Below, piece after piece: positions 1 through 45,540 of a DNA stretch of 45,540 bases. Below the pieces are notes generated by a model that was given only the letters and a program-made list of their open reading frames with translations, ran no database searches and was not told the origin of the DNA. The DNA is taken from positions 1 through 45,540 of the forward strand of contig NZ_JACJQB010000028.1 in NCBI RefSeq assembly GCF_014696385.1, in the 5' to 3' direction. How positions within the stretch are numbered: position 1 is the first letter of the stretch; each line of letters starts with the position of its first letter. Position numbers and translations under genes: made by a program. Source of the DNA: Pseudanabaena mucicola FACHB-723 (GTDB lineage: Bacteria > Cyanobacteriota > Cyanobacteriia > Pseudanabaenales > Pseudanabaenaceae).

Positions 1-446
1 TTCCCTATGCTTGGCAAGAGAAAGGGACGGGTTTAAGCTTACCCAGTCAACGCAGTAAGAGGTTAAATGTCGTGGGTTTGATGAATCGAAACAATGACTT
101 ATCTGCTTATGTTTTTGAACGCAGTATCACCAGTGCAGTCATTCTCGCTTGTATCGATGACTTTGCTCGTCAATCTACCAAGCCAACAGTGATTGTTATG
201 GATAAAGCCTCTATTCATACCAGTCAACTGATTCAAGAGAAATTAGAGCAGTGGAAGAACCAGCAAGTTGAGATTTTCCAGTTACCCCCTTATAGTCCCC
301 AGTTGAACTTGATTGAAATTTTGTGGCGTTTCATGAAGTATGAGTGGATTGAACTCAATGCATATGAATCTTGGGAAAGTTTAGTCTCTTATGTTGAAAA
401 AGTTCTTCGAGACTTTGGTTCAACTTATGTAATTAATTTTGCTTAG
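1..446 (+). CDS. IS630-family transposase, C-terminal part (cut by window edge)
   Basis: The frame is open from the left window edge, so the first ATG at 72 is not the true start. Residues before it (PYAWQEKGTG...) are typical of IS630/Tc1-like transposases. The visible part is the DDE_3 catalytic core: an Asp in 'VIVMDKASIHTS' (second acidic residue) and 'LPPYSPQLNLIEILWRFMKYEW' with the family's PYSPxLNxIE motif and the final catalytic Glu. The TAG stop lies inside the sequence GCTTAGCTACTTA (441-453), which I read as the right terminal repeat of the element. The element ends 2 bp before the convergent AEC permease stop codon. The N-terminal helix-turn-helix and first Asp lie outside the window, so intactness cannot be judged. 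Confidence 0.9.
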   Translation, partial: PYAWQEKGTGLSLPSQRSKRLNVVGLMNRNNDLSAYVFERSITSAVILACIDDFARQSTKPTVIVMDKASIHTSQLIQEKLEQWKNQQVEIFQLPPYSPQLNLIEILWRFMKYEWIELNAYESWESLVSYVEKVLRDFGSTYVINFA

Positions 447-453
447 CTACTTA
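1..453 (+). mobile_element. IS630-type insertion sequence, right part
   Basis: It consists of the partial transposase plus a right end reading GCTTAGCTACTTA at 441-453. IS630 elements insert at TA dinucleotides, and the boundary TA at 452-453 fits that. The same terminal motif, with one change, closes the two MITE-like elements near 26.4 and 36.7 kb. The left end is outside the window. Confidence 0.7.
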
Positions 454-455
454 CT

Positions 456-1412
456 TTAGCCAAAGCAGAAAATCCAGACGGGGAGCATAAAAATTAGTCC
501 GACAAAGGAAAATGCGATCGTGCTGATCAGTAAATCACGATCGAGATTGTAAACCTCTGCCAAAATTAGCACCGATAAACCTGTGGGCGTACCCGACATC
601 AAGGTCAAAATTAAACGAGGATCATGTCTGAGTCCAAACATAGTTGCCCCCAATCCAATCGCTAAAGGGACAATGCCAACCCGTAAAAATGCGGCGACTG
701 CTGCTGTTTTAATACTTTCCCATTTCTCAATTTTGCCTAAACGTAACCCTACTAGCGATAGAGCAAAGGCAATCGTCACCCAAATTCCCGCATCTAAACC
801 TGACTCAATCACCGCGGGTAAACCAATCGGGCGAGTATACCAACCAATCGCAAAAGCCCATAAACTCGGCACAGTCGCGACATCTAGTAATAGTTTCCAC
901 CAAGGCGGCTTCACATCACTCTTACCAAAATAGCTAGCGATAAATACAGCAATTCCATAATTACCAGCGACATTACTGGCAATGCTATATAACACAGCCC
1001 AGTCAGTGAATCTCGCACTGGTAAGGGAATTGGTCAGCGTTAATCCGACAAATCCTGTATTGCCCAACATCGTCGCCAAAATGAAGCTTCCCAAACTAGA
1101 GCGATCACTATCTTCGCGTTTTACGAATTGCCAAGCAACGAGGGCAAGTAGCCAACTAACGATCAAACTGGCAATGGCAACATAGGGAATATAGGGTGTA
1201 TCCGAGAACTGGGTATGTCTTGCCAGTACAAATAACTGGAGAGGTACACCCACCCAGTAAAGAGAAATTCCTAAGAATTTGGAAGTATTGGCGGGTACGA
1301 ATTTGGAAGCGATCAGACCAACACCAGTCCATAACATTAGAGGAATATAAGCATGGATGAGATCGCCTAAATGGAACAGAGACCAAAAATTGTCGAAATC
1401 AGTTAGCAGCAT
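456..1412 (-). CDS. AEC-family (auxin efflux carrier-like) permease
   Basis: This is a 318-residue polytopic membrane protein with about 10 hydrophobic segments and very few charged residues between them. The family pattern is visible in 'IASKFVPANTSKFLGISLYWVGVPLQLF' near the N-terminus, the 'GNTGFVGLTL' helix mid-protein, and the closing 'PRLILTLMSGTPTGLSVLILAEVY...STIAFSFVGLIFMLPVW'. AEC proteins export or exchange organic anions or amino acids; the substrate cannot be read from sequence. The ATG at 1412 overlaps the last 14 bp of the upstream amidase gene, so the two are probably translated from one mRNA, although no functional link is known. The IS630 element ends just beyond its stop codon and leaves the reading frame intact. 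Confidence 0.88.
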   Translation of the reverse strand: MLLTDFDNFWSLFHLGDLIHAYIPLMLWTGVGLIASKFVPANTSKFLGISLYWVGVPLQLFVLARHTQFSDTPYIPYVAIASLIVSWLLALVAWQFVKREDSDRSSLGSFILATMLGNTGFVGLTLTNSLTSARFTDWAVLYSIASNVAGNYGIAVFIASYFGKSDVKPPWWKLLLDVATVPSLWAFAIGWYTRPIGLPAVIESGLDAGIWVTIAFALSLVGLRLGKIEKWESIKTAAVAAFLRVGIVPLAIGLGATMFGLRHDPRLILTLMSGTPTGLSVLILAEVYNLDRDLLISTIAFSFVGLIFMLPVWIFCFG

Positions 1413-3219
1413 TCAAAACCCATTCGGTAATACCATCGGCAAGCGTGGCGGCAAGTAATTTTTGCTGCTGTGGATTAATGATCCACTCAAACTCGACTGG
1501 GTTAATCATAAATCCTAATTCCAATAGCACTGATGGCGCAGTCGTGGGACGCACAAGGGCAAGATTATTCCAGTAAACGCCGTAGTCTTGGCGATTTAGT
1601 TTTTGAGCAATATAGGTATTGATAAACTTAGCAAAATCATGGGCTTGAGAGTTATACCAAAAAGCTCCAACTCCCGCCGTATTAATTGCATCACCATGAT
1701 CGGGTAAGGCGTTGTAATGGATACTAATTGCTAGAGTCGGTTCTTCGCGATCGATTTGTTCAACCCTTGGCGCTAAAAGAATATCGGAGTCATCGGTGCG
1801 AGTCATCACCACCTTAGCCCCCCGACTTTGCAACTCAGCTTCGAGAAGTTTGGTCGTAATCAAATTGACATCTTTTTCGGGATAGCCTGTTGGACCCCGC
1901 GCACCTAAATCTTCATTGCTACCATGTCCTGCATCTAACAAAATTTTAATATCTTTGAGGGGCTGAGCCAAATTAGCTGCCATGATTGTGGGTGGATGCT
2001 TGAGGGAAATAATCAAGTTTGAACCCTGGTAACGTACTTTATAACCCCATTGTTGCTTGGGTTTAAGCGCAATGGTATAGGTAACTTGATGGGGTGTAGT
2101 TTGCACCCAGTCTAATTTATCGATGATCGAATTAGGATCAACGAAAATTGTGTCTGTTTGAGCGGTGACATTGTGCAGCGTGACTGTAAATTTGCGATCG
2201 CGTTGATTAATTTCGATTGGCACAGGCACTTCTAGGGGGATTGTCACCTCTGTCCAAATGTTGTTTTTAACTTTAGAGCCAATCCGTTTAGTGTTAACGC
2301 TCCGCACGATTGAATGGGTTACCCCTGAAGATTCTTCAATTTTGACGAGACTCTTGCGTACCCAGCCACCATAGTCTAACCGCACCCAGTCGCCATCTGA
2401 ACCTGTAATCATCGCTTTAGTTCCTTTGGGCAAAGGTGTCATTCTCGAAAAATCAGTGCTTGCCCCAGTTCTCGCATCAGCAACATTGGCGGTTACCTCA
2501 GCAACTTGCATCTTGCGCGGTGACAAAATCTCAATCTTGCCTTTTGCCCTTTGCCTCACCATGCGATCGTCTAACCTTAATTCATATTCAGGCTGTCCCA
2601 GTTGTTGGGCTGACTCAAATACTGTGCAACCACTAAAGTAACCATCCAGTTCCTCTTGGCTAGCAGCATTATCTCCTGTTAGCACTGAAGAATTTGGGGG
2701 TAATTGGGCAGTGCGGCGAGGGGATAGCGCAATTTGTTGGTCGCCAATTTTGACAACAACGGTTGCTCGTGGAGTTGCGATCGCAGCAAAGCAAATTTTT
2801 TCATTAGGCTGTCGGACAATATCGACGTTGGGGAATAGGGAATCATCGACAAACCCAAAATCCTTTGGCGGTAGCGTAGTCCTTGACTCGCGGACAACCT
2901 TGACGTTAATGCGCCGCTCGCCATTGCCTGCCAAATTAATATATTTCAGCTCAAAATTATTTTCCCCTAACTGAAGTGGCAAAGTTGGCGCAAAATGCCC
3001 TGCGCTAGTGCGATCGATGGGTTTGCCATTGATGCTGACCTTGCCATCTAGCGGGGCAGTACCAATAAAAAATATGCGATCGCTAGTAGTGGTGTGTTGT
3101 AACGGCGGATAGGTGAGATGTAGTTGGGTTGGGGGGATAAAGTTTTGGGCGTTGATGGCTGTAGCCAGCAACAAGCTGATCAATATCCCAGCCCAAAAAA
3201 GACCTATCTGTCGCCGCAT
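1399..3219 (-). CDS. N-acetylmuramoyl-L-alanine amidase, AmiC-like, exported
   Basis: This 606-residue protein starts with a signal peptide (about residues 1-25, ending AINAQ). A small Ig-like 'VSINGKPID' region follows. An SH3-like segment lies around 230-295 ('VTANVADARTGAS...GDWVRLDYGGWVRKSLV'), then an AMIN-like beta region around 310-410. The C-terminal Amidase_3 domain spans about 422-603. The zinc and catalytic residues are present: His432 in 'DAGHG', Glu449 in 'PEKD', His501 in 'SIHYNA' and Glu567 in 'LLELGF'. The enzyme cleaves the amide between MurNAc and the peptide stem in the periplasm; in filamentous cyanobacteria such amidases act in septal peptidoglycan and nanopore formation. 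It is longer than simple AmiC proteins because of the additional N-terminal modules. The permease gene downstream overlaps it by 14 bp. Confidence 0.93.
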   Translation of the reverse strand: MRRQIGLFWAGILISLLLATAINAQNFIPPTQLHLTYPPLQHTTTSDRIFFIGTAPLDGKVSINGKPIDRTSAGHFAPTLPLQLGENNFELKYINLAGNGERRINVKVVRESRTTLPPKDFGFVDDSLFPNVDIVRQPNEKICFAAIATPRATVVVKIGDQQIALSPRRTAQLPPNSSVLTGDNAASQEELDGYFSGCTVFESAQQLGQPEYELRLDDRMVRQRAKGKIEILSPRKMQVAEVTANVADARTGASTDFSRMTPLPKGTKAMITGSDGDWVRLDYGGWVRKSLVKIEESSGVTHSIVRSVNTKRIGSKVKNNIWTEVTIPLEVPVPIEINQRDRKFTVTLHNVTAQTDTIFVDPNSIIDKLDWVQTTPHQVTYTIALKPKQQWGYKVRYQGSNLIISLKHPPTIMAANLAQPLKDIKILLDAGHGSNEDLGARGPTGYPEKDVNLITTKLLEAELQSRGAKVVMTRTDDSDILLAPRVEQIDREEPTLAISIHYNALPDHGDAINTAGVGAFWYNSQAHDFAKFINTYIAQKLNRQDYGVYWNNLALVRPTTAPSVLLELGFMINPVEFEWIINPQQQKLLAATLADGITEWVLNAAN

Positions 3220-3427
3220 AATTTTTTAGTATCTAGCTGAAATAGCGCTGTAATAAACACTATTTAACACTATCGTTGCGATCGCACTTTCCAAATAAAA
3301 ATTGTCAATTCAAGAATGATAATGCAACACCTAGAGATCTTTGCTTAAAGGGAATCATAAGGATAATCTGATGATCATCACAACAATCAGTATATCTTCA
3401 TTACATTTACACATCTTGTCACCACGG
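3220..3427. other. Intergenic, AT-rich, amidase upstream region
   Basis: Non-coding gap between the amidase start and the IS30 fragment. It should hold the amidase promoter on the minus strand. I see no clear -35/-10 pair, hairpin or small gene in it. Confidence 0.4.
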
Positions 3428-3640
3428 AAAGAAGCGAATTTTACAAACTGAGAGTAATTGACCAATTATCCATGTTAGAGATCGATCGTCGCCTGAAGCG
3501 AAACAAAAGTATAATCTCCAGAGAGCTATCGCGGAACACAGAGGGACGACAGGTCGGTTATTTGCCAGACTTCTCAAACACGCTCTCAAGCTCAAGCCAA
3601 ATCGGTTATCGATTTTTTCGTCAAGCTTTAATTGATCCTT
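3428..3640 (+). pseudogene. IS30-family transposase remnant (N-terminal HTH, frameshifted)
   Basis: The frame reads '...LEIDRRLKRNKSIISREL' then 'SRNTEGRQVGYLPD', which matches the N-terminal helix-turn-helix of IS30-type transposases (pattern 'I...L.R..STISRELxRN....YxPxxA'). After 'LPDF' the IS30-like continuation 'RSQAQAKSV' is found in another frame starting about position 3582, so a frameshift separates them. The shifted frame then stops at 3636-3638. No DDE catalytic core follows, and no terminal repeats were recognised. It is a dead fragment of roughly 60-70 codons. Confidence 0.7.
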
Positions 3641-3676
3641 CTTCCATTTCTCTCATCCCCATTCTTACCTGAATAC

Positions 3677-4894
3677 TTACCCCAAATCATCAAACAGACT
3701 TAATAAATTAGTGTTGAACTTCTCTCTAGAAGTAAGCAACCTAAAATCTTCAAACTTAGGCTGACCAACCTTTGAGAGGAATTTTTCTTTGTTTAGGATT
3801 GTTTCTAAACATTCGATTTGCTGTTCTATATTTTGGTTGCTTGCACTTAATCCTAAATTAAATTCTTTGACTAGAGTTTCCATCAAATAACCATGAGCGA
3901 CCAATACTGGCTTGTTAAAGAAAGCCGCTTTAGTCATGATATTGCTACTGCTTGCAAAGCACTCATAAACCAAATACAAAATATCACATTGGCTAACTAA
4001 AGAGTTAAAGTTAGCTTCAATAGGAATTCTTTCAAAGAAGAAAAATAAATTTTCAGGATCAGAATCGCAAAACTCTGTGATCATACCTAGTTCATCTGGG
4101 GAAAATGAATTTCTATCAAGAATTCCTGCTAACAAGAAAAAATATGGATAGTTTGACAGCTTTTTAACAATTTCAATAAAAGGTAACACTCCCTTTCGCT
4201 TGTGTAAAGCACCTAATAAACCAATAATCGGTCTACCATTTGCCTTTTCTTTAATTTGTTGTGCCACTGGATAGATACTACTGGGGAGAGATACATCAGC
4301 GGTATCAGGGAGGATCACAATTCTTTTATTTAAAAACCTCAGCTTCTCGGCACTTTTTTCGTTCAGGACAGAAAAGGACTGGCATTTTTTTGAATCAAGT
4401 ATTTTGTACATATTTGGATTGACAAGCTTATCCTCAGATCCTGTATGAAAGACTATGCCAAGCCACTTATATGGAAATACAAAATTGATAGCATCGTAAA
4501 GAAGCCTGCACTTAAATGATGCACTACTAGTAGGGTAAGCGAAATATATGTAATCATCAAAGTAGTTGAAAAAGACAAAATCGGGATCAAAGTTGTACTT
4601 TTTACTAGCTTTTTTGATTCTTTTTAAAGCTTCATACCATCTGTAAAGAACGAGTAAAAGAGTACTCTTTTTAATTTTTTTTATAGGAGACAGTTGCACA
4701 TCAATCAATGTTTCAACTATGAGATTGCCAGCTTTTTCGGGAATACTTAATCGGATGCTTTCATACATCTCATTTGGATTGGGGCATAGCACTACTACTT
4801 GATAGTTTGATTGTAGAAAAGCTTGCGTTACAAAGTTGGCATAGGTCGGATGATGTCCTGTCCATCTAATATCTATAACTACTACTGTTTGCAT
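3677..4894 (-). CDS. Glycosyltransferase family 4-like protein
   Basis: I prefer the ATG at 4894 (405 aa, starting 'MQTVVVIDIRWTGHHPTYAN'), because GT-B enzymes begin with such a beta-strand plus glycine-rich turn. The longer frame back to 5029 would be read through a 32-bp perfect palindrome and adds a non-conserved leader. Features of the GT4 fold are an N-terminal Rossmann-like half with 'HHPTYANFVTQAFLQ' and a C-terminal half with 'RPIIGLLGALHKRKGVLPFIEIV' (sugar-nucleotide binding loop) and 'FNKPVLVAHGYLMETLVKEFNLGLSA' (donor-site region). The usual EX7E is not clean. The acceptor is unknown; exopolysaccharide or surface-protein glycosylation would fit the neighbouring surface cluster. 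Its base composition is more AT-rich than its neighbours, as is common for transferred glycan genes. Confidence 0.8.
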   Translation of the reverse strand: MQTVVVIDIRWTGHHPTYANFVTQAFLQSNYQVVVLCPNPNEMYESIRLSIPEKAGNLIVETLIDVQLSPIKKIKKSTLLLVLYRWYEALKRIKKASKKYNFDPDFVFFNYFDDYIYFAYPTSSASFKCRLLYDAINFVFPYKWLGIVFHTGSEDKLVNPNMYKILDSKKCQSFSVLNEKSAEKLRFLNKRIVILPDTADVSLPSSIYPVAQQIKEKANGRPIIGLLGALHKRKGVLPFIEIVKKLSNYPYFFLLAGILDRNSFSPDELGMITEFCDSDPENLFFFFERIPIEANFNSLVSQCDILYLVYECFASSSNIMTKAAFFNKPVLVAHGYLMETLVKEFNLGLSASNQNIEQQIECLETILNKEKFLSKVGQPKFEDFRLLTSREKFNTNLLSLFDDLG

Positions 4895-4937
4895 ATTCCA
4901 CAAAGGTAGATTTGATACGAAGCATCTAAATCGTAAC

Positions 4938-4969
4938 ATACAGCAAATTCCGATCGGAATTTGCTGTAT
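4938..4969. repeat. 32-bp perfect palindrome
   Basis: The sequence around the centre GATC (ACAGCAAATTCC / GGAATTTGCTGT plus flanking AT) is self-complementary without a loop. It lies 44 bp upstream of the preferred glycosyltransferase start. It may be a terminator-like or regulatory hairpin, or an interspersed repeat. It lacks a clear T-run. Confidence 0.7.
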
Positions 4970-5047
4970 AAGGAGTGGGAAGATTTGCTTGGTGGCGATT
5001 TTGGTAAAGAGATTGGCATTATTTAGCAATGCAAACTATCTAAAATT

Positions 5048-5080
5048 AAAAAAGTGGGGCGCATTGCGCCCCGCTTTTTT
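5048..5080. terminator. Bidirectional intrinsic terminator
   Basis: A GC-rich stem (GTGGGGCGC / GCGCCCCGC, loop ATT) is extended by an A-run on the left and a T-run on the right. It therefore fits a rho-independent terminator in both directions. It closes the DUF11 remnant on the minus strand. Confidence 0.8.
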
Positions 5081-5082
5081 GT

Positions 5083-5225
5083 TTAATTTACTCTGACCCT
5101 AAATCTGATAAATCCGTAAGAGCTAGACGGCAAACCTGCACCTGTAGCACCAAGCACAGATGGAAATGTCGGCGTGCCTGTGGTACGAGTGACATTCACA
5201 GTGACAATGCCATTGCGATCGCAGT
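5083..5225 (-). pseudogene. 3' fragment of a DUF11-type surface protein gene
   Basis: The frame ending at 5083 encodes 'DRNGIVTVNVTRTTGTP...GATGAGLPSSSYGFIRFRVRVN'. This parallels the C-terminus of the intact neighbour ending at 5454 ('TNGLVVVNVVSSSPTL...ATGAGTPTNSYGFVRFQVQVK'). Only the last strands of a DUF11 domain remain; no signal peptide or repeat region precedes them in frame. The upstream DNA belongs to a Ycf33-like gene in another frame, so this is a deletion or recombination remnant of a second copy of the neighbouring gene type. The left boundary is approximate. Confidence 0.75.
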
Positions 5226-5339
5226 AACGGGTCTTTTGAGCAGAGGAATGATCGGCGCAATTACGACCGACAACACTCCGCCTGTAATTAATGCCAAAAA
5301 TTTGGGATAGCGCAGTAAATTTTGGATAAAGTTTTTCAT
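5196..5339 (-). pseudogene. Truncated Ycf33/DUF751-like membrane protein gene
   Basis: From ATG 5339 a 47-residue frame reads 'MKNFIQNLLRYPKFLALITG' and then '...PIIPLLKRPVTAIAMALSL' before TGA. This closely resembles the N-terminal two thirds of the small Ycf33/DUF751 proteins of cyanobacteria and red-algal plastids (conserved 'NxxRYP' and 'PLLKxPVTAIA'). After 'PVTAIA' the similarity stops at a HIP1 octamer (5215-5222). From there the DNA codes, in another frame, for the tail of a DUF11 protein. The family's C-terminal transmembrane part is lost. The longer frame opening at TTG 5346 runs through both halves and is probably not a real protein. Confidence 0.65.
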
Positions 5340-5453
5340 AATTCAAATAATTAAATAAACAAAATGAGAGCTAATGGTTTCGTCCATGTCTTCCTACACA
5401 ACTTTAGCATTGTGAGATTAGCCTAGATTTCTCAAAAGTGATTAATACCCAAG

Positions 5454-8252
5454 TTATTTTACCTGCACTTGAAAGCGCACAAACCCATAGGAATTTGTGG
5501 GTGTTCCTGCACCTGTGGCATGGGGCAAGGTTGTTAGGGTAGGTGAACTAGACACAACATTAACCACGACTAAGCCGTTAGTATTATCAGCAGCAGTCAA
5601 GTCATCACTAGGCACAGAGGGGTTTGCCGCATTTAGTTTACGGCAAGTAGCAGGTGGCAAACTACCTGCGGGATAGAACTGACCGAGATCGCTATCAAAT
5701 GCACTAGTGAAATAGGTAATGGGAAGAGTGGGTGAAGCCTCATTATTAAACGCAATCCCCAAATTACTGCTATTACCCACAGAGTCATAAGCTCCATTCA
5801 CAAAGGTCGTGTTAGCAGGAACTAAATCGCAAATAGTGACATTGGTGATTGCTCTATTACCACTTGCCAAAAAATAAATCGTGTACTCAATGCGATCGCC
5901 GGGTTTTGCCGTGACATTACTGATAGCTCCTCGCAAATAGTCAGTATTTGCTCCTATGTACGTTGCCCAATCAGGATCAGGATCGGCTGTGTAATCTGCG
6001 ATCGGGAGATCATTAACGGCAGTTATTCGCTTGGCTAGTATTAGTTTAAAAATTGGCAATAGCAAAGATCGACCAACTTGGGCTGTAGTCGGATCAATTG
6101 TTCCTGTTTGGACTTGACTAATGTTCCCAGTTGCGGAAGGTGCAGGAATGCCTAATGGCAGAGAGGTATTAGTTGTATCAATGTTATCGGTCTTCACGTC
6201 ACCGACTGGTAAATTAGTACCTGTTGCTGCAGCTTGATTGGACAAAAGTTGATTAGCTGTTGCTGAACCACCAACAATAGTTTTGATTTCAACAGTGATT
6301 GCACCACCTACTTTTAACACAAACCCAGGAGCAAAGAGGTTATCATTACCATTACCTGTGTAGCCAGAATTTATGGTTGGTAAAGTATTCTGTGTACCGA
6401 TACCAGAGACAGTAATAGGATTAGATGGTGCTAAAACTAGATCCCCATCAGCAAAATCTGGGAATTGATCGATGATTTGGAAGTTTGTGATATCAACATT
6501 GCCTGTATTAGCGTAAGTGATTCGCCATGTCAATGTGTCGCCAGTAGATATCACACTGCTATTATCTGGATCGGCAGTGAGGTTTACTGATTTATAACCG
6601 AATACTATGGCTTGATTGATTCCAAAATCTTTACCCGTGATATTTGTACCTGTATTGAAAGGTGCTGTCACTAGAGGGCTAGTAGCAACAAAACCAGGTG
6701 GTAATGAAGCCGCAGGAGCCGCAGCTCCTATAGTCCCAGTACTGGTACTCAAACGAATAGTCACATTATTTTGATTAAAGGGAACATCGTTAAATATATA
6801 TGTCCCATCTGCATTGACTGGTGTAGTCGCTAAAACATTACCAGTACTGCTTACCAAAATTGCATTTAAAAGTCCCCCTGCATTTGTGCCAACTTCAGAG
6901 CCAGTTTGAATATTAGTAAAAGTGCCATTGGCGGAATTATCAACATCATCAAAAACATTGCCACTTAAAAATTCATCATCAAAAACTGTATAGCTTGAAT
7001 TTCCTATTGGTGGTGAACCACAAGTGGTTGTGGAAGAAATAAAGTAATTACCTGAAGAACCAATCTCGAAAATGATACTTTCATCTCCTTCAGTTGTCCC
7101 ATCTTGGATAATCGTAAAAGGGATGAAGAAAGTACTAGTCGCATTCGAGCCATCGTAGTTACCAGCAGGGATCGTCATCGTAAAGTTGTTGGTTCCTGTC
7201 GGTGTATTAAAGTCAGTTCCCAGTACCGCCGTGCTTGCTGCACCAATAGAAATAGGAACGACAATCCCGCCAGCAGGGACTACGCCCACCACACGAATTT
7301 TGGGAGGATTGGAGGTTGGGTTAGTTTCGGCTTCGGCGGCTCCGCCTGAAGACACAGAAAATTCGATTACAGGCAACCCCGCAAATTGGGCATTATCAAT
7401 AAAGTTTCCTATTGTGTTATTACCAGAACCAGTGGCAATAGATTCAAAGCCAATAGGAAAATTTCCTGAGGTACTTGTATACCGAAAGCTACCACTATAC
7501 CTGACCCATCCATTTCCCTGAGGTTGAGGCGGATCTAAGCTAACAATGTTACCGTTTCCAGGTGGTGGTGATGATGCGCTAATGGATGGAGTGCCAAGAG
7601 ATGCGTTATTGGAAGTTGAAAACGCTGCATAGCGATTAGCGATCGCGCTAGCGCTGGTACCAACAGTCAGATTATTCACTTTAAAGACAGCAGTATCGAT
7701 ACCAGTACTATTCCGAGCGCGATGGTCTATCGAGAATTTAACGGTCTCGTTATTGAACAAGCAAAGATTTTGATAGAGTTGGGAACTCTGCTCAGCGTTA
7801 AGCTCCGCAAAAACTTGATTAGCCTGTCCAGAAATTACAGGGGGAGGGGCAGGAACGCTGTTAAAGTTGTTGTTCCACAATTCAATCAAGGGAGTTAACC
7901 CAGGTGAGATAAAATCCGCGCAGTTCCCACCCCCTGAACGAACATTAGTATGGGTTGTTTCCCAACTAGGAACAGACTGAGGGTGTACTTGGATAAAACA
8001 CCCTACAGCACCATTATTGCGAAGCCTGTTAATAATGCTGGTGAATCCTGGGGATAAAGAGTTAAGGGGACTAGGGGGATTATAAAATGTGTTACCAGGA
8101 GGATTTTGTACTAAGTCTTGTTCAAAACTGGGATTGAGGAACGATCGCTGAATAAATTGGGCTTGTGCGGTTTGAGGGCAAAGGGAGGCTATTACAGACA
8201 AGCCTAGAATTACTCCTCCTATTTTGCTAACAACTTTTTTCGAATTTTTCAT
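5454..8252 (-). CDS. Exported Calx-beta / SdrD-B / DUF11 surface protein
   Basis: This is a 932-residue protein with a signal peptide (about 1-32, ending TAQAQ) and no later membrane span. Order of modules: an N-terminal region (35-290) with two cysteines in 'VGCFIQV...GGNCADF'; a Calx-beta-like domain at about 295-405 ('IPFTIIQDGTTEGDESIIFEI'); an SdrD-B-like domain at about 430-545 ('LSGNVFDDVDNSANG...ADGTYIFNDVPF'); a DUF11 domain at about 550-685 ('GDTLTWRITYANTGNVDITNFQIIDQFP'); and a second DUF11 domain at about 765-932 ('PGDRIEYTIYFLASGNRAITNVTICDLVP'). Such stacked beta-sandwich modules form stalks or fibres on cell surfaces. It is the last gene of the tight minus-strand series, 39 bp after the beta-helix/OmpA gene. 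The chain ends on the final DUF11 strand 'FVRFQVQVK'. Confidence 0.85.
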   Translation of the reverse strand: MKNSKKVVSKIGGVILGLSVIASLCPQTAQAQFIQRSFLNPSFEQDLVQNPPGNTFYNPPSPLNSLSPGFTSIINRLRNNGAVGCFIQVHPQSVPSWETTHTNVRSGGGNCADFISPGLTPLIELWNNNFNSVPAPPPVISGQANQVFAELNAEQSSQLYQNLCLFNNETVKFSIDHRARNSTGIDTAVFKVNNLTVGTSASAIANRYAAFSTSNNASLGTPSISASSPPPGNGNIVSLDPPQPQGNGWVRYSGSFRYTSTSGNFPIGFESIATGSGNNTIGNFIDNAQFAGLPVIEFSVSSGGAAEAETNPTSNPPKIRVVGVVPAGGIVVPISIGAASTAVLGTDFNTPTGTNNFTMTIPAGNYDGSNATSTFFIPFTIIQDGTTEGDESIIFEIGSSGNYFISSTTTCGSPPIGNSSYTVFDDEFLSGNVFDDVDNSANGTFTNIQTGSEVGTNAGGLLNAILVSSTGNVLATTPVNADGTYIFNDVPFNQNNVTIRLSTSTGTIGAAAPAASLPPGFVATSPLVTAPFNTGTNITGKDFGINQAIVFGYKSVNLTADPDNSSVISTGDTLTWRITYANTGNVDITNFQIIDQFPDFADGDLVLAPSNPITVSGIGTQNTLPTINSGYTGNGNDNLFAPGFVLKVGGAITVEIKTIVGGSATANQLLSNQAAATGTNLPVGDVKTDNIDTTNTSLPLGIPAPSATGNISQVQTGTIDPTTAQVGRSLLLPIFKLILAKRITAVNDLPIADYTADPDPDWATYIGANTDYLRGAISNVTAKPGDRIEYTIYFLASGNRAITNVTICDLVPANTTFVNGAYDSVGNSSNLGIAFNNEASPTLPITYFTSAFDSDLGQFYPAGSLPPATCRKLNAANPSVPSDDLTAADNTNGLVVVNVVSSSPTLTTLPHATGAGTPTNSYGFVRFQVQVK

Positions 8253-8291
8253 TTCTCAATCCATTTTTAGTGCGTAAAATTGCTTTTAGTA

Positions 8292-10334
8292 TTAGTTCTC
8301 AAGCTGCAAATCAGTTTTTTGATTTTCAAACTTAATCTCAACATCACGAACATCAGTAAATTCAATCTCGACGCGCCGATCGCTAGCATAGTCAATAATC
8401 CGATCGCCTTGAGCAGACCGTTGAGTTTCCCCAAGCGATAGCACCGTCATGCGTTCTGAAGGAACTCCCTGTCGCATCAGATAATTCCGCACAGAAAGCG
8501 ATCGCCTAAAGCCGAGTTCGCGGTTATATTCATCACTGGCTCTAGGATCGGTATGTCCAACGAGGTTAATCATAATGGTGGAATATTGCTTTAATACATC
8601 CGCAACCCGATCCAAAACTTTAGCGCTGTTGACACTAATATCATCGCGATCGAGGGCAAAGTGAACCTGACGCGGCACAGATAAAATAATCGGCACAGGC
8701 GGATCTGGTGGAACTTGGACAACTTGGGGCGGCGTAGTACAGGCTGGTGCTGGAATTGGTGAGTTTACATTTGTCGGTACGGACAAATCAGCATTAACGA
8801 TCCTTGCATTTAGGGCAGGCTCAGAAGTCCCGTATTGCGGATCAGTAGCGATCGCGCTGATAGTGTCGCCAACTTGGAGATTAGTTAGAGTCGCGCCAAA
8901 TTTGCCATTAGCATTGGTTTTTACGGTGGTCAGATATTCACTCAGAGAGCCATAGGGCAGATTATCATCAACCTTACCCTTGACTCGATAGAGATCGATT
9001 TCCGTGTCAGGATCGGCGATGCCATCGATATTTACTTGGTTGGGGGTAAACATTGGGAAATCGCTAGCCAGAAAGGTCGGTGCATCGATTGCGCCATTGG
9101 CAGTATCCACCCGTCTGAAATAAGAATCGCGTTTGGTATTGATGCCATCACCCGTAACAAAATCGCGATCGGCAACATGGTTTTGACTAATCAAATCAAT
9201 GCTCAAACCACTGAGCGCTGTAAAAGTGTTTTTGCGAATCAAGTTGCGATCGCTTTTAGGAAAAGCGGCGATCGCCACACCCGCACCGCGTTGATGGGTG
9301 ATTTGATTATTAGTCACTTGATGATCATTGCCCATCAAATAGATGGCGGCATAATTGGTACTGCGAGAGTTGCCAATTATGCGATTGTCTTCAATGCGTA
9401 TTGCTCCATTCGGTTTAAACAGATAAATACCACTGCCATCATTGGCACAAATTGTATTGCCCTGAATTTTTAAATTAGCAATCTCTCCCTCCAGATAAAT
9501 ACCATGGGGCATACCATTAAACCCGTTGCTAGTAATCGCATTGCCGATAATTTGTGTGCCTGTTGCCCTAACAGATGTAATGATGCCACTACCTCCATGA
9601 TTGGCAATCCGATTGCTGCGGATCAGAGCATCGGTACTATTGAATAAATAAACACCAAAACCAGAATTTTGTTGGGGTATTGCCCCTGTGGGTGTGATAC
9701 CGAGCCAATTGGTTTCGAGGACTACCCCTTGGGGGGGACGACCAGAGACTGGTTGGGAAATAAAGATATCTGCGGATGGTGGGGAAGGAGGGAGATTGCC
9801 ATTGTTATTAAAACCATAAAGACTCAGCCCCTTGATCGTCACGCCATCAGCAACAATCGTGAAGCCGTGCCAAATTTCTACTCCATCGGCAGGGGCGATC
9901 GCCACAATTGGCTGGGGAATCGCTAATTCTTGGGCAAAGGATGCTTGGGAGTCATATCCCGTTTGGGTTGTGCCATCAATGCTCAGATTAGGAATATTGA
10001 GATCAGGTAAGGCTTGTTTTAATTTGATTGTGGTGCGATCGCTTGGCAAATTAAACCGAATTTGCGAACCTTGACTATTATTGGTATCTATCTGCACTTG
10101 AGAGCGTTCTAGATCGCTAAGTTGACTAAGAGGAATTGTGCCATTGACAATGGCGATCGCCTCCCGCAATGTCAATTCGCGATCGGACTGAATGTCATCA
10201 CCATCGCTGTTGACAGTAATTTGATAATTTTTCTCTTGGGCAACTGCTGGATTTGACCAAGCCTCAATCGTCAGACTACTCAAGCCAATCATGCTGATCA
10301 TCAGAATTAATTTATAGCTAGTTACTTTTCTCAT
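8292..10334 (-). CDS. CSLREA/right-handed beta-helix protein with C-terminal OmpA domain
   Basis: This is a 680-residue exported protein (signal peptide about 1-33, ending AVAQE). A CSLREA-like start ('TVNSDGDDIQSDRELTLREAI') leads into a parallel beta-helix of short repeats ('IRSNRIANHGGSGI', 'IQGNTICANDGSGIYLF', 'VTNNQITHQRGAGVAI') over about 100-400. A beta-sandwich region and a proline-rich linker follow (about 525-550). The OmpA/MotB domain at about 557-660 keeps the peptidoglycan-binding pair: Asp596 in 'GHTDPRASDEYN' and Arg611 in 'LGFRRSLSV', plus the 'SDRRVEIEF' ending. It should therefore bind the cell wall while the helix faces the outer membrane or exterior. It starts 5 bp after the barrel gene's stop, so it is almost certainly co-translated with it. 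Confidence 0.88.
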   Translation of the reverse strand: MRKVTSYKLILMISMIGLSSLTIEAWSNPAVAQEKNYQITVNSDGDDIQSDRELTLREAIAIVNGTIPLSQLSDLERSQVQIDTNNSQGSQIRFNLPSDRTTIKLKQALPDLNIPNLSIDGTTQTGYDSQASFAQELAIPQPIVAIAPADGVEIWHGFTIVADGVTIKGLSLYGFNNNGNLPPSPPSADIFISQPVSGRPPQGVVLETNWLGITPTGAIPQQNSGFGVYLFNSTDALIRSNRIANHGGSGIITSVRATGTQIIGNAITSNGFNGMPHGIYLEGEIANLKIQGNTICANDGSGIYLFKPNGAIRIEDNRIIGNSRSTNYAAIYLMGNDHQVTNNQITHQRGAGVAIAAFPKSDRNLIRKNTFTALSGLSIDLISQNHVADRDFVTGDGINTKRDSYFRRVDTANGAIDAPTFLASDFPMFTPNQVNIDGIADPDTEIDLYRVKGKVDDNLPYGSLSEYLTTVKTNANGKFGATLTNLQVGDTISAIATDPQYGTSEPALNARIVNADLSVPTNVNSPIPAPACTTPPQVVQVPPDPPVPIILSVPRQVHFALDRDDISVNSAKVLDRVADVLKQYSTIMINLVGHTDPRASDEYNRELGFRRSLSVRNYLMRQGVPSERMTVLSLGETQRSAQGDRIIDYASDRRVEIEFTDVRDVEIKFENQKTDLQLEN

Positions 10335-10339
10335 ATTCG

Positions 10340-13300
10340 TTAATTCTTGAGATTAGGAAGTTGATCGGCAGGGATGGCGAAACCAGTTTTGGCGACATCG
10401 TTCATCTCTAGGGCGCGGATGAAGGCGGTGACCACATCGCCATTACCCGTGAGTAAGAAGTTAAATGCTGTTGCTAGACGACGGTCAGCCGTAGTTGCTG
10501 TAGCCGTTGTCACAGGTACGTCATCCTGAGTGGCAATGATGTTGTCAGGATTGATGATCGCCGCTAAGAATAACTCGGTTGGTATTTGGGTAAGCAGTTG
10601 ATTTAAACCAAGCTCAGAGAAACTTAGAGTCTCACTAAACTGCAAGGTTAATTGGTCGTTCGATGGCAAATTAGGTAAGGTACTTTCGAGCCAGTTGCCT
10701 AGTCCATTCAACCTGCTAGAGAGACGACGACCGCCGTTAAGATCGTCTTGCATCAAGAGTGCCAAGGGTGTATTGACGGTATTGGCGTTTGCCATTGGCA
10801 CGGGTGTAGTTCTGGCATCAGCTTGGGTGGCTGGGACTGTTGGTGTGGTGGCGATGGTGTTGGTGCTGTCGTCATCGCTAAGGGATATATAAACTGGAGA
10901 GTTGTTTACGTCTGTTGGGTTGATATTGGTATTGGTATTGGTGCTTAACAAAATGCGATCGGAGTTAATGCCTTTATCTAATAGATAGGTTCTGACTGCT
11001 AGCAGTTTAAACATTTCTAAGTTGTTTGCGTTACTAGATACTGAGCTGGTTTGCAGTTCAATAGTGGCATTAGGGTTAGTCTTGAGACGCTCAATGAGAC
11101 GATCAATGCTGGCATAGCTCAAGTCAGCAATTTGTCCATTTTTATCGACATTGATGCCCAGAGAAATGTTAGTAGATTTATTGATCGCAGGGTTGATCGG
11201 TGCATTTGTGGCATTGGCTTGAAGATTGGATGTGCTGTCAGGCAAGATGCTTTGCAAGAACTCAGCCGCAGGTGAGTTAATAGTGCTTGCTTGCAAACGA
11301 TTTGCGATCGCATTAAAGACATCGGCTTTACCATTGAGGGCAAAGCTAACCAGTGACAGATTAGCAGGCTCGGCACTAGCAGCGACACCACCTAAAGATC
11401 GCAAGGTCATTTGACTACCCGTCACCCCACGATCGAGCAGGTACTTTCTCGCAGCGATCATCCGATTGGCGGCTAGGTTATCCCCTGAGTTCATATCGGC
11501 AAGGGAACCCATGTAGCCTTGGATATCAATGGAGATATTTTTATATTCCTTCAGTACCGAGGCTAAATTTTCGAGAACAGCGATGTCGGCAACGCTCAGA
11601 TCGGTACTATTGGGATTACTTTGGCTGTTTTTAAAGGTAAGCGATCGCGATACATTGAGGCTAATGCTCTGCGGCAAATTAGGAATCGCTGCCGTCGCCA
11701 CTTTTTGAGCTGGTGGTGCAACTTGGGCAACAGGGGTTTGTGGATCGATTGGTTCTTGTTGCTGACGTGGAGGCATTTTTTGCAAGCCAAAACCATCAAA
11801 TAATTCGTTCAGCTTGACGGTCAAACCTGCATATAAACCACCCGCAGAACGAGTACCGCTAAAATCACGATCGGCATTGATCGAGCCAGAGCTATAACCA
11901 ACAGCTAAACGTAAATTAGGGGTGAGATAATAGCCAACTTCGCCGACTAAACCCAATTCGCTATAGCCCGCAGTCGGTTGCGCCAAAAATCGACCTTCTC
12001 CCACCAGTTCGAGGTTGTAGTTGAGGCGATAGCTTACGCGAAACTGAGTCAGATTAGTGATGGAGTTGGCAATAAAGTCTTGCGCGACTTGGGTGGTGCT
12101 ATTGCGGAGAGCCAACTTGCCATAAAATTCCCATTGCCAATCGGGGGCATAGATGGCTTCGATCGCAAAAGTATGGTCATTGTAGCCATTGCCTGCGCCA
12201 CTAATTAATGACTCAGGGACAATACTAGGATTTTGGCGATATTCATAGCGCATCAGCACATTTAATCGGTCATCGTTAGGATCGCGATAGGCGAGTCCCA
12301 CCTTGAGGCTAGAGATTGTACCTAAGCCTGCGAGGGCTTGGTTGGCGGCGCTTGATTGCTGATAGTTAAACAGCATCGTCAAAGCTGGCGAAAGCTTGCC
12401 CAAGGCGGAAGCGTTGAAAACACTATTGCTGCTGGTGTTATCGCTGCGATGCTCAAACCTAGCGCTGGCTTTGAAATCAGGGTTGTCAGTATATTCCAGA
12501 CCAATGTTGTAACTATTGCCATTTTGCAAGGTCAAGGAACTAGAGGACTGCCCCACAGCAACGGGCTGAAGGAACTGTGTACCTGTGGGTGTAGTAGTCG
12601 CAAAACTACCAAAGATATGCTCATAGCCAAAGGCTAAGCGCAAACCCGAAACGATTTGCCAACGTTGATTAAACCCTAAAGCTCCCTGTGTAGAGTTAGT
12701 GTTATCGCCAGTTAAGAAGGAATAACGACCTGTAAAGCTGGTATCCGTGCCGAGCTTATATTCGCCGATCAAATCAGCACTGGTAATCGCCTTACCTGCT
12801 AAGGGGCCAGACTGGAACCATTGCTGTCCCAATCGAGCCGTAACCCCTTGTACAATTGTCCAATCGAGCGTGACAACGGTGCGATCGGGAATAACTGCAT
12901 CAGCACTCGCTGAGATACTGACTTCGTTTTGGGCATTCAGCCGCAAGCTATCAGTAATCGGTACACTCAGTCGCGATCGCAGTTGTGTGGAATTGCTGGT
13001 TAAAAAGTTAGGAGGTTGCCGATCAATGCGATCGCGATATAACAAATCGAGATTCAGGAGCGCCGCACCTAAGTTTTGCTGTAACCCGACGCTGATCGTC
13101 CGTAGGGAATTATCCACGGCTGATCCTGGTACAGCTTCTTGCCTTTGATTGAGTAAATCGGCAAGGGATGTAAGCGGACGAGGCGCAACCCCTAAATTGT
13201 CTTCTTGGTCATACTGTAACTTGACGCTGGTGGTCGAACCTAATTTGGCATTGACCTGTGCGCCATATCTCGTCTGCCCAGGCACAAAACTAGTAGTAGC

Positions 13301-15394
13301 GTTATTCGTAAAGCCTGTTTCGGTTTTGTTGTAATACAGACGAGTAAGAATGCCAGGGGCAACTTCGCTATTCAGGTCAAAGCGGAACGCGGAGCCACTG
13401 ACATATCCTAATAGTTCCGAATCATTTTGCGATCGCGCATATTCAGCAATTAGTTGCGTTTTGTCCCCAAGGGAAATCAGCGCACTCGTACCATAAAGAA
13501 CGAAGTTGCGAACGCCAAGACTCTCTTTAAAGTAATTAGCCGTGAGCCAACTAGGTTGACTTTGACTACGATTGAAGTTGTATCGCAACTGCCCACCATA
13601 GATGGAGCTATCGCCACCGACCTCTTCATTTTGATAGGTGACCACAATCTGGCGACGCAACAGATTACCTCGCTCATCTAAGTCTGTTTGTAACAGAGGT
13701 TGACGAAACAGCAGTGAACCACTGTCATAGTCAATGTCGTAATCTTTGCCCCGTGATAGTTGCTGCCGCGCTATGACTGTGCCAGCACTAAAGAAATCAA
13801 TCAACTCAATAACGACATTTTCACTACCATTAATCAAAAAACGCTTGGAGAGAAAATAAGTACCACTCGTACCATTGGGGGCAATCGTATCACGCTGGAA
13901 ACTCTTACCCACATTGCTATAAAAGCCTGTGATTTGGAGATCGCCAAGATTGAAGTTTCCCTTTAACCCTTGCAGTTGACGAGACAGACCACTATATTGC
14001 TGCGATCGTGAAGTGAACTCCTCAGTATTAAAGTTGCCCCACATCAAATAATCTGTCCCCGCACCCTGTACAGGCGAATTGCGCTCGACCCGTAAATAAA
14101 GGCTATCAAAAGATGGGGTGGTCAGACTCGAAGTAGAACTATCACCAGTTACAGGATATTGTGGGTCACAGTATTTTTCGCCTGTGAATAAGCTGCTATT
14201 GCCTGCACAGTCTTGGCTGAGAGTACGGCTGTTATTAAATGCACCTGTAACCAACCATTCACCCACGCGCCCTGTGCCAAATACAGCACCATAGAGATCG
14301 ACCTGAGTACGATTGTCTCTATCAACGGGTAAAAACTCCCGCAAACTCCGATAGAAGTCTGTACCTCTCGCACCAACCCGTAGATCGATTACGCCTGTAA
14401 CAAGAGAAGGGCGCAAATCCGTTTCAAATTGTACCTGTGTAAAGGCTTCCATTTGCGATGTGACAGCGCGAATAGTCACTGAGCCTGTACTGAGTCCAGA
14501 CTTGAGCTGTGCTGTGAACTTGCCCTGCTTGGCTTGGACTTGAAAGCCTGGTTGTTCAGGCGAGAAATCCGTACCAATAAATTCTCCATTGTTAGTTTCT
14601 AAGGTAACGACCGCATCCCAATTAGAGCGATTGTTATTTTCATCAACTAGCTGACCATCAACGGTGGCAAAAGAGCGTCCGTCGGCAGGAATTCGCGATT
14701 CCAAGGTTTTGATCACCAATTTCACAGGTGTACCTCTGACCTTAAGATTGACAGAGGCATCGAGAATACTACTATCCCCACCAATCGCCTTGGCAGAAAC
14801 GGTATTATTACCCGCCTGTAAAGGCACACCGTACCAAGTCTGGGTGACAGTTTGATTAGCCTCATCTACTTCCAAGCGCCCAATCGAGCTAGCATCAACG
14901 GCTTTTCCATTGACCAACAATTCCACCTTAGTCTTGAGCGGCATCTGAATCACCACGGTTGCCGCAGGCACATCAAGAACGGTGTCGATCGTGGGTGAGA
15001 GAATGACTATACTCTGTTTGGTTGTCGCCTGTGCAGTCGGGGAGGTGATTGTATTTTTATCTAGATTTGGATTGGTTTCGGGAACTGGGCTTGGGTTAAT
15101 CGCAGGTGAGATCGCAGGTTTAGCGATTTCTTTGTCTGTTGTTTTATCTATAGATGAAACAACAGTATTTTCAGGGAATTGAGGATTATTGACGATTGGC
15201 GGAGTATCGTTTGACTGTGATGCATTTCTGTCCTGATTAATCAGACTTTCAGGGGAATTAAGCTCTACATAGCCTTGCTGATCCTTGCTCAGTCCAGTGG
15301 TATTGGCATGGGCAGCTGTAGTCATCAGCATCAGCAAAATTTGGGGGATTACCAAACTCGCTATTCTAGGAAACGACTTTAATTTACGTTTCAT
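10340..15394 (-). CDS. Giant outer-membrane beta-barrel with Ig/Big-1 front and OmpA-like tail
   Basis: This 1,684-residue protein has a signal peptide (about 1-30), a low-complexity Asn/Pro/Thr linker, an Ig-like domain at about 130-220 ('KVELLVNGKAVD'), and a Big-1/invasin-like domain at about 225-325 ('ESRIPADGRSFATVDGQLVDENN'). A long stretch of alternating amphipathic strands (about 335-1200) fits a large barrel; it contains the 'RGKDYDIDYDSGSLLF' plug-like motif seen in some big outer-membrane proteins. After a proline-rich linker come two degenerate OmpA-like modules, around 1240-1350 ('ISIDIQGYMGSLADMNSGDN') and 1400-1480. The only obvious cysteines form a close pair in an early loop ('QDCAGNSSLFTGEKYCD'). 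The start overlaps the preceding gene by ATGA (4 bp). I infer a secretion or anchoring pore for the DUF11 proteins; a TonB box or usher signature was not found. Confidence 0.82.
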   Translation of the reverse strand: MKRKLKSFPRIASLVIPQILLMLMTTAAHANTTGLSKDQQGYVELNSPESLINQDRNASQSNDTPPIVNNPQFPENTVVSSIDKTTDKEIAKPAISPAINPSPVPETNPNLDKNTITSPTAQATTKQSIVILSPTIDTVLDVPAATVVIQMPLKTKVELLVNGKAVDASSIGRLEVDEANQTVTQTWYGVPLQAGNNTVSAKAIGGDSSILDASVNLKVRGTPVKLVIKTLESRIPADGRSFATVDGQLVDENNNRSNWDAVVTLETNNGEFIGTDFSPEQPGFQVQAKQGKFTAQLKSGLSTGSVTIRAVTSQMEAFTQVQFETDLRPSLVTGVIDLRVGARGTDFYRSLREFLPVDRDNRTQVDLYGAVFGTGRVGEWLVTGAFNNSRTLSQDCAGNSSLFTGEKYCDPQYPVTGDSSTSSLTTPSFDSLYLRVERNSPVQGAGTDYLMWGNFNTEEFTSRSQQYSGLSRQLQGLKGNFNLGDLQITGFYSNVGKSFQRDTIAPNGTSGTYFLSKRFLINGSENVVIELIDFFSAGTVIARQQLSRGKDYDIDYDSGSLLFRQPLLQTDLDERGNLLRRQIVVTYQNEEVGGDSSIYGGQLRYNFNRSQSQPSWLTANYFKESLGVRNFVLYGTSALISLGDKTQLIAEYARSQNDSELLGYVSGSAFRFDLNSEVAPGILTRLYYNKTETGFTNNATTSFVPGQTRYGAQVNAKLGSTTSVKLQYDQEDNLGVAPRPLTSLADLLNQRQEAVPGSAVDNSLRTISVGLQQNLGAALLNLDLLYRDRIDRQPPNFLTSNSTQLRSRLSVPITDSLRLNAQNEVSISASADAVIPDRTVVTLDWTIVQGVTARLGQQWFQSGPLAGKAITSADLIGEYKLGTDTSFTGRYSFLTGDNTNSTQGALGFNQRWQIVSGLRLAFGYEHIFGSFATTTPTGTQFLQPVAVGQSSSSLTLQNGNSYNIGLEYTDNPDFKASARFEHRSDNTSSNSVFNASALGKLSPALTMLFNYQQSSAANQALAGLGTISSLKVGLAYRDPNDDRLNVLMRYEYRQNPSIVPESLISGAGNGYNDHTFAIEAIYAPDWQWEFYGKLALRNSTTQVAQDFIANSITNLTQFRVSYRLNYNLELVGEGRFLAQPTAGYSELGLVGEVGYYLTPNLRLAVGYSSGSINADRDFSGTRSAGGLYAGLTVKLNELFDGFGLQKMPPRQQQEPIDPQTPVAQVAPPAQKVATAAIPNLPQSISLNVSRSLTFKNSQSNPNSTDLSVADIAVLENLASVLKEYKNISIDIQGYMGSLADMNSGDNLAANRMIAARKYLLDRGVTGSQMTLRSLGGVAASAEPANLSLVSFALNGKADVFNAIANRLQASTINSPAAEFLQSILPDSTSNLQANATNAPINPAINKSTNISLGINVDKNGQIADLSYASIDRLIERLKTNPNATIELQTSSVSSNANNLEMFKLLAVRTYLLDKGINSDRILLSTNTNTNINPTDVNNSPVYISLSDDDSTNTIATTPTVPATQADARTTPVPMANANTVNTPLALLMQDDLNGGRRLSSRLNGLGNWLESTLPNLPSNDQLTLQFSETLSFSELGLNQLLTQIPTELFLAAIINPDNIIATQDDVPVTTATATTADRRLATAFNFLLTGNGDVVTAFIRALEMNDVAKTGFAIPADQLPNLKN

Positions 15395-16956
15395 GGCTTG
15401 ATTCCTCCCGCCTGACTATCGCGTACCGCAGGAGTCACGGCAAAATTCACCCGCCCTAATGAACCTGGGGCTAGGCGGACTAATCGTGATTGACTATTGC
15501 GCTCAATGAAATATAGATTGGGAGCCAGCGTATAACCTGGAATAGAAGTCAAGTCGATCGCCAAGGTGCGACTACCTGACAAAACATTATTAAGGGAATA
15601 AAGCCCATTGGCATCGGTGACGATGCGCGTACCATCATCCATAAACAGAACCGCATTGGGCATTCCAGCCTCTCCTGGTTGCTGCTCACCATCAAAATTT
15701 TTATCAACAAAGACTCGACCAATTAGAGTTCCACAATCTGAAAGAATCCCTGGTTGCAGCCTGATTCTGCTAAATACAGGGCCATCATTGACAATCTGTT
15801 GGTTGTCAGCACGAATCCCCGAAAGAGTAGCGCGATTGATCCCATCACCACGTAAAGCATCATTGGTGATTTGGGCGGCATAGACGATGTTGAGGACTGT
15901 ATTAAGATTGGCGGCATTGGTAGGGGGGAGAGTGGTGTTGGGAAAAGCAAAAGTTAAGGTGCGACCATTCTGGGATACGGTCACAGGTGTGGCAACTCCT
16001 CCTATTTCGGCACGTACAGAATTCTCTAGATATTGAAACCCGACTGGTAAATCATCGCGAACTTCGGGCTGATTAATCGCAGTATTGGCAAGATTTCTGA
16101 CGGCTAGGCGATACAGCACGGTATCTCCAGACTGGGCCGCAGCGCGATCGCTAGTTTTGACAATCTGAATTGCTTGGTCATCACAGGTACTCAATTGCAG
16201 ATTAAAGATTACTAGAGACAGTCCCACTGTCTCGGCATTGCCAATAGTGATGATGCCATTAATAGAAGTTGCGCCGTTAGTGGAAGATATAGGCTCACCA
16301 TCTAGGGATGTAGCAGTGTAGCTGACAACATTACCATTTACAGAATCGATAGTAATTCTGAGTCTGCGTCCACTCAAATCTGAGTTGGCTGGAGGCTTGA
16401 CCGTTAGAATATATTGACGACCGACATCAATCTGTCCCCGACTTGGATCAAAGAGAAAGCTATATCTCCCTTGATCACTATTGGTCAAAAAGAAGGGATT
16501 CGCGTTGAAAAAGTTGGGAGCAACGCCAACACGCGTGTTAGGGGAAGCTAGGTTAGGCGGAACAGTGGCAGTTAAAGAAACAGGTGCACCAATATCGCCT
16601 AGGTTATTGAGTGGCTCAAACAAGCCAACACTAAAGCCCGTATAGTCGGGCAATTGACCGCCATCACAGCCTGTCAACCTTCCAAAGGGGTCAATTAGGG
16701 GGCTGGTTTGGACTTGCAGTTGAGAAGACTCGCCTTGAAATGTATTACCTGATATTGGCTCAGTATAGCTGTAGGTGGCTGTATTGAGAATGGGGGGATT
16801 GGTTGTTGGGACTGGTTGCGCCAAGACAGACTCACCTAGTTGCGATGCAGTGAAGAGCAAGATCGCAGTTAGGCTTAAACTCTGTTTCCAAACACAAATT
16901 TGCTTAATTGGCTTAATTTGATTAAATTGTCTTGCTATCCAGTTGCGCTTTTTCAT
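15391..16956 (-). CDS. Exported DUF11 / SdrD-B-like protein
   Basis: This is a 521-residue protein with a long N-terminal basic stretch and signal peptide ('LSLTAILLFTASQLGESVLAQP'). The middle region binds no recognised motif. A DUF11 domain lies at about 259-370 ('SGDTVLYRLAVRNLANTAINQPEVRDDLPVGFQYLENS'). It is followed at about 405-470 by an SdrD-B/carboxypeptidase-regulatory-like domain ('GTLIGRVFVDKNFDGEQQPGEAGMPNAVLFMDDG...DANGLYSLNNV'). The gene stop and the barrel gene start overlap as ATGA. Translational coupling suggests near 1:1 synthesis with the barrel and a direct partnership, for example as plug, periplasmic adaptor or first exported subunit. This role is inferred from position only. 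Confidence 0.85.
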   Translation of the reverse strand: MKKRNWIARQFNQIKPIKQICVWKQSLSLTAILLFTASQLGESVLAQPVPTTNPPILNTATYSYTEPISGNTFQGESSQLQVQTSPLIDPFGRLTGCDGGQLPDYTGFSVGLFEPLNNLGDIGAPVSLTATVPPNLASPNTRVGVAPNFFNANPFFLTNSDQGRYSFLFDPSRGQIDVGRQYILTVKPPANSDLSGRRLRITIDSVNGNVVSYTATSLDGEPISSTNGATSINGIITIGNAETVGLSLVIFNLQLSTCDDQAIQIVKTSDRAAAQSGDTVLYRLAVRNLANTAINQPEVRDDLPVGFQYLENSVRAEIGGVATPVTVSQNGRTLTFAFPNTTLPPTNAANLNTVLNIVYAAQITNDALRGDGINRATLSGIRADNQQIVNDGPVFSRIRLQPGILSDCGTLIGRVFVDKNFDGEQQPGEAGMPNAVLFMDDGTRIVTDANGLYSLNNVLSGSRTLAIDLTSIPGYTLAPNLYFIERNSQSRLVRLAPGSLGRVNFAVTPAVRDSQAGGIKP

Positions 16957-17045
16957 CTCAAGTTAACTTGTTCTCTTATTGAAGCCAAAACCCAATTTTT
17001 TATCGGTAATTTGTGGATAGGCAATTAAAGTAGCTAAACATAACT

Positions 17046-17100
17046 AAAACCCAGAAGCGCGATTAGCCCGCAAAGCGGGCTAATCGCGCTTCTGGGTTTT
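17046..17100. terminator. 55-bp hairpin between surface-protein genes
   Basis: The two 26-nt arms are perfectly complementary around an AAA loop (arms begin AAAACCCAGAAGCGCG). It stands between the stop of the small DUF11 gene and the start of the DUF11/SdrD-B gene. The stem ends in A4/T4, so it can act as a terminator or attenuator on the minus strand. Flanks resembling the IS630-like end (AAGTAGCTAA at about 17029) suggest it may be a mobile palindromic element. Confidence 0.7.
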
Positions 17101-17180
17101 AAAATTATTTATACTGAACTATTTAAAATCTAGATTTAAAATCAAATCAAACCTGCAATGTAAGTTTGATTTGATTTGAT

Positions 17181-17750
17181 CTAGCGGATGCGAACTTGAT
17201 AGGTAGCATTGACGGCAGTTTTGGCAGGGAAGTTATCGCCAAAGTTCCAACGGACATGGGTGTACATATTGTCGGGAGCAGGAACGGTGACGATTTCACC
17301 TTTTTCATTCTTGACACGAATGGTGGGAGTTGCAGTATAGGTTTTACCGCCATCAATGCTGTAGTCAACCTTGACCCCTTGTATATTTGGTAAGGTGGCT
17401 GAACCTAGTACATAAATGGAGCTTTTGGGAATCGGTTGGGTGACGACTAATTTTTTGATATTGCGATCGCTAGTATTGCTAGCAGTCACAACATAACGAA
17501 CGGTTTCCCCTGGGCGCAGAGAAGCATTATTAGGTAATGCTTTCCACTCTACTGTTCCTGAAGCAACAGCCAAAAGGGATTTCTTTTCGGCTGTCAGTTG
17601 TAATTGAATGGGTGCTTCTTGTTTTGCGGTTGTTTGGGCGATCGCAGGTTCAGAACGCTGCAAGCTAGCAAACATCGGAGTGACATTGGCAAAAGAGATA
17701 GAGGAGATCAGGGCGATCGCGCCTAAGCCGATGAGATGTATAGATTTCAT
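17181..17750 (-). CDS. Small exported DUF11-domain protein
   Basis: This is a 189-residue protein with a signal peptide (about 1-39, ending AIAQT) followed by one DUF11-like beta-sandwich: 'NASLRPGETVRYVVTASNTSDRNIKKLVVTQPIPKSSIYVLGSAT' and 'VKVDYSIDGGKTYTATPTI'. It ends on a basic strand 'ATYQVRIR'. The domain is about the size of a single pilin-like or fibre subunit. It lies between the large DUF11 protein and the barrel operon, with a hairpin on each side, so it may be expressed at a level different from its neighbours. No cysteine is present. No enzymatic motif is visible. Confidence 0.85.
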   Translation of the reverse strand: MKSIHLIGLGAIALISSISFANVTPMFASLQRSEPAIAQTTAKQEAPIQLQLTAEKKSLLAVASGTVEWKALPNNASLRPGETVRYVVTASNTSDRNIKKLVVTQPIPKSSIYVLGSATLPNIQGVKVDYSIDGGKTYTATPTIRVKNEKGEIVTVPAPDNMYTHVRWNFGDNFPAKTAVNATYQVRIR

Positions 17751-17817
17751 GGGAAGTATGGTGATGTGAGTGGCGAAAAGAAAATCACAAAAGGAAATTA
17801 CAGGTTAAAAGATTTAT

Positions 17818-17857
17818 TGCAACTTAGTGACAGCTTATAAACTGTCACTAAGTTGCA
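17818..17857. terminator. Hairpin downstream of the large DUF11 gene
   Basis: The arms TGCAACTTAGTGACAG and CTGTCACTAAGTTGCA are perfectly complementary with an 8-nt loop. It lies 19 bp beyond the stop of the upstream gene on the minus strand. It is followed only by a weak T-rich stretch, so it may be an attenuator or mRNA-stabilising stem rather than a strong terminator. Confidence 0.65.
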
Positions 17858-17875
17858 TGACTAAGTTGAAGAAAC

Positions 17876-20452
17876 TTAGTTCAACTTACGCTGAAATTCA
17901 AATGTGCGAAGCTCTTGTGGAGCAACTGGAACTGACAAGGTATTGATGTATTTGGTGATATCAGTTGCTGGAGTTGTACCAGTCTGTTCAGTAACAGAGC
18001 TTAAGCCTGAAGTGCCTGCAAAGAATGTGATGACTGAACCTGTCCCCGAATCAATTGCAGAACCCGTCACATGGCTGGTATCAATCACACCATTAGAAGC
18101 ATAGTCTTGTCCCCAGTTGTTACCATTGGGAGCAGCAGGAAATATAGATGAATTCAACACACCACTTTCCGTAATCACTACTTTGGTGGCATCTAGAATC
18201 AAGTTGCCAGAACCAGTTGGTGGGGTGGAAATATTTTGGTATTCGATCACGTAGCGGACAATGTTACCAGGAGCTGGCGTTTTATCCAAAGTGTCTAACG
18301 TACCATTACCACCCGATACGGCTGGTCCAGTGCCTAGCAACACCTGTGATTTTTTGGTCAATCTCAAGAAGCCAGTGTAAACCCGATTAATCGTTTCATT
18401 GAAAGATTCTCCAGTGTCGAGAGTCCCGTTACCAGCATTAGCCCCAGCACCCGTATCAGAGAAGGCAAGAATCGGTACTGGATAACCTCTATTTACTGCT
18501 GTATCAGTGGATAGACGAGTATTAGCAGGAAGATCGACCTCGACAGTATAATCTACCGATGAATTGGATGGAATTGTGGGAATTTGGATAGAAACACCAC
18601 TAGTGAAAACAAATAATCCGTTAGTTAGATCATAGGTATATACCGCAACCTGAGAACCGTAGGTTAAAGTTACTTCTGTACCATCTGGTAAATCCGTTAT
18701 TGTGTCTGGGGCGATAGGACGCACCAAAATATTGGTTAATGTGGTTGTTGGCGCATTCAGAGTATTCGTAAAGGTAATAGAATCAGGATCAAATGTCGAT
18801 GGTATGGTGGCATCAGGCACAAGACCAGGAGGTACAGTTGTTGACTTGTTAGTGAAGTCATCATTGTTATCTGTTGGACCAACAGCGGCAGGACTATTTT
18901 GAGGTCCATTAAGGATTGCTCCTTCTGGAGCCAACGTTACAACGTTATTTTCACCACTAACACCTGTACCAGTGTTGTTGTTGTCGTTGTCTACGCCATC
19001 AGTGGCAGGATTAGCAACACCTATATTAGTAGCAGGATTAAAAACAGGCCCGACAGTACCGTCATTATTGAAGTTACTAGGGGTTTGGTCTCCAGATTCG
19101 TCATAGACTACGGTAGTGCCACCGACAGTCTGACCAAATAATTGAGCAATGTTATAGACATTGCCGCCAGTAGTTGCATTTAGACCAGTAGTTTCAACAG
19201 TGAAGGTAAAGCCTGTGGTGGTTGTACCTTTAGCGATTGGATCAGTAGCGTTTGGAGAATTAGGACCAGATGTAGCAAGATTCTTGATAAAACCAACTCG
19301 CGTAACAGTGGTCAAATCACCTGGAGCAGTGATTGTCCAAGCAGTCGCATCAGCAAGGGGATTAGTAGGGGTAATAGTGCTATAAACAACTGTCCAGCCT
19401 GTTGGAGCAGATGGCGCGGCATTCAGAACTGTATCGGTAGGAATAACATCAGACACCAATATTGTCTTGATTGTATTACCACCATTGATACCAGCAACTT
19501 TGATATTAGTACCTTCTAATTCTGCTGCGACGAGTGAAGGATCTGCGCCCACAGGAGCAGCATTGTCTACTCTCAGGGTCAAATTATATGGAACAAGGTA
19601 AGATGTGAAGTCAAGAGGTGTTGCACTGGTAGCAGTTCCTGCGGTCTTGAGAATAGCGGCAAAAGCTTGAGGTGTTGCACCAACCAATTGAGTTTGAACA
19701 GCACTCGCCTCACGCTCACCATTGACAGGAGCGCCAGTGGTTTCACCCGTAGTACCATCAGCAGCATCAACAGTAGCGAGATTACCTGTGCCAGAAACTG
19801 CTTGGTTTTGAGTGTCAGCACTATTGTCATTAGGAGGGGTATCACCTAGCTGCACCTTGATGGGCGCACCTGATGTCGCACTTAAGGCAACCGTGACAGG
19901 TACATGAACCTTGATAGTTCCACCAGGAAGGAGAACAGCGGCTTCTGCTTGAGCAAGAGTCCCGCCAACGATATCGCCAGAATCAGTTAATACCCCATTA
20001 CCATTGAGGTCAATATCGTAAGTAACTGTGCCAAGCGTTGCTGGCCCTGTGACAAGTGGCGTAGGAATAGTGACCGTAGTTGTATCGTTACCAACGTTGG
20101 TAATTAAGAAGTCATAGGTCAGAACGTCAGTGGGTAAAACAGGTGTCGTGGGGGTTGAGTCAGTTATACCATCAGGAACGTTGGTAATACCTGCAACTTC
20201 GGCAACGGTAGCTGTGACAGTATTTGAAGTGGCGTTGATTTGTGCGCCTGGTTGACTAGGGTCTTCGTAAGTTGCAGTAGCCGTGTTTCTGATTGTCTCA
20301 CCAGCCGCAGTTAGTGGAGCTGTTTGAGCTGATGCAATGAAAGGCACAAGTTGCCATGTCCCCCCAGCAACAAGTGCGGCTGTAAAAATATGGCGCAACG
20401 AGAGGGAAGTCTTTACCTTCCTGGAGTTGGTCTTTGTATTTGAATACTGCAT
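17876..20452 (-). CDS. Large exported DUF11-type repeat protein
   Basis: I place the start at ATG 20452 (858 aa, 'MQYSNTKTNS') because AGGAA lies 5 nt upstream; an in-frame TTG at 20476 would add eight residues. A signal peptide spans about 1-44 (ending ASAQTA). The rest is rich in Thr, Asn, Gly and Val, almost free of Cys, and built of repeating beta-sandwich stretches: 'NTATATYEDPSQPGAQINATSNTVTATV', 'VLTYDFLITNVGNDTTTVTI', 'NIVRYVIEYQNIS'. Asp/Asn-rich segments such as 'DGVDNDNNNTGTG', 'DLNGNGVLTDSGD' and 'GNGTLDTGES' look like calcium-binding loops. It is a probable fibre or S-layer-like subunit and is the first gene of the surface cluster, preceded by a 640-bp AT-rich leader. The final strand is 'RTFEFQRKLN'. 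The closest known type is the cyanobacterial DUF11-containing proteins of unknown role. Confidence 0.82.
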   Translation of the reverse strand: MQYSNTKTNSRKVKTSLSLRHIFTAALVAGGTWQLVPFIASAQTAPLTAAGETIRNTATATYEDPSQPGAQINATSNTVTATVAEVAGITNVPDGITDSTPTTPVLPTDVLTYDFLITNVGNDTTTVTIPTPLVTGPATLGTVTYDIDLNGNGVLTDSGDIVGGTLAQAEAAVLLPGGTIKVHVPVTVALSATSGAPIKVQLGDTPPNDNSADTQNQAVSGTGNLATVDAADGTTGETTGAPVNGEREASAVQTQLVGATPQAFAAILKTAGTATSATPLDFTSYLVPYNLTLRVDNAAPVGADPSLVAAELEGTNIKVAGINGGNTIKTILVSDVIPTDTVLNAAPSAPTGWTVVYSTITPTNPLADATAWTITAPGDLTTVTRVGFIKNLATSGPNSPNATDPIAKGTTTTGFTFTVETTGLNATTGGNVYNIAQLFGQTVGGTTVVYDESGDQTPSNFNNDGTVGPVFNPATNIGVANPATDGVDNDNNNTGTGVSGENNVVTLAPEGAILNGPQNSPAAVGPTDNNDDFTNKSTTVPPGLVPDATIPSTFDPDSITFTNTLNAPTTTLTNILVRPIAPDTITDLPDGTEVTLTYGSQVAVYTYDLTNGLFVFTSGVSIQIPTIPSNSSVDYTVEVDLPANTRLSTDTAVNRGYPVPILAFSDTGAGANAGNGTLDTGESFNETINRVYTGFLRLTKKSQVLLGTGPAVSGGNGTLDTLDKTPAPGNIVRYVIEYQNISTPPTGSGNLILDATKVVITESGVLNSSIFPAAPNGNNWGQDYASNGVIDTSHVTGSAIDSGTGSVITFFAGTSGLSSVTEQTGTTPATDITKYINTLSVPVAPQELRTFEFQRKLN

Positions 20453-21116
20453 TGTGTTCCTGACTTGATAGAGCAATGGCTATTTAGACTGTTTCTAAGT
20501 AATATGAGAAGCTTTTTAGCAGTCGTCAATGTGGATTCAAGAATATTTCCTGAAACCTTGTTTTTTATTTATTTCTGTATATTCGGTTAATAATTTACCC
20601 AAATAATCGCCAAAAGTTACAACCAATGATCGATATTTTAACTATTCATAGTTGTTGCTGATTTATGAGTGATAAACAAATATTTTTATATAAATTTTAC
20701 TCGTAAAATTTATATTCTTACTTATTACTGAAATTATCGGTATTTTCAAAAGATAGCTTAAGTAGTTAAAAAGCATATTGAAAAAGATTTTTTCGGTTTT
20801 TGTTTATTGGAAAATAATATAGCTTTAAACCATCAATAAATATCAAGATAATTTTTGTGAGGACTTATTGTAAACTGAAAAAATTAAGGTGAAACAGAAA
20901 AAATATAAAGTTAAAGTGATTATTTTGCTGGCAAATTATTTATGTTGAGACAGCATCTAAAATCTTATTGTTTTATGATTTTTTGCAAAAAAAGCAATCT
21001 CAAGTAATCGACTAAAAGAGAATAGTCGTAAATCATTTTCACTAATGATTTACAAATTTGTGGATATGTGTTTATGAGAATCTATGAAAAAATGCGTATT
21101 ATCGGAATGCGAGATA
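20453..21116. promoter_or_regulatory. AT-rich upstream region of the surface cluster
   Basis: This long, very AT-rich gap lies between the NERD gene's stop and the first DUF11 gene. It contains no convincing ORF. It has a 13-bp-arm hairpin at 20688-20715 (TATAAATTTTAC / GTAAAATTTATA) in a region expected to be the 5' leader on the minus strand. A second hairpin at 21028-21053 (GTAAATCATT / AATGATTTAC) is positioned to end the NERD transcript. The cluster promoter should lie here, but I cannot place it. Confidence 0.5.
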
Positions 21117-22139
21117 TTAGTCTATAGAATTAATGTGGAACAATCTTGAAGTTTTGCATTTCTCACATTCACTAAAAAATTGCAAGCCACTTTTGCGGAT
21201 TCTTTCACGATCGCAACAGGTTGGGCAAGTATTTTTGATGGGTGTGTTCTTGCCACAGGCATTGCATTTAAAGAAGTAACTATGCACGTATGCGATCGCA
21301 ATATTAGGGCTTTGACAGTGAGTGCAAGTATTTTTTGTGGTTATTGCGACGGGCTTAGCAACTGGCTTAGGTGGGGGGTCTGGCTTAGGTAGGCGACGCG
21401 AAGAGGTGGGGATAATCTTTTTTGGTGGTGGTGATTGTGGCGTTGCGATCGCAATATTTTGCATTGGGCTATCAACCAAAGGTTTGTTTTTGACAGGTTG
21501 ATGATGCGCCAACAAGAATTTACTGATTTTTGAGATTTCTTCTTTATTAAGTTCATAGGCAGTCTCTAAACTGAGATTAAAAAGACTACTTTTTTTGCGA
21601 TATTCCGATGCGATCGCCTTGATCTTTTCTGGAACTTGGTCAGCTTTACAAACAATATCCAGCTTGTCATTTGCGGGACGATTGATAATTCCAGAATCAG
21701 AAATTGCCACTAACACATCAATCGGCATCTTTGTAAAATGGGATTGCATCCCAAACAACATCTTATTGAGTAAGCTCTCAACATGATCTTCTAAATAATC
21801 TTTGAGAAACTTTCCCTGTCGCTGAGCTTGAAAAATTGGCGAAGGCATTCCTTGCCAATCATTATTAAACCAGCGCTTCCATTCCCCAAGTTCATTCACC
21901 TCAACGCGAGTGGTGACACTTTTACTTTCAATGATCACTATTCCATATTGATATAAAATCAAGTGATCAATCTGACAAACATCCTCATCTTTTTTGAAAC
22001 GGAGATTGTTAAAAATTAGAAATTGTGGATCATCCTTAAATTCTCTTTTGAGATAGAAAGCGAGCTGAGACTCAGCGCAATATCCTGCTTGTTCAAGCTT
22101 GTTAGTTGACTCAATGCTATCTAGTTCTTTAATAACCAT
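21117..22139 (-). CDS. NERD-domain protein with C-terminal zinc ribbons
   Basis: This is a 340-residue soluble protein. Residues about 20-130 match the NERD (nuclease-related) fold: 'FLIFNNLRF...VCQIDHLILYQYGIVIIESKSVTTRVEVNELGEW', where the D and E-x-K of the restriction-endonuclease-like core are visible ('QIDHL', 'IIESKS'). A proline-rich linker follows (about 240-265). The C-terminus has paired CxxC motifs (CTHC, CNAC, CPTC, CEKC), enough for two zinc ribbons. NERD proteins are linked to DNA processing and, in some genomes, plasmid or defence functions; the role here is unknown. It stands alone between hairpins. Confidence 0.8.
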   Translation of the reverse strand: MVIKELDSIESTNKLEQAGYCAESQLAFYLKREFKDDPQFLIFNNLRFKKDEDVCQIDHLILYQYGIVIIESKSVTTRVEVNELGEWKRWFNNDWQGMPSPIFQAQRQGKFLKDYLEDHVESLLNKMLFGMQSHFTKMPIDVLVAISDSGIINRPANDKLDIVCKADQVPEKIKAIASEYRKKSSLFNLSLETAYELNKEEISKISKFLLAHHQPVKNKPLVDSPMQNIAIATPQSPPPKKIIPTSSRRLPKPDPPPKPVAKPVAITTKNTCTHCQSPNIAIAYVHSYFFKCNACGKNTPIKNTCPTCCDRERIRKSGLQFFSECEKCKTSRLFHINSID

Positions 22140-22209
22140 AGTCTTGGGGTAGCGCTAGACCGTGCTTCTAGGGCTTTGCACTCAAATTCAAATTTTTAAA
22201 CCTTACGTA

Positions 22210-22261
22210 ACAGAAGAAAATGTAGTGACAATTCATGAATTGTCACTACATTTTCTTCTGT
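22210..22261. terminator. 52-bp perfect palindrome after pnp
   Basis: The sequence is fully self-complementary around ATTCATGAAT, with outer arms ACAGAAGAAAATGTAGTGAC and its complement. It starts 11 bp beyond the pnp stop on the minus strand and precedes the NERD gene start. Probably a terminator or a site for mRNA 3'-end processing. Because pnp encodes the 3' exonuclease itself, feedback on its own mRNA is possible. Confidence 0.75.
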
Positions 22262-22272
22262 ATTCAGCGCTA

Positions 22273-24420
22273 TTATTCGTTAGTAGCGGCGGCAGCAGCC
22301 CTTGCGGCGGCGGCTTCATCGGGATGGATACCCAAGCGAGTTAGGTTAAACCGTCCACGATTATCCACTTCCCGAATCTTGATCAGGACTTCATCACCAA
22401 CGGCAACTTCATCTTCAACCTTGCCGACACGCCCCTCGGCAAGTTGGGAAATATGTACCATTCCTTCTTTACCAGGAAGGAACTCGACAAATGCACCAAT
22501 GGGGATGATACGGGTAACTTTCCCGAGGTAGACATCACCAGAACCAACACGACGAGTCATATTTTCAATGATCCGTTTTGCCCTAATTGCACCATCTCCA
22601 TTCATCGAGGAGATCATCACTGTGCCATCGTCTTCGATGTCAATCTTCGCGCCAGTTTCCTCAGTGATACCCTTGATGTTTTTACCACCAGGTCCAATGA
22701 TCATGCCGATTTGTTCTGGATCAATGCGAATGGTGAGTAGACGTGGTGCATAGGGAGATAGGGTTGGTCTTGGCTCGGAGAGCAATTCCAACATCTTGCC
22801 CATGATGTGTGCGCGACCAGTTTTAGCTTGGGTAATAGCAGCTCGCACGGTGTCCATGGAAATACTGGTGATTTTCATATCCATTTGCAGGGCCGTGATA
22901 CCAGTATCTGTACCCGCAACCTTGAAGTCCATATCACCAAGGAAGTCTTCAATACCTTGAATATCGGTAAGGATACGCACTTCATCGCCTTCCTTAATTA
23001 GCCCCATGGCAACTCCACTTACGGGCTTGGAAATAGGAACACCTGCATCCATTAGGGCTAGGGTAGAACCACAGACAGAACCCATAGAGGTAGAACCATT
23101 GGAAGATAGAACTTCAGATACAACGCGAAGGATGTAAGGGAATTGATCTTTGGGTGGTAGCACTGGTAAGAGTGCGCGTTCAGCTAAAGCGCCGTGACCA
23201 ATCTCACGACGACCAGGGGAGCGCATGGGGCGGGCTTCGCCAACGGAATAGGGTGGGAAGTTGTAGTGGTGCATGTACCGCTTTTTAGCATCGGGATGCA
23301 AATCGTCAAGTTCTTGGGCATCGCCAGGTGTACCAAGGGTGGCGATGGAGAGAACTTGAGTCAAGCCACGATTAAAAAGACCGCTACCATGGACGCGAGG
23401 AATAACGCTGACTTCTGTGGAAATAGGGCGAACTTCATCGAGTTTGCGTCCATCGATCCGCACGTTCTGCTCAATGACTTGCGATCGCATTAATTTTTTG
23501 GTGAGATCTTTGTAAGTGGCACTGACCACTTTCTTATCGGCAGCTAGTTTGACAGGATCTTCATCGGGCAACGCGGCAATCGCCTCTACCAGCTCAGCCT
23601 TGATGGCATCAAGGGCAGCATCACGAATATTGCGATCTTTTTCACAGCTAGCGACCACCTGCGCGACTTTATCTTTAACCAAATTGGCAATAAAGTTTTC
23701 TAGGGTTGGATCGGTTTCAGGAGGAGTGAGATCGGCGGGGGCAATGCCTAGCTCTTCAATTAACTGGAGTTGGAACTTAATCAATTCTTGAACTGCTTCA
23801 TAACCAAAGTCGATCGCTTCGATCATGTCAGCTTCAGGCAACTGATTCGCTCCTGCTTCCACCATGATGATGCCTTCCGCAGTACCAGCTACTACGAGGT
23901 CAAGATCACCTGCTTCGACTTCGGCATAGGTGGGATTAATGATAAATTCATCACCGACCAAACCAACTCGTACACCTGCCATTGGCCCCATAAATGGTAA
24001 ACCAGCGATCAAAGCAGCAATGGATGCACCTGTGACGGCTAAAACATCGGGCGGTACTTTTTCGTCAATCGCCATGGTGGTGGCGACAATTTGCACGTCA
24101 TCACGCAACCAATTAGGAAAAAGTGGACGCATGGGGCGATCGATTAATCGGCAAGTTAGGGTTGCCTTTTCGGGAGGTCTACCTTCACGACGCAGGAATC
24201 CTCCGGGGATGCGACCTGCTGCATATAGGCGCTCTTCATAATCAACAAGCAGTGGCACAAAATCAACGCCTTCGCGAGCAGGACCTCTGGTCGCTGTCAC
24301 TAATATTGCTGTTTCCCCACACTGGACTAATACTGAGCCGCCAGCTTGAGGGGCAAACGTGCCAATTCTTAATTTAATTTCCCTGCCATAAAAAGGGATA
24401 ATTTTTGTTACGGCATCCAT
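22273..24420 (-). CDS. pnp: Polyribonucleotide nucleotidyltransferase (PNPase)
   Basis: This 715-residue enzyme performs phosphate-dependent 3'-5' RNA degradation and the reverse polymerisation. The first RNase PH core has '[10 protein letters not shown]'-type residues ('[30 protein letters not shown]'). An alpha-helical linker follows, then the second core with '[25 protein letters not shown]' and the active-site region '[25 protein letters not shown]'. The C-terminus has a KH domain (about 560-623, GxxG as GPGG near 577) and an S1 domain (about 624-695). Full family length with a short Ala-rich tail. The ATG at 24420 gives the conserved N-terminus. It is transcribed divergently from the universal stress protein gene. 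Confidence 0.97.
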
Positions 24421-24702
24421 CTATAATCTACTTCCGTTTTGACTTTTTTCTCGTTATATATCTCGAATGGTAGCACTGATGTAGTAAGGTCTGTTGATTA
24501 TCGGGCTTGATTGCCGCAAAAAACGAAGATAGAGGCGTTACAAGTACCTATAGAAAAGCTTAGTAGCGATCGCATGTTAAAAATTAAGAAATTTAAATCT
24601 TGTCAGGCTCTTTTGATTATTAAAATGGAGTCAAGAAAGTAAAAATTTCTTAAATTCAACTTCAATGTTTACAAATTTGAATCGCAAGGCTAGGTAGGAA
24701 TT
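24421..24702. promoter_or_regulatory. Divergent pnp / usp intergenic region
   Basis: A 282-bp AT-rich spacer that must carry promoters for both directions. It holds a HIP1 octamer near 24566 and an 11-bp inverted repeat (TTAAGAAATTT at 24584-24594, AAATTTCTTAA at 24643-24653). No coding potential was found. Confidence 0.45.
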
Positions 24703-25080
24703 ATGTTTAAGACTGTTTTATTTCCTCTAAACAGAAGTCAAGAAACCCGCCAAGCTGTAGACATAGCGATCGAGCTTATCCAAAAGTATCAGGCAGATCT
24801 ATATGTGTTGTCAGTTGCTGAGGCTGATAGTGATCGCCAACCATCGCAGGATCTGATCCAAGAGGTGCAATCTTATTTTTCGGAGGCGGGGATTGCGGTG
24901 AAGACAAAGGTTGCTGAAGGCAAGGCAGCTTTTGTGATCTGCGATTTTGCCGATGAAATTAATGCGGATCTGATTATTATGGGTTCGCGTGGAGTGAGCC
25001 TTTCTGAAGAGCATCCTGATGATAGTGTGAGCCAGAAAGTGATTAATCTCTCGCCTTGTCCTGTATTGGTTGTGCCATAA
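24703..25080 (+). CDS. Universal stress protein, UspA family
   Basis: This is a 125-residue single-domain protein. The N-terminal strand 'FKTVLFPLNRSQETRQAVDIAIELIQKY' and the ATP-type motif near the C-terminus ('IIMGSRGVSL...SVSQKVINLSPCPVLVVP', i.e. G-x2-G followed by S after about 12 residues) place it in the UspA fold. The spacing of the nucleotide loop departs from the usual G2xG9xG(S/T), so ATP binding is uncertain. AGGA precedes the ATG at 24703. Its stop codon lies inside the shared terminator with the convergent cysteine desulfurase gene. Usp proteins act in stress survival; the specific trigger is unknown. Confidence 0.88.
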   Translation: MFKTVLFPLNRSQETRQAVDIAIELIQKYQADLYVLSVAEADSDRQPSQDLIQEVQSYFSEAGIAVKTKVAEGKAAFVICDFADEINADLIIMGSRGVSLSEEHPDDSVSQKVINLSPCPVLVVP

Positions 25081-25109
25081 AAAAGGCGGCGCAATGCGCC
25101 GCCTTTTTT
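25079..25109. terminator. Shared bidirectional terminator, usp / cysteine desulfurase
   Basis: Stem AAAAAAGGCGGCGC / GCGCCGCCTTTTTT with an AAT loop. It fills the whole 27-bp gap between the two convergent genes and reaches into both TAA stop codons. The A- and T-runs give a terminator for each strand. Confidence 0.9.
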
Positions 25110-26250
25110 ATGGCAGTCTTTGGCAAATCTGGTGCATTACTTGGGCTGTCCACTCAATGTCGGCGATTTCGTTGGCTTTGCCAAGGGTAATCCGAATGCT
25201 ATTCTTTGCCTCGGTAGGGGAATAGCCCATGGCTAATAGGATCAAGCTAGGTTCGATCGCACCGCTACTACATGCCGACCCTGAACTAACCGCTATGCCT
25301 GCATAATTCATTTCGCGGACAAGGCGACGACCATCGATATATTTGTGATAAAAGCTGAGGTGATGCGGTAGTCGGTTAGCATTGCTTGCGCCTGTCGGAA
25401 TCAGGTCTGGGATATCCGCGACTAATGTGTATAGGTGATCGCGTAATTGAGTTAATCTTGCGGATTCAGTGATTAGTTCCCGTTCGGCAAGTTCGGCGGC
25501 CAAACCTAAGCCTGCGATCGCAGCGACAGCCTGTGTACCCGATCGCAAATTACGTTCCTGTCCACCGCCTTGGATCAGGGAAAATTGAGATCGCAATTTA
25601 GCGGTGATCGGATTAATATAGAGCGCTCCGATTCCCTGTGTGCCGTAGAACTTATGGGCGGATATGGAGAGTAAATCAATGGGTAAAGCTTGGACATCTA
25701 TCGCCATCTTGCCAATCGCCTGTACGGCATCAGTGTGGAATAATACCCCCGCATGACGACAAATTTGCCCTAGCTTCTCAATGGGCTGAATTGTCCCCAC
25801 TTCATTTTGGGCGGCGATCACCGATACCAGCACAGTATTCGGCTGGATTGCTTGTTCAAGATCTTGAGGATTGACGCGACCACGACGATCAACAGGTAGG
25901 CGGGTAATTTGCCAACCCTGCTGCTCTAGATATTGGGCAGGGACGCGGATGGCTGAATGTTCAACGGCAGAGATGATCATGTGCTGAGGCGTGAGATATT
26001 GTCGCGCCATGCCCATCACCACCATATTGTCCGATTCAGTCCCGCCCGATGTAAAAATAATTCCTTCAGGATCAGCATTGATCAGACTGGCTACTTGTAA
26101 ACGCGCTCGCTCAATCACCATGGTGGCGCGTTCACCCCACCAATGCAGGCTTGAGGGATTTCCCCATTGCGATCGCAACACCTCTGTCATCAGGTCAATG
26201 ACTTCTGGTCGCGTGGGGGTTGTAGCACCATGATCTAGGTATATTTGCAT
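25108..26250 (-). CDS. Cysteine desulfurase (NifS/IscS-type)
   Basis: This 380-residue PLP enzyme converts L-cysteine to alanine and passes sulfur as a persulfide for Fe-S clusters, thiamine or tRNA thiolation. Visible landmarks: 'YLDHGATTPTRPEV' at the start, His98 in 'SAVEHSA' stacking on PLP, the PLP lysine Lys200 in 'SISAHKFYGTQGIGALYI', and the persulfide cysteine Cys327 in 'VSSGSACSSGAIEPS'. The short catalytic loop segment places it in group I (NifS/IscS) rather than SufS. No iscU or regulator gene is adjacent, so it stands alone. Confidence 0.95.
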   Translation of the reverse strand: MQIYLDHGATTPTRPEVIDLMTEVLRSQWGNPSSLHWWGERATMVIERARLQVASLINADPEGIIFTSGGTESDNMVVMGMARQYLTPQHMIISAVEHSAIRVPAQYLEQQGWQITRLPVDRRGRVNPQDLEQAIQPNTVLVSVIAAQNEVGTIQPIEKLGQICRHAGVLFHTDAVQAIGKMAIDVQALPIDLLSISAHKFYGTQGIGALYINPITAKLRSQFSLIQGGGQERNLRSGTQAVAAIAGLGLAAELAERELITESARLTQLRDHLYTLVADIPDLIPTGASNANRLPHHLSFYHKYIDGRRLVREMNYAGIAVSSGSACSSGAIEPSLILLAMGYSPTEAKNSIRITLGKANEIADIEWTAQVMHQICQRLP

Positions 26251-26263
26251 GAAATAATTTTAT

Positions 26264-26316
26264 CCTAAAGTCAAAAAAGAGGATCTGCTGAGCAGATCCT
26301 CTTTTTTGACTTTAGG
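26264..26316. terminator. 53-bp near-perfect palindrome
   Basis: The 26-nt arms are perfect around a single central G (inner arms GGATCTGCT / AGCAGATCC, outer arms with A6/T6 and CCTAAAGTC). It lies just upstream of the cysteine desulfurase start and after the MITE on the tatD side. The T6 run allows termination on either strand. Confidence 0.75.
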
Positions 26317-26336
26317 CGATATTTTCTAGTTGGCTC

Positions 26337-26437
26337 TAAGTAACTGGGCTCAATTAAATATAAAACCCTAAAACCTGTGGTGCACGCGCAGCGTGCGCCA
26401 CAGGTTTTAGCTCTAATTTTTAATTATGCCTAGCTAC
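26337..26437. mobile_element. MITE-like palindromic element, copy 1
   Basis: A ~101-bp element starting TAAGTAACTGGGC and ending GCCTAGCTAC. Its core is a 20-bp-arm hairpin at 26368-26410 (CTAAAACCTGTGG and complement). It matches copy 2 at 36697-36800 over nearly its whole length, and its ends resemble the right end of the IS630 element at the left of the window. The right end lacks the terminal TTA found in copy 2. It supplies the stop codon of tatD. Confidence 0.8.
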
Positions 26438-27225
26438 AGCGAAAATAACTGATAGGCATTGCTAGTAGTTTCAGAGGCTAATGTCGTCAGTTCAACTCCC
26501 CTTAATTGAGCAACAGTCTCAGCAACATGCAGCACATAGGCAGGCTCATTACGCTTACCCCGTTTGGGGACAGGGGCAAGAAATGGGCAATCAGTCTCTA
26601 CCAAAATGCGATCGCTAGGCACGATCTTGGCAGATTCATGTAGATCATGGGCATTTTTAAAGGTAACGACACCGCTAAAGCTAATGTACATTCCTAAATC
26701 GACAAACCACTGAGTTTCTTCAGGATTTCCTGCCCAGCAATGCATGACACCACGGATCGGCTTTTGGGGATCTTCGGCATTAATTTCTTGCAAAACTTGG
26801 CGGGTTGTCACCGCAGCTTCGCGAGAATGGATAATCACAGGGAGATTTAGCGATCGTGCTGTCCTTAGTTGTGATTTAAAGGCTTCAATCTGAGCATTTT
26901 TAGAGTCAGACTTGAAAAAATCTAAACCAGTTTCACCAATCGCCACCACCCGTTGATCGCTACTTGCCAAAGCCTGAATGCGATCGCCAATTTCAGGATT
27001 CCAACCTGAGGTGTTCAAAGTTTTGTCGAGTGGATGCAAACCCACAGCAAAACTTACTTCAGGAAATTGATTTGCGATCGCCTGAATTTGATCAAACTCA
27101 TCAGGGCTCACACAGGAATGGACTAACCGCGTCACCCCATTACGAAGCCAGCGATCGCGCACCTCATTTAAGTCAGTGTGAAAATCCTTAAAGTTGATAT
27201 GCACATGGGTATCTACTAGCTGCAT
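26434..27225 (-). CDS. tatD: TatD-family metal-dependent hydrolase / DNase
   Basis: This 263-residue TIM-barrel amidohydrolase-like enzyme has the full set of metal ligands: His7 and His9 in 'DTHVHINF', the Glu of 'GETGLDFF', the His of 'IHSREA', the His of 'MHCWAG', and the Asp of '[10 protein letters not shown]'. TatD proteins have 3'-5' DNase activity and act in DNA repair and quality control. The protein ends 'NAYQLFSL', immediately followed by a TAG that lies in the terminal repeat of the adjacent MITE. The last residues may therefore have been trimmed or altered by the insertion, though the fold's core is intact. Confidence 0.93.
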
Positions 27226-27449
27226 AAATTAAGAAAACCTACAAATCAAGATCAAAAAACCAAACGTATAAGTCAACGAGAAAATTAACCACTCCCCCAG
27301 TTAAGTTAATTTTCTCGCTCAAAACCATTGTTTAAACAATCTGTTATCAACTACACATAATTCCTTCTAGGAAAGTGATTTTTACAGAATTTACAACAAT
27401 GGTCTTCATCTTTAGGCAACTAAATAATGTCCTGAATACTAACTCCTAG
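27226..27449. other. Intergenic, tatD upstream / cyAbrB downstream
   Basis: A 224-bp AT-rich gap. It contains the inverted repeat GAGAAAATTAAC (27279-27290) / GTTAATTTTCTC (27305-27316), a hairpin placed between the two same-strand genes that may end the cyAbrB transcript. No ORF was found. Confidence 0.5.
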
Positions 27450-27839
27450 TTATTCCTCGTCCGATGATTGATCATTATTTAACTGGATCAGGTGAATATG
27501 CTTGTATCCGAGCTTAATCTCAAATTCATCACCCTCATGTAGACCCATCGATTTTGTGTAGGTAGAGCCAATCACGATTTGTCCATTTTTGTGAACGCTA
27601 ACACGGAACGTAGGTTCACGCCCACGCCCATCTTTGTTCTGTTCAGGATTAATTGCAAAGCCTCTAGCAGCAAGCACTGCCTCATAGAAATCAGTTAAGT
27701 TGACTCTCTCCACTCCGTCTTTTCCACGAGTGAAGTAGCCACACTTTTTAGCTTGCTCACGTTTGGGCAAGTTGTTTAACTCTTTTGCTTTTTGAAGAAG
27801 CGCTTTTCCTGTCAAAGGAGAAGTAATAGTATCTGCCAT
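27450..27839 (-). CDS. cyAbrB-family transcription regulator
   Basis: This is a 129-residue protein with the cyanobacterial AbrB layout: an N-terminal part 'PLTGKALLQKAKELNNLPKREQAKKCGYFT' and a C-terminal AbrB-like DNA-binding fold 'REPTFRVSVHKNGQIVIGSTYTKSMGLHEGDEFEIKLGYKHIHLIQL'. cyAbrB proteins are found in all cyanobacteria and repress or tune genes for carbon/nitrogen balance, hydrogenase and toxin or stress functions. I cannot tell the two paralogue types apart with certainty. The acidic tail ('NNDQSSDEE') is typical. The long AT-rich region upstream may carry its control sites. Confidence 0.92.
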   Translation of the reverse strand: MADTITSPLTGKALLQKAKELNNLPKREQAKKCGYFTRGKDGVERVNLTDFYEAVLAARGFAINPEQNKDGRGREPTFRVSVHKNGQIVIGSTYTKSMGLHEGDEFEIKLGYKHIHLIQLNNDQSSDEE

Positions 27840-28696
27840 AAAATTAGTAGGAATTTCAAGATTGGGATTTAAAATATCTCTATATGATAAGAGAAATTTT
27901 ATACACCTATGTATTTGAACTTACATAGACTAGCATCTCTATTGTCGTACATTTTTTCAAATATTACTAAAACATTGAAAAAATTTGTTTTTTTGATGTT
28001 GCTGCACAAAGTCCATCCTACTAAAGTATTTGAATAGAACCTTTTTTGTGCAAAACATAGAAATATGAAATAGTTTTTTCACCCGAACAGGTGATGTATT
28101 AGGTTTCATTTAGTCGAACACCTACGAAATTCACACAAAATCTTCTGAGAAAATATAATCATACGAAGATGATTATGAAGATGATTATATTTTCATATCT
28201 CTAGATGATTACTGCAAATCGATTATGAAATAGTGCGGGTATCAATACAGAAACACCAATGCCGATACAAATTAGAGCTTACAGAAAACTGCGTGGCTGT
28301 GTATTGAATAGGGCATTAACCGATGTAACTTGACTGAAGAAAATCTGTAAAACAGACACGCAACCAATACCGATCGCAGGAATATAGGTAATAGATTGAG
28401 TCAGTTTTGTGAAATAGTCAAACAGAGATGATACAAATTAGCTAATACTAATTAGATAAAAGCTTTCAAATGCAACTAGTGTGTGCACTGCTATGGTTCT
28501 TGCTAAGACAATATTGTTAGTGGTTCTTAACGTTAGTGCAAAGATACCAAATACGGCGGTGAGATTAAATCAAGAAATCACGAAAATGCTTCATAGCATC
28601 CGAGAAAAGGTTAGCGTAACATCGTCATGCCAACCTTTATGTCTCAGCGCTAGAAGCAAATACCGTCCACCATGCGGATGGCATCGGGTGTGAAAT
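27840..28696. other. 857-bp gene-poor AT-rich region
   Basis: I see no gene I would defend here. It has an inverted repeat at 28149-28162 / 28181-28194 (GAAAATATAATCAT and complement) with GATGATTATGAAGATGATTAT repeats in the loop. The only longer frame (28481-28693, plus strand, 70 codons) has no ribosome site or family resemblance. The region presumably carries the cyAbrB promoter on its left side; an uncharacterised small RNA is possible. Confidence 0.4.
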
Positions 28697-30160
28697 TTAA
28701 GAACTAAGCTTACAGTCTTGATAGAGTTTCTTAAATCTTTGCTGCTGTATATTGTGGTCAACGATTGGTAAAGGATAACCGCGTCTTTGGCATTGATGCG
28801 GCGGAATGTTACTGCTTAACAGTTCGGCAGTAGTTAATCCCTGTAACTCAGGCAACCAGCGCAAAATATATTCCCCTTCAGGATCATATTTACGCGCTTG
28901 GGAAGCGGGATTAAAAATCCGCAAAGGCTTAGGATCCATACCACTAGAGGCGCTCCATTGCCAACCGCCATTATTTGCGGCTAAGTCTCCATCTAACAGC
29001 TTTTGCATAAAATAACGCTCACCCGATTGCCAATTGATGATCAAATCCTTAGTTAAGAAGCTGGCGACGATCATCCGACAACGATTATGCATCCAGCCCG
29101 TTTGATTGAGTTGACGCATTGCGGCATCAACAATGGGATAGCCTGTCCGACCTTCACACCATGCCTCAAACTTCTCCGCGTCATCATCCCAAGGGAATTG
29201 TCGCATTTGGGGACGATAGGCTCCTGTTTCTAGTTCAGGAAAATAAAAGAGAACATGTTGATAAAACTCCCGCCACGCTAATTCCTGTTGCCATGTGGTG
29301 ACACTAATTGCTTCTTCTTCGCTGCGTACCCGTTGCTGGGCGGCGATAGCCGCCGTCCACACCCGTCTGATGCCGACTGTGCCGAACCGTAAATGGGGAC
29401 TCAGGGTTGATGTACCCGCATGGGCGGGAAAATCACGTTCGGGTTGATAGCGCAAAATGCCATTGCGATCGCAAAATTGATTTAAAAGATCTAATGCCGC
29501 CGCTTCGCCTGTTTTTGGTAACTGAATATCATTAATAAATTTGAGGTCACGCAAACTTGGTAAGGCGATGGTGGGCAAATTTGCGTAAGTATCTAAACCT
29601 GTTATTTTTTGCGGTGCATCAAAGGGCTGGGGCTTTGGTTTACTTTGCCAATTGCGCCAAAAGGGAGTGTAAACCTTATAAGGTTCTCCCGCCTGAGTTG
29701 CGATCGCATCTGGAGCAATCAAGCCAATATCAACAAAGCTCTGTACTTTAATTCCCAAGGATTGCAATGAATCTGTGGCACTGCGATCGCGCTTAATCGC
29801 AAAGGGTTCAACATCTTGATTAAAAAATACATGGGTTGCCTGCATCGCTTGGGCTAAGGCACAAATTGACGGCACAGGTTGACCAAGCATAAATAACAAA
29901 TCACTACCTAGTCGTCGATAGTTGGCTTGCAACTCGCGCAAACAACCGAGCATAAAGTCAACCTTGCTACCCTCAGTCACCCCATCATCGAGAATGTCAG
30001 GATCGAAAATAAATAGACCCACGACCTTACCGCGATCGCCCACCTGTGCAATAGCTGCGCTCAAAGCGGGATGATCATCAATGCGTAAGTCGCGACGATG
30101 CCAAACTATAGCGATCGGATTTTGGGCAGTTCCCACCAAGTTATGAACGAGTTCGGGCAT
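28697..30160 (-). CDS. phr: Deoxyribodipyrimidine photolyase, class I
   Basis: I use ATG 30160 (487 aa); the frame extends to a TTG at 30169. The enzyme repairs UV cyclobutane pyrimidine dimers with light. The N-terminal antenna (photolyase) domain starts 'IAIVWHRRDLRIDDHPAL'. The C-terminal FAD domain shows 'QELAWREFYQHVLFYFPE', 'RTGYPIVDAAMRQLNQTGWMHNRCRMIVASFLTKDLIINWQSGERYF' and 'LAANNGGWQWSASSGMDPKPLRIFNPASQARKYDPEG', the signature of CPD photolyases. The second cofactor is probably 8-HDF, as in other cyanobacterial class I enzymes. It is divergent from cobN across a 119-bp gap. Confidence 0.95.
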   Translation of the reverse strand: MPELVHNLVGTAQNPIAIVWHRRDLRIDDHPALSAAIAQVGDRGKVVGLFIFDPDILDDGVTEGSKVDFMLGCLRELQANYRRLGSDLLFMLGQPVPSICALAQAMQATHVFFNQDVEPFAIKRDRSATDSLQSLGIKVQSFVDIGLIAPDAIATQAGEPYKVYTPFWRNWQSKPKPQPFDAPQKITGLDTYANLPTIALPSLRDLKFINDIQLPKTGEAAALDLLNQFCDRNGILRYQPERDFPAHAGTSTLSPHLRFGTVGIRRVWTAAIAAQQRVRSEEEAISVTTWQQELAWREFYQHVLFYFPELETGAYRPQMRQFPWDDDAEKFEAWCEGRTGYPIVDAAMRQLNQTGWMHNRCRMIVASFLTKDLIINWQSGERYFMQKLLDGDLAANNGGWQWSASSGMDPKPLRIFNPASQARKYDPEGEYILRWLPELQGLTTAELLSSNIPPHQCQRRGYPLPIVDHNIQQQRFKKLYQDCKLSS

Positions 30161-30279
30161 ACAGATCAATTGTGCTTACAATATAAATCTACCGCTTATG
30201 CAGCATTTAAGTCACGCCCAGCGCTTGGCACTGCATAACATTAAATAGATTTTCCATGAGATTGTAAAGAGCTTAAAAA
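30161..30279. promoter_or_regulatory. Divergent phr / cobN control region
   Basis: A 119-bp gap carrying the inverted repeat TTATGCAG (30196-30203) / CTGCATAA (30231-30238), with a nested imperfect dyad GCCCAGCGCTTGGC (30216-30229). This could be an operator for one or both genes. The conserved B12-box of cobalamin riboswitches was not found. Confidence 0.45.
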
Positions 30280-33200
30280 ATGCACCGCATCGCGACTATA
30301 TCAGGCGGCTGGAACCAGTCCACCGACAGCGTAATTTTCGTTGATCAGCAACCTGCACCAATTGTAATTATCACTGCTGCTGATACTGATATCCAAACCC
30401 TCGCGGCGGCTACTGCCCAATTACCTGAAGATTTCCCGCAAATTCGGGTGGTGAATGTATTGCAGCTACAGCAGCAAATTGCGATCGATACCTACGCCGA
30501 AGAGGTTTTAACAAGCGCCAAAGTAATTATTGTGCGATTAATTGGGGGGCAATCTTACTGGAGCTATGGATTGGAAGTTGTTAAGGAAACTGTGTTAAAT
30601 ACAGGTGCAGTTTTGATTGTATTACCGGGAGATGAGCGTCCCGATCCTAGTTTGACTAGCCATTCTACGACTTCTCTAACTTTGGTGAATCAGGCTTGGC
30701 AATATTTCATCGAAGCAGGAGTTGAGAACTATCAGAATTTATTGAAGTTTTTGGCGAAAGAATTTTTAGATATTGCATCAGAATATGAGCTTCCGCAACC
30801 AGTGCCTCGGATTGGGATTTATGAAGCCCTCAAACCTCAGCCCCCTGTCCCATCGGTAGAGAATGAGAGAGTGGCGATTCTTTTTTATCGCGCTCATTAT
30901 TTGTCGGGAAATACGGGGGCGATCACAGCTTTGTGTGAAGCATTGCAAGAACGGAATTTAGAACCTTTACCCATCTATGTTTCGTCTTTAAAAGAGCCAG
31001 ATGTGCAAGCAGAGTTAATTCGCTATTGCTTGCCTGAATCGGATCGAAAAGTTGATCTAATTTTGAATACAACCAGCTTTTCTTTAGCGAGCCTCAAAAC
31101 CGATACACCCCAAGTTGATCTTTGGGAAGCTTTGAATGTACCTGTATTTCAAGTGATTTTTAGTGGTGGGTTAAAGAAAACTTGGGCAAATGGAACGCAA
31201 GGACTAACTCCCCGTGATATGGCGATGAATGTGGTGTTGCCTGAAGTTGATGGCAGGATTATTACTAGAGCAGTTTCCTTTAAAGCGATGCAGGGACAGA
31301 ATCTCGCTTTGCAAACAGAAGTATTAACCTATGAACCTGTGCGATCGCGGATTAATTTTGTGGCAGATCTGGCGGCGAAATGGATACAGCTCAAGCATAC
31401 AGATATTTGCGATCGCAAAATCGCTTTAATCCTTGCCAACTATCCCAACCGTGATGGTAGATTAGCCAATGGAGTCGGGTTAGATACACCAGCCAGTTGT
31501 TTAGAGATTCTCAAAGCTTTACGAAATTCAGGCTATAGCGTTGGTGAGATTCCTGAGACTAGCGATGAGTTGATGAAGTTGTTAACTACAGGTGTGACTA
31601 ACGATCGCGAATCCTTTGGAGTACGTCAGATTAATCAATCTTTAGCGCTAGAAGATTATCAAAACTATTTTCAGAATTTACCTGAGCCTGTCCAAAATGG
31701 AATTCAGGCAAGATGGAATCAGCCGAAATATGAGAAAGAATTTGCGATCGCAGGTATGCAGTTCGGAAATATTTTTGTCGGAATTCAACCATCACGCGGC
31801 TACGATCTCGATCCTACGCTCAATTACCATGCCCCTGATTTAGAACCGACCCATGACTATATGGCTTTCTACCATTGGGTGCGCGACAAGTTTAACGCCC
31901 ATGCGATCGCCCATATTGGCAAGCATGGCAATCTCGAATGGCTCCCCGGAAAAAGTGTGGCGCTATCAGAAAACTGCTATCCCGAAGCCGCCTTTGGGGC
32001 GATGCCGCATTTCTATCCCTTTATCGTCAATGACCCCGGCGAAGGTTCTCAAGCAAAAAGGCGATCGCAAGCAGTGATTCTCGATCACCTCACGCCACCA
32101 ATGACTCGCGCTGAGCTATACGGTGGTTTGCAACAATTGGAAGGCTTGATCGATGAATATTACGAAGCGGAAACTCTCGATCCTGACCGATTGCCAATGG
32201 TGAGAGAGAGATTAACCGAATTAATCAAACAGGAAAATCTGCATCAAGATTTAGGGATTTCTTTAGACCGTTTAGAGGATTCGCTGAATACAATTCTGAC
32301 AACAGCCGATGGTTATCTTTGTGAGATTAAGGAGGCACAAATTCGGGATGGTTTGCATATTTTTGGGCAATGTCCAGAGGGGAGACTGTTAAGAGATTTG
32401 GTAGTAGCGATCGCCCGTAATCCTACGGCTAATCGAATGGGGCTAACTAGGGCGATCGCGCAGGATTGGGGTTTAGATTTCGATCCATTGACTGCGAATT
32501 TAGGCGAGTTACTTCCAGCGAGTTCTCATTCACGCTTAGTGAATTGTCGAATTATTGGGGATGCCGTGGAAGTTATAGAGGAATATGCGGCGGAGTTGGT
32601 GGATGCCCTCACCCCTCTCCCCTCTCCTCCCTTGGGAGAGGGGAACAAGAAAATTAATCTTGCCCCCCTTCTCTCTTCATGGGAGAAGGGGATGGGGGAT
32701 GAGGGTCTTGCAATTCAAACAGAACTAACATGGATTTGCGATCGCCTTTTGCCATCTCTCTACAAAACCAAGCAAGAAATCACCAATCTTCTACGCGGAC
32801 TCAATGGTGAATATATTCCTAGCGGCGCATCAGGTGCGCCGACGAGGGGCAGACCTGAAGTATTACCCACAGGACGGAATTTCTATTCGGTGGATATTAG
32901 GGCAGTACCAACAGAAACAGCTTGGGATATTGGGCGGAAAGCTGCGGATGTGTTGATCGAAACCTATACGCAAGAGCATGGCGAATATCCGCAAACCTTG
33001 GGGCTATCGATTTGGGGAACTTCCACAATGCGAACGGGTGGCGATGACCTTGCCGAAGCACTGGCTTTATTAGGCGTGCAACCTGTTTGGGATGGCGTAT
33101 CGCGGCGCGTCGTGGATTTTGAGATTTTGCCTTTGTCAATCCTTGGTCGTCCCCGTGTAGATGTGACCCTGCGGATTTCAGGATTCTTTCGTGATGCGTT

Positions 33201-34092
33201 CCCAAATCTCATCGATTTATTTGATAGTGCGGTGAATGCTGTGGCAAATCTCGATGAACCTGCCGATCAGAATCCCTTAGCGGCAAAAGTTCAAGCCGAA
33301 TCTGCACAGTGGCAAAGAGAAGGATTAACTTTAGAACAAGCCCAAGAGCGATCGCGTTATCGGGTATTCGGCTCCAAGCCGAGTGCCTATGGTGCAGGTT
33401 TACAAGGCTTAATCGAGTCGCAAAACTGGGAAAGTGAGCAGGATTTAGCGCGAGCCTATATCAATTGGAGTGCCTACGCCTACACCAGCAAATCCGAAGG
33501 AAAATCCGCCCCTGAAGCTTTTAACCAACGTCTTGGCAATATGCAAATAGTGCTGCAAAATCAGGACAATCGTGAGCATGACATTCTAGATTCCGATGAT
33601 TATTATCAGTTTCAGGGCGGAATGACATCGGCGATCAAGTCTATTTCAGGGAATGCTCCAGAGGTGTACTTTGGCGATAACTCACGCATGGCTCAGCCCA
33701 AGGTTCGCAAGTTAAGTGAAGAGATTGCAAGGGTTTATCGATCGCGTGTGGTTAACCCCAAATGGATCGCAGGAGCGATGCGTCACGGTTATAAAGGTGC
33801 TTTCGAGATGTCGGCAACGCTTGACTATCTATTTGCCTATGATGCTACGACTAACTGCGTTTCCGACTTCATGTATGAGGGTGTTGCGGAGGCATATATT
33901 TTTAACCCTGAAGTCCAGAATTTTATTAAATCTAGCAATCCTTGGGCGTTGCGAGATATGTCGGAACGATTGTTAGAGGCGAATCAGCGCGGGATGTGGC
34001 AAGACGTGACGGCAGATATGTTGGATCGATTAAAGGCGATCGCAAATGATGCTGAGGGTGCAATTGAGTCGCAAAATTTTGATAAATACTGA
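30280..34092 (+). CDS. cobN: Cobaltochelatase subunit CobN
   Basis: This 1,270-residue large subunit of the ATP-dependent cobalt chelatase inserts Co2+ into the corrin ring in B12 synthesis. The start 'MHRIATISGGWNQSTDSVIFVDQQPAPIVIITAADTDIQ' is CobN-specific and unlike the Mg-chelatase subunit ChlH. Shared core motifs are 'HAIAHIGKHGNLEWLPGKSVALS', 'GASGAPTRGRPEVLPTGRNFYSVD', 'LGLSIWGTSTMRTGGDDLAEALALLGVQPVW' and 'AMRHGYKGAFEMSATLDYLFAYDATT'. Residues about 776-808 ('LTPLPSPPLGEGNKK...APLLSSWEKGMGDEG') are translated from an interspersed repeat lying in frame, so the protein carries a ~33-residue foreign loop. No other B12 gene is in the window. A clear ATG follows AAGAGCTTAAAAA. Confidence 0.95.
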   Translation: MHRIATISGGWNQSTDSVIFVDQQPAPIVIITAADTDIQTLAAATAQLPEDFPQIRVVNVLQLQQQIAIDTYAEEVLTSAKVIIVRLIGGQSYWSYGLEVVKETVLNTGAVLIVLPGDERPDPSLTSHSTTSLTLVNQAWQYFIEAGVENYQNLLKFLAKEFLDIASEYELPQPVPRIGIYEALKPQPPVPSVENERVAILFYRAHYLSGNTGAITALCEALQERNLEPLPIYVSSLKEPDVQAELIRYCLPESDRKVDLILNTTSFSLASLKTDTPQVDLWEALNVPVFQVIFSGGLKKTWANGTQGLTPRDMAMNVVLPEVDGRIITRAVSFKAMQGQNLALQTEVLTYEPVRSRINFVADLAAKWIQLKHTDICDRKIALILANYPNRDGRLANGVGLDTPASCLEILKALRNSGYSVGEIPETSDELMKLLTTGVTNDRESFGVRQINQSLALEDYQNYFQNLPEPVQNGIQARWNQPKYEKEFAIAGMQFGNIFVGIQPSRGYDLDPTLNYHAPDLEPTHDYMAFYHWVRDKFNAHAIAHIGKHGNLEWLPGKSVALSENCYPEAAFGAMPHFYPFIVNDPGEGSQAKRRSQAVILDHLTPPMTRAELYGGLQQLEGLIDEYYEAETLDPDRLPMVRERLTELIKQENLHQDLGISLDRLEDSLNTILTTADGYLCEIKEAQIRDGLHIFGQCPEGRLLRDLVVAIARNPTANRMGLTRAIAQDWGLDFDPLTANLGELLPASSHSRLVNCRIIGDAVEVIEEYAAELVDALTPLPSPPLGEGNKKINLAPLLSSWEKGMGDEGLAIQTELTWICDRLLPSLYKTKQEITNLLRGLNGEYIPSGASGAPTRGRPEVLPTGRNFYSVDIRAVPTETAWDIGRKAADVLIETYTQEHGEYPQTLGLSIWGTSTMRTGGDDLAEALALLGVQPVWDGVSRRVVDFEILPLSILGRPRVDVTLRISGFFRDAFPNLIDLFDSAVNAVANLDEPADQNPLAAKVQAESAQWQREGLTLEQAQERSRYRVFGSKPSAYGAGLQGLIESQNWESEQDLARAYINWSAYAYTSKSEGKSAPEAFNQRLGNMQIVLQNQDNREHDILDSDDYYQFQGGMTSAIKSISGNAPEVYFGDNSRMAQPKVRKLSEEIARVYRSRVVNPKWIAGAMRHGYKGAFEMSATLDYLFAYDATTNCVSDFMYEGVAEAYIFNPEVQNFIKSSNPWALRDMSERLLEANQRGMWQDVTADMLDRLKAIANDAEGAIESQNFDKY
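32606..32706. repeat. Interspersed palindromic repeat inside cobN
   Basis: A ~100-bp C/G-run element: it opens CCCTCACCCCTCTCCCCTC and closes GGGGATGGGGGATGAGGGT, with two inner hairpins (for example CCCTTGGGAGAGGGG). This composition and its typical translation 'TPLPSPPLGEG...WEKGMGDEG' are those of widespread bacterial repeat elements. It is read through in frame. Confidence 0.8.
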
Positions 34093-34102
34093 CAGTGAAA
34101 TG

Positions 34103-34131
34103 TTGGCAAAGCAAGGCAATGTAGATACAAT
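34103..34131 (+). promoter_or_regulatory. Sigma-70-type promoter of the mazEF-like pair
   Basis: TTGGCA (34103-34108), a 17-bp spacer, then TACAAT (34126-34131), 27 bp upstream of the antitoxin ATG. The near-repeat AGATACA/AGATATA overlapping and following the -10 could be the antitoxin's operator. This is a pattern match only. Confidence 0.6.
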
Positions 34132-34158
34132 AGATATACGTTGTTTGGAGCATTGATT

Positions 34159-34401
34159 ATGACAACTGCTATCTCTAAATGGGGTAATAGTTTAGCTATA
34201 CGTATTCCGCAAGCTATAGCTGAACAGGCACAAATTCAAGCAGGCAGCGAAATCAACATAGATATTATCGATGGAAAGATTGTTTTAACACCCTATCGAC
34301 GTAAGAAATATATGCTGGATGAACTGCTAGATGGCATGACCTCAGAAAATCTCCATGCAGAAATCTCCACAGGTATTCCTGTTGGTAATGAAGTATGGTA
34401 A
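34159..34401 (+). CDS. MazE/AbrB-type antitoxin
   Basis: I choose ATG 34159 (80 aa, 'MTTAISKWGNSLAIRIPQAI'), with GGAG (34147-34150) 8 nt upstream; a TTG at 34141 gives a longer frame. The first 45 residues form the swapped-hairpin AbrB/MazE DNA-binding fold ('SKWGNSLAIRIPQAIAEQAQIQAGSEINIDIIDGKIVLTP'). The acidic C-terminus ('LLDGMTSENLHAEI') would bind and block the toxin. The stop overlaps the toxin start by 7 bp, as in coupled toxin-antitoxin operons. It probably represses its own promoter. Confidence 0.9.
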   Translation: MTTAISKWGNSLAIRIPQAIAEQAQIQAGSEINIDIIDGKIVLTPYRRKKYMLDELLDGMTSENLHAEISTGIPVGNEVW

Positions 34402-34730
34402 AGCTATACATCCCCGATCGTGGTGATATTGTCTGGCTAGATTTTAATCCACAGCTCGGACGCGAACAATATGGTCATCGTCCCGCTTTTGTAATTTCGC
34501 CTATAGCCTATAATCAACGTTCAAACTTGGCTCTGCTTTGTCCAATTACTTCTAAAATTAAGGAATGGAAGTTTGAGGTTCTGCTCACAGATACAAAAAC
34601 TAAGGGAGTGATTCTCGCTGACCAGATTAAGAGTTTAGACTGGCAAGCAAGAAAGATAAGTTTTATTGAAAGAGCGTCAAATAACACTATTGAGGAAGTC
34701 ATTGCAAAAATTGAGACACTTTTAAACTAA
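34395..34730 (+). CDS. MazF/PemK-type mRNA interferase toxin
   Basis: This is a 111-residue PemK-fold toxin. Signature segments are 'IPDRGDIVWLDFNPQLGREQYGHRPAFVISPIAYN', with the conserved Gly-Asp and Arg-Pro, 'LALLCPITSKI', and 'GVILADQIKSLDWQARKI', with the catalytic-region Asp-Q-I and Lys/Arg residues. MazF proteins cleave mRNA at short sequence motifs. It is translationally coupled to the antitoxin and looks full length. Its gene ends in front of the convergent ureF gene with a small AACTAAGT/ACTTAGTT hairpin between them. Confidence 0.92.
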   Translation: MVKLYIPDRGDIVWLDFNPQLGREQYGHRPAFVISPIAYNQRSNLALLCPITSKIKEWKFEVLLTDTKTKGVILADQIKSLDWQARKISFIERASNNTIEEVIAKIETLLN

Positions 34731-34758
34731 GTAGTTATTTATGCTTAACCACTTAGTT
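34725..34758. terminator. Weak hairpin between mazF and ureF
   Basis: Arms AACTAAGT (34725-34732, overlapping the mazF stop) and ACTTAGTT (34751-34758) with an 18-nt loop. AT-rich and short, so a weak terminator at best. Confidence 0.35.
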
Positions 34759-34788
34759 TCTGGATCGGTGGCAATCAAAAACTTCTGA

Positions 34789-35514
34789 TCAACTTCTAAA
34801 CAATCGCGAATATTGTGTCTCATGATTTGCCGAAGCGATACTTGCTCCCCAACCACACCATTCCAAATCATGATCAGCTTTTTGTAGAGCCGATGCCGCA
34901 CTAGTTAAAACATTGGGACTGAGTTGAAAAATAACTTGCTGTCCAACTGTTTGCCCAAAGGGAACTGACCGCACCGCCGCACTCACCAAATTAGATAGCC
35001 AACTGGAAATATAACCAATTGTGGTTTGACTAGCATCAATCCCTAAACTAGCCGCAACGATGCCAAATGCGATCGCAAAATTACATCCCTGACCATTTTG
35101 ATTGTTTTTCGCCATGGGTAACAGTGAACTAATCGATTGCTGCTGATCGCGATAAAGCCCTTCCGCAAGTTGTTCCCATAACTTCATTAATGACTGTCCC
35201 ATTTGCCAACTCGCCAGACGAATCTCTTCCGCTTCTCTAGTTGCCGAGAGCCAATTATTCCAATAACTTAGATCCACCAGATTATTTGTGATTACAGCTT
35301 GGTGGGCGCGAAGTGCGATTGCCGCTTCGTTGGTAATAAATCCAAAGGCTAACTCTCGGCTTAACCAAGCGCAAAGATCCGCCTCAGTTTGAATAATACC
35401 TTGCTGACAAAGGTACTCTATACCTTCCGAATAGCTATACGCACCAACAGGCAAAGCTGGGCTAGTAATTTGCAATAAACGCAAAAGTTGCAGCGAATCA
35501 GGATTAATGTTCAT
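34789..35514 (-). CDS. ureF: Urease accessory protein UreF
   Basis: I prefer ATG 35514 (241 aa, 'MNINPDSLQLLRLLQITSPALPVGAYSYSEGIEYL'), matching the usual UreF start. The frame opens further upstream at 35562, but that would overlap ureE by 59 bp. UreF is an all-helical protein that joins UreD/H and UreG on the urease apoprotein to load nickel. The 'SPALPVGAYSYSEGIE' box and the 'GWGASIASANHETQYSRLFRS' tail are characteristic. It overlaps the ureE stop by 11 bp, so ureE and ureF are coupled. Urease structural genes and ureD are not in the window. Confidence 0.92.
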   Translation of the reverse strand: MNINPDSLQLLRLLQITSPALPVGAYSYSEGIEYLCQQGIIQTEADLCAWLSRELAFGFITNEAAIALRAHQAVITNNLVDLSYWNNWLSATREAEEIRLASWQMGQSLMKLWEQLAEGLYRDQQQSISSLLPMAKNNQNGQGCNFAIAFGIVAASLGIDASQTTIGYISSWLSNLVSAAVRSVPFGQTVGQQVIFQLSPNVLTSAASALQKADHDLEWCGWGASIASANHETQYSRLFRS

Positions 35515-35959
35515 GGTGGTGATGGTATGCGCCAGATTCAGGTTGAAAAGGCTGGGTTTCATGGGTAACTGTCAAGCCCATTTGCAAAACCATATCTTCT
35601 AAAACTGAGTCAGGAGATAGCCGCAAATAGTTCTCGGTAATTTCCAAACCAATATGCCGATTGCCCAAATGGTAAGCGGCTCTTAAAAACTCAAGGGGAT
35701 ATTTCGCTGTAACGGTAATAACTGGTTCTGGCTTGGCGACCACCTTTGCAATTGGCTGATTTTGGGCATCTGCGAGAATGTCACCTTCTCTTAACACAGT
35801 TCCCCTTTGCAATTGCAAATTAATCTCTTCTCCTTCAACGGTCATAAAGCGATGACGACTGCGAGTTCTATCCTCAGCAATTAAAGCAAGAGTGAGCAGA
35901 GAATCGAGATCAATCAATTTCTTTGCTTCTGTCGATAAACGTTGTGTAACAATGTGCAT
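35504..35959 (-). CDS. ureE: Urease accessory protein UreE (nickel chaperone)
   Basis: This 151-residue nickel metallochaperone has an N-terminal domain ('MHIVTQRL...TRSRHRFMTVEGEEINLQLQRGTVLREGDIL') and a C-terminal domain with 'AAYHLGNRHIGLEI', which contains the conserved dimer-bridging His. The C-terminus ends 'AYHHHHEH', a short His-rich nickel-binding tail. It delivers Ni2+ to UreG. The start lies 79 bp from the divergent ureG start. Confidence 0.93.
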   Translation of the reverse strand: MHIVTQRLSTEAKKLIDLDSLLTLALIAEDRTRSRHRFMTVEGEEINLQLQRGTVLREGDILADAQNQPIAKVVAKPEPVITVTAKYPLEFLRAAYHLGNRHIGLEITENYLRLSPDSVLEDMVLQMGLTVTHETQPFQPESGAYHHHHEH

Positions 35960-36038
35960 TAGCTAAAATTACAGTTAAAGTAAAGCGGCTCAGTGCCAAC
36001 ATTACTCTACCGTATATACCGTATCTGGAAATATAACC
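35960..36038. promoter_or_regulatory. Divergent ureEF / ureG control region
   Basis: A 79-bp spacer with the direct repeat TACCGTATA / TACCGTATC (about 36009-36026) close to the ureG start. I looked for a strict NtcA site (GTA-N8-TAC) and did not find one. The repeat could bind a regulator. Confidence 0.4.
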
Positions 36039-36632
36039 ATGTCACCATTTCGTGTCGGAGTCGCTGGCCCAGTTGGTTCTGGAAAAACTGCCCTCGTTGA
36101 TGCCCTCTGTAAGTCACTGCGATCGCACTTTCAAATAGCTGTCGTCACCAATGATATTTATACCCAAGAGGACGCTCAGTTTTTAGTCCGCAGTGAAGCT
36201 CTCGATCGAGATCGCATTGTTGGTGTAGAGACAGGTGGATGTCCACATACAGCAATTCGTGAAGACGCATCCATGAATTTAGCCGCCATTGAGCAATTGG
36301 AATTACGCTTTACCGATTTAGACTTAATCTTTGTGGAAAGTGGTGGGGATAATCTTGCCTCCACCTTTAGCCCTGAACTTGTGGATTTAACCCTATATGT
36401 AATTGACGTTGCCGCAGGTGACAAAATCCCCCGCAAAGGTGGACCCGGAATTACCAAATCCGATTTATTGGTAATTAATAAAATTGATCTTGCCCCTTAT
36501 GTTGGCGCAGATTTGGGTGTAATGGAACGGGATGCACTCAAAATGCGTGGTCAAAAACCCTTTGTATTTAGCAATCTCAAAGACCAAACAGGGCTAGATA
36601 TTGTAACTAAGTTTATTATTAGTAAGATTTGA
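36039..36632 (+). CDS. ureG: Urease accessory GTPase UreG
   Basis: This 197-residue SIMIBI-class GTPase powers nickel insertion into urease. It has a P-loop 'GPVGSGKT' at residues 10-17, the nickel-binding 'CPH' at 68-70 ('[14 protein letters not shown]'), '[41 protein letters not shown]' and the guanine-specifying 'NKID'. Full family length. It is transcribed away from ureEF, an unusual split of an otherwise co-operating gene set. Confidence 0.96.
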
Positions 36633-36830
36633 CTTCAAGAATCGCTTGGTGAAGCGAAGCACCGCCACTTGTCTGCAAATGGTTTTACCTTTGCTATAAG
36701 TAACTGGGCGCAATTAAATATAAAACCCTAAAACCTGTGGCGCACGCTGCGCGTGCGCCACAGGTTTTAGCTCTGGATTTTAATTAAGCCTAGCTACTTA
36801 CCAAAAATTAATTAGGAATTGAGCTTTTAA
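36633..36830. other. ureG / tldE-like intergenic region carrying MITE copy 2
   Basis: A 198-bp gap. The first part carries a loose hairpin (GCTTGGTGAAGC). The second part is the MITE-like element at 36697-36800. The last 30 bp, with AGGAATTGAG, precede the next gene's ATG. Confidence 0.5.
36697..36800. mobile_element. MITE-like palindromic element, copy 2 (complete ends)
   Basis: A 104-bp element with ends TAAGTAACTGGGC and GCCTAGCTACTTA (11/13 as inverted repeats), flanked by TA as expected for IS630/Tc1-type insertion. The core is a perfect 20-bp-arm hairpin at 36728-36770 (TGC loop). It has no coding capacity, so it would need a transposase in trans. Confidence 0.85.
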
Positions 36831-38186
36831 ATGATCAGAAATCTCGAAGAAAAAAATCTAGAACATGCGTTTTATCAATTAGCTGATTACTTGATTGATT
36901 GTCTTCAGGTGCGTGAACATTTGACCATCAATCTTGATAGTGAGCGCAGTCAGTTTACAAGGTTTAATAATGCCAAGGTGAGACAGTCAGGTGTAGTTGC
37001 CGATGGCAATATGACGATTTCCCTAGTTGCCGATCAGTGTGAAGCCCATGCCGAGTTTCCCTTTACAGGAGACTTTGATATCGATCAAGCCCGCGCGATC
37101 GCAAATCTTAAACATTTACGCACGGAAGTATCTCAAATTCCTGAAAACCCCTATGTCGTCATTCCCGAAAATCAAGGTTCGAGTCGCGATGTCTATCAGG
37201 GTAAATTGCTCGATCCTGAAATTGCGATCGCAACGATTTTGAAATCTGTCACCGATGTTGACTTCACAGGTTTCTACGCATCAGGATCGATCATTCGCGC
37301 CAATGCCAACTCCGCAGGTCAAAGGCATTGGTTTGCCACCGACTCTTTTTTTGTGGATTACTCCATGTTTGTGCAAACAGCTTCAGGCGAAAAAGCCGTC
37401 AAGGGCATCTATGCAGGAAAAGAATGGAATTCGTCATCCTATAACACCCAGATTCAACGCTCTAAGCAACAACTAGCCGCTCTCCAAAAAACAAGCAAAA
37501 CCATCGAACGTGGACAATATCGCACCTATTTTGCCCCTGCGGCTGCGGCTGCCCTACTCGAATTTGTCGCAGGAAGTGCTGGTGAAGCCAGCTTGCAACA
37601 AGGTAGTAGCGCACTTTTAAAACTCAAAAATCAAGAAAAAGCTCTTTCGCCCTTGCTATCCCTCAGCGAAAACTTTAGCCATGGACAAGTTCCCCGCTTC
37701 AATGGATTAGGAGAAATTGCCCCTGAATATTTAGCCGTAATTGAGCAAGGCAAACTCGTTAATACCCTAGTTAGCTCGCGCAGCGCTAAGGAATATGGCA
37801 AAGAGGCAAATGGGGCAAGTGCGGGTGAGTACATGCGATCGCCTGAAGTTAAGGCAGGGTCATTGGCGGAAGCGGATATTCTCCAGCAATTAGATACGGG
37901 ACTATATCTATCAAATTTGCACTATCTCAACTGGAGTGACCATACAGGCGGACGGATCACAGGTATGACTCGCTATGCCTGTTTCTGGGTCGAACAGGGT
38001 GAACTGGTTGCACCCATCGAAAATCTCCGCTTTGACGATAGCATCTATGATTTTCTCGGCGACAATCTGTTAGCTCTGACCGATTTTCTTGAGTTTATCC
38101 CCGATACAGGCACTTACGAAAAACGATCTTTAGGCGGCATTCTTTCTCCAGGCATATTGGTTAAGGATTTTACGTTTACCCTGTAA
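36831..38186 (+). CDS. TldD/PmbA-family protein, TldE-like
   Basis: This is a 451-residue protein of the TldD/PmbA (U62) family. It has the N-terminal 'LTINLDSERSQFTRFNNAKVRQSGVVADGNMTISLV' and the C-terminal 'RFNGLGEIAPEYLAVIEQGKLVNTLVSSRSAKEYGKEANGASAGEYMRSPEVKAGS' seen in the family. The zinc-binding HExxxH motif of the active TldD subunit is missing, so this looks like the partner (TldE/PmbA) subunit. In other bacteria the TldD-TldE pair degrades unfolded peptides and trims modified peptides such as microcin B17. No TldD gene lies next to it in this window. AGGAATTGAG precedes the ATG. Confidence 0.87.
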   Translation: MIRNLEEKNLEHAFYQLADYLIDCLQVREHLTINLDSERSQFTRFNNAKVRQSGVVADGNMTISLVADQCEAHAEFPFTGDFDIDQARAIANLKHLRTEVSQIPENPYVVIPENQGSSRDVYQGKLLDPEIAIATILKSVTDVDFTGFYASGSIIRANANSAGQRHWFATDSFFVDYSMFVQTASGEKAVKGIYAGKEWNSSSYNTQIQRSKQQLAALQKTSKTIERGQYRTYFAPAAAAALLEFVAGSAGEASLQQGSSALLKLKNQEKALSPLLSLSENFSHGQVPRFNGLGEIAPEYLAVIEQGKLVNTLVSSRSAKEYGKEANGASAGEYMRSPEVKAGSLAEADILQQLDTGLYLSNLHYLNWSDHTGGRITGMTRYACFWVEQGELVAPIENLRFDDSIYDFLGDNLLALTDFLEFIPDTGTYEKRSLGGILSPGILVKDFTFTL

Positions 38187-38200
38187 ACCTAATCCCTTCC

Positions 38201-38223
38201 CAGAGGTAGCGGCGCTACCTCTG
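38201..38223. terminator. Short hairpin after the TldE-like gene
   Basis: Arms CAGAGGTAGC / GCTACCTCTG with a GGC loop, 15 bp beyond the stop codon. It has no T-run, so termination is uncertain. Confidence 0.45.
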
Positions 38224-38263
38224 CTAATAGGTGCGGCGGCTTCACAATGGTTTTGGCTGGGAT

Positions 38264-38308
38264 AAGCAACAAAAAAAGCCTTGCAATGCAAGGCTTTTTT
38301 TGTTGCTT
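38264..38308. terminator. Bidirectional terminator before tRNA-Ser
   Basis: 21-bp perfect arms (AAGCAACAAAAAAAGCCTTGC and complement) with an AAT loop. The A7 and T7 runs fit termination of both the plus-strand gene and the minus-strand tRNA transcript. Confidence 0.85.
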
Positions 38309-38316
38309 GTTATTTA

Positions 38317-38403
38317 CGGAGAGGGGGAGATTCGAACTCCCGTTAGGTGTGACCCTAAATCTGATTTCGAGTCAGACGCATTCAACCACTCTGCCACCTC
38401 TCC
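38317..38403 (-). tRNA. trnS: tRNA-Ser (anticodon CGA)
   Basis: The reverse strand folds as a class II tRNA of 87 nt. The acceptor stem is GGAGAGG / CCTCTCC with discriminator G. The anticodon arm TCTGA-CTCGAAA-TCAGA gives anticodon CGA (38367-38369 on the plus strand). A long variable arm (TTTAGGGTCACACCTAA) is typical of serine tRNAs, and the T arm contains GTTCGAATC. The CCA end is not encoded. It reads UCG codons. Confidence 0.95.
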
Positions 38404-38506
38404 AAATATTCTTAATTGGCTCTACAAAAACTTTTAGAGCGGTTATAACAATAGCATAATCAGCAAAGTTTTAAAAATGAATTTTACATGACTCATGACA
38501 GTAGCA

Positions 38507-38563
38507 GAAAGCAATTTTGGAATTTTCAGCACCTTTGGTGCTGAAAATTCCAAAATTGCTTTC
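38507..38563. repeat. 57-bp perfect hairpin upstream of purB
   Basis: 27-nt arms (GAAAGCAATTTTGGAATTTT... and complement) are perfect around a TTT loop. It lies between tRNA-Ser (upstream, other strand) and purB. Neither flank has a T-run, so its role may be structural or regulatory; it might also be an interspersed repeat. Confidence 0.65.
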
Positions 38564-38622
38564 CTAAATAATTGTAAAATTTGCTATAGTTAAAAATTGT
38601 GATTATTCCAAGAGCGTAAGTC

Positions 38623-39918
38623 TTGATAGAACGCTATACATTACCCGAAATGGGTCGGCTATGGACAGATCGGCACAAGTACCAAACTTGGTTGCAAGTT
38701 GAGGTTGCCGTTTGCGAGGCACAGGCAGAATTAGGATATATTCCTGCTGATGCTGTCGAAGAAATTAAGGCAAAAGCAAACTTTGACGCTGATCGCGTCA
38801 ACGAAATTGAATTAACCGTCAAGCACGACATGATCGCGTTTTTGACCAACGTTAATGAATATGTTGGTGATGCGGGTCGCTATATTCACCTTGGGCTAAC
38901 CAGTTCCGACGTGCTCGATACAGCTCTAGCAGTACAGTTAGTAGATAGCTTAGAAATCATCCAAGCGCAGCTAGAAGAAGCAATCCAAGCAATTCGCTAT
39001 CAAGCCCAGCAACATCGCTACACAATCATGTCGGGGCGCACCCATGGTATTCACGCTGAACCGATTACCTTTGGCTTTAAGCTAGCAGGTTGGTTAGCCG
39101 AAATGTTGCGCCACCGCGATCGCCTCTTAGCACTCAGCAAAAATATTGCCGTTGGTAAAATTTCAGGTGCGGTGGGGACTTATGCCAACGTCGATCCCCG
39201 TATCGAAGCAATCGCCTGTCAAAAGTTAGGGCTTCAGCCTGATTGTGCATCAACTCAGGTCATTTCCCGCGATCGCCATGCCGAATTTTCGCAAGTGCTT
39301 GCCCTAATTGGCGCATCAATCGAACGTTTCGCTGTCGAAATTCGCAATCTCCAGCGTACCGATGTCCTCGAAGTAGAAGAACACTTTACTAAAGGACAAA
39401 AAGGCTCATCGGCAATGCCCCACAAACGCAATCCGATCCGCTCGGAGCGTCTCACGGGTATGGCGCGTCTATTACGAGGCTATGCAACTACGGCTCTAGA
39501 AAATGTGGCGCTATGGCATGAGCGCGACATTTCCCACAGTGCGGCGGAGCGGGTATTGCTTCCCGATAGCTGTATCCTCACCCACTTCATGCTCAGAGAA
39601 ATCACCGACTTGGTGAAGAATTTGTTAGTTCATACCCACAATATGGAACGCAATCTCTATTGTTATGGTGGGGTCGTCTTTAGTCAGCAGGTACTCTTAG
39701 GACTAGTAACTAAGGGCCTGAGTCGTGAAGATAGTTACGCGATCGTTCAGAAAGCCGCTCACCTTGCGTGGAATAAGCCCGATGGCGATTTCCGCAAGCT
39801 GATTAGCGAAGATGAAACCGTGCAGAAGACTTTCTCTGACGATGAATTGGCGGCTTGTTTTGATCCGAATAAGCATCTTAAAAATCTCGATCAGATTTAT
39901 CAAAGATTGGGCATCTAA
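38623..39918 (+). CDS. purB: Adenylosuccinate lyase
   Basis: This 431-residue enzyme of purine synthesis cleaves SAICAR and adenylosuccinate with release of fumarate. The frame starts at TTG 38623 ('MIERYTLPEMGRLWTDRHKYQTWLQVEVAVCEAQAELGYIP'), and this is the conserved N-terminus; there is no usable upstream ATG. Motifs: 'HLGLTSSDVLDTALAVQL', 'SGRTHGIHAEPITFG' with catalytic His, and the superfamily signature 'GSSAMPHKRNP' near residue 262. 'CYGGVVFSQQVLLGLV' is near the C-terminal region. A hairpin at 39929-39957 ends the gene. Confidence 0.96.
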   Translation: MIERYTLPEMGRLWTDRHKYQTWLQVEVAVCEAQAELGYIPADAVEEIKAKANFDADRVNEIELTVKHDMIAFLTNVNEYVGDAGRYIHLGLTSSDVLDTALAVQLVDSLEIIQAQLEEAIQAIRYQAQQHRYTIMSGRTHGIHAEPITFGFKLAGWLAEMLRHRDRLLALSKNIAVGKISGAVGTYANVDPRIEAIACQKLGLQPDCASTQVISRDRHAEFSQVLALIGASIERFAVEIRNLQRTDVLEVEEHFTKGQKGSSAMPHKRNPIRSERLTGMARLLRGYATTALENVALWHERDISHSAAERVLLPDSCILTHFMLREITDLVKNLLVHTHNMERNLYCYGGVVFSQQVLLGLVTKGLSREDSYAIVQKAAHLAWNKPDGDFRKLISEDETVQKTFSDDELAACFDPNKHLKNLDQIYQRLGI

Positions 39919-39928
39919 CTTGAAGATT

Positions 39929-39957
39929 AACAATGCGACGCAAAGCGTCGCATTGTT
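39929..39957. terminator. Hairpin after purB
   Basis: Arms AACAATGCGACGC / GCGTCGCATTGTT with an AAA loop, 10 bp after the stop; only a weak T-rich tail follows (TTGGTATTTT). Confidence 0.7.
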
Positions 39958-40021
39958 GGTATTTTGACCAAAGAAAATTTTTGTATACTGCAAGGATCAA
40001 CAGGCTGTAACTATTGGATTT

Positions 40022-40687
40022 ATGTCTAACAAACTGGGATTTTGGCTAATTTGGATTTTATTTTCAGTCTATGCGTTCGTCTTTGCACCGCCAGATCGAC
40101 CTGACACTTTTGAATTAATCCAAAAACTGATTGCGGGTGAATGGCAAAGCACAAATGCTTATATCGTGGCGCTATTTAACTTGATGGGGGTTTTTCCTTG
40201 CATTTATGCCTGCATTTTGGTTAGTGATGGACAAGGGCAAAAAATACCAGCTTGGCCATTTGCTGCTCTTTCCTTTTTGTTAGGGGCATTTGCGCTATTA
40301 CCTTACTTTGCTTTGCGTGAAGACAATCCCACCTTTGTCGGCAAAAAAAGCTGGAATGTCAAGATTTTAGATTCACGGATTACAGGTATAGCGCTAACTG
40401 CGATCGCAATTTACTTTCTACTCTATGGCTTTGCATCAGGAAATTTGGCGGACTTTTTACAGCAATGGCAAACCAGTCGATTTATCCATGTAATGACCCT
40501 CGATTTCTGTTTGCTCTCGCTGATGTTTCCTTGGTTGCTCAGTGATGACATGGAAAGGCGCGGCATGACCGATGATCGCTTTTTTACAACTATTGCGATC
40601 GTGCCTCTGATCGGTGCATTGATTTACTTATGTTTGCGATCGCCATTGATCGAAAGTGAAGCCACTCCACCAAAAGCAACAACATAA
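40022..40687 (+). CDS. Conserved cyanobacterial-type membrane protein, unknown function
   Basis: This is a 221-residue protein with about five or six hydrophobic segments ('LGFWLIWILFSVYAFVFAPPD', 'IVALFNLMGVFPCIYACILV', 'WPFAALSFLLGAFALLPYFAL', 'ITGIALTAIAIYFLLYGF', 'FFTTIAIVPLIGALIYLCL'). Between them are short polar loops including 'DDMERRGMTDDRFF'. I do not recognise an assigned family or any catalytic motif. Proteins of this kind occur in cyanobacteria and plastid-bearing plants as thylakoid or envelope proteins, but that is general resemblance, not proof. It stands alone downstream of purB and upstream of ndhF1. Confidence 0.7.
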   Translation: MSNKLGFWLIWILFSVYAFVFAPPDRPDTFELIQKLIAGEWQSTNAYIVALFNLMGVFPCIYACILVSDGQGQKIPAWPFAALSFLLGAFALLPYFALREDNPTFVGKKSWNVKILDSRITGIALTAIAIYFLLYGFASGNLADFLQQWQTSRFIHVMTLDFCLLSLMFPWLLSDDMERRGMTDDRFFTTIAIVPLIGALIYLCLRSPLIESEATPPKATT

Positions 40688-40698
40688 ATTCATATAGC

Positions 40699-40831
40699 TA
40701 CCGCCACTTGTATTAGAGCAAATCAAAACCCAAGAAGCGAGTTGCGGCGATTCGCGCCACAACTCTTCTTCTAGTTCAGCGTTTTGTTTCCTCACCTTCG
40801 GCGGGGCAACAAAACGCTATATTGGCGGTGT
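40699..40831. repeat. Composite palindromic repeat before ndhF1
   Basis: The outer ends ACCGCCAC (about 40700) and GGCGGTGT (about 40825) are inverted. Inside are two hairpins: an imperfect one around AGTTGCGGCG / CGCGCCACAACT (40735-40768) and GCGTTTTGTT (40779-40788) / AACAAAACGC (40808-40817). The make-up suggests a small non-coding interspersed element. The rest of the gap to ndhF1 (40832-40967) shows no further feature. Confidence 0.55.
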
Positions 40832-40967
40832 TAAGGTTTAAATTTTCTTAAATTTTTGAATTAATAAGTAACAATGCTCAGGGTTAACACATCGCAGCCG
40901 ATCGCCCTGTAGTAAACTGACTTATTAAAAGGATCTCTACAACAAACTTTGCGTTCAAACGCGACCT

Positions 40968-42980
40968 ATGGACTTTGCATATCAATACGCATGGCTGATT
41001 CCCTTGCTGCCACTCGCCGCAGCATTGATTATCGGCACAGGACTGATTACCTTTAACAAATCCACCAACAAATTGCGATCGCTATGGTCAATCCTCAGCG
41101 TTTCCGCCACAGGTGGGGCAATGGTGATGGCAATTAACCTACTCTGGAGTCAGATCCAAGGGCATGAACCCTACCTCTACACCTTTGAGTGGGCGCAAGC
41201 AGGTACATTCCATCTGAACATGGGTTTTGTGATCGATCACCTCACGGCATTGATGCTCGTGATCGTCACCACCGTCGCCTTTTTGGTACAAATTTACACC
41301 GATGGCTACATGGCACATGATCCCAGCTATGTCAGATTCTATGCTTACCTGAGCTTATTTACCTCCTCCATGTTGGGATTAGTCGTTAGCCCCAACTTGG
41401 TACAGATTTATATTTTCTGGGAACTAGTGGGGATGTGTTCCTACTTGCTGATTGGCTTTTGGTTCGATCGCAAAGGAGCTGCCGATGCTTGCCAAAAAGC
41501 CTTTGTCACTAACCGCGTTGGTGACTTCGGTTTACTACTGGGTTTGCTGGGTCTGTATTGGGCAACAGGTACGTTTGAATTCACAGAAATGGGAGAACGC
41601 CTGAGTGAACTAGTAGAATCTGGCGCTTTGAGTGTTGCCCTTGCCACCCTATTTGCGATCCTCGTATTCATGGGGCCCGCCGCGAAGTCGGCACAATTCC
41701 CACTGCATGTGTGGCTACCCGATGCGATGGAAGGCCCTACACCAATTTCCGCGTTAATTCACGCAGCAACCATGGTTGCCGCAGGTGTATTCCTGATTGC
41801 AAGAATGTTCCCTGTCTTTGAAGAAATCCCTGCGGTGATGAACACGATCGCATGGACAGGGGCATTTACTGCTTTTCTCGGTGCTAGCATCGCAATTACC
41901 CAAAACGACATTAAAAAAGGTTTAGCCTATTCCACCGTTTCCCAATTGGGTTACATGGTCATGGGGATGGGTGTAGGCGCATATGGTGCAGGGCTATTTC
42001 ACCTGATGACTCACGCTTACTTCAAGGCGATGATGTTCCTTGGCTCTGGTTCTGTTATTCATGGTATGGAAGAAGTCGTAGGACATGATCCTGACCTCGC
42101 ACAAGATATGCGGGTGATGGGTGGTCTACGCAAGTACATGCCGATTACAGCAATTACATTCTTCATCGGCACTCTGGCGATTAGTGGGATTCCTCCCTTC
42201 GCTGGTTTCTGGTCAAAGGATGAAATTCTTGCTTCTACCTTCAAAGCTAATCCTGCGCTTTGGGCGATTGGCTTTGCCACGGCGGGAATCACGGCTTTCT
42301 ATATGTTTCGTATGTACTTCACCACCTTTGAAGGCGATTTTCGCGGTACTGACAAACAACTTTTAGCCGCAGTCAAAGCTGAAAACTCCGTTGGCAAGGA
42401 AGCTCAAGCGGACGATGGTCATGGACATCACCATGCCAGCAAGCCCCATGAGTCACCAATCACGATGACTTTCCCTCTGATGGTCTTGGCAATTCCTTCG
42501 ATGCTGATCGGTTTAGTCGGTACACCGTTGGGCAATTACTTCGAGTATTTCATCCATGCCCCATCGGAAAAAATCACCGAAGTTCCCATTGAAGGTTTTA
42601 CACCCGAATTTCTATTGATGGGTGGTAGCTCGATCGGGATTGGCTTGATTGGTATTTCTCTTGCTATCTTGATGTATATGCAGAAGAAAATCGATCCTAG
42701 TTCGATCGCAAAATCGATTGAGCCACTTTACAAGCTCTCGAAGAACAAGTGGTACATTGACGAAATTTACAATGCTGTCTTTGTGATTGGTTCTCGCCGC
42801 CTTGCGCGTCAAGTGCTAGAAGTCGATGCCAAAATTGTTGATGGTGTGGTTAACCTTGCAGGTTTCGTAACTGTGGTTACGGGCGAAGGTTTGAAATACT
42901 TTGAAAATGGTAAAGCGCAGTTTTATGCCCTCGTCATTTTCATTGGTGTGCTTGGTTTTGTCATCGCCACTTCGATTTAA
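40968..42980 (+). CDS. ndhF1: NAD(P)H-quinone oxidoreductase subunit 5 (NdhF1)
   Basis: This 670-residue proton-pumping antiporter-like subunit belongs to the thylakoid NDH-1 complex (respiration and photosystem I cyclic electron flow). About 15 membrane helices are visible. The conserved core has 'YIFWELVGMCSYLLIGFWF', 'NRVGDFGLLLGLLGLYWATGTFEF', 'AQFPLHVWLPDAMEGPTPISALIHAATMVAAGVFLIARM' and 'DIKKGLAYSTVSQLGYMVMGMG'. The latter two carry the Lys residues of the proton channel. A His-rich loop ('DGHGHHHASKPHES') precedes the last helices. The length and the lack of CO2-uptake paralogue features suggest the F1 (respiratory/cyclic) type. ndhD is not adjacent in this window. Confidence 0.94.
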   Translation: MDFAYQYAWLIPLLPLAAALIIGTGLITFNKSTNKLRSLWSILSVSATGGAMVMAINLLWSQIQGHEPYLYTFEWAQAGTFHLNMGFVIDHLTALMLVIVTTVAFLVQIYTDGYMAHDPSYVRFYAYLSLFTSSMLGLVVSPNLVQIYIFWELVGMCSYLLIGFWFDRKGAADACQKAFVTNRVGDFGLLLGLLGLYWATGTFEFTEMGERLSELVESGALSVALATLFAILVFMGPAAKSAQFPLHVWLPDAMEGPTPISALIHAATMVAAGVFLIARMFPVFEEIPAVMNTIAWTGAFTAFLGASIAITQNDIKKGLAYSTVSQLGYMVMGMGVGAYGAGLFHLMTHAYFKAMMFLGSGSVIHGMEEVVGHDPDLAQDMRVMGGLRKYMPITAITFFIGTLAISGIPPFAGFWSKDEILASTFKANPALWAIGFATAGITAFYMFRMYFTTFEGDFRGTDKQLLAAVKAENSVGKEAQADDGHGHHHASKPHESPITMTFPLMVLAIPSMLIGLVGTPLGNYFEYFIHAPSEKITEVPIEGFTPEFLLMGGSSIGIGLIGISLAILMYMQKKIDPSSIAKSIEPLYKLSKNKWYIDEIYNAVFVIGSRRLARQVLEVDAKIVDGVVNLAGFVTVVTGEGLKYFENGKAQFYALVIFIGVLGFVIATSI

Positions 42981-42984
42981 CAAC

Positions 42985-43015
42985 AAACTAAAAATGGCTA
43001 CGCCATTTTTAGTTT
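42985..43015. terminator. Hairpin after ndhF1
   Basis: Arms AAACTAAAAATGGC / GCCATTTTTAGTTT with a TAC loop, a few bp beyond the ndhF1 stop. It is the first of two stacked hairpins between the convergent ndhF1 and aroA genes. Confidence 0.75.
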
Positions 43016-43024
43016 AAAAAACCA

Positions 43025-43069
43025 AGTAAATAAAAAAGGCGGCGCTAAGCGCCGCCTTTTTTATTTACT
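43025..43069. terminator. Bidirectional terminator ndhF1 / aroA
   Basis: 21-bp perfect arms (AGTAAATAAAAAAGGCGGCGC and complement, TAA loop). The aroA stop codon lies within the right arm. The core GGCGGCGC / GCGCCGCC is the same as in the usp / cysteine desulfurase terminator. Confidence 0.88.
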
Positions 43070-44401
43070 GATATATAAGCTTTGTAAGGTGGGGATAAAA
43101 GAGGGATAGGAAATTGCGGCGGATTCAGCCCGATTGATGGAGGTTTTACCCTTAGCAACCAAAGCTGCGATCGCCAGACTCATAGCAACACGGTGATCAT
43201 CATAGCTTTCTACTTCTGCACCAGTTAGGGCTTTACCGCCCACGATTGCCATGCCATCAGGTCGCTCCGTGACATTTGCCCCCATTTTCGTCATTTCCTT
43301 AACCATCGCCACGATGCGATCGCTTTCCTTGACTCGCAACTCCGCAGCATCTTCGATAATTGTAGTGCCTTCTGCACAGCTAGCTGCGATCGCTAAAATA
43401 GGAATCTCATCAATAAGACGCGGAATCACCGCACCACCGATGCGGCAGCCTTTGAGATTTGCCGATCGCACTCGCAAATCGGCAACGGGTTCGCCCGTAA
43501 CTTCGCGTTGATTTTCATAGGTGATATCCGCTCCCATTTCGCTAAGAACTTCTAAAATTCCTGTACGGGTGGGGTTAATCCCCACATTCTCAATTAAAAG
43601 ATCGGAGTTGGGAACGATGGAAGCTGCTACTAACCAAAATGCGGCGGAACTAATATCCCCTGGTACGGTTACTTCTTGCCCAACTAGTTTTGCGCCACCT
43701 TTGACGATCACAGTATTAGTATCCACATCAACGGTGACATTTGCCCCAAAAGCCGAGAGCATCCTTTCACTGTGATCCCGCGATCGCTCTGGCTCCGTGA
43801 TGATTGTTTCGCCATCGGTCATCAAACCTGCCAGCATAATGCAGGACTTGACCTGTGCTGAAGCCACAGGGGATTGATAGTGAATTGCCTTGAGATTTTG
43901 TCCTGAAATTGCCAGAGGCGCACGCGCTCCATTTTCTCTGCCCCAAATATTTGCGCCCATTTGTCGTAAGGGCGCAACAACACGGGACATCGGACGCGAT
44001 CGCAAAGAGTTATCCCCTGTAACCGCAAAAAAGCGATCGGGATGACTTGCCAAAATTCCCAACATCAGGCGCAAGGTTGTCCCCGAATTACCTGCATTTA
44101 AAACATCAACAGGCTCTTTGAGGTTGCCTAGCCCAATCCCCTTGACGGTGACTAACTCTGAATTTAGTTCTGATATTTCTGCCCCCATTGCCGAAAAACA
44201 AGCCGCCGTACTGCGCGGATCTTCACCTAGCAATAAACCTCGAATCGTTGTCTCTCCATCTGCTAACGAGCCAAGCATCAAGGCGCGATGGGAAATTGAC
44301 TTGTCTCCGGGAATTGTAATTTTGCCCCGTAAGCCCTGTGGCAACTGGTCTGCGTCAATATTGAGGAGGTGATGGGTTTGCGTAGTATCGAGGTCAATCA
44401 T
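43061..44401 (-). CDS. aroA: 3-phosphoshikimate 1-carboxyvinyltransferase (EPSP synthase)
   Basis: I use ATG 44401 (446 aa, '[16 protein letters not shown]'); the frame is open to a TTG at 44449, but conservation starts later ('[28 protein letters not shown]'). The enzyme joins shikimate-3-phosphate and PEP in aromatic amino acid synthesis. Landmarks: 'PGDKSISHR', '[18 protein letters not shown]', '[24 protein letters not shown]', '[16 protein letters not shown]', '[34 protein letters not shown]'. The 'NSGTTLRLM' form of the glycine-rich loop is that of the Bacillus-like branch rather than the E. coli one. Complete length. Confidence 0.95.
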
Positions 44402-44483
44402 GTTAAAGTCAGTAGCAATTAGTATTAGATTAAGACAAAACCAAGGCAAAGTTTGACTTAATCCATCTCATCCCTAGCTTTTT

Positions 44484-45086
44484 ATGAATCCCACTGAGCC
44501 AAATTCCGTTGATTTAACTGCGATCGCAATAGATGGTGAGCCGTCATCCCAACCACCGCAAAATCTGGGTACATTTCTGGATCGGCTGTATGGGACATTA
44601 TTTCTGCCACAAGCCACCTTTGAGCAACTCAAGGCACAACCTTCATTTATGCAGGCTGCGATCGTGATTGGCTCAGTAAATATCTTAGAGATCCTGAGAC
44701 TCGATCAGGTGGGGATATTCTCAATTATCTGGTCAGTGATTAGCGGTGTAATTGGTTGGGTATTTTTTACATTTTTGCTAAAACTTTTGGCTAGTGTTTT
44801 TCAGAAGCAAGTATCTATGCTGGAATTGTTGACCCTGACGGGTTTTGCCAGTTTACCTTGGTTATTAATGGCTCCTGCCCTCAGCTTACCGTCCCAGTTC
44901 CGCATTGTCGCTGCGATCGCCGTAATTATCTGGTTCATCATTTGGCAAGTCCGTAGCGCTTCAATTGCTTTGGAAATCAATAGTTGGCGCACCTTGGCAA
45001 TCATCCCTTTAGCGATACTTGGTGGACTAGTCGCCCTCGTTTGGCTTAGCAATACCCTGAAGCTGATCTTGAGTATTACTTTTTAG
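44484..45086 (+). CDS. Yip1-domain membrane protein
   Basis: This 200-residue membrane protein has a soluble N-terminus of about 45 residues followed by 'FLDRLYGTLFLPQATFEQLKAQPSFMQAAIVIGSVNILEIL', typical of the Yip1 family start. About five hydrophobic segments follow. The first longer ones are 'IFSIIWSVISGVIGWVFFTFLLKLLASVF' and 'IVAAIAVIIWFIIWQV'. Bacterial Yip1 proteins have no settled function. It is divergent from aroA across 82 bp and ends before a strong hairpin. Confidence 0.82.
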   Translation: MNPTEPNSVDLTAIAIDGEPSSQPPQNLGTFLDRLYGTLFLPQATFEQLKAQPSFMQAAIVIGSVNILEILRLDQVGIFSIIWSVISGVIGWVFFTFLLKLLASVFQKQVSMLELLTLTGFASLPWLLMAPALSLPSQFRIVAAIAVIIWFIIWQVRSASIALEINSWRTLAIIPLAILGGLVALVWLSNTLKLILSITF

Positions 45087-45105
45087 CAAGTTATAGCTAT
45101 AGCCT

Positions 45106-45144
45106 AAAAGAGAGTTGCGGCGCGAAGCGCCGCAACTCTCTTTT
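45106..45144. terminator. Bidirectional hairpin terminator
   Basis: 18-bp perfect arms (AAAAGAGAGTTGCGGCGC and complement) with a GAA loop, followed by a TTTT-G-TTTTT tail. It ends the Yip1-like gene and may also close the convergent higA remnant. Confidence 0.85.
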
Positions 45145-45167
45145 GTTTTTATCAATTTGCGATCGCT

Positions 45168-45439
45168 TTAGCTAAAAACTGCTACTTCCATTTTCAGCTT
45201 CTCACCAATTTCATCTTCAGCTATATCTAAATCGTAATCCATTTGTAATCCAAGCCAAAATCTGGGAGACATATTGAAATAGAATGCTAAGCGAATTGCC
45301 GTATCTGTGGTAATTCGTCGCTTACCGTGAATGATTTCGTTAATACGTCTAGCAGGAACTCGAAGAGATAATGCTAGTTGATTTTGGCTCAAGTTCATCG
45401 GTTTAAGAAATTCTTCTAAAAGAACTTCTCCAGGATGAA
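45168..45439 (-). pseudogene. HigA-type antitoxin, 5' end removed by an insertion
   Basis: An in-frame HigA coding sequence is readable from about 45437: 'HPGEVLLEEFLKPMNLSQNQ' then 'LALSLRVPARRINEIIHGKRRITTDTAIRLAFYFNMSPRFWLGLQ'. The 'HPGE' start box and xre-type helix-turn-helix are those of HigA/VapI antitoxins, which bind a HigB RelE-like toxin. Directly upstream of HPGE begins an IS1-type element, so the normal start (a few residues before HPGE) and the promoter and toxin gene are cut off. Translation from the internal ATG at 45398 would give a 76-residue protein that keeps the DNA-binding helices but loses the first helix. Whether it is still expressed is unknown. Confidence 0.8.
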
Positions 45440-45540
45440 GGCAGTGGTCATTAAATTAGTGGTATGAGAAAATAGAGACAGAGCCAAGGAGAAAGCCATG
45501 GAATGCCCCCACTGCCAAAGCAAAAAGATTATCAAAAACG
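45440..45540 (+). mobile_element. IS1-type insertion sequence, left end
   Basis: The sequence from GGCAGTGGTCATTAAATTAG (about 45440) to the window end precedes and includes the start of a transposase-associated ORF. IS1-family elements begin GG(T/C)... and carry InsA close to the left end, as here. The exact boundary is inferred from where the higA frame breaks. Confidence 0.6.
45498..45540 (+). CDS. IS1-family InsA-like zinc-finger protein (N-terminus, cut by window edge)
   Basis: ATG 45498 with AAGGAG 6 nt upstream starts 'MECPHCQSKKIIKN'. The CxxC motif near the N-terminus followed by a basic stretch is the start of the zinc-finger InsA/N-terminal part of IS1 transposases. Only 14 codons are visible, so completeness cannot be assessed. 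Confidence 0.65.
   Translation, partial: MECPHCQSKKIIKN

Follow-up and report, generated by a model that had tools for sequence, protein, structure and literature searches.

A chimeric scar of ycf33 and a DUF11-type gene joined beside a HIP1 octamer in Pseudanabaena mucicola FACHB-723

In Pseudanabaena mucicola FACHB-723, the first 42-43 codons of a displaced ycf33 (DUF751) gene run on the minus strand into the last 45 codons of a gene of the DUF11 type, the two being joined beside a HIP1 octamer. The scar is real but is an ordinary rearrangement: the reading as a chimera is correct, whereas a HIP1-to-HIP1 mechanism is unsupported. It is probably a chimeric pseudogene, in which an extra ycf33 with its upstream region would have come to lie between two DUF11-type genes before a comparatively recent illegitimate join. 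A first-pass annotation made from the sequence alone had seen here two overlapping frames, i.e. the start of Ycf33/DUF751 and the C-terminus of a DUF11-type protein, with the switch between them at the octamer; both resemblances hold and the two homologies meet at 5211-5219.

Window and genomes compared

The window, that is the whole stretch of DNA analysed, comprises 45,540 nt of contig NZ_JACJQB010000028.1 (assembly GCF_014696385.1), the genome of P. mucicola FACHB-723 being designated G000. The genus sample consisted of 26 genomes, namely G000 and 25 others, and DUF751 was surveyed in a panel of 58 genomes including G000. From the 26 genus genomes, 22 ycf33 loci were examined; four genomes (G003, G006, G007 and G024) entered no ycf33 comparison, G006 and G007 having no ycf33 match and the loci of G003 and G024 not being included. 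The comparison of copies, the tree and the dating used 17 relatives, G004, G015, G009 and G012 being left out by a motif filter; these four were nonetheless counted in the tally of HIP1 and rbfA at ycf33 and in the test for a DUF11-type match beside ycf33. This test covered 1.6-3.2 kb per ycf33 locus; its counterpart, the search for ycf33 in the DUF11 operon loci, does detect the ycf33 in the scar itself. Regarding the DUF11-type site, 36 loci entered the alignment and tail matches starting after residue 5 were left out; the 28 aligned sites amount to 26 distinct ones, as two duplicate G001 and G007. The OmpA/DUF11 operon was compared between window positions 5454-15394 and the loci L090-L092 and L117-L130, and a gene was taken as tail-type at an identity of at least 73% over at least 34 residues. 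The features of the scar and its surroundings are collected in Table 1.

Table 1. Features of the scar and its immediate surroundings in the window
Feature	Position	Strand	Basis
33-bp block identical to DNA upstream of the ycf33 on contig C56	5395..5427	-	Identity to the C56 copy
Truncated ycf33 (DUF751) frame, 47 codons and TGA, the first 42-43 codons being ycf33	5196..5339	-	Pfam and alignment
HIP1 octamer GCGATCGC, inside codons for T-A-I-A	5215..5222	.	Sequence, with ycf33 and DUF11-type relatives
CAATG overlap that either parent could supply (3-5 bp of junction microhomology)	5211..5215	-	Deduced from relatives
C-terminal tail of the second DUF11-type gene, 45 codons and stop	5083..5220	-	Homology
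Hairpin terminator of the lost DUF11-type gene	5047..5081	-	-21 kcal/mol, z -4.34
3' flank, matching that of the intact DUF11-type gene of G001 (69 bp, 91% identity)	4967..5035	-	
Neighbouring intact gene for the 932-aa DUF11 protein, lying upstream of the scar	5454..8252	-	

The ycf33 half and its intact copy

The truncated ycf33 frame translates as MKNFIQNLLRYPKFLALITGGVLSVVIAPIIPLLKRPVTAIAMALSL before its TGA stop and matches PF05421 (DUF751) in Pfam with 44 bits (E=3.8e-11) for a cut-off of 27, the first 40 residues alone still giving 38.3 bits. The resemblance to Ycf33 thus holds in a profile search above the curated cut-off, the match covering profile positions 1-42 of 60, i.e. less than a full-length domain. 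A search of the whole genome for DUF751 returned two places: the scar itself (42.9 bits, with one internal TGA) and one intact gene on contig C56 (14122-14301) spanning Pfam positions 1-60, which is the complete copy that had been suggested to be sought elsewhere in the genome. Across the 58-genome panel, DUF751 matches occur once in 53 genomes, not at all in three and twice in two, namely G000 and G042; the only second match among the relatives in this panel, that of G042, is weak and below cut-off, and this genome lies outside the family. The three genomes with no DUF751 match are G007 (listed as 99% complete), G006 (82%) and G051 (88%).

In all 22 genus ycf33 loci, the C56 copy of G000 included, rbfA lies nearby (the RbfA label of G000 was confirmed by Pfam), and a DUF11-type match was found beside ycf33 in none of them. 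Hence, the C56 copy occupies the usual position of the gene, whereas the ycf33 piece of the window is ectopic, located as it is away from rbfA, between the DUF11 gene and a possible glycosyltransferase frame (PF00534 at 22.7 bits, under the cut-off of 26.4). Conversely, ycf33 was found in none of the 17 DUF11 operon loci (0/17), and the arrangement anticipated in close relatives by the first-pass annotation, that is an intact ycf33 followed by another DUF11 gene, did not turn up. Compared with the known Ycf33/DUF751 family, the scar shares the first part of the domain as well as upstream DNA in common with the intact copy, but it differs in being truncated, with its last part and stop codon replaced by unrelated DNA, and in its location.

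The scar and the C56 copy are 86% identical over about 217 bp (5427 to 5211), and the DNA they share comprises 88 bp ahead of the start codon, including a run of 33 identical bases. The latter block corresponds to C56:14368-14400 in G000, and the non-coding DNA adjoining it has strongly diverged. With up to three mismatches, its 31-base core is present at these two places only in G000 and is absent from the 25 other genus genomes. The block is possibly a control element of ycf33 maintained by selection and carried along with the copy. A promoter scan of 4880-5480 reported 2 promoter-like sites for 1.5 expected, both on the plus strand and none on the minus strand for the upstream block, and thus a promoter in the 33-bp block gains no support; a search of 3500-9000 for RNA families found none.

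The DUF11-type half and its relatives

The other minus-strand frame is open from 5346 to its stop at 5083 and ends as ...DRNGIVTVNVTRTTGTPTFPSVLGATGAGLPSSSYGFIRFRVRVN. Its last 45 residues resemble the C-terminus of the neighbouring DUF11 protein of 932 residues (54% identity, E=1.2e-8), and in three genus genomes long open frames of the DUF11 type end in DNA 75-79% identical to that of this tail. Pfam assigns the tail alone to no family and the label DUF11 therefore refers to its homology with the neighbouring gene, whose own DUF11 match reaches 24.9 bits for a cut-off of 24.6, and with a gene of G001, which scores 123.6 bits for DUF11 and contains ten DUF7933 stretches. This G001 gene is single and intact, has a product of about 1600 residues in which both DUF11 and DUF7933 domains are found, and follows a gene for an OmpA-like protein; window positions 5219-4967 align at 82% with its end, terminator and 3' flank. 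A hairpin sequence similar to the terminator of the window is also present 3' of the intact G001 gene, and stretches like it are scattered across the genus genomes. The suggestion that a second DUF11 gene once stood here is accordingly supported by the tail, terminator and 3' flank, and the scar thus preserves the tail and the terminator of such a gene. Set against the Pseudanabaena DUF11/DUF7933-type repeat proteins encoded after the OmpA-like gene, with which the tail and its stop align, the remnant differs in keeping at most the last 45 codons, with no start of its own and no DUF11 domain match.

Intact genes of the tail type lie directly after the OmpA-like gene in 6 of the 17 operon loci (G001, G007, G008, G018, G019 and G023), and one tail of the same type is also present in G025. 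The OmpA-like protein of the window operon, which contains OmpA and beta-helix matches in Pfam, is 69-79% identical to its counterpart in 11 of the 17 loci and 48-49% identical in five others (G001, G007, G008, G018 and G019); at the G020 operon locus, no OmpA-like protein was found. The G000 operon thus combines an OmpA-like gene of the first group with a tail mostly seen with the second, and G023 does likewise. Downstream of the OmpA-like gene, the operon varies by species, with one to three DUF11-type genes that differ widely in length.

Regarding the 3' flank, the 91% identity to G001 is found although the PNPase gene of G001 has the lowest identity (78%) of the genus genomes, and a 58-bp piece like this flank is present elsewhere in G019. 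Transfer or a small element is a possible source of this 69-bp similarity. Just beyond the flank, 4938-4969 is a perfect 32-base palindrome, the fold z-score of 4890-5000 being -5.82.

The junction and the HIP1 octamer

In the search of the genus DNA, most ycf33 matches stop at 5211 and those to DUF11-type DNA in G001, G007 and G018 start at 5219, which places the switch between the two homologies at the octamer, where it had been noted. The junction reads GATCGCAATGG in the scar. HIP1 is present at the homologous codons of ycf33 in 20 of 22 genomes; it is missing from G016 and from the C56 copy of G000 itself. The latter (L001) reads GCGATTGC and has no HIP1, whereas the scar retains it. At the matching DUF11-type site, by contrast, HIP1 was found in 0/28 aligned sequences (26 distinct), the closest ones in G001, G007 and G018 included, and the site reads AATCCCAATGG or AATCCCAACGG in G001, G007, G018, G023 and G025. 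From these comparisons, the HIP1 of the scar was most likely inherited from ycf33, the simplest reading being that it stands at the junction because ycf33 carries it there. The direct DUF11-type parent of the G000 lineage is lost, so that its junction site is read through relatives, and this parent could have had a private HIP1.

The CAATG at 5215-5211, which overlaps HIP1 by one base, would provide a microhomology of 3-5 bp, according to which third base the ycf33 alanine codon had. Short-microhomology joining beside a HIP1 already resident in ycf33 is thus a better reading than a deletion between two HIP1 sites. Scars of microhomology-mediated illegitimate recombination join unrelated genes at a few shared bases. 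The scar of the window resembles them in this respect and differs in that its microhomology is deduced from relatives, the parental sequence being lost.

With one HIP1 per 749 bp in G000, a random breakpoint with 5 bp of ambiguity touches an octamer in 1.7% of cases; since the average over 18 ycf33 genes is 0.9 HIP1 per 204 bp, the chance of contact is higher than this inside ycf33. A role of HIP1 in recombination is not established by a single event picked after the fact. The review PMC4390886 mentions some indication of a HIP1 function in site-specific and, far less efficiently, illegitimate recombination, and refers to a lack of evidence linking HIP1 to homologous recombination. Among the titles and abstract openings retrieved on HIP1 recombination, ycf33/DUF751 and microhomology in Pseudanabaena, nothing dealt with this locus. 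In relation to the HIP1-associated recombination described in the works cited in that review (Akiyama 1998; Robinson et al., both in PMC4390886), the scar is similar in that its junction abuts GCGATCGC, but among the relatives of the scar only one of the two parent families possesses the octamer.

Divergence and age of the two ycf33 copies

Over 42 codons, the scar and the C56 copy differ at 12 positions, 11 of them synonymous and one exchanging K and R, which corresponds to a dS of 0.47 and a dN of 0.011 by NG86. In a maximum-likelihood tree of 19 sequences and 126 bases, the two copies group together with a support of 96, the branch of the C56 copy bearing a change of 0.105 vs. 0.004 for the scar copy. 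Column counts of the polarised differences likewise put the clear ones mostly on the C56 copy (6 vs. 1, binomial P 0.125). NG86 is undefined for many comparisons with the relatives, and the sites are few and, at synonymous positions, near saturation; no firm conclusion is therefore drawn as to which copy has changed.

The ratio of 11 synonymous changes to a single amino-acid change indicates that the truncation is probably recent relative to the divergence of the copies. A scar copy unconstrained throughout an equal half of the divergence should have collected about 22 amino-acid changes, where one is seen; by a rough clock argument, this one change limits the unconstrained state to less than about 22% of this period. 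The concentration of nearly all change on the C56 branch, a weak signal, fits neither a long-resident second gene nor an equal-clock dating, and may hint at a later arrival of the scar piece by transfer from a sister lineage or strain.

Origin of the scar

The sequence of events considered probable begins with the arrival of an extra ycf33, with its upstream region, downstream of the intact DUF11 gene and ahead of a second gene of the DUF11 type. An illegitimate join of comparatively recent date would then have deleted the rest of ycf33 and almost the whole second DUF11-type gene, connecting ycf33 codon 42-43 to the last 45 DUF11-type codons via a few shared bases (about CAATG) and falling beside the HIP1 that ycf33 already contained. 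The presumed intermediate, i.e. an intact ycf33 between two DUF11-type genes, is seen in no genome examined. A single event would account for the data nearly as well and is a possible, though distinctly less probable, course: about 217 bp of ycf33 DNA (the upstream region and some 43 codons) would have been copied or ligated as filler where the second DUF11-type gene had broken, no whole second ycf33 ever having resided at this position. The ycf33 homology is short and has an end on either side (5427 to 5211), which agrees with such a filler, as does the lack of a whole ycf33 in the 17 operon loci of relatives; yet the near-exclusively synonymous divergence from the C56 copy is then left unexplained, barring a recent source in the working ycf33 of another strain. 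The mechanism offered in the first-pass annotation, in which ycf33 and the second DUF11-type gene would each have contributed a HIP1 octamer and a deletion between these would have used HIP1 as the recombining homology, now appears unlikely. While the octamer does stand at the join and in nearly all the ycf33 genes examined in the genus, and while the indications cited in the PMC4390886 review concern site-specific and, much less efficiently, illegitimate recombination, relatives of the lost DUF11-type parent uniformly lack HIP1 at the aligned site, a chance contact is expected at 1.7% genome-wide and more often inside ycf33, and the case is one post hoc event. With the octamer in one of the two parent families, the scar provides no demonstration of HIP1 acting as recombination microhomology.

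Whichever the origin, a useful product could be conceived, either a 47-residue shortened Ycf33 or an 87-residue fusion starting from TTG, since the upstream block and the ycf33 start are intact and the protein sequence is nearly unchanged. This is quite improbable: the 47-residue frame is devoid of the last 18 of the 60 DUF751 positions, the 87-residue frame is out of register with that of ycf33 and has no match in Pfam, and a counterpart joining ycf33 to a DUF11-type tail was found neither among the matches in the 25 other genus genomes nor in the 18 loci recovered by searching the genome contigs with the 87-residue frame. In these 18 loci, the matched stretches start at query residue 14 or later, the earliest-starting ones being in L108 (31% identical) and L106 (44%). 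Because of the missing domain positions and the lack of a joined counterpart, no product is expected from the scar. A search of the same loci for ycf33 gave one weak match, in L114 (28.9 bits, 33% identity), considered as a candidate second scar; it lies 475 bases before the tail match, inside one unbroken 1524-residue frame, and was for this reason taken as a chance likeness. As for an artefact of assembly or binning, the assembly is a draft of 94 contigs and the only one seen for the species, but the scar is interior to a 45.5-kb contig, the listed contamination is 0.06%, and the ycf33 half is only 86% identical to the C56 copy and is thus not a misjoined piece of it; such an artefact is highly improbable.

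Concluding remarks

Regarding annotation, 5083-5346 should be recorded as a pseudogene rather than as an 87-residue protein. Beyond this locus, one apparent case of HIP1-to-HIP1 recombination is weakened, and the control for such claims is the presence of the octamer in both parents. It is conceivable, as a speculation with little in its favour, that illegitimate joins in Pseudanabaena preferentially end at HIP1 sites, or at the methylated or cut core of these, also where one partner alone has the octamer. If so, breakpoints would fall at HIP1 more often than the HIP1 density predicts, and such a genome-wide clustering, if true, would bear on the question of the function of HIP1.
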